A DNA stretch of 54,343 bases from Nitrosomonas sp. (GTDB lineage Bacteria; Pseudomonadota; Gammaproteobacteria; Burkholderiales; Nitrosomonadaceae). Below the pieces are notes generated by a model, which saw nothing but the letters and a program-made list of their open reading frames with translations, did not search any database and had not been told where the DNA came from. The stretch lies in assembly GCA_017994575.1 (NCBI GenBank), contig JAGOKN010000007.1, positions 1 through 54,343 on the forward strand. The letters run 5' to 3'. A program made the translations under genes and the position numbers. Below are positions 1 to 54,343 of this stretch, in pieces. The first letter of the stretch is position 1, and every line of letters begins with the position of its first letter.

Positions 1-50
1 CTGGTTTGCCATGCTTCGATATGAATTCGTCGTGCTTCTGATGATGACAT
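1..50 (-). CDS. tnpA: IS66 accessory protein TnpA, N-terminal fragment
   Basis: Only the first 16 codons are inside the window. They read MSSSEARRIHIEAWQT, which resembles the N-terminus of IS66-family TnpA (OrfA) proteins, whose typical start is a short basic stretch followed by an IEAWQxSGLSQ motif. AAGGAGG lies four bases before the ATG. TnpA is a small accessory protein encoded upstream of TnpB and the TnpC transposase. The reading direction matches that of the disrupted NRPS gene. Identification rests on a short stretch plus the position just inside an IS66-like terminus. Confidence 0.6.
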   Translation of the reverse strand, partial: MSSSEARRIHIEAWQT

Positions 51-124
51 CGTTCCTCCTTGTAAAAGGCTTGAGGATAGCGATGATGTATCAGGGTGTT
101 AATGTGGAAGGGTTAGAGGCTTAC
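1..124 (-). mobile_element. IS66-family element, partial (one terminus)
   Basis: The minus strand from 124 downward starts with GTAAGCCTCTAACCC, which resembles the GTAAGC-type terminal inverted repeats of IS66-family elements (family knowledge). About 75 bases further in there is a strong ribosome binding site (AAGGAGG at 61-55) and an ATG at 50 that opens a TnpA-like frame. The homology of the flanking NRPS condensation domain stops exactly at 124/125, which fixes the terminus. The rest of the element lies outside the window. IS66 elements normally make an 8-bp target duplication, so bases 125-132 should recur at the far end. Confidence 0.72.
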
Positions 125-647
125 GATGTTCTTCCGCCGCCACCCGGATGAGTGCGACACGCAGTAGCGGTCCTTGCGTCAGATCGAATGGCGTGGTGTT
201 GATCCGTATCGCTTCTTCATGCGCACGCTGAGTACGTTGCGCAACCGGCAAATCGCACAAATCGATCCGCATCAGTTCGAATTTCTCTTGCGTATCGATC
301 TTCTGTTGCGGTAAACCTGCTTCATCCCTCTGAAAAACCGTGCGCAACGATTCATGCCGTGTTATCAGCCCCTGAAAACTCGCCTGCAAAGCTTCGATAT
401 CCAGTTTCCCCAGCAAACGCAATGCACCGCCCAAATGATATGCCGTACTCTGCGGATCCAATTGCCATAAAAACCAGTGCCTCTGCTGCGCGTAAGAGAG
501 ATGTGCGGACTCATTGGTCGGTCGGCGTGGAATGGTGGGTGTTTGCCGTGCTGAATCACTACCTGTCCGGAGTCGTTGCGTTAGTCGTTGACGCTGCTCC
601 GGCGTCAAGCGCGCGCGTCGTCGCGCAAGATCGTCATTATCTGCCAT
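125..647 (-). pseudogene. NRPS condensation domain, interrupted by IS66 element
   Basis: This is the 5' part of a second NRPS gene, starting ATG at 647. After a basic linker of about 45 residues the condensation domain begins with the C1-type motif LSYAQQRHWFLWQLDPQST and continues through RHESLRTVF to PLLRVALIRV. It then stops just before the catalytic HHxxxDG motif, because coding homology ends at 125 and IS sequence follows. The IS adds a few codons and a stop near 99. The closest comparison in the window is the condensation domain of the NRPS at 5790-10613, which is intact through MHHIISDG. It lies 74 bp downstream of the PKS gene and would have encoded the next elongation module. As it stands it cannot make a working condensation domain. 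Confidence 0.85.
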
Positions 648-721
648 AAAAAATCTCTGATGTATGCTTCAGTGCGATACCTTGTTACAAGGTGCTCACG
701 TTTATTCAGCCAAACCAATCA

Positions 722-3700
722 TCACGTACATTCAATTTCATCGAGCAATTTTGCCTCGACCAATTCGGCCAAGCCCGTGATAGTAGGCGATCTGAAGAAA
801 TCCGCCGGATGTAAATCAATGGAAAAACTTGTTCTCACTCTGGATAATAACTGCACTCCTAACAGCGAATCGCCACCCAATTCAAATAAATTATCGTCTA
901 CGCCGACAGCTTCTATTCCCAACAAACTCTGCCAAATTTCCGCAATACCCGTTTCCAGTTCACCCTCGGGTAATTTAAAGACCGTTTGCAATGCCGGTCT
1001 GGGGAATCTTCCTGTTTTAGCTGGGGCGGTAAAGATAAGCGGTTGTGCAATCAGATCGTGCTGGGTCTGACGCAATCGTGCAGACAAATCAAGGGTTGAA
1101 ACGATGATCTGCGGCATATTCGGGCCATTCACAATCCGCTCAAATACTGCTGCGCCTGCTTTGGGAGAAATCCCGACACCTTCCGGCATTTCCATGTCTG
1201 CGGCCATGCCGACTTCGCGCCAGCTATCCCAATTGATTGAAATAACCGGATAGGCAGAATTCCGATAAGCAACATGCGCGGTCGCATCCAGATAAGCATT
1301 CGCCGCGCAATAATCTACCTTGCTAAGACCGCCTGCAATTGTAGCCAGTGACGAGCATAACAACATAAAATCGAGCGGATCATCCTTTAATATCACTTGC
1401 AACGCTTGCATACCCTGCACTTTAGGTGCAAATACTCGCGTAATTACCTCTTCCGTTTTGGCCGACATCAGCCCATTGCTAACCTCGCCTGCCGTATGAA
1501 TCACGCCATTAATAGCACCGAAACATCGGTGTGCCTTAGTAACAGCTGCCTTTAATTCAATCAGGTTCGCCACATCAGCATTCACTATCAGTACCTTGGC
1601 ACCCAATTTCTCCAGTTGCATGATATTTTTTATTTTGTGCCGCAGTGAATCTTCTTTACCGGTTGCAGATAAAATTTCTTGCCAATGTTCGCGTGCAGGA
1701 ATAATGGAGCGGCCTAGAAGCACCAGTTTGGCTTGCTGGGTTCGGGCCAGATATTCCGCCACCGTCAAACCGATGCCGCCGAGTCCGCCTGTAATCAAAT
1801 AAACGCCTCCCGGTTTGAGGCGGTTTTTTACAATGGAAGGGTATTGTGCCGGTTCAAAAAAAGAAGCCCAGCGATAAGGTCCACGATAAGCCACCATAGA
1901 ATTACCGGTATCTGTTTGTAACTCAGTGAGAATTTGTTTTGCCAGTCGCGCCTGCGTAACCTCATCCGATGGCTGTAATTCAATGTCGATAATGCGGCAA
2001 TCCAGATTCGAGTATTCCTGTGGAATGACTTTGCATGGTCCCAACAGAAATGCCTTCTCTGAACGCAACGTTTCAACACCGGTAACATCCGCCAATTGAT
2101 TGGTGACAATAGTAATGCCTGCCTTCTTACCTGGCGGAATGAGCGCCTTGGAATTTTCCAGAGACTTTGCGAGATTCAGTAGACTGTAGAAATTTCTGGT
2201 CAAGCTTTCCGCTTCGGATCTCACTTTGTTTTCTTCACTTAAACTCCAAAGATGAAAAATATGACCAAGCGCTCTACCTTCCTCACGGATACTCTGAAAC
2301 AACAGATCGAAATCCCGTTGCTCTCTAAGGCAAACGGTATAACTATGCCTACTCTTACGTTGGAATTTTTTACCGGCAGAAACTACGATAGGATTGACGT
2401 CCAAGCATAATAAACGCTCGATCAAAGCGGCACTGAGTGCATGCTCATCGCTGAAAATTAAATAAGTACTAACCGTCTCAGGAACAAAGTTTTCAAAATT
2501 AACTTCATCGGTACGTCGCCATGAAGGCACATAGAGCCAATCATTGATTGAATGCGCAGGAATATTTTCTGTTCCTTCCGGCCCCACAATCGAATGACGG
2601 CCTGACTTAGGAGCAGCTTGTGCATTCGATGCGTCAGGTTTAATCCAGTAAGATTGACGCTCGAACGGATACGTCGGCAATGAAATGCGATGCCGGCGTT
2701 CATGCGCATAGAATCCCTTCCAATCGATCATCACGCCATCCAACCACAGCTTGCCCAAATTAAGATATAGATGCTGCTGGGCCAAATGGCCTTTACTGGG
2801 ATGGGGCAACGATGACAGTATGCGCTGCTCGGGTTTTGCCAAAGGATGGCGTTGCGCCAATGTTATCAATGTTTCTCCAGGTCCGACCTCCAATAAAATC
2901 TGCGCCTGATCACTCAGCAATTTTTGCAAGCCATCGTTAAAGCGTACTGTTCCACGCAAGTGCCGTCCCCAATAACCGGCGTCCGTTGCTTCCTGAGGTG
3001 TAATCCAATCCCCGCTCAGATTAGAGAAAAAGGGAATTTTGGGTGGACGCAATTTAATCTTGGCAACCATCTCGACAAAAACAGGCAGTACGGAATCCAC
3101 CATGCTGGAATGAAATGCATGTGAAACATGTAATCGCCGCGTGGTAATTCCATTTTCAGTGAGACTCTTTTCCACACTCTCTATCACCACAGTTGGTGCA
3201 GACACCACACATAATGCCGGGCCATTCACTGCTGCCAAATCGCAGCCTTCGATCATATACGGCGCAAGCTCTGCTTCAGATAGCATAACAGCCAGCATGG
3301 CGCCGGTTTCCATTTGCTGTAGCAGCCGTCCTCGCATAGCAACCAGCCGTAAGGCATCCTCCAGGGAAAATACCCCTGCCAGGCAGGCAGCCACGTATTC
3401 CCCCACACTATGTCCGATCATCGATGCAGGTTGGACTCCCCATGACATCCATAATTGTGCCAATGCATATTCAATGACGAACAGCGCGGGTTGTGTCGCT
3501 TCGGTCTGCTCCAACCGTGATGAGGCGAAAATCCGTGCCTCCTCGTCTGAGCCCGGATAGATCAGCTTGAATAAATCAAAATCAAGATGCGGTTTTAATA
3601 ACTGCAGACAACGATCAAATTCCTCACGAAAAACCGGCTCATGCTGATAAAGATCGCGCGCCATATCGACATATTGCGCGCCTTGTCCTGGAAACAGGAA

Positions 3701-5323
3701 GGTCACAGAGCGATTTTCAACGGCTACATTCTGCGCCAGAAAACGGTCAGCATCGCGGTTCTTCAGTAACATTCCTGCATCCTCATGATCACGGCATAGC
3801 GCAATCGCTCGATACGAAAAATGCTTTCTTCCGGTCTGCAGCGTATAGGCGGTGTCGGCCAATGACTGCTCTGGATGCGTAACGATATGATCCTGCAGAC
3901 GTATCACCGCTTTTTCCAGCGCATCCCGGCTGCGTGCTGAAACCATGAGTATCTGCCAATCGCGTGATGGACCGGATGAACTGATTGGTGGCGCTTCCTC
4001 GACAATCATATGCACATTGGTTCCGCCGATACCAAACGAACTCACACCGGCACGGCGTGGCGTCGCACCACTCTCCCAGGCTTTACTCACCGTATTCACG
4101 TAGAAAGGGCTCGAGGAAAAATTGATTTGTGCGTTGGGCTGTTCAAAATTCAAACTGGGCGGCAAAATCTGATGCTTGAGTGCAAGCGTTGCTTTGATCA
4201 AGCCCGCCACCCCTGCCGCTGCGTCCAGATGCCCGACATTGGTCTTGACCGAGCCAACACCACAGAATCCGCGTTTGTCGGTGCTTTCCCGAAAGGCTTG
4301 TGTTAAAGCGGCAATCTCTATCGGATCACCGATGGTGGTGCCGGTACCATGTGTTTCAATATAGCTGATCGTATCCGCAGGAATGTCGGCAATCGTTTGG
4401 GCGGCCAAGATCACTTCTGCTTGTCCTTCCACACTGGGAGCGGTATAACCGATTTTAGCGGAGCCATCGTTATTGATCGCGGAGCCCTTAATCACCGCGT
4501 GTATGGTATCGCCATCCGCCAGCGCATCAGTCAATCGCTTTAGTACTACGACACCCACACCACTGCCGATGACCGTTCCCGCCGCTTTCGCATCAAAAGC
4601 GCGGCAATGACCGTCCGGTGAAAGGATTGCTCCAGGCTGATAATGATACCCACCCTCATGCAACAAATTAACCCAGGAACCCCCTGCAATCGCCATATCG
4701 GCCTCGTAATTCAGCAGCCCGCGACAAGCGACATGCGTTGCAGCCAGAGAAGTAGAGCAGGCTGTCTGCACCGTAATTCCAGGGCCGCGCAGATTGAGCT
4801 TATAGGCGACCGTGGTCGTCATCGAGTCTTTATTGTTTCCGTTCATCAGTCCTTGCAACGAAGAAATATCGTGCTTATCCGCCATGCGCCCGCTGGACAG
4901 CAAGTTCAGCATCAAATAGGTATTCACGCCACATCCGGCGTATACGCCGACCGGATCAGCGTACCGCGAGGTATCGTAACCGGCGTCTTCCAGCGCTTGC
5001 CATGCCACTTCCAGGAACAACCGATGTTGCGGATCTGTTTCTGCTGCTTCCCGGGGTGTATATCCAAAAAAAGATGCATCAAAGCAATCGACATCGCTCA
5101 GATGAGCACCTGCCTTGATATACAGGGGATCCTTCAATACCTCAGCAGAAACGCCACGTTCGAGCAGTTCCTCATCGCTAAAGAAAGTGATCGATTCAAC
5201 GCCATCCCGCAAATTATGCCAAAACGACTCGATATCTTTCGCACCCGGAAAACGACATGCCATGCCAATGATCGCAACATCAATTTCTGCGCTTTGCGTT
5301 AATTCTTCGGAGCTATCCATCAA
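722..5323 (-). CDS. Type I polyketide synthase module, KS-AT-KR-ACP
   Basis: A 1533-residue single-module PKS. The ketosynthase occupies roughly residues 12-440, with the active-site Cys in TACSTSL (about 187) and the two His in THGTGT (about 324) and NVGHLDAA (about 363). The acyltransferase follows (about 555-870), with GHSVGEY (Ser near 638) and HAFHS (near 736); HAFH is the usual signature of malonyl-CoA selection. The ketoreductase has the nucleotide-binding ITGGLGGIG (about 1178) and the catalytic S/Y in CSSLA and VDYCAANAY. The C-terminal ACP has the phosphopantetheine Ser in LGGDSLL (about 1484). No dehydratase, enoylreductase or methyltransferase is seen. The product step is therefore one malonyl extension reduced to a beta-hydroxy group. 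The start ATG overlaps the stop of the upstream NRPS frame by 4 bp, indicating coupled translation. Confidence 0.93.
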   Translation of the reverse strand: MMDSSEELTQSAEIDVAIIGMACRFPGAKDIESFWHNLRDGVESITFFSDEELLERGVSAEVLKDPLYIKAGAHLSDVDCFDASFFGYTPREAAETDPQHRLFLEVAWQALEDAGYDTSRYADPVGVYAGCGVNTYLMLNLLSSGRMADKHDISSLQGLMNGNNKDSMTTTVAYKLNLRGPGITVQTACSTSLAATHVACRGLLNYEADMAIAGGSWVNLLHEGGYHYQPGAILSPDGHCRAFDAKAAGTVIGSGVGVVVLKRLTDALADGDTIHAVIKGSAINNDGSAKIGYTAPSVEGQAEVILAAQTIADIPADTISYIETHGTGTTIGDPIEIAALTQAFRESTDKRGFCGVGSVKTNVGHLDAAAGVAGLIKATLALKHQILPPSLNFEQPNAQINFSSSPFYVNTVSKAWESGATPRRAGVSSFGIGGTNVHMIVEEAPPISSSGPSRDWQILMVSARSRDALEKAVIRLQDHIVTHPEQSLADTAYTLQTGRKHFSYRAIALCRDHEDAGMLLKNRDADRFLAQNVAVENRSVTFLFPGQGAQYVDMARDLYQHEPVFREEFDRCLQLLKPHLDFDLFKLIYPGSDEEARIFASSRLEQTEATQPALFVIEYALAQLWMSWGVQPASMIGHSVGEYVAACLAGVFSLEDALRLVAMRGRLLQQMETGAMLAVMLSEAELAPYMIEGCDLAAVNGPALCVVSAPTVVIESVEKSLTENGITTRRLHVSHAFHSSMVDSVLPVFVEMVAKIKLRPPKIPFFSNLSGDWITPQEATDAGYWGRHLRGTVRFNDGLQKLLSDQAQILLEVGPGETLITLAQRHPLAKPEQRILSSLPHPSKGHLAQQHLYLNLGKLWLDGVMIDWKGFYAHERRHRISLPTYPFERQSYWIKPDASNAQAAPKSGRHSIVGPEGTENIPAHSINDWLYVPSWRRTDEVNFENFVPETVSTYLIFSDEHALSAALIERLLCLDVNPIVVSAGKKFQRKSRHSYTVCLREQRDFDLLFQSIREEGRALGHIFHLWSLSEENKVRSEAESLTRNFYSLLNLAKSLENSKALIPPGKKAGITIVTNQLADVTGVETLRSEKAFLLGPCKVIPQEYSNLDCRIIDIELQPSDEVTQARLAKQILTELQTDTGNSMVAYRGPYRWASFFEPAQYPSIVKNRLKPGGVYLITGGLGGIGLTVAEYLARTQQAKLVLLGRSIIPAREHWQEILSATGKEDSLRHKIKNIMQLEKLGAKVLIVNADVANLIELKAAVTKAHRCFGAINGVIHTAGEVSNGLMSAKTEEVITRVFAPKVQGMQALQVILKDDPLDFMLLCSSLATIAGGLSKVDYCAANAYLDATAHVAYRNSAYPVISINWDSWREVGMAADMEMPEGVGISPKAGAAVFERIVNGPNMPQIIVSTLDLSARLRQTQHDLIAQPLIFTAPAKTGRFPRPALQTVFKLPEGELETGIAEIWQSLLGIEAVGVDDNLFELGGDSLLGVQLLSRVRTSFSIDLHPADFFRSPTITGLAELVEAKLLDEIECT

Positions 5324-5799
5324 TGTATCCTCTCTATTTTTTGTTTTCGTTGAATAAACGCGCCACGCTGCCGCTGTGCCCGATCCCGATGGCGTTGCAA
5401 AGATGCATGCCCCGTGTTGTTACCTTGACTCAAAAATTTCGCCAAGCTTGCAACCGTGGTGTATCGAAAAAGATCAACAATGGCAATGGACACACTTAAA
5501 TGCGCTTCCAATTTCTGTTTTACTTTGATCAGTAATAGTGAATGCCCGCCCAGATCAAAAAAATTATTATGTAATCCAACCTGGGGAACCTCTAAGATAT
5601 CCGCCCATATTTCCGCAACAGTCATTTCTATTGCGTTAACCGGCGGCTCATAGTCTGATTCATCAAATTGTTCGGGGGAAGGCAATGCTTTCCGGTCTAT
5701 TTTGCCGTTGGGATTGAGCGGCAGCGTATCCAGGAAAATGAACTGGCCGGGGATCATATAATCGGGCAGCGTGTTACCCAATGCCGTTTTTAGTAGCAA
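5320..5799 (-). pseudogene. NRPS C-terminal part (end of A domain and PCP), frame-shifted from the upstream gene
   Basis: About 160 codons hold the end of an adenylation domain (LPDYMIPGQF, then the A10 motif NGKIDRKALP carrying the catalytic Lys) and a complete peptidyl carrier protein with the phosphopantetheine Ser in DLGGHSLLLIKV. It continues the adenylation domain that ends prematurely at 5790 in the other frame. There is no good ATG; the first candidate is a TTG inside the domain. Joining the frames near 5,800 restores a normal A-PCP sequence, so this is the tail of the same gene, separated by what looks like a lost base. It ends by overlapping the PKS start by 4 bp. If translated alone it would be an orphan PCP. 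Confidence 0.82.
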
Positions 5800-8700
5800 T
5801 GGATAAGCTGAATTCCTTGATGCGCCGTCACATAGGCAACTAAACGTATCCCACTGCGCCCCTCATGAGCGACAACGACCGTTTCACGCACATCAACATG
5901 GGCGTGCAATTGCGCTTCGATTTCACCCAACTCAATACGGAAACCGCGAATCTTGATCTGATGATCAATGCGACTCAAATATTCAAGTTGCCCATCGCCG
6001 CGCCAACGCACTAAGTCACCTGTACGGTAGAGGCGTCCTCCATTCTGACTAAAAGGATCGGAAACAAAGCGTTCACTGGTCAATGCTGGCCGGTCATGAT
6101 AACCACGCGCCAATCCTTCACCGCCTACATAGAGTTCCCCAGTCGTGCCCGCTGGCGCAAGATTGAGTTCCGCATCCAGAACATACAAATTGCGCGTGCC
6201 GACAGGCCGGCCGATCGGCGCATGATCGCCTTCGATCTGTGCCTCAGCATTCTCATTCGTATGACTCACCCATGCCGACGGGGTTATCACCGTCTCGGTC
6301 GGACCATATGCGTTTACCAGCCTGACACCTTGGAACATCGCCTGCGCGGCGATCACGTCAGCGGCGTACCATGCTTCACCGCCGGCGATACAGGTGCGTA
6401 CGGTATGTTTTTTACCTTCCATCAACGGTAGCAACATGCGCAAATAGGCAGGGGGAAGATGCAGAATGGTTATCCGATGTTTTTTGATTAGTTCCACAAA
6501 ACCCTCACCCGCCAAATCGCTTGTGGAAGAGAGAACGAGCGTAGCGCCTTGAGTCAGAGGGGTAATCCATTGCTCTGCTGCTGCATCAAAATTCATCGAG
6601 AAAAACATCAATTCCCGATCGCCCGATTGCACATCGTAAATTTTCTGAATCTCCGTCAGATGCATGGCTAAAGGACCATGCGCAACTGGCACACCCTTGG
6701 GACGGCCGGTAGAACCGGAGGTATAAATGACATACGCCAAATTTTCACTGTGCAATTTGACCTGGGGATTCTCCTCCGGCTCATTACTGATATTGAGTGT
6801 ATCGAGCTCCAGTATTTCCACCCCTACTCTATGTGGAATCCTTGGTTTGATATGCGTTTGTGTCAACAATAACTGAATGGCACTGTCTTCAATCATGTAA
6901 TTCAAGCGCTCTAGCGGATACTCCGGGTCTAGCGGAACATAACCGCCACCTACCTTCAAGATAGCCAGAAGACCCACTATTAATTCAACGGAATCACGCG
7001 CGATGGCGATACCGACACGCATTTCCGGGTTAACACCCAAACTGATCAGGTGATGCGCCAGCCGATTCGCCCTGCGATTGAGTTCTGCATAACTCAATTC
7101 GATACAATCCGAGATTACCGCTGTCATTTGCGGAAATCTATTGGCTTGGTGTTCTATAAGTTGGTGCACTGTATGGTTAATCGTGGCACATGGCGCATTA
7201 CTTCCCCAAACTTTAAGCTGCTCATTGTCTTTATCACTTAATAGATCGATCTCACTGATGGCTGTTTCCGGGTGCGCTGCCAATGTTTGCAGAATGCGGA
7301 TAAAGTGATGCGCCAATCTTTCAATCCAGTCCGATTCAAACAAATCAGCCGCATAAATGAAACTGGCGCTTACGCTGCCATCGGGCAATTCGACCGTTTC
7401 GAGTCTTAATTCCAATTGCGCCGCCTGCTCAGGGAGGATGTAATCGGCGGCCATTAACCCGGAAAGTTGCTGGAGCTTCCGGTAATCTTTTTGCAGGTGA
7501 TTGATGGTTACCTGAAACAGCGGGCTATGACGCAAATCCCGCTGCGGGTGTAATGCTTCGACCAATTGCTCGAATGGGAGATCCTGGTGAGTTTGCGCAA
7601 TCAGCGCATCCTCCCGCACTTGATGCAAAAGTTCAGCAAGCGACATCCGGCCATGCAATTGACCACGCAATACCTGGGTATTGACGAAAAAACCGATCAA
7701 GCCAGATGTTTCAATACGATTGCGATTGGCGATCGGCACACCCACGCGAATATCCTGCTGTCCCGTATGGCGAAACAGTAATACCTGAAATGCGGTCAAC
7801 AACGTCATAAACAGCGTTGCCCCACGGCCAAGTGCCAACTGGCGCAGCTTTTCCAATACATCCAGAGATAAATCAAAACGATAACGTGCCGCAGGATAAC
7901 TGGTGGCAGGCTGCCGCGCACGATCAACCGGAAGCATCAAAATCGGATGTTCATTGCCTAAATAATTTTGCCAATAGGTAAGCTGTCGATCTTTTTCGCC
8001 CGCTTCCAGCCAATTTTTTTGCCAGAGCGTATAGTCCGCGTATTGGATAGGCAAATGATCGAGACAAGCTGGCTTCCCTTGTACATGCACTTGATAAAAT
8101 GCTGCAAAATCATTCAACATGATTTGCATCGAGACACCATCCGAAATGATATGGTGCATGACGATGAGCACAATATTCTCATGCTCCGTTACCTGGATTA
8201 AAGCTATGCGTAGTAATGGGCCTTGCATCAGATCAAACGGTGTCGAAATAATTCGTTGCACTTCTTCTGAAGCACGTGGTTCGCGCTGTGAAACAACCAA
8301 GCTTAGCAAATCGATATCGGTAATAACCAACGACGATTCCGGTTGAATCACTTGTTCGACGGAACCTGCTGCATTGGTATGAAAAATCGTGCGCAACGAC
8401 GCGTGCCGCTCAATCAAATCCTGAAAACCCGCCTGAAGTGCTGGTTTATCCAATGCACCTGATAACCGCACGGCATGCTGAACATGATAAGCGGTACTGA
8501 ATGGATCAAGCTGCCATAGAAACCAAAGACGCTGCTGCCCGTAGGATAAAGGCAATGTGTTGATTTTATCTTTGCGGGGCAATATGCAGTTGTCAGTAAC
8601 TGGTTGAGAAGCGTTTAATGACAACAGGTGTTTAACTTCCGCTGCGCATTCATGCAATCGCGGGTACTGAAACAAGCTGCGTGGAGTAAATGGGATGTGC

Positions 8701-10613
8701 CACTGATCGGAAATACGTGCCACAACCTGAACAACCTTGAGTGAATTGCCACCGATGGCAAAAAAATGATCCTCACGCCCCAATCCGGTCCGATTGAGTA
8801 CCGTTTCCCAGATAGCGGCCAGCGCAATTTCTGTTTCATCCAGTAATGCTTGGGAAGATTGATTATTTCCACCCAACACGAAATGACCGTATTCGAAAAT
8901 AGCATAAGCATCCAGTGTACGCTCGCGCCAGCCTTGGCGGCATGCGGAACGCTGCAGTTTGCCGCTGGATGTTTTGGGCAGCGCACCCGGATTGAGTAAT
9001 ACCACCACAGACAATGATTCGTGACAACTTGCACTGACTGCTTCACTGAGCACTGCTACCAATGTTTCAGCGGGAATGAGTTTTTGCATACTGCGCGACA
9101 CTTCGACGGCAACACCGATCCCTTCGCTTTCGTTATGTTCAACAGCAAATGCAGCCACTCGCCCTTTACGTACGGCTTCAACCTCTTCCTCAATGACCAG
9201 CTCAATATCCTGCGGATAAATATTTTGTCCGCGGATGATGATGAGGTCCTTGCGCCGTCCCATAATGTACAACTGCCGGGCATAAATAAAGCCCAGATCA
9301 CCGGTACGTAACCAGCGTTCACCGTCATGATTCAGGAAAGTTTCTGCGGTTTCCTGGGGACGCTGCCAGTAGCCACAAGCCAAACTGGGACCATCCGTCC
9401 ATATTTCACCAACATAACCATCCGCCAATGGCATCCGCTTTTCCGGATCAACTATTTTAACTGCATGGTTTGAAGCGGGAAAACCGCATGCAATAATTGG
9501 AATTCCCTGTGCCGCTATTTCCGCTTTGCCTTGTGTGAGCAACTCGGAAGAAAATTCATGCGCTTTCATCCCTTCCCCACGCACCCCGCCGGTGACAAAT
9601 AATGTTGCTTCAGCCAAACCATAACAAGGATAAATGGTACCCGCCGAAAAACCGGCGGATTTGAAGCGTTCAATGAATGCCAGCATCGTGTCTCTACGTA
9701 CCGGTTCCGCGCCGGAAAAAGCAACACGCCAACTGGACAAATCGAGTTCTGACAGCTGCGAACTTCTCACACGCTCGACACAGAGCTGAAAAGCAAAATT
9801 GGGTGCACCGCTGACGGTAGCGCGATAATGCGAAATGACTTCGAGCCAACGTACGGGTCTTTCGATAAAAAATTGAGGAGTCATCAGTATTGCCGGAATA
9901 CCGCGATGTATCGGTTGCAAGAGTCCTCCGATCAACCCCATGTCATGATAGAGAGGAAGCCAACTGACAAATATGTCATCTGCACTGATCGACATCCCTT
10001 CCTCAAATGCCCGGGCATTCATCATCAGATTATGATGACTGACCATGACACCTTTGGGTGTAGAGGTTGATCCTGACGTATATTGGAGAAAAGCAATCTC
10101 ATCCCCCTTCGGAGCATGAGAACGCCATCGTGATGCGTTACTTTGTTCAATCGCATCTACGGCGAGAATACCGGCTTCAGAAAACTGTGCGATAGCTGCA
10201 CTGCTGATTAGCGGGAGAATCTCGCTGGTGGTAAGAATACAGCTGGCCTTTGCATCATTGGCAATCGCGATTAATCTTGCCAAATGCTTTTCCCGTGCAG
10301 ATTCCGGCGGAAAAATGGGCACGGCAATAATTCCTGCGTAAAGGCACGCCAGAAAACTAATGACATAATGTTCATCGTTATCCAAAAGCAGTAACGCTCG
10401 CTCTCCCGGTAAATATTGATTTTGCATTACCGCAGCCAATGCTTTGACTTGCAGATCGAGTGACCCATAATCAAATTTCCTGTCGATAAGCGCTTCACCT
10501 TCCGCACTGACAACGATCAGCGCAGTGTCTGCCGGGCGTTCGCGCGCCAGCGTCTGTAGATGTACAACGATGTTGTCAGGGTATCTGCGCGATGGAATCA
10601 ATCTTGTACTCAT
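5790..10613 (-). CDS. FAAL-ACP-C-A lipopeptide synthetase (NRPS), 3' end frame-shifted
   Basis: A 1607-residue frame. Residues 1-580 form a fatty acyl-AMP ligase (YTSGSTSTPKG near 178, RTGDLG near 436) that would activate a fatty acid. An ACP follows with the Ser in IGGNSLKVV (near 621). The condensation domain (about 690-1110) has MHHIISDG near 821. The adenylation domain (about 1130 to end) has YTSGSTGRPKG (near 1298), NAYGPTE (near 1434) and YRTGDLVRW (near 1529). Aligned by eye to GrsA, the specificity residues read D-A-E-H-I-G-A-I-T, with the final Lys in the frame-shifted tail. The acidic third position and the Gly recall some codes for basic amino acids, but no substrate can be assigned. 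The frame stops early at VTAHQGIQLIHCY and resumes in the next frame, giving FAAL-ACP-C-A-PCP overall. This is the initiation enzyme of the lipopeptide. Confidence 0.92.
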   Translation of the reverse strand: MSTRLIPSRRYPDNIVVHLQTLARERPADTALIVVSAEGEALIDRKFDYGSLDLQVKALAAVMQNQYLPGERALLLLDNDEHYVISFLACLYAGIIAVPIFPPESAREKHLARLIAIANDAKASCILTTSEILPLISSAAIAQFSEAGILAVDAIEQSNASRWRSHAPKGDEIAFLQYTSGSTSTPKGVMVSHHNLMMNARAFEEGMSISADDIFVSWLPLYHDMGLIGGLLQPIHRGIPAILMTPQFFIERPVRWLEVISHYRATVSGAPNFAFQLCVERVRSSQLSELDLSSWRVAFSGAEPVRRDTMLAFIERFKSAGFSAGTIYPCYGLAEATLFVTGGVRGEGMKAHEFSSELLTQGKAEIAAQGIPIIACGFPASNHAVKIVDPEKRMPLADGYVGEIWTDGPSLACGYWQRPQETAETFLNHDGERWLRTGDLGFIYARQLYIMGRRKDLIIIRGQNIYPQDIELVIEEEVEAVRKGRVAAFAVEHNESEGIGVAVEVSRSMQKLIPAETLVAVLSEAVSASCHESLSVVVLLNPGALPKTSSGKLQRSACRQGWRERTLDAYAIFEYGHFVLGGNNQSSQALLDETEIALAAIWETVLNRTGLGREDHFFAIGGNSLKVVQVVARISDQWHIPFTPRSLFQYPRLHECAAEVKHLLSLNASQPVTDNCILPRKDKINTLPLSYGQQRLWFLWQLDPFSTAYHVQHAVRLSGALDKPALQAGFQDLIERHASLRTIFHTNAAGSVEQVIQPESSLVITDIDLLSLVVSQREPRASEEVQRIISTPFDLMQGPLLRIALIQVTEHENIVLIVMHHIISDGVSMQIMLNDFAAFYQVHVQGKPACLDHLPIQYADYTLWQKNWLEAGEKDRQLTYWQNYLGNEHPILMLPVDRARQPATSYPAARYRFDLSLDVLEKLRQLALGRGATLFMTLLTAFQVLLFRHTGQQDIRVGVPIANRNRIETSGLIGFFVNTQVLRGQLHGRMSLAELLHQVREDALIAQTHQDLPFEQLVEALHPQRDLRHSPLFQVTINHLQKDYRKLQQLSGLMAADYILPEQAAQLELRLETVELPDGSVSASFIYAADLFESDWIERLAHHFIRILQTLAAHPETAISEIDLLSDKDNEQLKVWGSNAPCATINHTVHQLIEHQANRFPQMTAVISDCIELSYAELNRRANRLAHHLISLGVNPEMRVGIAIARDSVELIVGLLAILKVGGGYVPLDPEYPLERLNYMIEDSAIQLLLTQTHIKPRIPHRVGVEILELDTLNISNEPEENPQVKLHSENLAYVIYTSGSTGRPKGVPVAHGPLAMHLTEIQKIYDVQSGDRELMFFSMNFDAAAEQWITPLTQGATLVLSSTSDLAGEGFVELIKKHRITILHLPPAYLRMLLPLMEGKKHTVRTCIAGGEAWYAADVIAAQAMFQGVRLVNAYGPTETVITPSAWVSHTNENAEAQIEGDHAPIGRPVGTRNLYVLDAELNLAPAGTTGELYVGGEGLARGYHDRPALTSERFVSDPFSQNGGRLYRTGDLVRWRGDGQLEYLSRIDHQIKIRGFRIELGEIEAQLHAHVDVRETVVVAHEGRSGIRLVAYVTAHQGIQLIHCY
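5796..5806 (-). other. Probable frameshift site in the NRPS adenylation domain
   Basis: Reading leftwards, the minus strand gives codons for GIQL, then CTTATCCATTGCTACTAA, which terminates. Adding one base between CTT and ATCCA (for example G, giving CTT GAT CCA TTG) restores G-I-Q-L-D-P-L-L-L-K-T and continues into TALGNTLPDYMIPG. The site is not a long homopolymer, so a true deletion is as plausible as a sequencing error. Confidence 0.75.
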
Positions 10614-10716
10614 TATTTACACCTAATCCATTGACATTCATTGATCCCAGTAAATTCTCTACCATTCGAACGTAAAGTTCGTACTTCATGACTGCTATAT
10701 ATAGTTCTCATCTGGA

Positions 10717-11436
10717 TCAGGCACATTTGGAAAAACAAGATAGGAAGAGGGGGCGTTCTAGCTCCAGCTTGCGATGGCTTGTCAATGCCAATGCCGCCAC
10801 ATAGTGAATGGGTGCATCAATCGACCACGCTTTAACTTCTGCCCATTCGGTTTGATCATGCATCACATGGTAGCTTCCACCATGATCAGGCAACACCGTA
10901 ATGGCTTGCAGATATTCGGCAATACCGAATCCTAGCGCCTTCAATACAGATTCTTTGGCTACCCAGAGTTTAATGAAATTTTTATGTGACCAAATTTTCC
11001 GGGCACGCTCCACTGGGGAAAGCACATGAATACACAGATTGCTGACATCTCTATGACGATATTCAATATCAATCCCAATTTCTCCTTGAGTAGATAGTGC
11101 AATCAATGCAAAATCACCTGCATGGGAAACATTAAACTCAATACCGAAATTGTCTGATAGGCAAGGCTTGCCAAACTTGTCTAATTCAATCTGAATGTCA
11201 TGGGGAGATGACATTACCCATTCTGCCAGCAGACGACGCAATGCCGCCCGTGTCACAATGCTACGTACCTGATCTTCATGCTGACGAAAACGCTGCGCGC
11301 GCATCTGCTCATCCAGACTTAGTAACGGCCAGTCGTCCATGAGTTGCGTTGAGTGAAAATCAAATTTGAGTAACCAAACCTCAATGCCAGCAGGCACGGT
11401 CCTAGGCAGATGCAAGCGTTGCACTGAACACCTCAA
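10717..11436 (-). CDS. Sfp-type 4'-phosphopantetheinyl transferase
   Basis: A 239-residue protein of the Sfp/AcpT family. It transfers the phosphopantetheine arm of CoA onto the conserved Ser of carrier domains, here the ACP and PCP domains of the adjacent synthetases. The two signature motifs are present: GIDIEYR (magnesium-binding Asp and Glu) and LWVAKESVLKALG. An upstream FNVSHAGD motif also fits the family. Its 5' end overlaps the thioesterase gene by 35 bp, so a slightly later start is possible. The spacing to the FAAL-NRPS gene downstream is about 100 bp. It is the dedicated activating enzyme of this cluster. Confidence 0.93.
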   Translation of the reverse strand: MRCSVQRLHLPRTVPAGIEVWLLKFDFHSTQLMDDWPLLSLDEQMRAQRFRQHEDQVRSIVTRAALRRLLAEWVMSSPHDIQIELDKFGKPCLSDNFGIEFNVSHAGDFALIALSTQGEIGIDIEYRHRDVSNLCIHVLSPVERARKIWSHKNFIKLWVAKESVLKALGFGIAEYLQAITVLPDHGGSYHVMHDQTEWAEVKAWSIDAPIHYVAALALTSHRKLELERPLFLSCFSKCA

Positions 11437-12139
11437 TCTGACTTTCCATCAAACGTTTTTTTAACACATATATAAACCAGTCTTCAGACTGACGCAGAAA
11501 AAAATGTCCGCCATCAAACCAATCCAATGTGAATGTTTGAGTACTTTCTAGCCGCCAATCATTTAGCCTTGCGGCACTAATCTCATCCGCACGTCCACCG
11601 AAGCTGTGAATTGGAATTGGCAGTGGTGGTAATTGAGCATGTTCATAGCTTCCACAAACACGATAATCCACCCGCAATAAATCCAGTGTCATTCTCAGCA
11701 ATTCCTGGTTGCCAAATACCTCTTCCGGCGTACCGCCTTGTTTGCTTAAATCCGCTATTAATGCGGCATCACTCTGCATATTGTTGTAACGCTGACTATC
11801 CTGATGACTGGGTGCCGCACAGCCCGATACCAACAGTGCTATAGGCATGGATAATCGTTTAGCGTACAAACCCTGAGCGACACCATAAGCGAGCAAGGCA
11901 CCCATACTGTGACCAAAAAGAACGTATCGTTCAGGTAGTGAAGGCACTAGCTCATCGCACAGACTTTGCGTCAGTGCCGCATAACTTTCTGCGGGAAACT
12001 CATCCATTCGACTGCCACGACCTGATAACTCAAGCGGTTCCACCGTTATCCAGGAAGGCAATAAGCGTCGCCAACGCAGATACATCGTTGCACTTGCACC
12101 TGCGCAGGGTAAACAGAAAAGTGTTAATGGTTTTTGCAT
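11402..12139 (-). CDS. Type II thioesterase of the NRPS/PKS cluster
   Basis: A 245-residue alpha/beta hydrolase of the GrsT/RifR type, opening with LFCLPCAGASA. The catalytic Ser lies in GHSMGAL, the His near the C-terminus in DGGHFFL, and a candidate acid in GGRADEI. Type II thioesterases remove wrong or stalled acyl groups from carrier domains and so keep modular synthetases working. It lies directly between the MbtH-like gene (12 bp gap) and the phosphopantetheinyl transferase (overlapping), consistent with one transcript. It stands alone rather than being fused to a terminal module, so it is unlikely to be the chain-releasing domain. Confidence 0.92.
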   Translation of the reverse strand: MQKPLTLFCLPCAGASATMYLRWRRLLPSWITVEPLELSGRGSRMDEFPAESYAALTQSLCDELVPSLPERYVLFGHSMGALLAYGVAQGLYAKRLSMPIALLVSGCAAPSHQDSQRYNNMQSDAALIADLSKQGGTPEEVFGNQELLRMTLDLLRVDYRVCGSYEHAQLPPLPIPIHSFGGRADEISAARLNDWRLESTQTFTLDWFDGGHFFLRQSEDWFIYVLKKRLMESQIEVFSATLASA

Positions 12140-12151
12140 CGTTGCAGCGTA

Positions 12152-12367
12152 CTAAACTTGATTGTCCATGAATCGTTTCAAGCTAAGCGGACGCATATCT
12201 GTCCAAACTTTCTCGATATGATCCAAACAGGTTTTCTTGTCACCTAACACACCGGTATCTTTCCAACCGCCAGGAATAACTTTCCATTCCGGCCAAATAG
12301 AGTATTGCTCTTCATGATTGACCAGCACACGAAAAACACCATCTTCACGATCAAAGCAACTCGTCAT
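12152..12367 (-). CDS. MbtH-like NRPS accessory protein
   Basis: A 71-residue protein of the MbtH family, which binds and stabilises adenylation domains. The family core is visible: an N-terminal [19 protein letters not shown] segment, [13 protein letters not shown], then WTDMRPLSL near the C-terminus. The ATG at 12367 is preferred over an upstream TTG because GAGG lies eight bases before it. It is the first gene of the biosynthetic run after the sigma factor. Its presence supports at least one MbtH-dependent adenylation domain in the pathway, either the one seen here or one beyond the left edge. Confidence 0.93.
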
Positions 12368-12413
12368 AGTCAACACCTCAAATGTACAGGGTAATAAGTT
12401 TTGAATTCTCTTT

Positions 12414-12432
12414 AATAAGAATGCTTCTTATT
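12414..12432. promoter_or_regulatory. 8-3-8 palindrome upstream of the mbtH-like gene
   Basis: AATAAGAA-TGC-TTCTTATT is a perfect inverted repeat about 47 bp upstream of the MbtH-like start and downstream of the sigma factor's likely terminator. The position fits an operator or part of the promoter for the biosynthetic operon. It resembles a Fur site only weakly. Function is inferred from position. Confidence 0.4.
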
Positions 12433-12474
12433 CAGAGTAGACGAATCGGCTTATGAAGAATACAAAAAAACAGC

Positions 12475-12502
12475 AAAAAAATTGAAGAGAGCCCTTCTCT
12501 TG
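12475..12502 (-). terminator. Possible intrinsic terminator after the sigma factor gene
   Basis: On the minus strand a 6-bp stem (AAGAGA / TCTCTT, five-base loop) is followed within three bases by a run of about seven T. It lies 20 bp past the sigma factor stop. It suggests that the sigma gene is transcribed alone and the synthetase operon starts from its own promoter. Confidence 0.5.
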
Positions 12503-12521
12503 GGGCGCGAGATAATATTAC

Positions 12522-13046
12522 TTATTCCACATTTTTCAAGAAAACACTTCTACAATGTTCCGTTGCCTCATGAATAAGAATATTTACCAAGGAGGTAGAG
12601 ATATTCAGTTCATCGGCAATCATTCGATGTGTATATCCCTCGACTCGATACAGCATAAAAACCTGCTTGGTACGCTCAGGCAGCTCAGCTAAAGCTTTTA
12701 CCACCAACGCCAAATGCTGACGATTGATTGCATTGGCTTCAGGCATTTCTGTCAGAGTCTGGACATATAATCCTTCCTCCTCTGTTCCAAACAGTTCTGT
12801 TTCAAATACGCCGCGCCGGTAGTGGTCAATCGCTAAGTTGCGGACGATCCGGAACAGGTATGCCAACGGTTGCCTGATATCCTGCGTAGCCGATACTTCG
12901 GTTACCTTAATATAAGCATCTTGTAAAATGTCATCCGAAATATCCCAATCTCCTAAGATTTTGTATGCAGCTCGACGTAATTGCATACGATTAATAATGA
13001 ACAGTGTATTCAGTTCTCGAGTCCATTTTTCTGCAGGCACCATCAT
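12522..13046 (-). CDS. ECF sigma factor, FecI/PvdS-like
   Basis: A 174-residue ECF sigma factor with region 2 (RAAYKILGDWDISDDILQDA, then LAYLFRIVRNLAIDHYRR) and region 4 (LAELPERTKQVFMLYRVEGY, then an HTH with MIADELNISTSLVNILI). Sigma factors of this group (PvdS, FecI) direct RNA polymerase to siderophore genes and are usually Fur-repressed. A Fur-like site lies 17 bp before the start. No anti-sigma factor (FecR type) is adjacent, which is more like PvdS-type control. It is separated by about 150 bp and a probable terminator from the biosynthetic operon, which it most likely activates (inference). Confidence 0.92.
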   Translation of the reverse strand: MMVPAEKWTRELNTLFIINRMQLRRAAYKILGDWDISDDILQDAYIKVTEVSATQDIRQPLAYLFRIVRNLAIDHYRRGVFETELFGTEEEGLYVQTLTEMPEANAINRQHLALVVKALAELPERTKQVFMLYRVEGYTHRMIADELNISTSLVNILIHEATEHCRSVFLKNVE

Positions 13047-13062
13047 GATCTTTATAATTTAT

Positions 13063-13077
13063 TGATAATTATTTTTA
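13063..13077. promoter_or_regulatory. Probable Fur box before the ECF sigma gene
   Basis: TGATAAT-T-ATTTTTA matches 12 of the 14 arm positions of the 7-1-7 Fur consensus TGATAAT-N-ATTATCA. It sits 17 bp upstream of the sigma factor ATG in very AT-rich DNA, so some match is expected by chance. Position before a PvdS-like gene supports it. Confidence 0.5.
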
Positions 13078-13168
13078 ATAATGTTTATTTGATATATAGG
13101 TCCACATGAATACCTAGTCACCAAACTTACTTGACAGAAATTCTAAATATTATTTACGGATCAATAAT

Positions 13169-13468
13169 TTATATACATTCCCCCTTTGATTGCTCAATAA
13201 CATCACTTCTCAAATTCGCTTGACTTGAAGATATTTGGGTAGGTACTGAAGCAAAGCTGGAAATGGCATTTCCTTTGAATAGCAAACAAGGCTTGCCATT
13301 ACGTTTGCAAAGACGTTTCAATCGATAATAAGTAGCATGACTGACGCAATCAGTTGTGCAGACGGCAGCATCAGCTCGATTGATCATTTCCGACAGGCGA
13401 GAAAATGCATCATTCTGGCCACCGTCATAAGTCGCCGATGCATCTTTGTTTCGACATGCACATGACAT
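13169..13468 (-). pseudogene. DUF2325 protein, C-terminal part only
   Basis: About 99 codons. The C-terminal half carries the DUF2325 hallmark: a YDGGQNDAFSRL segment, then RADAAVCTTDCVSHATYYRLKRLCKR and GKPCLLF. The expected N-terminal Rossmann-like beginning (VLYVGGR type) is missing, and an in-frame stop lies 10 codons upstream of the ATG. It is therefore either a short start-truncated version or a remnant. The function of DUF2325 proteins is not established. It stands alone next to the sigma factor gene, with no clear promoter. Confidence 0.55.
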
Positions 13469-13484
13469 TGGCTCTGAATCTCCA

Positions 13485-13994
13485 TCACCACTTCCAATTC
13501 AACATCTGGTCGCTGGAAGTGGGATAGATCCCGGTTTCCTGTCGACAAATTGGTAATAGGTTATTGAAAGCTGAAAGCGCTAGTACGAACCAATACGCTA
13601 ACGTAAGAAAAAAATCATACCCAGCGAAGCACCGATATTTGATAAACCAAAATTCATAATCAAGTACACCGGCTATGAAATTTTTTAGGAGAGTGGTTTT
13701 GGTATTGTCTTGTTTGTGTATCTTGCTGCAAGGTGAGATGACGTGGCAGTTACCAACTTGAATAGTTTTAAAGTCGTTGCTGCACTTGGGTTCTTTGCAA
13801 TCGTAGAGTAGTTTGAATACAGCCAATCTGAAGTTATCTGGAAATTCAAGAATTAAGTACTTGGTGACAGATAATTTTGTAGCGCTAGATTTAGTTACAC
13901 AGGCAGCAAATAGTATGGGTACCGAGCACAGATTCAGAACCCGTGACAAATGACAACTTCCTCCCCTCTCTACTAATTCCTTTCTTGCGCGCAA
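13485..13994 (-). CDS. Doubtful hypothetical protein
   Basis: A 169-codon frame opening at TTG with AGGAG about eight bases before it. I do not recognise it. Near residue 20-32 it has a hydrophobic stretch ending LFAAC that could pass for a lipoprotein signal, several Cys (CKEPKC, GNC, PC), and a hydrophobic segment DFFLTLAYWFVLALSAF near the C-terminus. It lies downstream of the perfect Fur box at 14201-14215 and is read away from it. Codon choice looks no better than the surrounding non-coding DNA, so it may be spurious. Confidence 0.25.
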   Translation of the reverse strand: MRARKELVERGGSCHLSRVLNLCSVPILFAACVTKSSATKLSVTKYLILEFPDNFRLAVFKLLYDCKEPKCSNDFKTIQVGNCHVISPCSKIHKQDNTKTTLLKNFIAGVLDYEFWFIKYRCFAGYDFFLTLAYWFVLALSAFNNLLPICRQETGIYPTSSDQMLNWKW

Positions 13995-14110
13995 AGAACC
14001 ATCTCCTAATTATTAAGTGATGGCTGGCTGACAAAAGATAGATACTTTGTTGGCTGGCTGGGATGCGCCTCTTTACAATGAAAAATATGCAAATAGTTCT
14101 GCTATTCCAT

Positions 14111-14153
14111 ATATCTTTGCTCATACATAATATTTCTATGTGAGCAAAGATAT
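14111..14153. repeat. 13-bp perfect inverted repeat
   Basis: ATATCTTTGCTCA (14111-14123) and its exact reverse complement (14141-14153) flank a 17-base spacer. Its length makes chance unlikely. It could be a strong RNA hairpin on either strand or a regulator site. It lies about 50 bp from the Fur box. No U-tract follows closely, so a simple terminator is not obvious. Confidence 0.7.
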
Positions 14154-14200
14154 TTCATGTGAAAATCGGGCGCTTTATTTATATATCATTTCGGCAACAA

Positions 14201-14215
14201 TGATAATGATTATCA
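14201..14215. promoter_or_regulatory. Perfect 7-1-7 Fur box
   Basis: TGATAAT-G-ATTATCA is an exact match to the 7-1-7 Fur consensus and sits in a longer AATGATAATGATTATCATT context. No confident gene starts within several hundred bases on either side. It may serve the doubtful frame at 13485-13994, or be left over from a lost iron-uptake gene. Confidence 0.75.
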
Positions 14216-14279
14216 TTTGCTTTGTAAATGAAGGGGCTTAAGAAAATCTGAGAAAATTGAAAAAAATATACTCATTTAC

Positions 14280-14309
14280 AGCTTTATCCACAGATTTTGT
14301 GGAAAAGCT
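14280..14309. repeat. Hairpin containing a consensus DnaA box
   Basis: AGCTTTATCCACA and TGTGGAAAAGCT pair into an imperfect 12-13 bp stem. The left arm contains TTATCCACA, the DnaA box consensus. A single isolated box is not an origin. The structure could act as a weak terminator. Confidence 0.35.
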
Positions 14310-14565
14310 TTCTTACTGACTATGGGTATTTACGAAAGTACCAAAAAGTCGAATAATCACGCAAACATAGGGATATTGCGTCCTCTCAACCGGTAATAAC
14401 CAGTTTGGCGTGACTCTTCCTGGATCATTTGCGGAAAAAGGGCTAAAAAATACCCGACCGCTCACAAAAAATCCTAAATTGCGATGAAGTGAGAAATTTA
14501 CGTGATTTTGCAAAGGTCTCAAGATATTTACCCTCCATTTTCAATACACAATTTCTTTTTATGCA

Positions 14566-15315
14566 CTAAAGAAACTTGTTTAAAGTCACCATTGAAGCCA
14601 GTAACATTGCTGTTTCGGTAATTTCCACCAATGCGCCGGCTGTATCGCCTGTTGTTCCAGCAATGCGATCAAGCATTAGATGGCGTAATAGCAAGAACGT
14701 GATCACTGCGGCCAGCAGCAACACTAAATAATGACTGGCAGTGAGCAGCAATATCGCTGCGAAGGTTGCGACGATAACCATCAGGCTCCATTCGCGCGGC
14801 TGATGAGTAGCCAGCACGGCCCCCAATCCATTGCTTCTCACATACGGTGTGGTCAAAAATAGCAAGGGCAATAAGGTTCTGGCAAGAGTGGTAGCCAGTA
14901 GTACGGTGATCCATTCATGGGCAATCACCAGACTGTGCAGCGCGGTAAATTTGAGTAATAGGATCAATGCGATGGTTGTCACACCCGCTGGACCGCAATT
15001 GGGGTCTTTCATGATCGCCAGTGTCTTGCCACGATCTCCCATACCGCCAATCCAAGCATCCGCGCTATCCGCCAGGCCGTCCAGGTGTAATCCACCGGTT
15101 ATTAATACCCAAGTAGCCACCAGTAATGCTGCGGTTACTAGCGGCGGCAAGCCGCTCAATAACCAACTCAATCCGATGAGTATTAATCCAATGATGAAAC
15201 CGACGAGCGGATAAAACAGCAGAGAATTTCCAAGATCTTTTTCGTTCGGTTGAGAGGCCAAGCGCACGGGCAATCTGGTGAGAAATTGCACCGAGATGAG
15301 AAAGGGTTTGATCAT
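14566..15315 (-). CDS. cobS: Adenosylcobinamide-GDP ribazoletransferase
   Basis: A 249-residue integral membrane protein that joins alpha-ribazole (phosphate) to adenosylcobinamide-GDP, the last step of the cobalamin nucleotide loop. Family signatures are clear: an N-terminal FLTRLPV, FYPLVGFIIG, the conserved GGLHLDGLADSADAWIGG and IMKDPNCGPAG, and several transmembrane helices. Its start overlaps the cobC stop by 4 bp (ATGA), indicating coupled translation. It is the last gene of the B12 operon. Length is normal for the family. Confidence 0.96.
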   Translation of the reverse strand: MIKPFLISVQFLTRLPVRLASQPNEKDLGNSLLFYPLVGFIIGLILIGLSWLLSGLPPLVTAALLVATWVLITGGLHLDGLADSADAWIGGMGDRGKTLAIMKDPNCGPAGVTTIALILLLKFTALHSLVIAHEWITVLLATTLARTLLPLLFLTTPYVRSNGLGAVLATHQPREWSLMVIVATFAAILLLTASHYLVLLLAAVITFLLLRHLMLDRIAGTTGDTAGALVEITETAMLLASMVTLNKFL

Positions 15316-15917
15316 ATCCTTGAATCGGAGAGAATTTTTACTGGGGGATATTCTTCAAGCGCTATGGAAACATGCTTCATTTCAGCATGGCGCACTTCAA
15401 ATTCCAGCAGACATTCAATCGGATACTGCAGAATATGGCAAATAATGATGCGGATAACACCACCGTGCGTAACCAATAAGATGCTTTGTCCCGAAAACTG
15501 TTGTTGTATGGCATGCCAGGCTGACAAAATGCGGGCCTGGAAATCCAGCAAATGCTCACTATTCGGCGGTGGATTGTCCAGCGGATTATGCCAAAAACGC
15601 GACAAAACATCGGGATCGGTTTCCATCAATTGCGCGGCGGATTGATTTTCCCAATCCCCAAAATGTACTTCCTGAATACGGGCATCTTGTTTCACCGGAA
15701 TGGCGTATTGCTGCCCCAAGGCTTGTGCAAAATCTGCGCAGCGCGCTAACGGGGAAGTAATGATGTGCTGCCACTGGTGCAGTTTGTTTTGCTTGTTTTC
15801 AATAGCATTCCACATTTGTGTCCAGCCAAGCGGTGTCAGTGGATGATTGGTGCTGCCACAATACCGACTGCTATGTTCGGTCTCGCCATGTCTGAGCAAA
15901 TCGATGAAAGTGGTCAT
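15312..15917 (-). CDS. cobC: Alpha-ribazole-5'-phosphate phosphatase (histidine phosphatase family)
   Basis: A 201-residue histidine phosphatase. The phosphohistidine motif is LLRHGETEHS at residues 7-16, and the second catalytic His is in LVTHGGVIR. The family removes phosphate from alpha-ribazole phosphate or from cobalamin phosphate in nucleotide-loop assembly. The sequence alone cannot separate it from other phosphoglycerate-mutase-like phosphatases. The position between cobT (13 bp gap) and cobS (4 bp overlap) gives the assignment. Confidence 0.9.
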   Translation of the reverse strand: MTTFIDLLRHGETEHSSRYCGSTNHPLTPLGWTQMWNAIENKQNKLHQWQHIITSPLARCADFAQALGQQYAIPVKQDARIQEVHFGDWENQSAAQLMETDPDVLSRFWHNPLDNPPPNSEHLLDFQARILSAWHAIQQQFSGQSILLVTHGGVIRIIICHILQYPIECLLEFEVRHAEMKHVSIALEEYPPVKILSDSRI

Positions 15918-15930
15918 GGTTCAGTGGACA

Positions 15931-16995
15931 TTAGTTTTTCTGCGACACTTGCGCTTCCGAAAAAGTAGCCATTTCATTGTGCAGCTTGCAGGCCATGCGT
16001 AATAGATTGAGTGCAACAGCCGCACCACTCCCTTCACCCAAGCGCATATTCAAAGCAATGAGTGGCTCGGCATCGAGCGCTTTCAGAACCCTGCCGTGCC
16101 CCAATTCTGCGGATTGATGTGAATAAAAGAACCAATTTTTGCAACCTGGAAAAATATGCTCCGCGGCCAGCGCTGCAACGCTACTGATAAATCCATCGAT
16201 CAGCATCGGCAGCCCTACTTGCGCCCCATGAATATAAGCGCCTGTCAGCGCAGCGATTTCAAACCCGCCCATACGGCGTAGCGCATCCAAAGGGGAATGG
16301 ATATGCGCATGATGCGCGGCCAAAGCCCGTGAAATCACATTAATTTTGTGAGTAATGCCATGACTATCAAGACCAGTGCCGGAGCCTGTCAGCAACATGG
16401 GCGGCTCATTGAGCAGGATACAAGCCAACGCGGTGGCACTGGTGGTGTTGCCAATCCCCATTTCTCCACCAATAAACAATTGTTTGTTATTTTGTTGCGC
16501 CTGCTCAATGACATCAAAACCAGCATTCAGTGCTTGATTCAGTTGATCTTCAGTCATTGCAGGTCCATGGATAAAATTGGCCGTACCAGGTCCCAAGTGA
16601 TAATGCTTCACATCGGTTAATGACCGCGTATCCTGCACTGTTCCCAGATTAATGATTTCCAGGGAAGCACTCAAAGCACGCGCCAACACATTGATTGCGC
16701 CACCGCCACGCGCAAAGTTCCTGATCATCTCGCTGGTTACTGACTGAGGAAATGCTGAGATTCCCTCCACAGCAACGCCATGGTCACCGGCAAATATGGC
16801 GATGTGCACCTGATCAACACAAGGCTGTGCGGTATTTTGCAAAGTAGCCAGTTGGACAGCAATTTCTTCCAGGCGACCGAGCGAACCCGGTGGTTTGGTC
16901 AGTTGTGCTTGACGTGTTTCTGCTATCCGGGTCATTTCCAGATTGGGAGTGGCTAATGGTGCTTCCAGCCAATTCAGCACAATTTTCCGGGTCAC
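15931..16995 (-). CDS. cobT: Nicotinate-nucleotide--dimethylbenzimidazole phosphoribosyltransferase
   Basis: A protein of about 354 residues that makes alpha-ribazole phosphate from dimethylbenzimidazole and nicotinate mononucleotide. Visible hallmarks are KPPGSLGRLEEIA, IFAGDHGV, GGEMGIGNTTSA, and the catalytic Glu in MRLGEGSGAA near the C-terminus. The frame stays open further upstream, but the GTG at 16995 is chosen because it overlaps the cobU stop (GTGTGA) and gives the usual family length. It uses the DMB made by BluB in the same operon. Confidence 0.95.
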   Translation of the reverse strand: MTRKIVLNWLEAPLATPNLEMTRIAETRQAQLTKPPGSLGRLEEIAVQLATLQNTAQPCVDQVHIAIFAGDHGVAVEGISAFPQSVTSEMIRNFARGGGAINVLARALSASLEIINLGTVQDTRSLTDVKHYHLGPGTANFIHGPAMTEDQLNQALNAGFDVIEQAQQNNKQLFIGGEMGIGNTTSATALACILLNEPPMLLTGSGTGLDSHGITHKINVISRALAAHHAHIHSPLDALRRMGGFEIAALTGAYIHGAQVGLPMLIDGFISSVAALAAEHIFPGCKNWFFYSHQSAELGHGRVLKALDAEPLIALNMRLGEGSGAAVALNLLRMACKLHNEMATFSEAQVSQKN

Positions 16996-17522
16996 ACACG
17001 TTCTCCTTTTAGCATTAACGGTAATCCGGCAACGGTTAGAACCACCTGATCGCAATATTGTGCGATTTCCTGATGCAATTTACCGGCCTCATCGCAATAG
17101 CGGCGGCTCAGTTCACCCATCGGAGTGATCCCCATGTTCGTTTCATTGCTGACTAGAATGAGTTTTCCCGTCAGGTGCGGCAATACGTTGAAGAATGCCG
17201 ATCGTTCACTATCAAATCGGGAGGCATCTGCATGCATGAGTAAATTGGTCAGCCATAGCGTCAGGCAATCGACCAATACGCAATGATCGGCTTTTGTATA
17301 TTGATTCAACACCGAAGCCAATGCCAAAGGTTCTTCGATGACTTGCCAATGAACCGGACGGCGCACTCGATGTGCAGCAATACGTTCACGCATTTCTTCG
17401 TCTCCAATGGTTGCCGTGGCAATATAAGTAACCGGAAACTGGCTCTCCGTGGCCAAACGTTCAGCCAGTCGGCTTTTGCCTGAACGAACGCCGCCGAGTA
17501 TCAACGTCTTGGTGTCTAACAT
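16992..17522 (-). CDS. cobU: Adenosylcobinamide kinase / adenosylcobinamide-phosphate guanylyltransferase
   Basis: A 176-residue bifunctional enzyme that phosphorylates adenosylcobinamide and then adds GMP. It shows the P-loop LGGVRSGKS at residues 9-17, a guanylyl-acceptor His region in [23 protein letters not shown], and the [10 protein letters not shown] segment near the C-terminal third. Its start overlaps the cobQ stop by 7 bp, and its stop overlaps cobT. Its substrate comes from CobQ/CbiB or from salvaged cobinamide. Confidence 0.96.
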
Positions 17523-19144
17523 GACGTATTGGGTTTTACATTGAGCAATCGATACAACTGTGCGGTATCCAGATACTCATCAACGCAATCCGCTAATCGA
17601 TTGATGGCAGTATCACACGTTGCATGATAATCAGGGGCTGGGGCTTGACCATCCAGCCCTGCCCAAGTAAGTAATTCACTACAAGCTGTGGAAGACTCAA
17701 AAATGCCATGCCAATAAGTACCCAGTATCAATCCATCTTCACTGATTGCACCATCATCATGATCCGCCAGATGAATGGCCGACTGATAGTGCCGGTGATA
17801 GGTGGTGATACCTGCATGGATCTCATAACCAGTCACCGCAGCATCATTAACAGGCCGTTGAAAAACTATCTGCGTTGCCGCTGCGGTGTTAAAAACAGAC
17901 TCAAAATGCTCATTTATTAAGCATAAACTGCGCTTTTTCGCCTGTTTTTGCCTTGCATCGGCTGCCTCGAAAACGTTTTTCAACGGCCTGTTAAAGGAGA
18001 GTGTTCCCTGCGTATTGCGTAGTAGCTTATCCGATTGTAAAGTCGTTTCCATATCAAAAAAAGAAAATCCTTGCGCACTACCGGCAATACCTTCCACGCC
18101 ATGAGGATCATGAATGAATTTTCCCAGCATTTGGAAGCCGCCACAGATGCCCATCAGCTTTCCGCCGTAGCGTAAATGCCGACGGATAGCGGGCTCCCAG
18201 CCCTGCTCACGCAACCAATCCAGATCGGCGTGCACGCTTTTTGAACCAGGCAAAATGATCAAGTCGGCAGGCGGAATGGTTTCTCCGGGTCCAATAAATT
18301 GTAAATTGACCTGCGAGTGTAAGCGCAGTGGATCAAAATCGGTATGGTTGCTGATGCGTGGCAAAGCAGGAACAATCACGCGAAATTTTTTCTGTTCTGA
18401 TGACAAAGACGAAGCCGCTTTCTGGGGCAAAGCATCTTCCGCTTCGAGGTGCAAGCCTTGCAGGTAAGGCAGAACACCCAATACCGGCTTGCCAGTATAG
18501 TGTTCCAGCCAATCCAATCCCGATTGAAGTAATGCCATATCCCCCCGAAAGCGATTGATAACGAAGCCCTGAATACGCGCCTGTTCACTTTCGCTCAATA
18601 ATGCCAGCGTGCCTACCAGATGAGCAAAAACGCCACCACGATCAATATCGGCAATGAGAATGACCGGACAATCGACAGCTTCTGCAAAACCCATATTGGC
18701 AATATCATTGGCACGCAAATTGATTTCAGCCGGTGAACCTGCGCCCTCAACAATAATCGCATCATATTGTTCAGTCAGTCGCGCGTACGATTCAAGCACC
18801 GCTTTGAGTGCGACGGATTTATAATCGTGAAAACCACAGGCATCCATGTTGGCAATAGCATGACCATGAATGATGATTTGCGCATTTTTATCGGTATTGG
18901 GTTTGAGCAGCACTGGATTCATGTCGGTATGTGGCGCCAAACCTGCTGCCCGCGCCTGAACGGCTTGTGCGCGGCCGATTTCTCCGCCATCGACAGTGAC
19001 AACACTGTTAAGCGCCATATTTTGCGGTTTGAAAGGCGCAACACGAACACGTTGGCGTGCCAGCCAACGGCAGAGCGCCGTCACCAGCATGCTTTTGCCT
19101 GCATCCGATGTGGTGCCTTGAATCATCAAGGTTTGAGCATTCAT
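17516..19144 (-). CDS. cobQ: Cobyric acid synthase with an in-frame palindromic-element insertion
   Basis: A 542-residue glutamine amidotransferase that amidates cobyrinic acid a,c-diamide to cobyric acid. The N-terminal synthetase has [24 protein letters not shown] and DIDRGGVFA. The GATase-like domain has the Cys in [11 protein letters not shown] (about residue 340) and the His in YWHGIFES. The ATG at 19144 overlaps the cobD stop by 4 bp and matches the family N-terminus. The protein is about 48 residues longer than expected. Residues about 385-432 ([11 protein letters not shown] through QIVFQRPVN) come entirely from a 144-bp mobile palindrome at 17849-17992. The insertion keeps frame, has no stop, and lies between the Cys and His of the amidotransferase domain, just before the conserved VTGYEIHAG. 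Whether the enzyme tolerates it is unknown. Confidence 0.94.
17849..17992. mobile_element. 144-bp palindromic element (MITE-like) inserted in cobQ
   Basis: Perfect 18-bp terminal inverted repeats, AACAGGCCGTTGAAAAAC at 17849-17866 and its complement at 17975-17992, extend to 20 bp if the flanking TT and AA are counted. Inner segments also pair (AAAACAG with CTGTTTT), so the whole unit can fold into a long hairpin. 144 bp is exactly 48 codons and the cobQ frame stays open through it. No transposase is encoded. Similar repeats occur widely in Nitrosomonas genomes as far as I recall, which I cannot check here. The target duplication is ambiguous; TA or TTAA is possible. Confidence 0.85.
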
Positions 19145-20199
19145 GGCGCCTGTTCCGCTAAATTGTGAATTTTGCGATTGATTTGCGTTAGTGCCATATC
19201 TAGTCGCTGCCAATCCGATTCATGCGCCGGCAAACCAAAACGCAGGCTGGGCGGCTCATCCAGGTAGCGCACTAAAATACCCTGCGATGCCAGTGCTTCA
19301 TATACCTCAGCAGCATGACGTGAAACGCTCCATTGAAAAAGCCCGCAACCGCCTGCAGGAGCCAATTGATGGCGGGTCAGCAAAGTTTTCAAGCGATTAC
19401 TGGCAATCAAAAGATTTCTTTGTGTTGATTCTTGCCATGCAACATCCTGGAGCGCCTGAACCGCCACCCAACGTGCGGGAGTATTAACAGTCCAAGGCCC
19501 AAGCAAGCGATTTAGTTGATTTAGCAACTGCGATTGTGCGCAAACAAAGCCCACACGCGCCCCCGCCAAGCCAAAGAATTTCCCCAGTGAACGCAATACG
19601 ATAAGGCCAGGCAATGCGGTATAGGATGTAATACTCTGTTCAGGCGTCATATCCATAAAGGCTTCATCGACGATTAGCCAACCATTATGATCAGCGAGTT
19701 GTGCATGCCAGTCGAGTAATTGCTCTGTCGGAAAAACAGTACCTGTTGGGTTATTGGGATGAATAATGATCAGAACATCCGTATGCGGCAAAGCATCATT
19801 TATTTGATTGGGAGCGACTGTCGATACCTGATGATTGGCATGTCGCCATGCATGCGCATGTTCGGCATAACTTGGGTTAAGTATGCAAACACGAGACGAG
19901 TTACGCAATTGAGGGAGAGCCTGGATGGCTGCTTGTGAACCGGCAACAGGCAAGAGCGACGGTGCGCCATAATAATTACATGCGACTTCAATTAATTCAT
20001 CTTCTTCCTCCGGCAATCGCTGCCATATATTTGCAGGAACGGCTGCAACTGGCCAGCCATTCGGATTAATGCCGGTAGAAAGATCAAGCCAACCCTCCAA
20101 CGGAAGCTGGTAGTGTTTGGCTGCCGCCCGTAAACGACCCCCATGGTGCAATTTCTCAGGCTGATATAATGGATGTGGCAAACCATTCTCCTGCACCAA
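19141..20199 (-). CDS. cobD: Threonine-phosphate decarboxylase (PLP-dependent)
   Basis: A 352-residue class I/II aminotransferase-fold enzyme that makes (R)-1-aminopropan-2-ol phosphate, the linker between the corrin ring and nucleotide loop. Hallmarks are [11 protein letters not shown] near the start, [34 protein letters not shown], and the PLP Lys in [14 protein letters not shown]. It starts 44 bp inside cbiB; a TTG just after the cbiB stop is an alternative start. Its stop overlaps cobQ. Neighbouring CbiB uses its product directly. The name cobC is used for this function in the Pseudomonas scheme. Confidence 0.94.
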
Positions 20200-21070
20200 T
20201 GACGACTAACCAAAGTAGCAATGCGCGTTGTATCAGTCCTAATGCCCGTTCAATATCATTTGCATTGGGAATGTGGCCTTCGCCTAAGGTGGGGCGCTGC
20301 TCGAGTCTGCCGTGATACCAAGCGGCGCCGCCCAATAATACGCCAAGGCTACCCGCACCGGCAGCCATGACGGGCCCAGCATTTGGGCTTTTCCAGGTGA
20401 TGCCTTGTGTTCTCCAGCAAAACAAAGCGCTGGCCATTCGCCCTGTGATGGCGTAACTCAATGCGGTTAATCGTGCGGGTATGAAATTCATGACGTCATC
20501 CAGTCGCGCAGCGGCCCAACCAAAATGACGATAACGATCCGTGCGATAGCCCCACATGGCATCCAGTGTATTCACCAGTCGATAAGTCACTGCACCTGGC
20601 GCTCCGGCAATAATAAACCAGAAAATAGCAGCAAAAATCGCATCATTGCCATTTTCCAATACAGATTCAACCGTGGCCTTGGCTACGCCACTATGATCAA
20701 GCATCATCGTATCTCGGCTGACAAGAAAGCTCACGTGTTGACGGGCTTCGGGCAAATTGTCGGCAACCAGACTGTTATGTACCGTTCGGGCATGAGCAAT
20801 AAGACTATTCCAGCCGATGGCGAGGTACAACAACAAGCCTTCAAATACCGGTGACCAGGGTAGAAAATGGACGATTAATGCAATGAGCAGCATCACTGGC
20901 AACAATAACAACAATACCGCGCTCAAGCCGCGCATCACTGAATCGGCATACAGCCATCGTTCAATTGCTTGTGCAAGATTGCCAAACCCAACCAGTGGAT
21001 GATAACGGCGCGCCTCCCCCAGCCAAGCATCCAGCAAAAGAGCGCACATTACAATCAGCGTGATAGTCAT
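20156..21070 (-). CDS. cbiB: Adenosylcobinamide-phosphate synthase
   Basis: A 304-residue integral membrane protein that attaches the aminopropanol (phosphate) arm to cobyric acid. It shows the family start ALLLDAWLGEARRYHPLVGFG, LVSRDTMMLDHSGVAKATVES, NDAIFAAIFWFIIAGAPGAVTYRLVNTLDAMWGYR and the conserved WKSPNAGPVMAAGAGSLG. It lies 16 bp downstream of bluB and overlaps cobD. The same function is called CobD in the Pseudomonas naming scheme. Confidence 0.96.
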   Translation of the reverse strand: MTITLIVMCALLLDAWLGEARRYHPLVGFGNLAQAIERWLYADSVMRGLSAVLLLLLPVMLLIALIVHFLPWSPVFEGLLLYLAIGWNSLIAHARTVHNSLVADNLPEARQHVSFLVSRDTMMLDHSGVAKATVESVLENGNDAIFAAIFWFIIAGAPGAVTYRLVNTLDAMWGYRTDRYRHFGWAAARLDDVMNFIPARLTALSYAITGRMASALFCWRTQGITWKSPNAGPVMAAGAGSLGVLLGGAAWYHGRLEQRPTLGEGHIPNANDIERALGLIQRALLLWLVVIGAGEWFATSIISA

Positions 21071-21086
21071 GCGATTAAATCAGCAT

Positions 21087-21749
21087 TCATTCCGGCATCT
21101 CTGCATTATTCCAGGTATTGTGGAACACAAATTCCTGCAATGGCCGCTCTTCTGTCCAGTTTTCTTTGACTAGCATCGGTATCGGGTAAAATGCATCCAC
21201 ATGACCCAGACACAGAATCGCCACGGGCTTACTACCGACAGGCATCATCAATAAACGGGCAAGTGCTTCAGGTTCAAATAATGACACCCACCCCATCCCC
21301 AGTCCTTCAGCGCGTGCTGCCAGCCACAGATTCTGAATCGCACAGGCAACCGAGGCCAAATCCATTTCCGGCAGCGTGCGGCGACCGAAAATATGTTTTT
21401 CGCGCTCATTGATAAGCGCTGCCACGAATAATTCACCGCAAGTGCGAATTCCTTCCACTTTCAAACGCATGAATTTCTCACCTCGTTGGCCCAATGCGAC
21501 CGCGGTACGTGCGCGTTCCTCGTCTACCAAGGCTGCAATGGCCGATCGCAGTTTAGAATCTGTTATGCGTATAAACCGCCAGGGTTGCATTAAACCTACA
21601 CTGGGCGCTTGGTGTGCTGCTGCCAGTAAGCGTTTGAGCATGACTGGATCAACTGGGTCAGGGCGGAAGTGGCGCATATCACGGCGTTTTGCAATGACCC
21701 GATAAATTGCCGCGCGTTCCGATTCACTAAAACGATGATCATTGCTCAT
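21087..21749 (-). CDS. bluB: 5,6-dimethylbenzimidazole synthase
   Basis: A 220-residue protein of the flavin-destroying BluB group within the nitroreductase fold. It cannibalises reduced FMN with oxygen to make the lower ligand of B12. Visible features are KRRDMRHFRPDPVDP, the FMN-contact region AAHQAPSVGLMQPWRFI, and a C-terminal GWVSLFEPEALARLLMMP with LCLGHVDAFYP. It sits between the transporter gene btuM and cbiB. Its presence means the cell can complete B12 with DMB aerobically, without taking DMB from outside. Confidence 0.95.
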   Translation of the reverse strand: MSNDHRFSESERAAIYRVIAKRRDMRHFRPDPVDPVMLKRLLAAAHQAPSVGLMQPWRFIRITDSKLRSAIAALVDEERARTAVALGQRGEKFMRLKVEGIRTCGELFVAALINEREKHIFGRRTLPEMDLASVACAIQNLWLAARAEGLGMGWVSLFEPEALARLLMMPVGSKPVAILCLGHVDAFYPIPMLVKENWTEERPLQEFVFHNTWNNAEMPE

Positions 21750-21819
21750 GGCAAGAACAATCCTGCGGCCACAGCCGGATTGGATGGAAAATATACGCCC
21801 TAAAAAACCAGCCCTATGG

Positions 21820-22401
21820 TTATCCTGCCGTGGTGCTACGTGAATTGAATTGCTGAATAATCAATGTAAATAGCGTATGCATCACCACGGCGATGCCCAA
21901 ATAGAAAACGAATGTTTCGATATAAAGCGGAAAGTATTTGATCACTTGTTCGCCAAATTCGCTCAAGGATGTTTCGGCAATACGACCGGAGAAGAAATAA
22001 AACCCGCCGCCAGAGAATAATTCACACAGAATTAAACCTGCCATGACACTGAGAGAAAGCGGCGCTAAGGTATGCCATGTAAATTGGTATCGCTTGGCGT
22101 ACCAGCGGCCAGCCAGCCATAAGGAAGCATAAGCCGGTAGCAGGAACACATAAGCCGGTGTGATACAAAAATCACTGACGCCGCCCCAAGTATAAGCTGC
22201 AAAGTCCAACCACCAGCTCAACGCAAAGAAACCCAGTAATGGCCATGCGGACCGCAAATAGACTCCGGCCAGAAAGAAGATGACCCAGGAAGCATCTGCC
22301 AGGTTATGTATCGAGGCAAAGTGATGGCTGCGGGTGAGAATCATCAATGACACCAGCAACAATCCGATCGTCATTTGACTGCGGGTGGATAAAGTCAACA
22401 T
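21820..22401 (-). CDS. btuM: BtuM-type vitamin B12 membrane transporter
   Basis: About 193 residues with around six hydrophobic helices. I recognise it as BtuM, the solitary ECF-type S component for cobalamin studied in Thiobacillus denitrificans. A Cys near position 80 in that family ligates cobalt and can remove the cyano ligand (family knowledge). Here a Cys falls at about residue 79 in GGVSDFCITPAY, which fits. RSHHFASIHNLADASWVIFFLAG also looks typical. The ATG at 22401 is chosen because AAGGAG lies just before it and because an earlier start would overlap btuB. It follows btuB by 13 bp, so outer- and inner-membrane import are co-expressed under the riboswitch. No BtuCDF genes are present in the window. 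Confidence 0.82.
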   Translation of the reverse strand: MLTLSTRSQMTIGLLLVSLMILTRSHHFASIHNLADASWVIFFLAGVYLRSAWPLLGFFALSWWLDFAAYTWGGVSDFCITPAYVFLLPAYASLWLAGRWYAKRYQFTWHTLAPLSLSVMAGLILCELFSGGGFYFFSGRIAETSLSEFGEQVIKYFPLYIETFVFYLGIAVVMHTLFTLIIQQFNSRSTTAG

Positions 22402-22414
22402 ATTTAACTCCTTG

Positions 22415-24265
22415 TTAAGGTTGATAACGTACCATGGCAAAGAAATTCCGCCCTGGTTGATTGAAGAATGCAGCTGTTTCATAGCGTTCATTAAATAAAT
22501 TCTCAATGCGCCCTTGCAGGCGCCAATGTTTGTTCAAGATATATTCTGCCCGCAGATCAAATTTGACATAGCTATCCAGCTTGCGAGTATTGGCCAGATC
22601 ATCATAACGCTCGCCTTCGACCAAAAGCATAGCACCTAATCGATAGTATTGACCAAATTGACGATCGGCATCGAATCGAAACGATTGTTCAGCGCGTCGT
22701 GGCAGTACATTTCCCCGATTTAATCCGGACGAACGATTCTCGGGATCAAGTAATGTCAGGTTAGTATTCAATTGCCAGCCTTTAATTTGCGCACTCAGCA
22801 TGCCCTCAAATCCGCGAATGCGCGCCTGATCAATGTTGGCAGGGGCAAAAGTATTGGCGTCAAAAGCGATCAATTGGTCGATACGGGTTTCATAAACATT
22901 CAAAGACCAATTGCCCCAATCGGTTTTGCCGCGTGTGCCCAATTCAAAACTGAGTGAATCTTCCGGACGGAGATTGGGATTCCCAAAATTAGGGAAATAA
23001 AGTTCATTAAACGTAGGGGATTTGAAAGCGCTACCGAAGTTAGCGAGCAATCGGATATTATCGGTCAGCGGATAGCCCCAGCCAGCGCCACCCGTCACAT
23101 GACTGCCAAATTGTTGGTTATCGTCGTGACGCAGCGATAATTGAATATCATGTTTGGCAACAGTGGCCTGGTGTTGGCCAAATACACCCCAGTTAGTTCG
23201 GGAGTTGACTGTAAATACGTCTATACTTTTGACATGATCATTCTGGTAATCCGTACCGATTGTTAACAGTTGATTTTTGGCAACGGTGAAGTCATTTAAT
23301 AAAGTCACCGTGTCGCGCTGGGTATTAAACCGGCTTTGGAAAAGAGTGCCCAGGAAATTATCCGAATCATCCCGACTCCGGCCCGCAATCAGATGCATGC
23401 GCCAGAAGTCCAGCGGTGAGTAACGCGCTGTACCACCCAGAACTTGCTGTGCCAAAACAGATTTGTTGACAAAACTGCCATCAAACTCGGTTTTTCCCGC
23501 AGAATGCATGAAATTGGCATCAATTTCCAATCCATTCTGGAATCGATAGCCTGCGCGCAAACTTCCCGCGACATTGCGATAACCATCCCGATCCTGCAGC
23601 GCAGGATCAGATTCACTGACAAAGCAACCGGCATTGCCGGAACCGTTACAGGCATTAAACCCCTTTGTGCCGATCCCGCTGGCGTTCATAGTCAGCCAGC
23701 CTTGAGTGCCCTTTTGCGACAGGCCGGCAGAACCTTCCAGTGTGCCGTAGCTACCACCGCCGAAGGCGAAATTTGGCTTGAGTCCGCTACTATCGCCTTT
23801 ACGCGTAAAAATATGGATTACGCCACCAATGGCCTCAGAACCATATAAACTGGAACGTGGACCGCGCACAATCTCGATGCGATCTATCTGCTCAATAGGA
23901 ATGTTTTCAAACGCCGTCATGCCCGATGTCGCCGAGCCGACCTTGATGTTGTCGATCATCACCAGCACATGATCCGATTCGGTGCCGCGCATGAAAACGG
24001 ATGAGCCCTTGCCTGCTCCACCATTATTGGAAATACTCACTCCAGGCACACCGCGCAACAAATCCTGAATTGAACGCGCCTGCTGGCGTTCAATATCCTT
24101 GCGATCAATGACCGTCACTGAAGCCAGCGCAGCATCAACAGTCTGCATCGTGCGTGTAGCCGTAACAATAACGGGGGGTTCTTGATGATCAGCATTGGCT
24201 GCAAATACGTTCGTGACTGAGCCTAGCCATAGCACAGCCATTGCCGGAAAGCGGCATGTTTGCAT
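22415..24265 (-). CDS. btuB: TonB-dependent vitamin B12 outer-membrane receptor
   Basis: A 616-residue protein beginning with a signal peptide (MQTCRFPAMAVLWLGSVTNV, then AANA) followed by the TonB box PPVIVTATRT. The plug domain shows IQDLLRGVPGVSISNNGG, VFMRGTESDHVLVMIDN, and IEIVRGPRSSLYGSEAIGGVIHI. The barrel ends in a terminal aromatic strand NFFAMVRYQP, after RIENLFNERYETAAF. The ATG at 24265 has AAGGA about nine bases before it and gives a proper signal peptide; the upstream frame extension would run into the riboswitch leader. It is the first gene of the B12 operon and brings corrinoids into the periplasm. Confidence 0.94.
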   Translation of the reverse strand: MQTCRFPAMAVLWLGSVTNVFAANADHQEPPVIVTATRTMQTVDAALASVTVIDRKDIERQQARSIQDLLRGVPGVSISNNGGAGKGSSVFMRGTESDHVLVMIDNIKVGSATSGMTAFENIPIEQIDRIEIVRGPRSSLYGSEAIGGVIHIFTRKGDSSGLKPNFAFGGGSYGTLEGSAGLSQKGTQGWLTMNASGIGTKGFNACNGSGNAGCFVSESDPALQDRDGYRNVAGSLRAGYRFQNGLEIDANFMHSAGKTEFDGSFVNKSVLAQQVLGGTARYSPLDFWRMHLIAGRSRDDSDNFLGTLFQSRFNTQRDTVTLLNDFTVAKNQLLTIGTDYQNDHVKSIDVFTVNSRTNWGVFGQHQATVAKHDIQLSLRHDDNQQFGSHVTGGAGWGYPLTDNIRLLANFGSAFKSPTFNELYFPNFGNPNLRPEDSLSFELGTRGKTDWGNWSLNVYETRIDQLIAFDANTFAPANIDQARIRGFEGMLSAQIKGWQLNTNLTLLDPENRSSGLNRGNVLPRRAEQSFRFDADRQFGQYYRLGAMLLVEGERYDDLANTRKLDSYVKFDLRAEYILNKHWRLQGRIENLFNERYETAAFFNQPGRNFFAMVRYQP

Positions 24266-24342
24266 GTTATGATTCCTTCGTGCACACCCGCACGTTGACA
24301 AATTCAACAAATAACGAATGCAGAAGGGAAAAGAATTGGACA

Positions 24343-24358
24343 AACCAACCGGGTTGGA
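24343..24358 (-). promoter_or_regulatory. Hairpin between riboswitch and btuB start
   Basis: CCAACC and GGTTGG pair around a single base. On the transcript the hairpin follows the riboswitch aptamer and lies about 80 bases before the btuB ATG. T-rich sequence follows. It may be part of the expression platform (terminator or pairing switch); this is inference. Confidence 0.4.
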
Positions 24359-24420
24359 TAGTAACAGCCGGTCAAAATGCCACTGATTGCCCTCCGCAAT
24401 ACCGTAGTAAAATTCACTTC

Positions 24421-24610
24421 GGGCCGGTCTCCGGACTTATGAGTGGGATAAATCCCCAATCTGCGCCTTCCCATGTCAACACACAGTGGCGTGATGCAGA
24501 TGCTTAACTCAATTACCGTTGCGGGGGCAGTGCTGGCATTGCCTGAATTCAATCAAAGCGCACCAGCTTCCCGTTTAACCTCCAAGGAAAATTCCAAGCA
24601 GGCACCTGAA
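24421..24610 (-). promoter_or_regulatory. Cobalamin (adenosylcobalamin) riboswitch
   Basis: The minus strand carries the conserved cobalamin riboswitch elements in order: AGGTGCCTG near 24607, a GGGAAGCTGGTG segment, the B12 box CACTGCCCCCGCAACGGTAA near 24533-24514, GCCACTG, GGGAAGGCGCAG, and a GTCCGGAGACCGGCC hairpin near 24435-24421. It lies about 155 bp upstream of btuB and reads in the same direction. It should switch off the whole btuB-btuM-bluB-cbiB-cobDQUTCS run when B12 is plentiful. Confidence 0.95.
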
Positions 24611-24994
24611 GCAAGTGCGGCGGAAGTTACAGAAATGGTTTCGGGATGTCAAGTGTGAGTGTAAAGAATGTAGAAAACCATTAAACTGTTCTGGCTTGTA
24701 GCCACTCGCGCCATATCCGATGTTTCAGTTGATGGATCGACAACTTATGATAACGTCACGCTTTAACTAAATCATGCTAGCGGCACATTTACAATTCAAG
24801 ATACTACTGTAAACAATACTTTATTTTCAAAAACGCCCATTCAGACAACTATCTTTCCAGTTTTCTTCTCATAAAAAAATGACTGTTGGATATTTCTTCA
24901 GGTCCGGCTAATTCAGGCTATCATCTGTCCAAATTGTTTTGATGATATACAAAAGCCTAAAAATCACATTTTAATCACTTGGAGTTAGCGTCAA
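24611..24994. other. Intergenic region between riboswitch and carbonic anhydrase gene
   Basis: No gene is seen. It must contain the promoter for the riboswitch-led operon (minus strand) and that of the carbonic anhydrase gene (plus strand). A ribosome binding site, TTGGAG, lies 11 bases before the ATG at 24995. The middle is AT-rich without clear repeats. Confidence 0.5.
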
Positions 24995-25708
24995 ATGCAA
25001 AAATTAAGCTTCACTATTCTAGGTATATTTCTATTTAACATCAATTTCTTAATGGCAGAAAATGTAGCACCAGTCAACAAAAATGAGAGAGACCAGGTTC
25101 GGGAAATTGTTCGACATGTTATAGAATCAAACGACGAATTTGTTAAGAGATTGCCACCGGATTATTTCAATCAACTCATTCATGGGCAGAAACCCATAGC
25201 TACGATGGTAACTTGTGCTGATTCCCGATTACACACCCATGCGCTAGACATTCATCCCGACGGCGATCTTTTTTTAGTCCGTAACATTGGCAATCAAGTC
25301 TCAACGGCAGAAGGATCAATTGAATATGGCGTGCGTCACCTACACACTCCCGTCTTATTTGTTATAGGACATTCATCTTGCGGAGCCGTTGAAGCGGCCA
25401 TGTCAAAGCCCACACATCTTGAGCCTTCGATTTGGCGTGAATTAGATACGATCAAAGTTACTGGCAATAAACCTGATGACCATACGCAGGTTAAAGAAAG
25501 TGTTGAGTCAAATGTGAATCATCAGGTCTCGACTGCCTTAAAGAAATATGCAGCAGAAGTCAAAGAAGGCCATTTGACTATTATTGGAGGGGTTTATGAC
25601 TTTCGCAATGACTACTCTCAAGGCAGTGGTCGCCTTGTCTTGATTAATGTTAACGGGGAAACAAGCCTGACAGAAATCAAGAAAATGCCAATAGTTAACT
25701 TCAAATAA
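24995..25708 (+). CDS. Exported beta-class carbonic anhydrase
   Basis: A 237-residue beta-carbonic anhydrase. A hydrophobic N-terminus (LSFTILGIFLFNINFLMAEN) looks like a Sec signal peptide, so the enzyme probably acts in the periplasm. The zinc site is complete: Cys74 with Asp76 and Arg78 in TCADSR, and His126/Cys129 in GHSSCGAVEAA. The RNIGNQV segment is also typical. It interconverts CO2 and bicarbonate. It stands alone, divergent from the riboswitch-led operon, with no carboxysome or transporter gene next to it. The secreted form is less common than the cytoplasmic one. Confidence 0.93.
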   Translation: MQKLSFTILGIFLFNINFLMAENVAPVNKNERDQVREIVRHVIESNDEFVKRLPPDYFNQLIHGQKPIATMVTCADSRLHTHALDIHPDGDLFLVRNIGNQVSTAEGSIEYGVRHLHTPVLFVIGHSSCGAVEAAMSKPTHLEPSIWRELDTIKVTGNKPDDHTQVKESVESNVNHQVSTALKKYAAEVKEGHLTIIGGVYDFRNDYSQGSGRLVLINVNGETSLTEIKKMPIVNFK

Positions 25709-25861
25709 ACAACCAACTTGTGGCGAGCAAGTCAGGAAAATGAGTGGATCAGGAACCTATTATGTTGGTGCCGGATTTAAATTAATCACCAGTGATGGTT
25801 GAAAATTGACCAAGCGTTATGTTGACATAGCATACTATATCGCTATAGATACGTCGGCTCC

Positions 25862-25932
25862 GGGCTGGAATGTTTTTTCTTGCAAATGCCGCTGTTTCAT
25901 AGCGTGCATTAAATAAATTCTCGATATATGCC
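25862..25932 (-). pseudogene. Remnant of a TonB-dependent receptor C-terminus
   Basis: Read on the minus strand the segment gives AYIENLFNARYETAAF, close to RIENLFNERYETAAF at the end of BtuB in this window. At the DNA level 36 of 38 bases match between 25885-25922 and 22467-22504. No open frame of receptor size surrounds it. It is a small leftover of a duplicated btuB-like gene or of a recombination event. Confidence 0.65.
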
Positions 25933-25958
25933 GGATTGGCGGTGATTCGGCAAAGGCA

Positions 25959-27218
25959 TTATCCGATTCGTCGAGCCAGCATCAGACCGACAAGACTGAA
26001 TACGCCTGCAATCGTCAGAAAAAGCCCGACGAGCGCCGTGCCGCCCATTTCGCTGAGTGCCTGCGCGGCAATCGGCGCAACTGCTCCTCCCAGAATACCG
26101 CCGGCATTGAAAGCTACTGATGCCCCGGTATAGCGCACTCGTGGAGGAAACAGTGATGGCAACCATGCGCCAAGAGGACCGTAGACAAAACCCATAATGA
26201 ACAGAGCGAGCGACAACACTATCCACACCAGCCATAGCGATCCCGAACCCAAAAGCGGGCCAAATATCAATCCCATGCCGATGGTCGCCGCACATCCCCA
26301 TGTGAGTACCCGCGCAGCACCCATCGCATCGGCGCACACACCAGAGATGATGATACCGAGTGCAAGGAACAGGATGGCAGCCAGTTGGACAGTCAGAAAA
26401 ACTTCACGATCATATCCCAGGGCAGTCGTGCCATGAGCAAGTGCAAAAGCGGTTGAAAGATAAAAAATTGCAAAACAGGCTACCACTGCGAAAGTTCCGG
26501 CAAAAGTGACCAGCGCATGATTGCGTACCAGTTCGTCGATGGGAACCGGAATCGGAGGTTCCTGTGCCAACGCTTGAGCAAATTCGGGCGTTTCATTGAT
26601 CTTCAGGCGCACCCACAGACCAAGCCCGACCAGAATGGCACTGGCCAGAAACGGAATACGCCAGCCCCACGCCGCAAATTCTGCTTCATTCAATTCCATG
26701 CCAATTAAAAGAAATAATCCATTAGCGGCAAGAAATCCAATTGGCGCACCCAATTGCGGAATCATACCGAAGCGTGCCCGCCAGCCCTGAGGGGCATTTT
26801 CAACCGCCAACAGCGCTGCGCCACCCCACTCCCCGCCCAGGCCAAGCCCCTGACCAAAGCGCAAGATGCACAACAATAGCGGCGCCACCCAACCGACCAT
26901 CGCATAGGTTGGCAAGAATGCAATTAACAGGGTCGACACCCCCATCAACATCAACGATGCAACCAGCGTCGATTTTCGTCCGATCCGATCGCCGAAATGA
27001 CCAAACAATACCGCGCCAAAAGGGCGTGCGATAAACGCGAGACCAAAACTCAGAAATGACAGCATTAATTGTGCTGCTGGCGAACTGGCCGGGAAGAACA
27101 ATGGTCCGAATACCAACGCCGCCGCGGTTGCATAAATGTAAAAATCATAAAACTCGACAGCTGTTCCGACCAAACTAGCGACAAGTATACGGCGGTGCTG
27201 ACGATAAGGACTGATCAT
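25959..27218 (-). CDS. MFS transporter, metabolite:H+ symporter (MHS) family
   Basis: A 419-residue, 12-helix major facilitator protein of the MHS group (ProP/ShiA/KgtP relatives). It starts with the group signature VGTAVEFYDFYIYATAAALVF and has FGHFGDRIGRKS between helices 2 and 3, then RFGQGLGLGGEWGGAALLAVEN. It carries a small organic acid, betaine or similar solute with protons across the inner membrane; the substrate cannot be read from sequence. It has no obvious operon partners. A shorter loop between helices 6 and 7 (INETPEFAQALAQEP) is normal. Confidence 0.88.
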   Translation of the reverse strand: MISPYRQHRRILVASLVGTAVEFYDFYIYATAAALVFGPLFFPASSPAAQLMLSFLSFGLAFIARPFGAVLFGHFGDRIGRKSTLVASLMLMGVSTLLIAFLPTYAMVGWVAPLLLCILRFGQGLGLGGEWGGAALLAVENAPQGWRARFGMIPQLGAPIGFLAANGLFLLIGMELNEAEFAAWGWRIPFLASAILVGLGLWVRLKINETPEFAQALAQEPPIPVPIDELVRNHALVTFAGTFAVVACFAIFYLSTAFALAHGTTALGYDREVFLTVQLAAILFLALGIIISGVCADAMGAARVLTWGCAATIGMGLIFGPLLGSGSLWLVWIVLSLALFIMGFVYGPLGAWLPSLFPPRVRYTGASVAFNAGGILGGAVAPIAAQALSEMGGTALVGLFLTIAGVFSLVGLMLARRIG

Positions 27219-27372
27219 GATTGGCTTTCCTTCGAATCTTCCGGATCATCAAGTATAGGAAAAAACACACTTTTTCAGGAAGGCGAAGATAGTGAACATC
27301 TGATGGTTTGTCAAACATACTGACAATCAAACAAAAATTCTTGGAATTCCCATAGTTAGATTGGCTAAAGGA

Positions 27373-28101
27373 TCATTGCTTACTTGAGGCATCTTCCACA
27401 ATCTCAATTTCTGCGACCATTGATCTCGAATGAAATCCATAGAAATTTCTGGGATTGGTCAATCGGTCACTATAATGCACCTTGACCATGGCAGCACTCT
27501 TAAGAACTGTGACTGCAAAATCATATAGTTCGGGATCGTCCATCACGAAATGGCGAAATTTATTGCCGCCATTACCTACTTGCATGGTCATAAAATAGCT
27601 TCTTATTTCACCCTTATTTTTAATCACATTCGTGATTCTTCCATACTCAACTCCATAGGCTATTTCTCTATCCAAGGTTCGGATGTCGCCTACAAAATGC
27701 TTTTGCTCCATGGATTGATGTTGACTGATTGGATAAATCGCTTTCAATTCATTCATGGAAGCGCAAGAAAGTAATGAACTTTTTTTAGGTGTCGTGAATT
27801 CCAACACGACATCGCGACCAATGAGATTCTCTATCTCTTCATAATGATCTTTCTCGAAACAAAATCGCCATGGATTGGATACCAGATTAGGGGGTTGATT
27901 TCCAAATTCAAAAAATGACATGCTTTCATTTCCCAAAAATATTTCCCCAACATACGCTCTAGTAATATTTTTATCGCGACTGACTGCACTCAATTGCCCA
28001 GAAACATACCCTTCTGTTTTAAAAAGATATGGACCAGCAATCGCCCACATGGGAACAGAAATAACAATAATCACAACCACTAATAAAAACAGCTTTTTCA
28101 T
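27373..28101 (-). CDS. Uncharacterised membrane-anchored or exported protein
   Basis: 242 residues. I do not recognise a domain. The N-terminus (KKLFLLVVVIIVISVPMWAIAGPY) is a signal peptide or single transmembrane anchor, and the rest is hydrophilic with mixed beta-rich segments. Two Cys (RFCFEKD, LLSCASM) could form a disulfide in the periplasm. It stands alone between the MHS transporter gene and a MITE. A GGA-type ribosome binding site lies before the ATG, and coding looks real from the signal peptide and even composition. Confidence 0.6.
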   Translation of the reverse strand: MKKLFLLVVVIIVISVPMWAIAGPYLFKTEGYVSGQLSAVSRDKNITRAYVGEIFLGNESMSFFEFGNQPPNLVSNPWRFCFEKDHYEEIENLIGRDVVLEFTTPKKSSLLSCASMNELKAIYPISQHQSMEQKHFVGDIRTLDREIAYGVEYGRITNVIKNKGEIRSYFMTMQVGNGGNKFRHFVMDDPELYDFAVTVLKSAAMVKVHYSDRLTNPRNFYGFHSRSMVAEIEIVEDASSKQ

Positions 28102-28635
28102 GATGCCATCCTTTTAATAATCACTTTTTTATTCAATTTTTTAGCCATCTACTCAGTTCATACTGCCACTTTAACTTAACTTAAATGAATGCGGGGTGAA
28201 CAGATTCGGGATTGAGGCTTTGTATCCAGGGGAGAATTGAATCTAAGCCGAGCATCTTTAAACATCCCGATTTGCCTAGGGAAACGCTGATTAATTCGGC
28301 GAACGAGATGAAGCACGAGGCGCACGGAACGCAGCAACCGAGACATATCAACATGATAGGCGAGGGAGCGAGTACCGCGCAACGAAGTGATTCGCTCGTA
28401 CAGTCAATTAATCAGCGTTTCCCTAGCAGAGCGGATGAAGTTCAAGCTGCTTTTCCTACTTTGTCACTGCCTCTGACAGAAATAGCAACGCGGCTTCTAA
28501 ATGAATAGAATTTTCTCGAGACTATCTCTATTTTAATTAATTTTATAAAGGATTATTCGCAGTAACGTGCTATAGTTCTGAAGTGACATTAAGACACTAG
28601 AAATATTTTTATACATTTTAAGGACGTTGCGATAA
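28102..28635. other. Intergenic stretch with MITE copy 1 and ORF remnant
   Basis: Contains the 143-bp MITE. The short flanking frame (28199-28508 on the plus strand) stays open through the MITE and ends IATRLLNE at 28508. Without the MITE plus one 4-bp duplication (147 bp) it would read KHPDLP directly into SRADEVQAAFPTLSLPL. I cannot name it; it looks like the C-terminal remnant of a gene. Confidence 0.5.
28280..28422. mobile_element. 143-bp MITE, copy 1 (YTAG target duplication)
   Basis: Terminal inverted repeats GGAAACGCTGATTAATT / AATTAATCAGCGTTTCC, flanked on both sides by CTAG (28276-28279 and 28423-28426), read as a 4-bp target duplication. It encodes no transposase. It is nearly identical to the copy at 39809-39951. 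Four-bp YTAR duplications and GG-starting ends are known for IS5-group elements, so an IS5-type transposase probably moved it (inference). Confidence 0.88.
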
Positions 28636-28785
28636 ATGAAAATTTCAGCATTTTTTGTATTATTATTGGCATTGACATTAGTTGCTTGTGGTAAACCAAC
28701 AGCACCAGAAAGCGCAAAATCAGACAGCTACGGCACAACCCATGAAGGTAAAGCAGCCGAAGGCCGCAATGAAGTTAAAGATTAA
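28636..28785 (+). CDS. Small lipoprotein
   Basis: A 49-residue protein. The signal peptide (MKISAFFVLLLALTLVAC) ends in a lipobox LVAC with the lipidated Cys at 18. The mature part is about 31 residues, hydrophilic and charged (KPTAPESAKS then HEGKAAEGRNEVKD). AAGGA lies about 12 bases before the ATG. Small entericidin-like or LPS-assembly-associated lipoproteins look like this, but no specific match is claimed. It faces the MFS gene 28902-30203 convergently, with a hairpin between them. Confidence 0.7.
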   Translation: MKISAFFVLLLALTLVACGKPTAPESAKSDSYGTTHEGKAAEGRNEVKD

Positions 28786-28849
28786 TAATCGCCTTAAAAC
28801 TTTTATTATGATTTTATCTTCAAGGTCGTTCGCTGACTGAGTTGGATAG

Positions 28850-28880
28850 CCTGTAGGAATCTTGATGTTTTTCCTACAGG
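28850..28880. terminator. Bidirectional terminator-like hairpin
   Basis: CCTGTAGGAA and its exact complement TTCCTACAGG (10 bp) enclose an 11-base loop, between two convergent genes. A-rich sequence follows on the plus strand and T-rich sequence precedes it, so it may stop transcripts from both sides. Confidence 0.65.
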
Positions 28881-28901
28881 AATCAAAAACAAAACCATCT
28901 A

Positions 28902-30203
28902 TCAATAACTAATCCTGGCTGTTTCCCGCCCCCTTTCTTCATCAACAGTAGCAAGAAATAACAAACCAAGAATAAAGAATATCAGCGTGCTCAATAGCGC
29001 TATGCGATGATTTCCTTCGAATGCGTAGATCATACCGCCATAGGTAAGCGGCCCGATAATGGCCGAAAGTTTGGTAGCCAACCCCCATAACCCAAAAAAT
29101 TCTCCTTGACGTCCGGATGGCGTAAATTGCCCAACTAACGCCCTGCCAGCCGATTGAGCGCCACCCAGTGCGATACCGATTAAATTGGCGGCGATCCAGA
29201 ATAGCGTCTCACTGACCGCAAGATATGCACAAATAATCGCAAGCGACCAGATGAGTAAGGTGATCACAATACTCCATTTAGACCCGATGCGATCTTGCAA
29301 ATGGCCGCACAGAAAAGCGCCCAAGGCAGCCGTCACGTTAACCACCATGATGAGAATGATCGTGTCCTGGGTTTTAAATCCCATCACTTCTTGCGCGTAG
29401 ACTGCCGCCAAGACGATCACAATGTGGATGCCAGCATAATAAGTCGTCAACGAGATTAAAAACCGAAATAAATCGGTATGCATCCTCGCCTGACGCAAGG
29501 TAGTTTTAAATCGATCAAACCCCATTCGTATCACATGCAGATCTTTAATGGATTGTGTCGCAACACTGCGTTCGCGCAACCAAAACAAAGTGGGCAAAGC
29601 AGCCACTCCAAACAACATCGCCACGATCAGCGTCGAAACAGGTACATAATGACTCGCATCCATGCCTTGATTTTCTGCATAAGTGATATACGCTAGGCAC
29701 AAAACCAAGGCAAGCAAGCCTCCCAGATAACCCAACGCCCAGCCATATCCGGAAAGCCGCCCCATCGTTTCAGGCGGACTGATCTCGGGCAGGAAAGCCG
29801 CAATTAGATTCTCACCGCTCGCAAACATAACTGTTGCCAGAATGACCAAAACCATGGCTAATGTGACATCACCAGGACCGACAAAACTCAATAGCGCTGT
29901 AAATACTACGCAGCCTAGCGTGGTTGCGACCAGAAAGCGCTTTTTTGCACCGCTACAATCGGCAATGGCGCCTACTATAGGGGCGCTGATTAAAACCAAA
30001 CCATTGGCAGCAGCGATTGTGAGCGTCCAGAGCAATGTAGCATGTCCATTGCCGCTATCGGCAGCGACCACACCCACGAAATAGGCATTGAAAATAGCGG
30101 TCAGTATGACGGTGGTATAGCCTGAATTGGCGAAATCGTACATGCACCATGCAAAACGTTCACGTCGGGTTGCTGGATCAGGCTTTTGGAAAGTGGTTGG
30201 CAT
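28902..30203 (-). CDS. MFS transporter, UMF1 (Atg22-like) family
   Basis: A 433-residue, 12-helix protein. The N-terminal RFAWCMYDFANSGYTTVILTAIFNAYFV is the hallmark of the UMF1/Atg22-like MFS group, and SAPIVGAIADCSGAKKRFL and GHLQDRIGSK are MFS loop motifs. QSAGRALVGQFTPSGRQGEFFGLWGL is also typical of this group. The bacterial members have no firm substrate; the yeast homologue exports amino acids from the vacuole. It lies 77 bp downstream of fumC in the same direction and could be co-transcribed. Confidence 0.85.
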   Translation of the reverse strand: MPTTFQKPDPATRRERFAWCMYDFANSGYTTVILTAIFNAYFVGVVAADSGNGHATLLWTLTIAAANGLVLISAPIVGAIADCSGAKKRFLVATTLGCVVFTALLSFVGPGDVTLAMVLVILATVMFASGENLIAAFLPEISPPETMGRLSGYGWALGYLGGLLALVLCLAYITYAENQGMDASHYVPVSTLIVAMLFGVAALPTLFWLRERSVATQSIKDLHVIRMGFDRFKTTLRQARMHTDLFRFLISLTTYYAGIHIVIVLAAVYAQEVMGFKTQDTIILIMVVNVTAALGAFLCGHLQDRIGSKWSIVITLLIWSLAIICAYLAVSETLFWIAANLIGIALGGAQSAGRALVGQFTPSGRQGEFFGLWGLATKLSAIIGPLTYGGMIYAFEGNHRIALLSTLIFFILGLLFLATVDEERGRETARISY

Positions 30204-30280
30204 GGAGAGGTTATACCGTGCATGTGCGATTTTGTCACGCTGAGATCTTATTCACTCGATCGCTTAATAGCTTCAGTACC

Positions 30281-31666
30281 CTATTTCCCTATCATGTCAC
30301 TGGGAATCACCCAGGATTCAAATTGCTGTTCGGTAACATAGCCGCTTGCGACCGCAGCCGCTTTTAGCGTCATTCCTTCACGATGGGCTTTTTTGGCTAT
30401 TTCAGCCGCCTTGTCATAGCCAATGTGCGGATTCAATGCGGTCACCAGCATCAGGGAGTTATGCATCAACTGGTCGATACGTTCAATATTGGCCTCTATA
30501 CCGACGGCGCAGTTGTCATTAAAGCTGATCATGGCATCGGCCAGCAAGCGCACACTCTGCAGAAAATTATTGATAATCATCGGCTTCATCACGTTCAATT
30601 CAAAATTGCCCATTGCGCCACCAATATTGATCGCCACGTCATTCCCCATCACCTGGCAGCACACCATGGTCATGGCTTCGGACTGGGTTGGATTGACCTT
30701 ACCCGGCATAATCGAACTGCCCGGCTCATTTTCAGGAATCGCAAGTTCACCAATGCCGCAACGGGGCCCGGATGCCAGCCAGCGAATGTCATTCGAAATC
30801 TTCATGAGTGATGCGGCCAATGTTTTCAAGGCGCCATGCGCATGCACCAGCGCATCATTGCAGGCCAGGGCCTCGAATTTGTTGGGGGCACTGATAAATG
30901 AAAGTGTAGTTAAACGAGATAGCTCAGTTGCCACCCGCTCGGCAAACTCAGGATGTGCATTGAGTCCGGTCCCCACCGCTGTACCGCCTAAAGCCAGTTC
31001 ATAGAGATGCGCCATTGAAGCCTGCACATGCTTCAATCCATGATCTAATTGCGCAACATATCCCGAAAACTCTTGCCCTAATGTCAGCGGCGTCGCATCC
31101 TGCAAATGTGTGCGCCCGATCTTGACAATGCCGGAAAATGCTTCGGCCTTGGTGCTCAGCGTTTCACGCAATACTCGAATGGCCGGATTTAAACGATGGT
31201 GTAATTCCTGGATTGCCGCCACATGCATGGCCGTTGGAAATACATCATTGGAAGATTGACCTTTATTGACATCATCGTTCGGATGAATTTTGCGATCTGA
31301 ACCACGCCCTCCTCCCAGCAACTCTGAAGCCCGATTCGCCAACACTTCGTTCATATTCATATTGGTTTGCGTACCGGAGCCGGTTTGCCACACCACCAAT
31401 GGAAATTGGTCGTCGAAATGACCGGCAATCACTTCGTCGGCAGCTTCGATAATCGCTGCGGCGCTGGCCGCATTGAGCAATCCCAAATCGTGGTTAACCT
31501 TGGCAGCCGCACGTTTGACCTTGGCCAGCGCATGAATCAGCGCCACCGGCATACGCTCATTGGAAATTTTGAAATTCTGCAACGAGCGCTGCGTTTGCGC
31601 GCCCCATAATGCTTCGGCGGGCACCTCGACCACGCCCATGGTGTCGCGCTCTTCACGGATTTGCAT
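30281..31666 (-). CDS. fumC: Fumarate hydratase, class II
   Basis: A 461-residue class II fumarase, which interconverts fumarate and malate in the TCA cycle. It shows the family signatures [50 protein letters not shown], and the catalytic Ser loop [16 protein letters not shown]. Unlike class I fumarases it needs no iron-sulfur cluster and is oxygen-stable. Length is normal for the family. The upstream neighbours are the toxin-antitoxin genes, in the same direction but unrelated. Confidence 0.97.
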
Positions 31667-31747
31667 GGATTTTTACCTCTCTAAATGGGATGAATTAGGG
31701 GGATTGGTTGACCGGGATCGCAATTTTGTTAGCTCCAAGCTCGCCCT

Positions 31748-32080
31748 TCAATATGCGAGCTGATCCAGGGTAATACCCATAGCCGCTGCGGCTTTCTCAA
31801 GTGTTGCTTTGCGCGGGCGTTTGGAAGCTTCTATCTGTGCGTAACCGGCTTGCGTAATCCCCATGCGCTTAGCCATTTCCTCTTGCGTCAACATCAGGTA
31901 TTCGCGCCAGGCGGCGAGCATACTGACCTCATCCATGATGCGTTTACCGGCAACCTCGTTGGGGATCATGCCCGGACGTACCACGCCGGGAAGTTTGACA
32001 AACTCGGCATAAGGCACGACGACAAAAGCCGGTTTTCCGTTGCTATCCAAGATGGTTTGGTAATTAATAAGTGCGCTCAT
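31748..32080 (-). CDS. HTH-type antitoxin of a RelE-family pair
   Basis: A 110-residue protein. Residues 1-45 (INYQTILDSNGKPAFVVVPYAEFVKL) resemble a Phd/RelB-like N-terminal segment, while residues 55-108 form an XRE-type helix-turn-helix (MLTQEEMAKRMGITQAGYAQIEASKR). It is the antitoxin partner of the toxin gene just upstream, which it overlaps by 17 bp. It should bind the toxin and repress its own promoter (family knowledge). The order toxin first, antitoxin second is that of higBA-type loci. Confidence 0.85.
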   Translation of the reverse strand: MSALINYQTILDSNGKPAFVVVPYAEFVKLPGVVRPGMIPNEVAGKRIMDEVSMLAAWREYLMLTQEEMAKRMGITQAGYAQIEASKRPRKATLEKAAAAMGITLDQLAY

Positions 32081-32321
32081 CGCGTTTTTTCACCTCTTCA
32101 ATATCAATCACATGCACGCTACCGTCAAACTCGAAAAATACCCGATAATCACCAACCCGCAGCCGGTAGCTATACGCATGATTGGCGAGTTTCTTGACAC
32201 CCTGGCAATCCGGAAAATTAGCCAACAACTGAACTTCAGTAAAAATTCTTTTGCGCACGGCGGCAGCTTTGATTTTCTCAACCTGCTTAAGCGCTTTGGG
32301 TTTCCAGTCAATATCATTCAC
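32064..32321 (-). CDS. RelE/ParE-family toxin
   Basis: An 85-residue toxin with the RelE fold pattern: WKPKALKQVEKIKAAAVRKRI, then HAYSYRLRVGDYRVFFEFDGSVHVIDIEEVKKRDERTY. The YRLRVGDYRVFFEF strand and the final HxxD/KRDERTY end are typical of the family, whose members cleave mRNA on the ribosome. It overlaps the antitoxin gene by 17 bp, so the two are translated together. The pair is a stand-alone module between housekeeping genes. Confidence 0.88.
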   Translation of the reverse strand: MNDIDWKPKALKQVEKIKAAAVRKRIFTEVQLLANFPDCQGVKKLANHAYSYRLRVGDYRVFFEFDGSVHVIDIEEVKKRDERTY

Positions 32322-32414
32322 ACTTATTATTATAAGCCTAAAATAAGTGTTTTAACAAAAATATAAGAATTCAAGTCTCTGTGAAGCTTTATTTCTTGAA
32401 AAATGACAACAATC

Positions 32415-32451
32415 CGTAGGTTGGGTTGAATGAAATGAAACCCAACCTACG
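32415..32451. repeat. Inverted repeat, 13-bp arms
   Basis: CGTAGGTTGGGTT (32415-32427) and its exact complement (32439-32451) surround an 11-base loop. The GTAGGTTGGGTT...AACCCAACCTAC type is a known dispersed intergenic repeat in many proteobacterial genomes (general knowledge). It sits between the toxin promoter region and the gene 32482-32700, and could end that transcript. Confidence 0.75.
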
Positions 32452-32481
32452 AGCTGTAGGCGCGTCCCAGCGACCGGAGGG

Positions 32482-32700
32482 TTATGCCCTTCCACTTCCG
32501 TTACAACGCGGACATGGCTGACCAGCAGCACCAATTGTTCTTGCTTCAGCAATCAACCTAACTGATGCTGTTTCGATATCCTTTACTTTTTGAGCATCGT
32601 TGCTGCTAGGGTAGCGTACTTGATTTAGCCCCTCGCGTTTGTAGTCTTCAATGGCTTTTCTGGCGGCTTCGATTTTCAACAATACTTCATCACGTGTCAT
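32482..32700 (-). CDS. Small hypothetical protein with C-terminal CxxC motif
   Basis: 72 residues, mostly charged and helical (MTRDEVLLKIEAARKAIEDYKREG), ending GQPCPRCNGSGRA. The final CPRCNGSGR is a DnaJ-type zinc-knuckle half, found at the end of some phage and accessory proteins. I cannot name the family. Its start lies 2 bp after the stop of the membrane protein gene at 32703-33251, so the two form a small operon. Confidence 0.6.
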   Translation of the reverse strand: MTRDEVLLKIEAARKAIEDYKREGLNQVRYPSSNDAQKVKDIETASVRLIAEARTIGAAGQPCPRCNGSGRA

Positions 32701-32702
32701 TC

Positions 32703-33251
32703 TCAGTTACCTCCTTTGTGTTTTTTCATTTGCTCATAGGTGCGTGTCATTTCTTCTGAAACAAAGTCACGACATTTTTGATTGCGCTTCTCGAAGCCGG
32801 GAACAATTTTGTCACAACGCATTAGCTCATCATACAAGAGTACAAAATCTTCAAAGTGATTCTCAAAGATGATTTTCTTTTCAACAAGGCCATTTAGCCA
32901 TGACGATGCGGTAATAGTCATTGCTCGAACGGCATTCGTTACATCAGGGCCGACAAGACGATCACAATCGATCTCATGTACTCCTTCCCAACTACTATGA
33001 AGATTGAAAACGTAGTCATTCGATTGCTTTTGTGGTGAATGATGAGACAGGTAAAAAAGTAAACCGAAAACAAGCAATGAAGCAAATGTAAGGTATAAAA
33101 ATATCTTCATTATTTCGAATGTCTGGTCTGGCGACAACGTCGAAAAAATGGGAAGTGTTAGCCATTGGTTGTACAAGCTCCAAAAAACAAACGCACCTAC
33201 AGTGCCAAGACCACCCACTGCCAATGCGGCTTTCCAAAACTTCTCCATCAT
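32703..33251 (-). CDS. Hypothetical protein with two N-terminal membrane segments
   Basis: 182 residues. Two hydrophobic segments (AALAVGGLGTVGAFVFWSLY and FLYLTFASLLVFGLLFYLS) place the N-terminus in the membrane, and a cytoplasmic, helical C-terminal domain of about 110 residues follows, with Cys in EIDCDRL, RCDKI and KCRDF. I do not recognise the family. The ATG at 33251 follows TTGGAG at a suitable distance. It is transcribed with the small CxxC protein gene. The pair looks accessory, next to a toxin-antitoxin module and a dispersed repeat. Confidence 0.6.
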   Translation of the reverse strand: MMEKFWKAALAVGGLGTVGAFVFWSLYNQWLTLPIFSTLSPDQTFEIMKIFLYLTFASLLVFGLLFYLSHHSPQKQSNDYVFNLHSSWEGVHEIDCDRLVGPDVTNAVRAMTITASSWLNGLVEKKIIFENHFEDFVLLYDELMRCDKIVPGFEKRNQKCRDFVSEEMTRTYEQMKKHKGGN

Positions 33252-33333
33252 GCAATCAATCTCCAATAAAGAGCATAACGTAACATATACGACAAAATGT
33301 CTTATAAACTGGTAGCGTCAACTATTGCAACCC

Positions 33334-34521
33334 TCAATCCCAACTCAACGCCCCTCCCGTTTGATACTCGGTCACCCGGGTTTCAAAGAAATTCTTTTCT
33401 TTCTTCAGATCGATCATTTCCGACATCCACGGGAATGGATTATTGGCATTCGGGTAAAGGATATCCAGGCCGATTTGCTGGCAACGGCGGTTGGCAATAT
33501 AGCGCAGGTATTCCTTGAACATCGGCGCATTCATGCCCAATACGCCGCGCGGCATGGTGTCCTCAGCATAGCGGTATTCCAGCGCCACGGCTTTTTGCAT
33601 CAATTCATTGATTTCATCGCGGAATGCTTTGGTCCACAAATGCGGATTTTCCATTTTGATCTGGTTGATCACGTCTATACCAAAGTTACAATGCATCGAT
33701 TCATCGCGCAAAATATATTGATATTGCTCGGCTGCGCCGGTCATCTTATTTTGCCGGCCGAGCGCGAGAATTTGCGTGAAACCGACATAGAAGAACAACC
33801 CTTCCATGATGCAGGCGAAAACAATCAGGCTTTTGAGCAATTGCTGGTCGGTTTCCTGCGTGCCGGTTTTGAAATGCGGATCGGTCAACGTATCAATAAA
33901 TGGAATCAGGAACTCGTCCTTATCGCGGATGGAGGCCACTTCATGGTAGGCATTGAAAATTTCCCCTTCATCCAAGCCCAACGATTCAACGATATATTGA
34001 TAAGCATGGGTGTGAATGGCTTCCTCGAATGCCTGGCGCAGCAAATACTGGCGGCACTCGGGATTGGTAATATGGCGATAGGTTCCCAGCACGATATTAT
34101 TGGCAGCCAATGAATCCGCAGTCACAAAAAACCCCAGATTGCGCTTCACCAGGCGGCGCTCGTCTTCGGTCAATCCATTCGGATCTTTCCACAGGGAAAT
34201 ATCACGGCTCATGCTGATTTCCTGCGGCATCCAGTGATTGGCGCACGCCCCGAGATATTTATCCCAGGCCCATTTGTATTTAAAGGGCACCAATTGGTTC
34301 ACGTCCGCGCTGCAATTGATAATTTGCTTATCTTCAACCGATACACGCCGGTTGGCACTGCCGGCGACAACCGTTTCATCGGTCACCTGAATATCGATCA
34401 CCACAGCGCTGTGTTGATACTGCGCTGCCTGATGCATGGCAGCATCTGTGCCTACCTGATAGCGCGGATCGATGCGTGGCGGTGTGTCAGCTTTAACGGG
34501 TTCGTCTTCAAATGTCAGCAT
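33334..34521 (-). CDS. nrdB: Ribonucleoside-diphosphate reductase, beta subunit (class Ia)
   Basis: 395 residues. It holds the diiron-tyrosyl radical cofactor needed by NrdA to reduce ribonucleotides. Ligands are visible in order: Asp in TADSLAA, Glu and His in [13 protein letters not shown], Glu in [12 protein letters not shown], and Glu/His in [11 protein letters not shown]. The radical Tyr (AYQYI, four residues after the His) is present, so it is a class Ia rather than the Tyr-less class Ic type. It follows nrdA by 35 bp. The C-terminal tail ([12 protein letters not shown]) is the part that docks into NrdA. Confidence 0.96.
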
Positions 34522-34556
34522 GGTTTACTCCTTGATTAATGATCCATTCACTCGGT

Positions 34557-37427
34557 TTATTGACACGATTCGCAACTTTCATCATCAATTGCGCAGTATT
34601 TGATCTCGACGGCAGCTATTTCCGTTGTCGTTCTGGCGATACCGCCATCGGCAGGAACAGCATTCAAGGAACCTGCCCGTACCGTCGATTTTTCAGCGGC
34701 TGTCGCCCCCATTGAACGCAGATAGTACGTGGTTTTCAGACCACGTATCCACGCCAGTTTGTAAGTATCGTCCAGTTTCTTGCCGGAAACACCCGCCATG
34801 TAAATGTTCAGCGATTGCGATTGATCGATCCATTTTTGACGCCGCGCACCGGCTTCAATCAACCAGCTCGGTTCCATTTCGAAGGCCGTGGCATACAGGG
34901 TACGAATATGCTCCGGAATGCGGTCGATTTTGCTAATGGCGCCATCAAAATACTTCAAATCCGCGATCATGACTTCATCCCAAAGATTCAACTTTTTCAG
35001 ATCGTTGACCAGGGATCTATTGGTAATCGTGAATTCACCCGACAGGTTGGATTTGACATACAGATTCTGATAAGTGGGTTCAATGCTGGCGGACACTCCA
35101 ATGATATTGGATATCGTGGCAGTCGGCGCAATGGCCAGACAATTGGAATTGCGCATGCCATGCGTCTGAATGCGCTGACGCAGCGCATCCCAGTCCAGAG
35201 TCGTGGATAAATCCGCTTCCACAAAACCGCCCCTTTCTTTGCGCAATATTTCCAGAGAATCTTGCGGAAGAATGCCGCGATCCCACAAGCTGCCTTTGTA
35301 TGAGCTGTAGCAACCGCGCTCTTGCGCCAATTCGGTCGAAGCCCAATAGGCCATATAAGCAACGGCTTCCATCGAGCGGTCGGCAAACTCGACGGCTTCA
35401 TGGGAACTGTATGGAATGCCCAATTGATGCAAGCAATCCTGGAATCCCATGATGCCCAGACCCACGGGGCGATGCTTCAGGTTTGCATTTCTGGCTTTGG
35501 CCACGGCATAAAAATTAATATCCACCACATTATCCAGCATGCGCATGGCGGTGCTGATCGTGCGTTTGAGCTTTTCCTTATCCAACTCGCCATGGTTGAG
35601 ATGCGCAACCAGATTCACCGAACCCAGATTGCACACGGCAATTTCCTTGTCATTGGTGTTCAAGGTGATTTCAGTGCACAAGTTGGAACTATGCACCACG
35701 CCGATATGATTTTGTGGAGAACGGATATTGCACGGATCCTTAAAGGTGATCCAGGGATGGCCGGTTTCAAACAGCATGCTCAGCATTTTGCGCCACAATT
35801 GCACCGCAGGGATTTTTTTGTACAACTCCAGCTCGCCACGCTCAATCTTGGCTTCATAGGCCAGATAGGCCTGTTCAAATTGCTGGCCGAATTTTTCGTG
35901 CAAATCGGGCACATCGGACGGTGAGAACAGTGTCCAGTCACCGCCATCCATCACGCGCTTCATAAACAAATCGGGAATCCAGGTGGCGGTATTCATGTCA
36001 TGCGTGCGGCGGCGATCGTCCCCGGTGTTTTTACGCAATTCCAGAAATTCCTCGATGTCCAGATGCCAACATTCCAGATAGGCACACACGGCTCCTTTGC
36101 GCTTGCCGCCTTGATTCACGGCGACAGCCGTATCCGATACCACTTTCAGGAAAGGCACGACTCCTTGTGATTTACCGTTGGTGCCCTTGATGCGCGCACC
36201 CATGGCACGCACCGGTGTCCAATCATTGCCCAAGCCACCGGCATATTTGGCAAGCAGCGCATTTTCCTTAATGGCCTCATAAATACCATCCAGATCATCG
36301 GAAACCGTGGTGAGATAACAGGACGACAATTGTGAGCGGCAAGTCCCTGAATTGAATAAGGTTGGCGTCGAACTCATGAAATCAAAGCTGGACAATACGT
36401 GATAAAACTCGATCGCACGCGCTTCCCGGTCGATTTCATTCAGCGCCAGCCCCATGGCCACGCGCATGAAGAAAGCTTGCGGTAATTCAATGCGTCTTTC
36501 TTTGATATGCAGAAAATAACGGTCATACAGTGTTTGCAATCCCAAGTAATCAAATTGCAGATCACGATCAGCTTCCAAGGTTGCCGCCAGGCGCTGCAAA
36601 TCAAACTGCGCCAGGCGCTCATCCAGTAAATCGGCTTCAATGCCGCGTTTGATAAAGACCGGAAAATACTCTTTATACTGAGATTTCATCGCTTGCTGGG
36701 ATATTTCCTCGCCGAGCACTTCGTAGCGCATGTTATTCAGTAACAATCTTGCGGTGACGTGACTATAAGCCGGGTCTTTTTCGATCAAAACCCGTGCGGA
36801 CAGGATGGTGGATTTTCTGACTTCATCCAGCGATACGCCGTCATATAAATCTTTCACGGTCGCTTTCAGAATCAGCGCAGGATCTACCGTATTTCCCAGC
36901 CCACTGCAGGAAGATTCGATCAATGCGGACAATCTCGCCATGTCCAATGGCACTCTTTGGCCATTATCAATAACGTACATGATCTCTGCCGGCGTTTCAG
37001 CAGCCGCGCGCTCTTTGAGTTTGGCTCTTTCGCGCGCACGATCTTCACGATACAACACATAGGCGCGCGCAACATCATGCTCACCGGAGCGCATTAAAGC
37101 CAGTTCAACCTGATCCTGAATATCTTCAATATGGAAAGTACCGCTATCCGGCTGACGTCGGAGTAATGCATTCACCACATCATTGGTCAAGCTTGCAACC
37201 ACCTCGCGCACTCTGACTGATGCAGCGCCTTGCCCGCCATCTATCGCTATAAATGCTTTGGTCATGGCGACTGATATTTTGCCGGGTTCAAATGCAACAA
37301 CTGCGCCATTACGCCGGATAACCCGGTATTGGGCAAAACGGGCATTTTGCATAGGTACATTGGCATCTACAGAACTTACATTTCCAGTAATCGATTTGAG
37401 GTTAGCGTATTCCGTTGCAAGTTGCAT
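34557..37427 (-). CDS. nrdA: Ribonucleoside-diphosphate reductase, alpha subunit (class Ia)
   Basis: A 956-residue catalytic subunit, longer than the E. coli enzyme and like many proteobacterial versions. An ATP-cone domain (RRNGAVVAFEPGKISVAMTKAF) lies near residues 38-130. The active-site Cys are in STPTLFNSGTCRSQLSSCYL and NLCTEITLNTND, with the catalytic loop containing CNLGSVNL. The C-terminal pair CESCQ is the shuttle disulfide re-reduced by thioredoxin or glutaredoxin. It is the first gene of the nrdAB pair. An NrdR-like site about 80 bp upstream suggests repression by NrdR. Confidence 0.96.
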   Translation of the reverse strand: MQLATEYANLKSITGNVSSVDANVPMQNARFAQYRVIRRNGAVVAFEPGKISVAMTKAFIAIDGGQGAASVRVREVVASLTNDVVNALLRRQPDSGTFHIEDIQDQVELALMRSGEHDVARAYVLYREDRARERAKLKERAAAETPAEIMYVIDNGQRVPLDMARLSALIESSCSGLGNTVDPALILKATVKDLYDGVSLDEVRKSTILSARVLIEKDPAYSHVTARLLLNNMRYEVLGEEISQQAMKSQYKEYFPVFIKRGIEADLLDERLAQFDLQRLAATLEADRDLQFDYLGLQTLYDRYFLHIKERRIELPQAFFMRVAMGLALNEIDREARAIEFYHVLSSFDFMSSTPTLFNSGTCRSQLSSCYLTTVSDDLDGIYEAIKENALLAKYAGGLGNDWTPVRAMGARIKGTNGKSQGVVPFLKVVSDTAVAVNQGGKRKGAVCAYLECWHLDIEEFLELRKNTGDDRRRTHDMNTATWIPDLFMKRVMDGGDWTLFSPSDVPDLHEKFGQQFEQAYLAYEAKIERGELELYKKIPAVQLWRKMLSMLFETGHPWITFKDPCNIRSPQNHIGVVHSSNLCTEITLNTNDKEIAVCNLGSVNLVAHLNHGELDKEKLKRTISTAMRMLDNVVDINFYAVAKARNANLKHRPVGLGIMGFQDCLHQLGIPYSSHEAVEFADRSMEAVAYMAYWASTELAQERGCYSSYKGSLWDRGILPQDSLEILRKERGGFVEADLSTTLDWDALRQRIQTHGMRNSNCLAIAPTATISNIIGVSASIEPTYQNLYVKSNLSGEFTITNRSLVNDLKKLNLWDEVMIADLKYFDGAISKIDRIPEHIRTLYATAFEMEPSWLIEAGARRQKWIDQSQSLNIYMAGVSGKKLDDTYKLAWIRGLKTTYYLRSMGATAAEKSTVRAGSLNAVPADGGIARTTTEIAAVEIKYCAIDDESCESCQ

Positions 37428-37736
37428 GGGTGTTTCCTCCTGATTGATTATTCAAGATAGAGAATATAAATTTCTGTTGATTCAATGAAATATTATTTCT
37501 CTGCATAACCACAACATATAGTGTTAAAACAAAATTGTTGTGGCATTGATGGTAGTGGAAGTATTGCACACTAAAGATATGTTGACAATAAAAGTTGACA
37601 ACTTTTTGTTTGCTTCAGTGTGATTAATTTGCTTAATCAAGTCGTACTGCCTTGATTGATCTGCTATTCAGGTATCATTATAAAAATTGAATTAATCTCC
37701 ACGTATTGAACAATTAATTTTTATGGGGGCATACGT
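37428..37736. other. Divergent promoter region between nrdA and the lemA-like gene
   Basis: About 300 bp without a gene. It holds two NrdR-like sites, an 8-bp inverted repeat (CCACAACA 37509-37516 with TGTTGTGG 37536-37543), and an AT-rich stretch leading to the lipoprotein gene on the plus strand. Confidence 0.6.
37509..37524 (-). promoter_or_regulatory. NrdR-box-like site upstream of nrdA
   Basis: On the minus strand it reads ACACTATATGTTGTGG, matching 14 of 16 positions of the NrdR consensus (ACACWATATATWGTGT). A weaker match, 11 of 16, lies at 37568-37583. NrdR boxes usually come in pairs spaced by whole helical turns; here the starts are 59 bp apart, which is wider than usual. Confidence 0.6.
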
Positions 37737-38345
37737 ATGCGCAAAGGATTACTAACTCTGGTATTTATCAGCACGCTGATTCTGAGTGGTTGCGGTTACA
37801 ACACACTGCAATCGACGGATGAACACATTAAAGCAAGCTGGGCGGAAGTATTGAATCAATACAAACGCCGCGCCGATCTGGTGCCCAATCTGGTCAATGT
37901 GGTCAAAGGTTTTGCGGCACAAGAAAAAGATGTGCTGCTGGGAATCACCAATGCACGCTCTAAGGTGGGCAGCATCCAGGCAACGCCGGAGCTTATCAAC
38001 GATCCAGAAGCTTTTTCCAAGTTCCAGAATGCACAAGGCGAATTGTCGAGCGCCCTATCGCGTTTGTTAGTCGTCACTGAGAATTATCCCGAGCTGAAGT
38101 CGGATGCGAATTTTCGTGATTTGCAGGCGCAGCTGGAAGGAACCGAAAATCGCATCACGGTGGCTCGCAATCGTTATATCAAAGCCGTGCAGGAATACAA
38201 TATCGTAGTCCGTTCTTTCCCCAGCAATCTGACCGCAATACTATTTGGTTTTCAAACAAAACCCAGCTTTACGGTAGAAAATGAGCATGAGATTTCCTCT
38301 GCACCGCAAGTTGATTTCAATACCGTCAGCCCGGTAGGAAAATAA
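37737..38345 (+). CDS. LemA-family lipoprotein
   Basis: 202 residues. A lipoprotein signal (LVFISTLILSGC, Cys at 19) anchors it in a membrane. The LemA core follows: ASWAEVLNQYKRRADLVPNLVNVVKGFAAQEK, then NARSKVG, ENYPELKSDANF, and RNRYIKAVQEYNIVVRSFPSN. LemA proteins are helical bundles of unclear function. They commonly lie next to TPM-domain (YgcG-like) genes, as here: two TPM genes follow at once. The ATG is preceded by GGGG about nine bases upstream. The three genes form one unit on the plus strand. Confidence 0.93.
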   Translation: MRKGLLTLVFISTLILSGCGYNTLQSTDEHIKASWAEVLNQYKRRADLVPNLVNVVKGFAAQEKDVLLGITNARSKVGSIQATPELINDPEAFSKFQNAQGELSSALSRLLVVTENYPELKSDANFRDLQAQLEGTENRITVARNRYIKAVQEYNIVVRSFPSNLTAILFGFQTKPSFTVENEHEISSAPQVDFNTVSPVGK

Positions 38346-38347
38346 CG

Positions 38348-39298
38348 ATGCTTTCGCCTCGGCGTTTCACTGCAGGGTTTTCCTGCCCAGGCAGAAATCA
38401 CATGCTAAGCAGCGGATTCATCCAAACCTGGATCAGAGTTTGGGTGTTGCTGGTACTACTGCTGATGGCTGCCGGTTCCCAGGCCGATATCGCCATTCCA
38501 CCGCTCAAGTCGCATGTCACCGACCTGACGTCAACGCTTTCAACACAGGAAGTTGTGCGACTGGAACAACGGCTAGCGGCCTTTGAACAGAAGAAAGGCA
38601 GCCAAGTGGCTGTTTTGATGGTGCCCACCACGCAACCCGAGACGATCGAGCAATATGCCATACGTGTTGCCGAGGCATGGAAACTAGGTCGGAAAGGAAT
38701 TGATGATGGCGCGCTATTACTGATTGCAAAGAATGACCGAGGACTGCGCATCGAAGTAGGTTATGGCTTGGAGGGCGTACTGCCGGATGCCAAGGCAAAA
38801 CGCATTATCGAAGAAATCATCGTACCCCGATTCAAAACAGGTGATTTTACAGGTGGCATTCATGCCGGCGTCGATGCCATACTCGGCCTGATTGAAGGAG
38901 AAGCCCTTCCCTCCCCATCCGCTCAGCGCGGAACACCTCATGCCCTATCTGTCGACACCCTCTTCAATAACATTGTGTTCATTTTTGTTGGATTCATGGT
39001 TTTTGGAAGATTGTTTCAAGCGCTGCTAGGGCGCTTGGCTGGCGCAACCGTAACCAGTATTGGTGCGGGATTGATCGGCTGGTTATTATTTTCATCCATA
39101 GCGACGGCATTACTCATCGCAGTCGCCGCTTTTTTTATGGGCCTGTTTCAACAGACCGGTGGTGGAATCTATAGAAATGGTCGCGGTCATTGGATAGGCC
39201 ACGATAGTTCAGGACATATGGGCAGAGGCGGCTTTGGCGGAGGATTTGGAGGCGGTGGAGGTGGTTTTGGCGGCGGCGGCGCATCGGGGAGATGGTGA
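38348..39298 (+). CDS. TPM-domain membrane protein (YgcG family)
   Basis: Up to 316 residues; a later ATG at 38402 gives a cleaner signal peptide (WIRVWVLLVLLLMAAGSQA) and may be the true start. The TPM domain spans about residues 55-190 (PLKSHVTDLTSTLSTQEVVRLEQRLAAFE, GIDDGALLLIAKNDRGLRIEVGYGLEGVL). Two hydrophobic helices follow (about 208-265), then a glycine-rich tail ending GGFGGGGASGRW. This is the standard YgcG/Psb32 layout. TPM proteins are linked to membrane protein repair or phosphatase-like roles, without a settled bacterial function. It starts 3 bp after the LemA gene. Confidence 0.92.
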   Translation: MLSPRRFTAGFSCPGRNHMLSSGFIQTWIRVWVLLVLLLMAAGSQADIAIPPLKSHVTDLTSTLSTQEVVRLEQRLAAFEQKKGSQVAVLMVPTTQPETIEQYAIRVAEAWKLGRKGIDDGALLLIAKNDRGLRIEVGYGLEGVLPDAKAKRIIEEIIVPRFKTGDFTGGIHAGVDAILGLIEGEALPSPSAQRGTPHALSVDTLFNNIVFIFVGFMVFGRLFQALLGRLAGATVTSIGAGLIGWLLFSSIATALLIAVAAFFMGLFQQTGGGIYRNGRGHWIGHDSSGHMGRGGFGGGFGGGGGGFGGGGASGRW

Positions 39299-39299
39299 A

Positions 39300-39803
39300 A
39301 TGAATATTGCTCGCATCATCCGACATCTGTTGACTGGACAACTCGCCATACGACGCAGATTCCCCGCGACTGTTTTGACGACTATTGAACAAACGATTCA
39401 GCAATCGGAAATGAATCATGGCGGTCAAATATGTTTTGTCGTTGAGGCTGCGCTCGATACGATTCCGCTGTTAAGAGGTCAAACTGCTCGTGAACGAGCG
39501 ATCGAGGTGTTTTCTCAACTGCGCGTATGGGATACAGACTATAACAATGGCGTACTGATTTATTTATTGCTGGCTGACCGGGATGTTGAGATCATCGCAG
39601 ATCGAGGAATTCACGCCAAGATTGCGGCTGAAGAATGGGAAACGATCTGCCATGCCATGGAATCAGCCTTCAGGCAACAGCAATTTGAGGCGGGCACTAT
39701 GGCGGGAATCCATGCAATCAGCCGTCATTTGCAAGCATTTTTTCCACCTGATCCAAAGAATCACAGGAATGAAGTGGCGGATAAGCCAGTCATACTGCAA
39801 TGA
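39300..39803 (+). CDS. Second TPM-domain protein, soluble
   Basis: 167 residues, starting ATG one base after the stop of the previous gene. It has a TPM domain without signal peptide or membrane helices: IEQTIQQSEMNHGGQICFVVEAAL, LRVWDTDYNNGVLIYLLLADRDVEIIADRGIHAKI, then GTMAGIHAISRHLQAFFP. Paired TPM genes of this kind, one membrane-bound with a glycine tail and one soluble, are common behind lemA. It ends directly before MITE copy 2. Function is unknown. Confidence 0.9.
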   Translation: MNIARIIRHLLTGQLAIRRRFPATVLTTIEQTIQQSEMNHGGQICFVVEAALDTIPLLRGQTARERAIEVFSQLRVWDTDYNNGVLIYLLLADRDVEIIADRGIHAKIAAEEWETICHAMESAFRQQQFEAGTMAGIHAISRHLQAFFPPDPKNHRNEVADKPVILQ

Positions 39804-39808
39804 ATTAG

Positions 39809-39951
39809 GGAAACGCTGATTAATACGGCGAACGAGATGAAGCGCGAGGCGCACGGAACGCAGCAACCGAGACATATCAACATGATAGGCGAGGGAGCGA
39901 GTACCGCGCAACGAAGTGATTCGCTCGTACAGTCAATTAATTAGTGTTTCC
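39809..39951. mobile_element. 143-bp MITE, copy 2 (TTAG target duplication)
   Basis: Same length and nearly the same sequence as the copy at 28280-28422, with the same GGAAACGCTGATTAAT end; the right end has two changes in the inverted repeat. It is flanked by TTAG on both sides (39805-39808, 39952-39955). It lies 5 bp after the stop of the TPM gene, in intergenic DNA. Confidence 0.88.
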
Positions 39952-40018
39952 TTAGGCTAAACAGAACCTACTCTCAGGATTTTGTGGAAGCCAAGGTTCC
40001 AAGATCATCTAAGAACGG

Positions 40019-41233
40019 TTAACGTATTCCTTGTATGGCAGTAATGTCAAAGTGCCAATGTTTGGGATCTTCAATATGCTCGATACTATCGGTCACTTCT
40101 GACAAATCCAGGATTTCTATCGGAATATGCATGTCAGTGCGCGTAGAAAAGAAAATCTTGACGATGGGCGTGGTCAGGCTTTTCTTGGATTGCTCAATCA
40201 CCACTCCCAAGTGGCCTGATTTAAGCCTTAGCAAAGTGCCATTAGGGTAAATACCGATGGTTTTGACGAATGCATAAAAAACAGTTTCGTCAAAATGACC
40301 ACCTTTCCAGGTGGCCATTTTGTGAATGGCTTCCGCAGGTTCCCATGCTTCCTTATAACAACGTGCGGAAGAAATGGCGTCATACACATCGCAAACTGCT
40401 CCCATGCGTGCAAATAAAGACAGTGCATCGCCTGATATTTTCTCCGGATAGCCTCTTCCATCCACACGCTCATGATGGTGCAAGCAAACATCGAGAGTCG
40501 ATTCCTTCACCTGATAACAGGATTTAAGTATTTCCCAGCCACGCTGTGGGTGGCTCTTGATCACCATAAATTCATCGTCCGTCAGTTTTCCCGGCTTATT
40601 CAGCACTTCATTGGGAATCGCCATTTTTCCAATATCGTGCAACAATCCAGCGACGCCTGCCTGTTTTAACACCTCGCCGTTGAGTCCCATCTGCTTCCCT
40701 AACGCAACCATCAACATGCAGACAGCAACTGAATGCAAATAAGTATATTCATCAACAGTCTTGAGTCTAACCAAACTGAGTAAGGCATTTGAATTGCGCT
40801 CGATGGATTGACTGATCTCATTCACCAGCGATTCGGCTTCACTAATATCAAGCGCCTTACCCATTCTGACATCATTGAACATGGTAATGACCGCTTCCTT
40901 GGCCCTGTGATGAATCTCTTTTGCAGAAGTGAGTTCTTCTTCGACGGCAATGGGTGCTATTGATTTTCTGACAGGTGCAGGCGTCTCTGCAGATGCTTCT
41001 TGAGTGGAAGGGATTGGAATTTCCGGTTGATCCGTTTCAGGCATGATGACATCCAGGCCTTTACTGGTATCAATCCAAACCTCATCCAAACCACATTTAA
41101 TCAGTATATTCAGATCTTTCTGCGCATTCAGCTTAAAAGAATTTCTCCAGAATGGATGTTCCAGCCAATTTTCCCCGATTTCATGAATGTACATACCCAG
41201 ACGAACATCATCAATCTTTATCTTCTTTATCAT
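40019..41233 (-). CDS. HD-GYP domain protein with DUF3391 (c-di-GMP phosphodiesterase)
   Basis: 404 residues. The N-terminal about 110 residues are a DUF3391 segment (KIKIDDVRLGMYIHEIGENWLEHPFW), and a Pro/Glu linker follows. The HD-GYP domain (about 165-330) has HDIGKMAIPNEVLNKPG and HHHERVDGRGYPEKI, the residues expected in an active c-di-GMP phosphodiesterase. It degrades the second messenger c-di-GMP in the cytoplasm. It stands alone, facing the TPM genes. The window has two diguanylate cyclase-type proteins further on (46-54 kb). Confidence 0.93.
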   Translation of the reverse strand: MIKKIKIDDVRLGMYIHEIGENWLEHPFWRNSFKLNAQKDLNILIKCGLDEVWIDTSKGLDVIMPETDQPEIPIPSTQEASAETPAPVRKSIAPIAVEEELTSAKEIHHRAKEAVITMFNDVRMGKALDISEAESLVNEISQSIERNSNALLSLVRLKTVDEYTYLHSVAVCMLMVALGKQMGLNGEVLKQAGVAGLLHDIGKMAIPNEVLNKPGKLTDDEFMVIKSHPQRGWEILKSCYQVKESTLDVCLHHHERVDGRGYPEKISGDALSLFARMGAVCDVYDAISSARCYKEAWEPAEAIHKMATWKGGHFDETVFYAFVKTIGIYPNGTLLRLKSGHLGVVIEQSKKSLTTPIVKIFFSTRTDMHIPIEILDLSEVTDSIEHIEDPKHWHFDITAIQGIR

Positions 41234-41322
41234 AGGATTAAAAATATAAAAATGGCTTTTATTGGTTGATTGCCTACCTTGACAACTGATTCCGATGTAT
41301 TCAACGGCCGATTCATCCAGTC

Positions 41323-44085
41323 CTATCCAAGTTTGCTTAATTGCTCTTTCAATTTGCCCAGTGTTGCATTAAATGTCGCCAACCGTTCTTGCTCTTGCGC
41401 CACTACATTGGCTGGCGCACGCTCCACAAAACTGGGATTAGTCAGTTTTGTTGTTGCTTTTGCAACTTCACTCTCAATACGTGCAATTTCTTTCGTTAAT
41501 CGCTCACGCTCAACCTTGACGTCAATTTCTATTTTTAGCATTAATCTGAATTCGCCCACGATGGAAACGGGTGCATCCACATCGGGAAGTTCATCTTGCT
41601 GCACATGAATCTCCGATAATTTTGCCAACGCCAACAAATAGGGCGTGAATTCGTCCAGAACCTGTTGCTTGCCTGCCGCTAATAACGGCACTTTGAGTGC
41701 CGGAGATAAGTTCATTTCGCTCCTTAATGTACGACAAGCGTTAACCATGTCTTTTAATAAGGCGACAGATTGCATGGCGGCCTCATTCAGCTTGGCTTGA
41801 TCAGCTTTTGGATAAGGCTGGCACATTAAACTTGCGCCATTTTTACCGGCCAATGGTGCAACTTTCTGCCAAAGTTCTTCGGTAATAAACGGAATCACCG
41901 GATGAGCCAGCCTTAACATCGCTTCCAATACTCGTACCAAAGTCCGTCGCGTGGCCCGTTGCACTGCATCCTGTTGACTATTGAGCTGCACTTTTGCCAG
42001 CTCGACATACCAGTCACAGTATTCATCCCAAACCAATTCGTAAATTTCGCGTGCGACCAGATCAAAACGATAATTGGCAAAAGCTTGTTCAACGGCCAGT
42101 TCTGCTTGTTGCAATCGACCGATCATCCATTGGTCCGCATCGGTATAAACCAGTGGCAATGCATCATCCAGGCCAGTATCTTTTCCTTCACAATTCATCA
42201 ATACATAGCGAGTTGCGTTCCATAGCTTGTTACAAAAATTGCGATAACCGTCACAACGCTGCATATCGAATTTGATATCACGGCCATGTGATGCGAGGCT
42301 GGCAAAAGTAAAGCGCAGCGCATCGGTTCCAAAAGCTGGAATGCCATCGGGGAAATGCTTGCGGGTATTCTTTTCAATCGACTCGGCCTGTTTGGGATTC
42401 ATCAAGCCGGTGGTGCGCTTGGCAATCAAATCGGACAATGCAATGCCATCGATCAAATCCAGCGGATCCAGCACATTACCCTTGGATTTGCTCATTTTCT
42501 GGCCTTCGGCATCACGGATTAAGCCAGTAATATAAACTTCCTTGAAAGGCACTTTATCAGTGAAATGCAGCGACATCATCACCATGCGTGCAACCCAAAA
42601 GAAAATAATATCAAAACCGGTAATGAGCACCGATGTTGGCAGAAATGTTTTCAGTTCTGGGGTTTCATCCGGCCAGCCCAATGTCGAGAATGGCCAAAGC
42701 GCTGATGAAAACCAGGTATCCAGTACATCGTCGTCTTGCATCAGGTCTTTTTTACCGGACAGCTTTTGCGCTTCTTCCAGATTATGCGCAACCGTGATAT
42801 TGCCATCTTCGTCATACCATGCCGGAATGCGGTGCCCCCACCATAATTGGCGTGAGATACACCAATCCTGGATGTTTTCCAGCCATTGATTGTAGACATG
42901 CGTCCAATTGTCCGGCGTAAACTTCACATCGCCCTGCGCCACCACCACTAATCCCCGCTTGGCCAAACCTTCCATGGCTACATACCATTGATCGGTCAGC
43001 ATGGGTTCGATAATCGTATTGGTTCGATCGCCACGTGGCGCCATCAGTTGATGTGGTTTGGTTGCCACCAGAAAACCCTGCGCTTGCAGATCGGCAACGA
43101 TCCTTTTTCTGGCATCGAAACGATCCATGCCCTGATAACCAGTGGGCGCCAGATCGTTGATTTTTCCATCCAGAGTAAAGATATTGATCGGCACCAAGTG
43201 ATGACGCTGCCCGACTTGATAATCATTGAAATCATGTGCCGGGGTAATTTTCACGCAACCAGTACCGAATTCCCGATCAACATAGGTATCGGCAATGATC
43301 GGAATGGTGCGCTCACACAGCGGCAAGCGGACATGGCGCCCAATCAGATGCTGATAGCGCGGATCTTCAGGGTGCACAGCAACAGCCACGTCCCCCAGCA
43401 TGGTTTCAGGGCGCGTGGTAGCAACAATCAAGTCTTCTGCAAGATCAGTGTGATTGCCATCCGCTTGTTCAACGGGATAGCGAATATGCCACATGGAGCC
43501 ATTTTCTTCCGTCGACACCACTTCCAAATCCGAGACGGCCGTTTGCAAGACCGGATCCCAATTCACCAGGCGCTTGCCGCGATAGATGAGCCCTTCACGG
43601 TAAAGCCGCACAAACACTTCAGTCACTGCACGCGATAATTCAGCATCCATGGTAAAACGCTCGCGTGTCCAATCACAGGAAGTTCCCAAGCGGCGCATTT
43701 GCCGGGTAATAGTGGAGCCGGATTCTTCCTTCCATTGCCACACCTTTTGCAAAAATGCCTCCCGCCCCATGTCACGCCGATCAAGATTTTGTTGATCCAA
43801 TTGACGTTCCACCACAATCTGTGTGGCAATACCGGCATGATCGGTGCCTGGCTGCCATAAAGTGTTATCCCCCAACATGCGATGATAGCGCGTCAATGCA
43901 TCCATCAACGTATGCTGAAATGCATGTCCCATATGCAGCGTACCTGTTACATTGGGGGGCGGCAGCATAATGCAGTAAGCCGATTTGTCAGCCGAAGTTG
44001 TGGGCTTGAAGTAACCGGCTGATTCCCAAATGGAATACCAGCGGTCTTCAATGAGTTTTGGGCTAAAACTTTTCTCGAGTTCCAT
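41323..44085 (-). CDS. valS: Valyl-tRNA synthetase
   Basis: A 920-residue class I synthetase that charges tRNA-Val. The HIGH-type motif is in [13 protein letters not shown] and the KMSKS loop in [11 protein letters not shown]. The editing domain carries [11 protein letters not shown] and [16 protein letters not shown]. The C-terminal about 70 residues ([17 protein letters not shown]) form the coiled-coil arm typical of ValRS. The ATG at 44085 is chosen for the family start [18 protein letters not shown]; an upstream extension exists but is unlikely. Together with holC and pepA upstream it keeps the classic pepA-holC-valS order. Confidence 0.97.
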
Positions 44086-44251
44086 GGAATTTAAAGTTGT
44101 GTTGAAGGGTAAAAACAAGATCGCCATTATAGCGGATGGCTTATCAATCCGTAGACAAGAAGTGCTGACAATGCTGCACTAGCGCATCAGATTGTTCTGA
44201 ATATCTATCTGAAATCGAATAAGAAAGCGATAAAACTCACACTGAAAGCAA

Positions 44252-44623
44252 CTATTTGATTGAATCACTCATATGCGCTTCCAAAGCATCAGCCAATGCT
44301 TTTCTATCACTGGAATTCATATCGATATGGGCATCTTGCAGTGCGGCATCCAGTATCTGTTGTATCGGCGTTGACCGCTTGGGCTGTGGTTGTATTACTG
44401 AAGGATTGAGCACCACCACTTCCGTCAGCATGGGTATATTTTCTGCAGCTTTTTCCTGCAACAATTCACCCTCAATAGGAGGGTCCATTTCTGATGGAGA
44501 AGCAACCGGCGTTGCTATCGCGCTTTTTATTTTGCCATGATTATGATATTTGCCGAGTAAGTTACGAAATTTTTGCAGAATCTCAGCATCATCGGACTCA
44601 GTTGGGGGTTTGTCATCAATCAT
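44252..44623 (-). CDS. Hypothetical protein between holC and valS
   Basis: 123 residues, acidic and low-complexity in the middle (many Pro, Glu, Ser), with a more conserved-looking C-terminal helix pair (STPIQQILDAALQDAHIDMNSSDRKALADALEAHM). I do not recognise the family. The position in the pepA-holC-valS run, 31 bp after holC, and similar small genes at this spot in related bacteria make it likely to be real. No signal peptide or membrane segment is seen. Confidence 0.6.
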   Translation of the reverse strand: MIDDKPPTESDDAEILQKFRNLLGKYHNHGKIKSAIATPVASPSEMDPPIEGELLQEKAAENIPMLTEVVVLNPSVIQPQPKRSTPIQQILDAALQDAHIDMNSSDRKALADALEAHMSDSIK

Positions 44624-44654
44624 CGTTAAGAAAATCAGTGCTTACTGATTCCTT

Positions 44655-45080
44655 TCAATCATCAAGTGTGTAATGGTGTATTTCATAACCCTTGTCTTTA
44701 TAAAAACGGTAACGCTCACGCGCAACCAGCTTATCTTCCTGTGATATCCCGGCGATCTCTATCAATCGCTTGTACTGATCAAATTCGGGCGGATACTGGC
44801 GGTGCAAGTTCAGTAACACGTCAAACTGCAAATCGATTGGCATTACATCGCTTAAAATCACCGGCGTTACCTTTATCAAGGCATCATCTTCCTGCAATCG
44901 GCAATGCGGAATGAAGCTCGTGGGAGAAAACGTCCAAAGCAACTCATCCATCTGCTTGATTGTTGCCATATCCGGTGTATAAACCATCACGCTCATGCTT
45001 TGCTGAACCGCCTTGGCACAAAGCCGGCAAGCTGTTTTCAACTTATCACTGGATCCGGAATAAAAATAAATTTGCGTCAT
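44655..45080 (-). CDS. holC: DNA polymerase III chi subunit
   Basis: 141 residues. Chi links the clamp-loader complex to single-strand binding protein at the replication fork. The family pattern is visible: the start MTQIYFYSGSSDKLKTACRLCAKA, a DELLWTFSPTSFIPH segment (the Trp and Phe near the SSB-contact region), and NLHRQYPPEFDQYKRLIEIAG. Its neighbours pepA (upstream) and valS (downstream) are the classic holC context. The C-terminus ARERYRFYKDKGYEIHHYTLDD is normal. Confidence 0.93.
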   Translation of the reverse strand: MTQIYFYSGSSDKLKTACRLCAKAVQQSMSVMVYTPDMATIKQMDELLWTFSPTSFIPHCRLQEDDALIKVTPVILSDVMPIDLQFDVLLNLHRQYPPEFDQYKRLIEIAGISQEDKLVARERYRFYKDKGYEIHHYTLDD

Positions 45081-45219
45081 TGCATCGCTAATATACTAGT
45101 CACTTACATAAATACACCGACCTCATCAGCAAAGTTCGCAGTTGCTGATTAATTCATGAATGGACGATGAAAAAGCACTATCAACTATTCAAAATTAATC
45201 AGCACATTTCAATGATCAA

Positions 45220-46716
45220 TTAACTGGTTGCCTTAGCTTGAGTAATTAAAAATTGAGTCAATAGCGGCACCGGCCGTCCCGTTGAGCCTTTGTCTTTACC
45301 GGATTTCCATGCCGTACCGGCAATATCCAGGTGAGCCCAGCGGTATTTCTTGGTGAAACGCGATAAGAAACAGGCTGCTGTGATGGTGCCTGCAGCTCTG
45401 CCACCGATATTGGCGATATCGGCAAAATTACTTTTCAGCAGATCCTGATATTCATCCCATAGCGGTAATTGCCAAGCGCGATCACCCGCCAGCTCGCCGG
45501 CAGACAATAATTCTTGTGCCAGCTTGTCATCATTGCTCATCAAGCCCGTCGTAGAATTCCCCAACGCGATCACACAAGCACCGGTCAAGGTGGCAATGTC
45601 AATCACCAGTTTTGGATGGTAACGCTCTGCGTAAGTCAGTGCATCGCACAGAATCAGGCGCCCTTCCGCGTCGGTATTGAGGATTTCAATCGTTTGACCT
45701 GACATGCTGGTGACCACGTCGCCTGGTTTGGTGGCTTTACCGCTGGGCATGTTTTCAGTGGCAGGAATAATACCGACGACATTAATAGGCAACTTCATTT
45801 CAGCTACCGCATGCAAAGTTCCCAAAACACTGGCAGCCCCGCTCATGTCGAATTTCATTTCGTCCATTTCAGCCGCAGGTTTCAATGAAATTCCACCGGT
45901 ATCAAAGGTCACACCTTTGCCAACCAATACGATCGGACTGTCTTTTTTGCCTGCTCCCTGATATTCCAATACGATCAATTTAGCGGCTTGCTCGCTGCCT
46001 TGCGCAACCGCCAGCAGAGAACCCATGCCCAATTTCTCCATATCCTTTTCTTCCAGGACGGATGCTTTCAGTTTATAGGTTTTAGCCATATCCTTAGCCT
46101 GTTTGGCAAGATATGTCGGAGTACAAATGTTAGGCGCAAGATTACCCAGATTTTTAGCCAGACTCATGCCATTCGCAATCGCCACACTTTGTTGCATAGC
46201 TTCTTCGCAGCCAGCCAACTCAGCATGATTGTTAATACACAATATCAGTTTGCGCAAGCTGGAGTGATCATTCTCTGGTTTGCTTTTCAACTGATCAAAT
46301 CGATACTGATGGCTCATTCCACTAATGACAATTTGCGAAACCTTCCAGGCGTCAGCACGGTCTTTGACTGGAAAATCGGCTAAAAACAAGGTTGCATCCG
46401 CCACCGCAGTTTTTTGCAATGCACTTAAAGTGGCAGCAATGGCAGACAGAAATGTTTTTTCCTTGAATTCCGGTTCTTTGCCTAATCCAATTAACAAAAC
46501 CCGCTTAAACAGAGTATCCGGTACATTGTGCAGTAATAGCGAAGAATTCGCTTTGCCATCCATATCTCCGGATGCCAGAATATTTTTTATGTAACCCTGG
46601 GTCGCTTTATCTAAAATTTTGGCTGAATCGGTCATTTTTCTTGATTCAAAGATACCGACCACCACGCAAGCCCCGCGTTGTTTTTCCGGGGTTCCTACTT
46701 TTATTGCAAAATCCAC
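45220..46716 (-). CDS. pepA: Leucyl (cytosol) aminopeptidase, M17 family
   Basis: A 498-residue two-metal aminopeptidase. Catalytic and metal residues are in VGKGVTFDTGGISLKPAAEMDEMKFDMSGAA and the signature NTDAEGRLILCDAL. The GTG at 46716 is preferred because GGAG lies seven bases before it and VDFAIKVGTPEKQRG is the typical N-terminus; a longer frame exists upstream. It trims N-terminal residues from peptides and in E. coli also binds DNA as a regulator. It heads the pepA-holC-valS run. Length is normal. Confidence 0.96.
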   Translation of the reverse strand: MDFAIKVGTPEKQRGACVVVGIFESRKMTDSAKILDKATQGYIKNILASGDMDGKANSSLLLHNVPDTLFKRVLLIGLGKEPEFKEKTFLSAIAATLSALQKTAVADATLFLADFPVKDRADAWKVSQIVISGMSHQYRFDQLKSKPENDHSSLRKLILCINNHAELAGCEEAMQQSVAIANGMSLAKNLGNLAPNICTPTYLAKQAKDMAKTYKLKASVLEEKDMEKLGMGSLLAVAQGSEQAAKLIVLEYQGAGKKDSPIVLVGKGVTFDTGGISLKPAAEMDEMKFDMSGAASVLGTLHAVAEMKLPINVVGIIPATENMPSGKATKPGDVVTSMSGQTIEILNTDAEGRLILCDALTYAERYHPKLVIDIATLTGACVIALGNSTTGLMSNDDKLAQELLSAGELAGDRAWQLPLWDEYQDLLKSNFADIANIGGRAAGTITAACFLSRFTKKYRWAHLDIAGTAWKSGKDKGSTGRPVPLLTQFLITQAKATS

Positions 46717-47021
46717 TGTTGACTCCTCTATCAAGAATTTTTAAGCAACTAACACATGTAATTATTCACACAGTTCATCATCTTATAGCTTCCGTGGCGC
46801 AAAGCAAAACCGTCTCAGCAGATGTTACCAGCATTGCATCCATTTCGATCGAAAAATACATGCAGACTGACAACATTTACAACAGAAAGACAATTCTTAC
46901 AAATAACGACAAATATTTCTTGCTGACAATAGTGACAAAGCTGTTTTTATACTATACTCATAGAATAATACCTCTATTATTCAATAATATATAAGTGTTA
47001 ATTCATAATAAGGATAATAAG
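46717..47021. other. Divergent intergenic region, pepA and HDOD-GGDEF gene
   Basis: About 300 bp without a gene. On the plus strand GTGACA and TATACT at about 46931-46957 could form a promoter for the HDOD-GGDEF gene. AAGGA lies nine bases before the ATG at 47022. No repeats stand out. Confidence 0.4.
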
Positions 47022-48488
47022 ATGCTTGATGACAAGCTGAAGATGCGACTCAATTTCTGCACGACGCTGCCTAGCCTGCCCGCGATCGCCATCAAGATTA
47101 TCGAACTGGCCAATGATCCGGATGCAGATATAGGGACGGTCTGTCAGTACATTTCACTCGATCCGGTACTATCTGCAAAATTACTTAAAGCCGCCAACGC
47201 ACCTATTTATAGATCGCGCCGGGTTGCGACCAACATTCGGCAAGCCATCAGTATCTTGGGCACCCATTCAGTCATAGTCATCGCATTATCCTTTTCATTA
47301 GCCAGTTCGTTAATAAAAAAACCCACTGCTGATCTTGCGCCTACTTTTGACAGCGATATTTTTTGGCGCAGGTCCATCGCCTCAGCCCTAGCCAGTCGGG
47401 CATTGGGAGAAAAACTGGCTCTCAATTTTCTGGATGATCTGTTTTTAGCCGGATTAGTGCAAGAAATTGGTATCCTGGCTTATTCAGCCATCATGCCAGA
47501 GGAATATAACAAAATTCTTGCATCCACGACTGATCACGACCAATTGCTGAATGCCGAGCGTCAAATTTTAGGCGCTGGACACGATGAACTCGGCTATGCA
47601 CTGCTTCAGAAATGGCATATTCCTGATTATATTGCCTTGTCCTGCATCAACAGCCATAGCCAGCCAACTCCCAAGGATTTAGGTCCGACACTACAATCCT
47701 GTGTGGCAGTATCTCGCTATTTGGCCGATTATTTTCTATTCCCGCACGAAACTGAGAAAATGACCGCGCTAACGGAAACAGCGCACAACTGGCTTGGACT
47801 GGATCACGCAGCACTCATTGATGTGATTAAAATCATGGAGGTCAGCCTAAAATCCGTTGAGGATCTGTTTGACATTAGCATTCATGATGCATTGGAAGCC
47901 GATGGTGTCCTGTCTCAAGCTAAAGAACTACTCATGATACATAATCTGGCCAGAATGAAGGAGCTGGAAGAAAAATCGCAACGGGATGGATTGACCGGCG
48001 CCTATAATCGCATGTATTTTGACGAAACCCTGCGACATGAATTTAATCTGGCAACCCAATATCATTTGCCTCTGACTATCGCGATTATCGATTTGGATCA
48101 TTTTAAAAGAGTCAATGACACCCATGGGCATCTGGCAGGAGACTCGTTGTTGGTGACGGTCGTGAAAAACGTTTGTGCGCAGATTCGCCAAGATGACACA
48201 CTGAGCCGCTACGGCGGAGAGGAATTTGCTTTGATTTTACCGGGCACAACATTGGAAGCTTCAAGAAATCTTATTATCCGTTTAAAAGAGGCGATTACCG
48301 AGATCGCTTATGAACTGGACGACGGTTGCATCATCCGAATCACAGCTTCGATCGGCGTCGCGGCCTATCATGAAGGATCATCCACTTTTACTGAACCACT
48401 GAACATGATTAAAGCGGCCGATTCGGCTTTATATGCGGCGAAACATGCTGGACGCAATCGCATTGTCGAATGGAATTCATTGCTATAA
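47022..48488 (+). CDS. HDOD-GGDEF fusion protein (probable diguanylate cyclase)
   Basis: 488 residues. The N-terminal HDOD domain spans about residues 5-220 (LPSLPAIAIKIIELANDPDADIGTV, LDPVLSAKLLKAANAP). It is followed by a GGDEF domain (about 330-480) with RDGLTGAYNRMYFDETL, IDLDHFKRVNDTHGHLAGDSLL and the active site RYGGEEFALILPG. The inhibitory RxxD site (RQDD, five residues before GGEEF) is present, so product feedback is likely. It should make c-di-GMP in the cytoplasm under control of the HDOD module, whose ligand is unknown. The ATG at 47022 has AAGGA before it. Confidence 0.92.
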   Translation: MLDDKLKMRLNFCTTLPSLPAIAIKIIELANDPDADIGTVCQYISLDPVLSAKLLKAANAPIYRSRRVATNIRQAISILGTHSVIVIALSFSLASSLIKKPTADLAPTFDSDIFWRRSIASALASRALGEKLALNFLDDLFLAGLVQEIGILAYSAIMPEEYNKILASTTDHDQLLNAERQILGAGHDELGYALLQKWHIPDYIALSCINSHSQPTPKDLGPTLQSCVAVSRYLADYFLFPHETEKMTALTETAHNWLGLDHAALIDVIKIMEVSLKSVEDLFDISIHDALEADGVLSQAKELLMIHNLARMKELEEKSQRDGLTGAYNRMYFDETLRHEFNLATQYHLPLTIAIIDLDHFKRVNDTHGHLAGDSLLVTVVKNVCAQIRQDDTLSRYGGEEFALILPGTTLEASRNLIIRLKEAITEIAYELDDGCIIRITASIGVAAYHEGSSTFTEPLNMIKAADSALYAAKHAGRNRIVEWNSLL

Positions 48489-48508
48489 ATCCTCTGTACC
48501 CAGTTAGT

Positions 48509-48527
48509 TATCTATCTATCTATCTAT
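48509..48527. repeat. (TATC) tetranucleotide repeat before serB
   Basis: TATC repeated four times plus TAT, 14 bp upstream of the serB ATG and just after the HDOD-GGDEF stop. It occupies the place where the ribosome binding site should be, and no clear Shine-Dalgarno sequence is seen. Such tracts can change length by slippage. Confidence 0.75.
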
Positions 48528-48540
48528 ATCTTGCACATTT

Positions 48541-49371
48541 ATGAATCTAATTATCCAGGGACTGGACGTAAACAATAGTGATTTGCGGGAAATCGCAAAA
48601 CTCTCTCAGGCAGACGGGATCGAACGGATTACCGGTCAAGCCTTTCGCATAACCAATGCCACACATTCAGATCAGATTGCAGAATACTGCACGCAAGCTG
48701 AGCTGGATTTTGCATTTGTTAATCCCAAACAAAAACTCTCAGATTTTAAATTGATTGCCATGGATATGGATTCAACACTGTTGGCGATTGAATCCATTGA
48801 TGAAATTGCTGACATGCGCAACATCAAGCCACAAGTGGCCGCTATTACCCTGCAAACCATGCGCGGTGAGATCAGCTTTGAGGAAAGCATCACGCGCCGC
48901 ACCGCATTATTACAGGGTGTGCATCAGGATGCATTACAAAAAGTCTATGATGAACGCGTCAAACTGAGTCCTGGGGCTGAAAAAATGCTGCAACAGGCAA
49001 AGTTATCCGGACTAAAAACCATGGTAATTTCAGGTGGTTTCACATTTTTTACCGACCGAATCAAAACAAAACTGGCATTTGATTATGCGGCCGCCAACAT
49101 TCTGGAAATTGATAACGGCCATTTGACCGGCAAAATTATTGGAAAAATTCTTGGTAGAGAAGGCAAAGCGGAAATACTGAAGCAAGTCAGTAAAGAATTA
49201 GGCGTGGGGCGTGAACAAATTATCGCATTGGGCGATGGTGCTAACGATTTGGATATGTTGGCCGAGGCCGGCGTCAGCATCGCTTATCATGCGAAACCCA
49301 TTGTAAAAGAAAACGCCACCTATTCAATCAGCTATGTGGGTTTGGATGGCATTATTAACTTGTTTAATTGA
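48541..49371 (+). CDS. serB: Phosphoserine phosphatase
   Basis: 276 residues, HAD superfamily. It makes serine from phosphoserine, the last step of serine biosynthesis. The N-terminal ACT-like region (about 1-65) is followed by the catalytic motif AMDMDSTLLAIE (Asp75, Asp77, Thr79), the second motif VISGGFTFF, and the motif GDGANDLDML. The length matches the SerB type with a regulatory N-terminal part. It lies 52 bp downstream of the HDOD-GGDEF gene, so read-through is possible, with a TATC repeat in the gap. Confidence 0.95.
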   Translation: MNLIIQGLDVNNSDLREIAKLSQADGIERITGQAFRITNATHSDQIAEYCTQAELDFAFVNPKQKLSDFKLIAMDMDSTLLAIESIDEIADMRNIKPQVAAITLQTMRGEISFEESITRRTALLQGVHQDALQKVYDERVKLSPGAEKMLQQAKLSGLKTMVISGGFTFFTDRIKTKLAFDYAAANILEIDNGHLTGKIIGKILGREGKAEILKQVSKELGVGREQIIALGDGANDLDMLAEAGVSIAYHAKPIVKENATYSISYVGLDGIINLFN

Positions 49372-49429
49372 TTAATTGATTAATTGCGCACGATGTTGAT
49401 CGATTGAGGCTAATCATCGTCGCTATTGC

Positions 49430-51046
49430 CTAATAATTCGGTTCATACATAAGCGAATGAATATAACTTTCCAAATCGTTTGGCAATTCAACATCGGTTA
49501 AACCTTCGCTGACGGCCACACGACAAACTGCAACAGCAATTGCATGCGACACTTCACGCACGCGCGTTAGCGTGGGATAAATTGCTCCGGTGGCTATTTC
49601 CTGCTCGGTCACAATACTGGCCAGCACCTCGGCAGCAGCCAAAAACATACTTTGCGAAATCAATCGAGCAGAACTGGCATAAACCCCGAGACCTATGCCT
49701 GGAAAAATATAGGCATTATTACCCTGTGCGGGCCTGAAAAGCTTATCCTCATACTGCACAGGATTAAACGGACTGCCACTGGCAAAGATAACCCGCCCGT
49801 CACTCCATTGATAAGCCTGTTCTGCGGTGCATTCCGTATGTGAGGTAGGATTCGATAACGCTATAATCACCGGACGCTCATTCACTGTCGCCATCTTGCG
49901 TACAACCGTTTGATCAAATGTTCCGGCCACACCGGTTGCACCAATTAATACATCCGGTTTAATAGCATCAATGGCATCCACAAAGCTGCATGCCGCATGT
50001 TCATGAGCAAAAGGCTTGATACGTGGCTTAATGTTTTGATTGGTTGATGTCACCAAGCCTTTTCGATCAATAAACCACAATCGCTCTTGTGCTTGCTGTT
50101 GACTTAATCCCGCGGCACAAAATGCATCTACCACCAGTTCTGCAATACCGCCAGCAGCAGAGCCCGTGCCCAGAAACATAATATTCAGATCGGAAAATTG
50201 CTTATGGGTAACGCGACATGATGTATAAATCCCTGTCAGCGTTACGGCGGCGGTGCCTTGTATATCATCATTAAAACAACGCACTTTTTTGCCATAGGTA
50301 TCCAGAAACTCAAATGCATGCGGCGTCAAGAAATCTTCAAACTGAATCAGTGCATGTGGAAAACGGTATTGCACCGCACTGACAAATTCGTCAACAAGAG
50401 ATCGATATTCATCCCCTTGTATACGGGGATATGGGTAGCCTAGATACAACGGATCTTCACGCAAGGCGATATTATTCGTGCCCACATCTAGCATGATAGG
50501 CATGCATTGCGCTGGATTAATACCAGCACAGGCTACGTATAGAGCCACTTTACCAATAGGAATTCCCATCCCATTGGCACCAAGATCCCCCAAACCCAGA
50601 ATGCGCTCTCCATCGGTCACTACAATGACTCGAATATCTTTTTCGGGCCAATTTCCCAGAATGGTTGCAATATCGCCTCGATCCTCAGGCGTGATATAAA
50701 ATCCCTGTGGATTCCTGAAAATATGTGCAAACTCTTTGCACGCCTCGCCTACGGTCGGAGTATAAACCAAAGGCATAATTTCTTCGATATGATCAAGCAT
50801 CATTCGATAAAAAAGCCGCTGATTACGCTCTAGCAGTGCATTTAAAAAAATATATTTCTCTATGTCGCTACTCTTGCAACGCATGCTGCCCAGAACTCGT
50901 GCGATTTGTTTATTGATATCTGCCACATCATACGGAATCAATCCACGCAAACCATATTGCTTGCGCTCCTCGCGCGTAAACGCGGTCGATTTTGTTAATG
51001 CAGAGTCAACCAACAGAGCCTTTCCATGCAAATTTCTCATGTTCAT
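49430..51046 (-). CDS. maeA: NAD-dependent malic enzyme
   Basis: 538 residues. It decarboxylates malate to pyruvate. Landmarks are LVYTPTVGEACKEF, IVVTDGERILGLGDLGANGMGIPIGK (substrate region), the divalent-metal segment FLDTYGKKVRCFNDDIQGTAAVTL, and the Rossmann motif MFLGTGSAAGGIAEL. The length near 540 and the tetrameric eukaryote-like arrangement match the NAD-type malic enzyme (SfcA/MaeA) rather than the longer NADP-MaeB fusion. It lies convergent to serB. Confidence 0.94.
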   Translation of the reverse strand: MNMRNLHGKALLVDSALTKSTAFTREERKQYGLRGLIPYDVADINKQIARVLGSMRCKSSDIEKYIFLNALLERNQRLFYRMMLDHIEEIMPLVYTPTVGEACKEFAHIFRNPQGFYITPEDRGDIATILGNWPEKDIRVIVVTDGERILGLGDLGANGMGIPIGKVALYVACAGINPAQCMPIMLDVGTNNIALREDPLYLGYPYPRIQGDEYRSLVDEFVSAVQYRFPHALIQFEDFLTPHAFEFLDTYGKKVRCFNDDIQGTAAVTLTGIYTSCRVTHKQFSDLNIMFLGTGSAAGGIAELVVDAFCAAGLSQQQAQERLWFIDRKGLVTSTNQNIKPRIKPFAHEHAACSFVDAIDAIKPDVLIGATGVAGTFDQTVVRKMATVNERPVIIALSNPTSHTECTAEQAYQWSDGRVIFASGSPFNPVQYEDKLFRPAQGNNAYIFPGIGLGVYASSARLISQSMFLAAAEVLASIVTEQEIATGAIYPTLTRVREVSHAIAVAVCRVAVSEGLTDVELPNDLESYIHSLMYEPNY

Positions 51047-51271
51047 TCACATCTCCAAGCTAAATTCTCTTTCTAATGAAAGATATAAACAATTTCACTC
51101 AATTCACAATTGGACATTCCGAACAGTGAAAGATAAACTTATCTATCCGATAAAAATGTGTTTTATAGATTTATTTTTACATGCACATTAAGGAATCAGT
51201 TTAGTCTTTCTAATCTACAATTGCAGATCTTTTAACGAAACCTTCTTTTCAAGAACGACCCTAATTAAACT

Positions 51272-51697
51272 ATGAATCAATCACCCTTTCCAATTCCTAA
51301 TCCAAATTTATACACTGAAGAAGAAGTCGCCCAGCTTGTTCATCAATTTTATGCAAAAGCCAGGAAAGATCCTGGATTGGGTCCTATCTTTGAAGCACAT
51401 GTCATTGATTGGGATGCTCATTTTGTGCAAATGACTAACTTCTGGTCAGCTCAATTGCGCGGAACCAGCCGGTTTCGCGGAGCTCCAATGCCAAAACATA
51501 TTATCCTACCTGATCTTACCGCAGAATTATTCGAACGTTGGTTGCAGCTCTTTAAACAAACCACCGAAGAATTAGGCAACCCTAATTTACAACAACATGC
51601 TAACGCAGTCGCTACCTTTATCGCTGGCAGATTGTGGCAGGGTTATCAGATGAATAATTATCCAGATAAGCAACTTGAGGCGTTAAGAACTGTCTAA
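51272..51697 (+). CDS. Group III truncated haemoglobin
   Basis: 141 residues. A 2-on-2 globin of group III: LVHQFYAKARKDPGLGPIFEAHVIDWDAH with the FEAHVxDW motif, then MTNFWSAQLRGTSRFRGAPMPKHIILPDLT, where the His in PKHIIL lies where the proximal haem ligand is expected, and a C-terminal FIAGRLWQGYQ helix. Group III members bind oxygen or nitric oxide and have been tied to nitrosative or microaerobic stress in Campylobacter. In an ammonia oxidiser a role with NO would fit, but that is inference. It is monocistronic, followed by a hairpin. Confidence 0.9.
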   Translation: MNQSPFPIPNPNLYTEEEVAQLVHQFYAKARKDPGLGPIFEAHVIDWDAHFVQMTNFWSAQLRGTSRFRGAPMPKHIILPDLTAELFERWLQLFKQTTEELGNPNLQQHANAVATFIAGRLWQGYQMNNYPDKQLEALRTV

Positions 51698-51737
51698 TTG
51701 ATTGAATTAGATAGTAATTTATAGCTCTTTTGTTTTA

Positions 51738-51766
51738 AAGCTCCCTGTCACGGCGACAGGGGGCTT
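51738..51766 (+). terminator. Stem-loop after the truncated haemoglobin gene
   Basis: AAGCTCCCTGTC and GACAGGGGGCTT pair over 12 positions (one G-T pair) around a five-base loop. It begins 40 bp after the globin stop. The following bases are AT-rich but not a T run. A transcription terminator is the likely role. Confidence 0.65.
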
Positions 51767-51932
51767 ATATAATCGCACGGTCACAAATTTGCTGACTTTC
51801 AATCGGTATTCTCTTCCGAAGTTGGAAAAATAGCTCTGTAAATATTAAAAAGAGATAAAAAAGTATCCTTATTCGATTTTATTATTACATTGACAGCACT
51901 GTAATATTCTTTATGTCATAAGGATATTTGCA

Positions 51933-53600
51933 TTGAAAAGTATAAAAAACAAAATTATTGTTTTTTCCATTCTTGCTACTCTGATTCCATCATTAGGATT
52001 AGGTATCCTATCGTTTCAGCAAAATGAAACGATGATCAGTGAAAATGTGACACGCGAATTAAGAGCACTGGCAAATCATGCTAGTCGGGAATTTGATCTT
52101 TGGGTTAAAGATCAAATTTATATCGCACGAGAACTGTCAACTTCAAAAATTCTTATTGAAGGATTATCTTCAATTAATCGGAGTCAATCACAGAAAAACA
52201 AAAATATTGCGCAGCAAAAAGTGCTTGAGTACTACTTGAAGTCTGTCTATAAAAAATTAGAAACCGTACGAGAACTTACTGTAGTTGATATAGACGGCAG
52301 TATTATTGCCAGCAATGTTGAGTCCCCTGTTCCGGTCATTCTCCCGAAAAATTGGCCAGAAAGCGCATCCATACAAGGTGATGTAGTCGTTCCACCACAT
52401 TGGAATACCCATTACGCAACCGCAACGCTCAGTATTTCAGTTCCGATATTATCGGTTAACGATTTTATCCTGGGCGCGCTGATCGTCACATTCGATTTGC
52501 ACAATATTCAATCCAGTTTAAAAGACACCGTTAAATCTCCACCCGGCGACGTTCTATTGCTCGATAGAGATGGTAATGTGATGTTAGCAAGTGGCGATTT
52601 TTTAGCCCTCGATATCACTCAACCGCTATCGCTTGATCCAGTGATATTGAAACGATTACAGGATAATCCGGGTGAATATGAAATCTTTCATGGGATATCA
52701 CAAGAAAAAGTCATCGGTTTAGCCTATACGTCGAAAAAACCGCTACTCACAATCATCGCTAATAGGAACTATCAGTCTGTATATGCCACTTGGGAGGAGC
52801 AACGTAACTTATTCATCAGTTTGATTGGCATCATTCTCCTATTGGTCACCGCGATCGCTTTACAAATGAGCCGCACCATAGTCATTCCTTTGCGTAAATT
52901 GATCAATGCAACCGAGAAAATTGTAAAGGGAGATCTCGATGTTGAACTAACCATTGCACAGCGCGATGAATTGGGTCAATTGACACGCATGTTTAATCAA
53001 ATGACTGACAAGTTGCGCCAAAATCGGGATGAGATTACCGCTGCCAGTACCGTAATGCAGCAGAAAAATCAGTTACTGGAAAAATTATCGGTGACTGACA
53101 GTCTCACCGGACTTTATAATCGTAACAAACTAAATTTGATCATTAAAGATCAGTTGGCGCGATATGAACGCAATAAGCGTTCATTTGCCGTTCTGATGAT
53201 CGATGTCGATTATTTCAAAACGCTCAATGACAGTCTCGGACATATTGCTGGAGATGAAATATTGACTTCGGTAGCCAAAAAAATTTCTCAATGCATTCGT
53301 AGCGTTGATTTTGCAGCTCGCTATGGTGGCGACGAATTTATTGCGATATTAACTGAGACGACCGTTGATGAAGCAATGAAAACAGCAGAACGCATACGGC
53401 TTCATGTGGCTAGTATTTATTGCCATACCATCAATGAAACAGTTCGAGTCACGTTGAGTATTGGTATTATACAAAGTGAACCCGAAGACACTTCATTAAC
53501 AACACTACTTGCCCGGGTAGATAGCGCGCTGTATAAAGCCAAACATGCCGGACGCAATCAGGCATACTGCATACAACCCAGATCTTGCGCTGTATCATGA
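51933..53600 (+). CDS. Membrane sensor diguanylate cyclase (Cache-like, HAMP, GGDEF)
   Basis: 555 residues, starting at TTG with AAGGA eight bases before it; no ATG lies nearby. A transmembrane helix (IIVFSILATLIPSLGLGILSF) opens the protein, followed by a periplasmic sensing region of about 250 residues with a double-Cache look (LTVVDIDGSIIASN, LLDRDGNVMLASGD). A second helix (LFISLIGIILLLVTAIALQM), a HAMP linker (RKLINATEKIVKGDLDVELT) and a GGDEF domain come next, with the active site RYGGDEFIAIL. The RxxD inhibitory site (RSVD) is present five residues before GGDEF. It is expected to make c-di-GMP in response to a small external signal. Confidence 0.93.
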   Translation: MKSIKNKIIVFSILATLIPSLGLGILSFQQNETMISENVTRELRALANHASREFDLWVKDQIYIARELSTSKILIEGLSSINRSQSQKNKNIAQQKVLEYYLKSVYKKLETVRELTVVDIDGSIIASNVESPVPVILPKNWPESASIQGDVVVPPHWNTHYATATLSISVPILSVNDFILGALIVTFDLHNIQSSLKDTVKSPPGDVLLLDRDGNVMLASGDFLALDITQPLSLDPVILKRLQDNPGEYEIFHGISQEKVIGLAYTSKKPLLTIIANRNYQSVYATWEEQRNLFISLIGIILLLVTAIALQMSRTIVIPLRKLINATEKIVKGDLDVELTIAQRDELGQLTRMFNQMTDKLRQNRDEITAASTVMQQKNQLLEKLSVTDSLTGLYNRNKLNLIIKDQLARYERNKRSFAVLMIDVDYFKTLNDSLGHIAGDEILTSVAKKISQCIRSVDFAARYGGDEFIAILTETTVDEAMKTAERIRLHVASIYCHTINETVRVTLSIGIIQSEPEDTSLTTLLARVDSALYKAKHAGRNQAYCIQPRSCAVS

Positions 53601-53605
53601 ATTAA

Positions 53606-54343
53606 CTACGGATTACGATTTTTCTCTACTTCCAACGTAGAGCTGAGCACCCACCCTTGTTTGTCGTCAACCTGAACCCGAAGCCAAGAACCATGATTGG
53701 CGTTTGCTATCAGCAAAGTGTCTTTCTTCAACACACTTAGAATTTTTGCCTGAGCATTGGGATCTTTGCGTAATTTAACACTTGCCTTAGTACGTAATTT
53801 TACTGGCGTATTAAACTCAATCAACATAGGGGTTATATTGGAAATTTTCTTACGATTCTGATCGGATATCAAACTCAACAGATGATTGGCTTGTGCAACT
53901 TGATTCATCGCAGAAGCATAATGATCTTTCTCGTAAAACGACGTGGCCGTTTCCAATAAACGTTGTGCTTGAGCCTGCAATATTTGGTCCGATGGAGAGA
54001 TTTTTGTTTGTTTTGAATTTTCCAAAGCGACTTCTAACTCGGCAATAGCCGAGGCCGTACTGGGCTTTGTTGCTAACCGATGCGATTTCACATGAGCTCT
54101 GGTGACTTCTTTATTAGCTTCCCGCAGCACATTGGCTTGATTTTTCTGGCGTATATTTTGATTTTTAATCAGTGTGTCTTTTTCAGCGATCAATTTCTCT
54201 AAACGAGCAATTTCATTTTTTAGCTTATATGGACGCCTCCCGGTCTGGCAAGCAATATTTCGTGTTTTGGTAAAAAGGAAAACGGCTGCAGTCTTATATC
54301 CGGCCTTATTGCAGATCGGATTTCTGTCTGCGGGCCCTGATGG
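53606..54343 (-). CDS. Coiled-coil protein with C-terminal SH3 domain, 5' end outside the window
   Basis: The frame is open to the right edge on the minus strand, so the true start is not seen. The visible part has a charged coiled-coil stretch (KLKNEIARLEKLIAEKDTLIKN), a linker, a helical segment with a TPR-like look (LLETATSFYEKDHYASAMNQVAQANHLL), and a C-terminal bacterial SH3 domain (LRTKASVKLRKDPNAQAKILSVLKKDT, then WLRVQVDDKQGWVLSSTLE). SH3 domains of this type are usually extracytoplasmic and bind cell wall or proteins. Its stop lies 5 bp after that of the convergent GGDEF gene. The family is not identified. Confidence 0.7.
   Translation of the reverse strand, partial: PSGPADRNPICNKAGYKTAAVFLFTKTRNIACQTGRRPYKLKNEIARLEKLIAEKDTLIKNQNIRQKNQANVLREANKEVTRAHVKSHRLATKPSTASAIAELEVALENSKQTKISPSDQILQAQAQRLLETATSFYEKDHYASAMNQVAQANHLLSLISDQNRKKISNITPMLIEFNTPVKLRTKASVKLRKDPNAQAKILSVLKKDTLLIANANHGSWLRVQVDDKQGWVLSSTLEVEKNRNP

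Follow-up and report, generated by a model that had tools for sequence, protein, structure and literature searches.

The cobyric acid synthase gene cobQ, a vitamin B12 gene, contains a palindromic repeat in a genome of the ammonia-oxidizing bacterium Nitrosomonas sp. (GCA_017994575.1) that is read as part of the protein, raising the questions of what the repeat is, how it came to lengthen a conserved enzyme in frame, and whether the added peptide was selected or merely marks a lucky survivor. We analyzed a 54,343-nucleotide stretch of contig JAGOKN010000007.1, referred to here as the window (Table 1), together with related loci in other genomes.

A palindromic element in an open reading frame

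A first-pass annotation of the window, made from the DNA letters alone, had described a 144-bp element with perfect 18-bp inverted ends. The ends were indeed perfect but reached further, to 20 bp including a 4-bp target: TTAACAGGCCGTTGAAAAAC and GTTTTTCAACGGCCTGTTAA, at 17847-17866 and 17975-17994, were 100% complementary, and the terminal inverted repeats proper comprised 16 bp, also 100% complementary. The outer TTAA is the target and lies outside the element, and the 144 bp correctly described the net gain, which consists of a 140-bp mobile unit plus the duplicated TTAA (140 + 4). A chance inverted repeat was ruled out by the complete complementarity of the 20-bp ends and by a search with the 18-mer end, which at up to three mismatches found three matches in the window where 0.03 were expected, two of them the element's own ends. 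As proposed, the element folds over its whole length, one strand forming a single long hairpin of -63.3 kcal/mol (shuffled sequences -34.9 +/- 3.7; z -7.6), and cobQ is open right through it; only one of the six reading frames of the element is open, and cobQ uses exactly that one. Searching window positions 17000-19300 against Rfam returned no described RNA family at the gathering threshold, and seven loci with related elements gave three sub-threshold matches, all in one locus (L321) and off the element. Neither a match to the element in the phages searched nor an exact 24-mer match in viral contigs was found.

Table 1. Coordinates of the features discussed, given as positions in the window.
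Feature	Position	Strand	Remarks
cobQ, cobyric acid synthase, host gene	17516..19144	-	542 aa with insert; NF001989 656.9 bits; CbiA and GATase_3 domains
His479 codon (TYWHG)	17708..17710	-	
Cys334 codon (GICGGFQ)	18143..18145	-	
48 added codons (CobQ residues 386-433)	17846..17989	-	Absent in 26/26 orthologues spanning the site
MITE with both 4-bp target duplications	17847..17994	-	148 bp
Mobile unit of the cobQ MITE	17851-17990		140 bp, CAGG...CCTG
Target site duplication TTAA, left copy	17847..17850	.	Paired-end pattern among family copies
Target site duplication TTAA, right copy	17991..17994	.	Same pairing pattern; empty site in sister L022
Terminal inverted repeat arm CAGGCCGTTGAAAAAC	17851..17866	+	16/16 identical to both ends of IS L167
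Terminal inverted repeat arm	17975..17990	-	Complementarity; match to ends of IS L167
Internal hairpin core (core 1)	17882..17956	-	Common to elements with other terminal repeats; covariation
Second MITE, unrelated to the cobQ element	28276-28426, 39805-39955		151 bp; ends GGGAAACGCTGATTAA; CTAG or TTAG duplications

A mobile family with an IS5-type partner

The repeat had been taken to be mobile, and its absence from the rest of the genome had been named as an objection. In its own genome, an assembly of 147 contigs that is 86% complete, 12 further places were found at E<=0.001 (13 in all), nine of them near full length, and the complete genome G020 held at least 40 copies (all 40 scored of 101 candidates). 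Matches at the DNA level occurred in 36 of 61 related genomes, comprising 33/37 within the genus and 3/24 within the order; in the three order-level genomes and in G003 and G028, most of the matches listed were to the core or the ends alone. The peptide frame of the element was detected in 54 of 85 Nitrosomonas genomes (E<=1e-10). A scan of a wider collection returned 37 records with a match: 34 Nitrosomonas, two named 'Proteobacteria bacterium' and one Marinimicrobium. A full-length relative with 83% identity was observed on a Pseudomonas veronii plasmid (LT599585.1, 144458-144603), unannotated and between annotated genes, and the family therefore reaches Gammaproteobacteria.

We gathered 168 distinct full copies, which are not a random sample: the set consists of the best-scoring DNA matches, with some loci from the cobQ search, three of these chosen because their open frames are long, together with 40 regions that the peptide search had yielded. 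Identical 4-bp ends were carried by 118 of the 168, and in 115 these were TTAA, TTAG, CTAA or CTAG. This pairing identifies YTAR as the target and sets the duplication at 4 bp, giving a mobile unit of 140 bp and a net gain of 144 bp. The non-identical ends of the remaining 50/168 copies were read as probable decay. Only 9 of 166 copies tested, in four groups, shared their insertion site across at least two genomes, and turnover is therefore high. One copy (L094) was seen to interrupt an apparent IS transposase, as judged by eye.

To find a partner, the DUF772 transposase domain was searched in seven genomes and 30 loci were read. G020 encoded two 1345-bp insertion sequences (L167 and L160), both ends of which are exactly CAGGCCGTTGAAAAAC; the intact L167 is situated between TTAA and TTAA, and L160 between CTAG and TTAG. 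The L167 transposase scored 273.8 bits against the IS5-family model NF033581 (cut-off 140). Targets resembling YTAR are used by relatives of IS5. Two related insertion sequences in G006 (L271 and L274) had exact TTAG and CTAG duplications, and degenerate ones were present in G074 and G033. The MITE and L167 had only their ends in common (20 bp including the target). The family thus combines inverted ends, a 4-bp duplication, short multi-copy units without a transposase gene, and an autonomous partner in G020; these features mark the cobQ element as a non-autonomous, IS5-type MITE. No transposase of the L167 subgroup was found in its own genome at E<=1e-40, and such transposases occurred in only 4 of the 61 genomes at that threshold; because of this, mobilization in trans by an IS5-family transposase is something we can only infer. 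The source transposase is probably either absent from the cobQ genome or unassembled there.

The insertion in CobQ

With the cobQ start taken as the ATG at 19144, the insert lies between Cys334, which we take to be the amidotransferase nucleophile, and His479, presumably the active-site histidine. The GATase_3 match (278-508) places it within the amidotransferase domain, and it falls at a pair of variable residues (N|D) just upstream of the conserved TGYEIH motif. The first-pass annotation had thus been accurate in placing about 48 extra residues between the Cys and the His, directly before a conserved motif.

Comparison with relatives, which had been suggested as a check, drew on at least 28 further cobQ loci in the genus. 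The 48 residues were missing from every one of the 26 orthologues that span the insertion site, and the other two (L048 and L049) stop short of it. In the nearest orthologue, sister L022, with 93% amino acid identity, the empty site reads GTTAATGAGG. The insertion is young on this sequence record, since no site-spanning orthologue has it and since the copy differs from the family consensus by one base and is identical to one of the copies in G020. The CobQ of G020 was 87% identical to that of the window over residues 23-409 and 66% identical over 456-564. In so young a copy, the open frame is no proof of selection. A search of solved structures with CobQ returned only HisH (E 1.2e-4), and no CobQ relatives were found in the viral contigs searched. 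Judging from alignments, the insertion site is probably a surface turn.

How the insertion reads through

We postulate that an IS5-family transposase, acting in trans, would recognize CAGGCCGTTGAAAAAC at both ends of the element and insert the 140-bp unit at a YTAR target, whose four bases are duplicated in the process. A full-length insertion would always be a multiple of three, as 140 + 4 = 144 bp. Inside genes, the phase in which TAR forms a codon is excluded because TAR is a stop, leaving two phases in each of two orientations, and of these four combinations only one reads through (frame YT|ARC AGG CCG ...). In cobQ, a recent landing in this open combination before TGYEIH would have added 48 residues instead of a stop. 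We regard this account as a whole, a recent IS5-type MITE insertion at YTAR that lengthened CobQ in frame, as very probable; it draws on direct evidence for the mobility of the family, its target duplication, the frame, the youth of the insertion, its absence in orthologues and the same-ended insertion sequence in another species.

Three clear in-gene cases were found, and all were in the open combination: cobQ itself; a heparinase II/III-like gene in G008 (L116; 642 aa without the insert), whose 13 homologues examined all lack it; and an NAD-dependent epimerase-like gene in G071 (L122), with the same peptide in frame and absent from all 19 homologues examined. By chance, all three would be in the open combination 1 time in 64, a figure that is no test, as cobQ and L122 were chosen knowing their frames. 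Other in-gene candidates were set aside: in L120 (a 968-aa ORF) the element is apparently upstream of the true start, as judged by eye; L298, L154 and L005 had no Pfam match; L295 and L288 had one, but the element is probably upstream of the real start; and in L317, L282, L009 and L314 it lies at the end of the gene. A further candidate, in a FecR/LysM protein (L281), had the insert in frame 21 codons from the start.

Artifact, broken enzyme or selected peptide

Since the 86% complete genome is fragmented into 147 contigs and the element is repeated within it, a 148-bp repeat might have been misjoined into cobQ during assembly. Such a misjoin would be expected to connect two different genes, whereas here the sequence on both sides is cobQ, correctly ordered and in frame, and TTAA is duplicated exactly; similar in-frame insertions exist in two other genomes (L116 and L122); an artifact is barely credible. 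A real insertion could still have inactivated CobQ, or struck a gene that was already dying, in which case the open frame would be coincidental and the protein would not work. The insertion is within a conserved amidotransferase domain, where 48 residues could do harm, and an open frame would arise by chance alone one time in four. In addition, the residue preceding His479 in TYWHG (window 17708-17713) is Trp, where the 26 orthologues carry Leu or, once, Ile. Set against this, the cobQ frame is open over 542 aa, and the neighboring ORFs at 14566-21070, which are cobalamin-like (named by eye, apart from cobU, which was named by profile match), are open. That cobQ might be drifting had been foreseen as an objection, but no drift was apparent up to the insertion: CobQ of the window had no unique residue at otherwise invariant columns, and its lineage-specific changes (25 synonymous and 13 non-synonymous) were similar to those of the sister (36 and 15). 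Nearly all of this constraint evidence is older than the very young insertion, and later loss could have followed. We consider a non-working CobQ a genuine, if somewhat doubtful, possibility, and on the sequence evidence lean slightly towards a lengthened CobQ that folds and works.

The annotation had further suggested that the insert is tolerated or even selected. If the peptide were useful or conserved, selection would keep the element in genes, as has been suggested for the Rickettsia elements. Among the 130 copies that are 148 bp long, 104 had the open frame intact, where neutral simulation gave 90.5 +/- 5.3 and reached that number in 6 of 400 runs. The peptide is in frame in three genes, and the copy of the window's second MITE at 28276 likewise has a single fully open frame, with a net length of 147 bp, divisible by three. 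However, the sample was partly fetched via the peptide, which favors open frames, and when the interior was shuffled between unchanged ends, frame 2 was open on either strand in 25% of cases. Synonymous changes in the open frame (286/1192 = 0.240) were below the neutral 0.266 +/- 0.013, and codon-position entropy in 27 diverse elements was nearly equal across the three positions (0.723/0.711/0.730; core 0.527/0.532/0.575). Only 9 of 162 copies lay inside ORFs of at least 150 aa, against 1096 of 1926 control sites (56.9%), where the 162 are the copies flanked by at least 450 bp in both directions and the controls are YTAR sites of the same loci; a first count that used only one target copy gave 14/162 against 57.1% of 2457 control sites. 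Apart from the three clear cases and L281, the in-ORF copies that were read closely appeared to lie in ORF extensions upstream of the true start or in spurious ORFs. None of the three in-gene copies was among the nine common to several genomes, and their homologues lack them. The selected peptide was rejected on the synonymous fraction and the codon-position entropy, and we regard it as very unlikely; the part of the earlier suggestion that concerned selection found no support, with neither a codon-position signal in the 27 elements nor a synonymous excess.

Insertion on stop codons

In 29 of the 162 copies (for example L086, L108, L129 and L142), the duplicated TAR was the stop codon of an ORF of at least 150 aa; L086 and L108 represent one site common to two genomes. 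Among non-interior sites, stop codons were used in 19.0% of cases, compared with 7.6% of controls (p 5e-5 for ORFs of at least 150 aa), an enrichment that varies with the ORF cut-off (p=0.22 at 80 aa, 0.0019 at 100, 5e-5 at 150 and 8e-8 at 200). As far as can be read from these loci, insertion at a stop codon leaves the protein unaltered. As YTAR contains TAA or TAG, the element can occupy a gene's stop exactly, a simple route to harmlessness for a parasite. In four copies (L001, L062, L066 and L115), ORFs were seen to enter the element and end in LTGR or LAGR, encoded by the target and terminal repeat.

A hairpin core with different ends

The 75-bp inner hairpin of the element (query 39-113) was found elsewhere between four other kinds of ends. 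Across all gathered loci, de-duplicated by upstream flank only, core 1 was flanked by ends A, those of the cobQ element, in 185 cases, B in 10, C in seven, D in nine and E in one, with 29 unresolved; the core of the second MITE (core 2) was flanked by ends F in 13 cases and A in one, with three unresolved. Ends A occurred in Nitrosomonas and on Pseudomonas plasmids, B and C in other Nitrosomonas, D in order-level relatives and E in Halomonas. The left target was YTAR in 159/185 copies with ends A, 7/10 with B, 4/7 with C and 1/1 with E; the counts for D (2/9) and F (0/13) do not resolve the target, as the search motif overlaps it by one base. At the two F copies in the window, the target bases are CTAG and TTAG. 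Core 1 with other ends was observed on a Halomonas plasmid, in an order-level relative and in other Nitrosomonas (L228:1962-2109, L330, L334 and L354).

The second MITE was found at 40 or more places in its own genome (89-100% identity; 40 scored of 63 candidates), including the two in the window. Its core 2 occurred once between ends A (L345, in G055). Both MITE kinds of the window were also seen back to back, with a three-base overlap, at G000:C49:29419-29712.

Over 28 core pairs in 27 elements of types A-E, 94.9% of cells were standard pairs, and 15 pairs had changed on both sides. The covariation score of 0.422 exceeded that of shuffled alignments (0.181) and of slid partners (at most 0.151), with the caveat that this alignment had also supplied the structure and that the sequences are related. 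Two of five measures were near the shuffles, namely double-change pairs (reached by 12/500) and further pair types (125/500). Complementary arms can also be maintained by hairpin-templated repair, in which case selection need not be involved. Ends A, B, C and E have common letters (TGAAAAA or TGATTAA), and part of the difference between ends may therefore reflect divergence instead of exchange.

It looks as if ends and cores can be exchanged. Going further, the conserved unit might be a structured 75-bp core, maintained through compensatory base changes and re-equipped with several IS5-family ends, such that these MITEs are modular and swap transposases, the hairpin is selected and the CobQ peptide is accidental; we give this proposal a little less than an even chance. 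If true, the hairpin itself would do something that is selected, such as protein binding or a role as RNA or in replication, and the in-frame peptides would be an accident of a gene-sparing, YTAR-targeted design of 140 + 4 bp. Should the exchange of ends around the core hold, the classification of bacterial MITEs would change and the core would be a concrete module in which to look for function.

Comparison with known systems

Palindromic elements inserted in frame were reportedly described in Rickettsia by Ogata et al. in 2000 and 2002 (Rickettsia palindromic elements, RPEs). According to the accessible part of PMC10969869, nearly half of the RPEs are in ORFs. Like the cobQ element, RPEs are palindromes of about 150 bp; both have a conserved peptide frame and are read in frame within metabolic genes that are unrelated to one another (PMC10969869, in part), here cobQ and the heparinase II/III-like and NAD epimerase-like genes. 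In contrast to the large share of RPEs within ORFs (PMC10969869, in part), only 9/162 Nitrosomonas copies lay in ORFs of at least 150 aa, three of them clear cases. Unlike for RPEs, a target duplication and a same-ended insertion sequence were identified for the Nitrosomonas element. The likeness to RPEs drawn by the first-pass annotation, which we compared by description, therefore held for the manner of working, but membership did not, with 153/162 copies outside ORFs of at least 150 aa.

The enterobacterial repeats RU-1, RU-2 and RU-3 are, in the sections of Delihas 2007 (PMC2759123) available to us, MITE-like and mainly intergenic, with an open frame that is sometimes fused to genes, and the Nitrosomonas element resembles them in each of these respects. 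They differ in that RU repeats, as far as that text goes, contribute to C-terminal regions only and to no conserved superfamily domain, whereas the Nitrosomonas element entered the amidotransferase domain of CobQ (PMC2759123). QMITE1 and QMITE2 of Coxiella likewise contribute to proteins in frame, including at the 3' end of a gene, but in the excerpted description have duplications of 2-3 or 7-11 nt and variable sequence, and were likened here by description (PMC5896051). IS5-family insertion sequences have the same 16-bp ends and kind of target as the element, which differs in being without a transposase.

Within the open-licence literature, no Nitrosomonas MITE was found by title or abstract (one article, PMC10907252, contains both words), the letters of the core were not found in print, and nothing relevant-looking on swapped ends appeared. 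In-frame MITE fusion is known from the Rickettsia elements, the RU repeats and QMITE, as the consulted portions of PMC10969869, PMC2759123 and PMC5896051 describe; as far as we searched, the MITE family, its partner insertion sequence, the insertion in the CobQ amidotransferase domain and the core with different ends are new. Rickettsia is the best-known source of palindromic inserts read in frame, and the genus Nitrosomonas is free-living and has been widely sequenced. With the target, a same-ended insertion sequence and empty sites in hand, the question of selected peptide or lucky survivor is answerable here, and on the evidence so far the in-frame insert is a lucky survivor, not a selected peptide.
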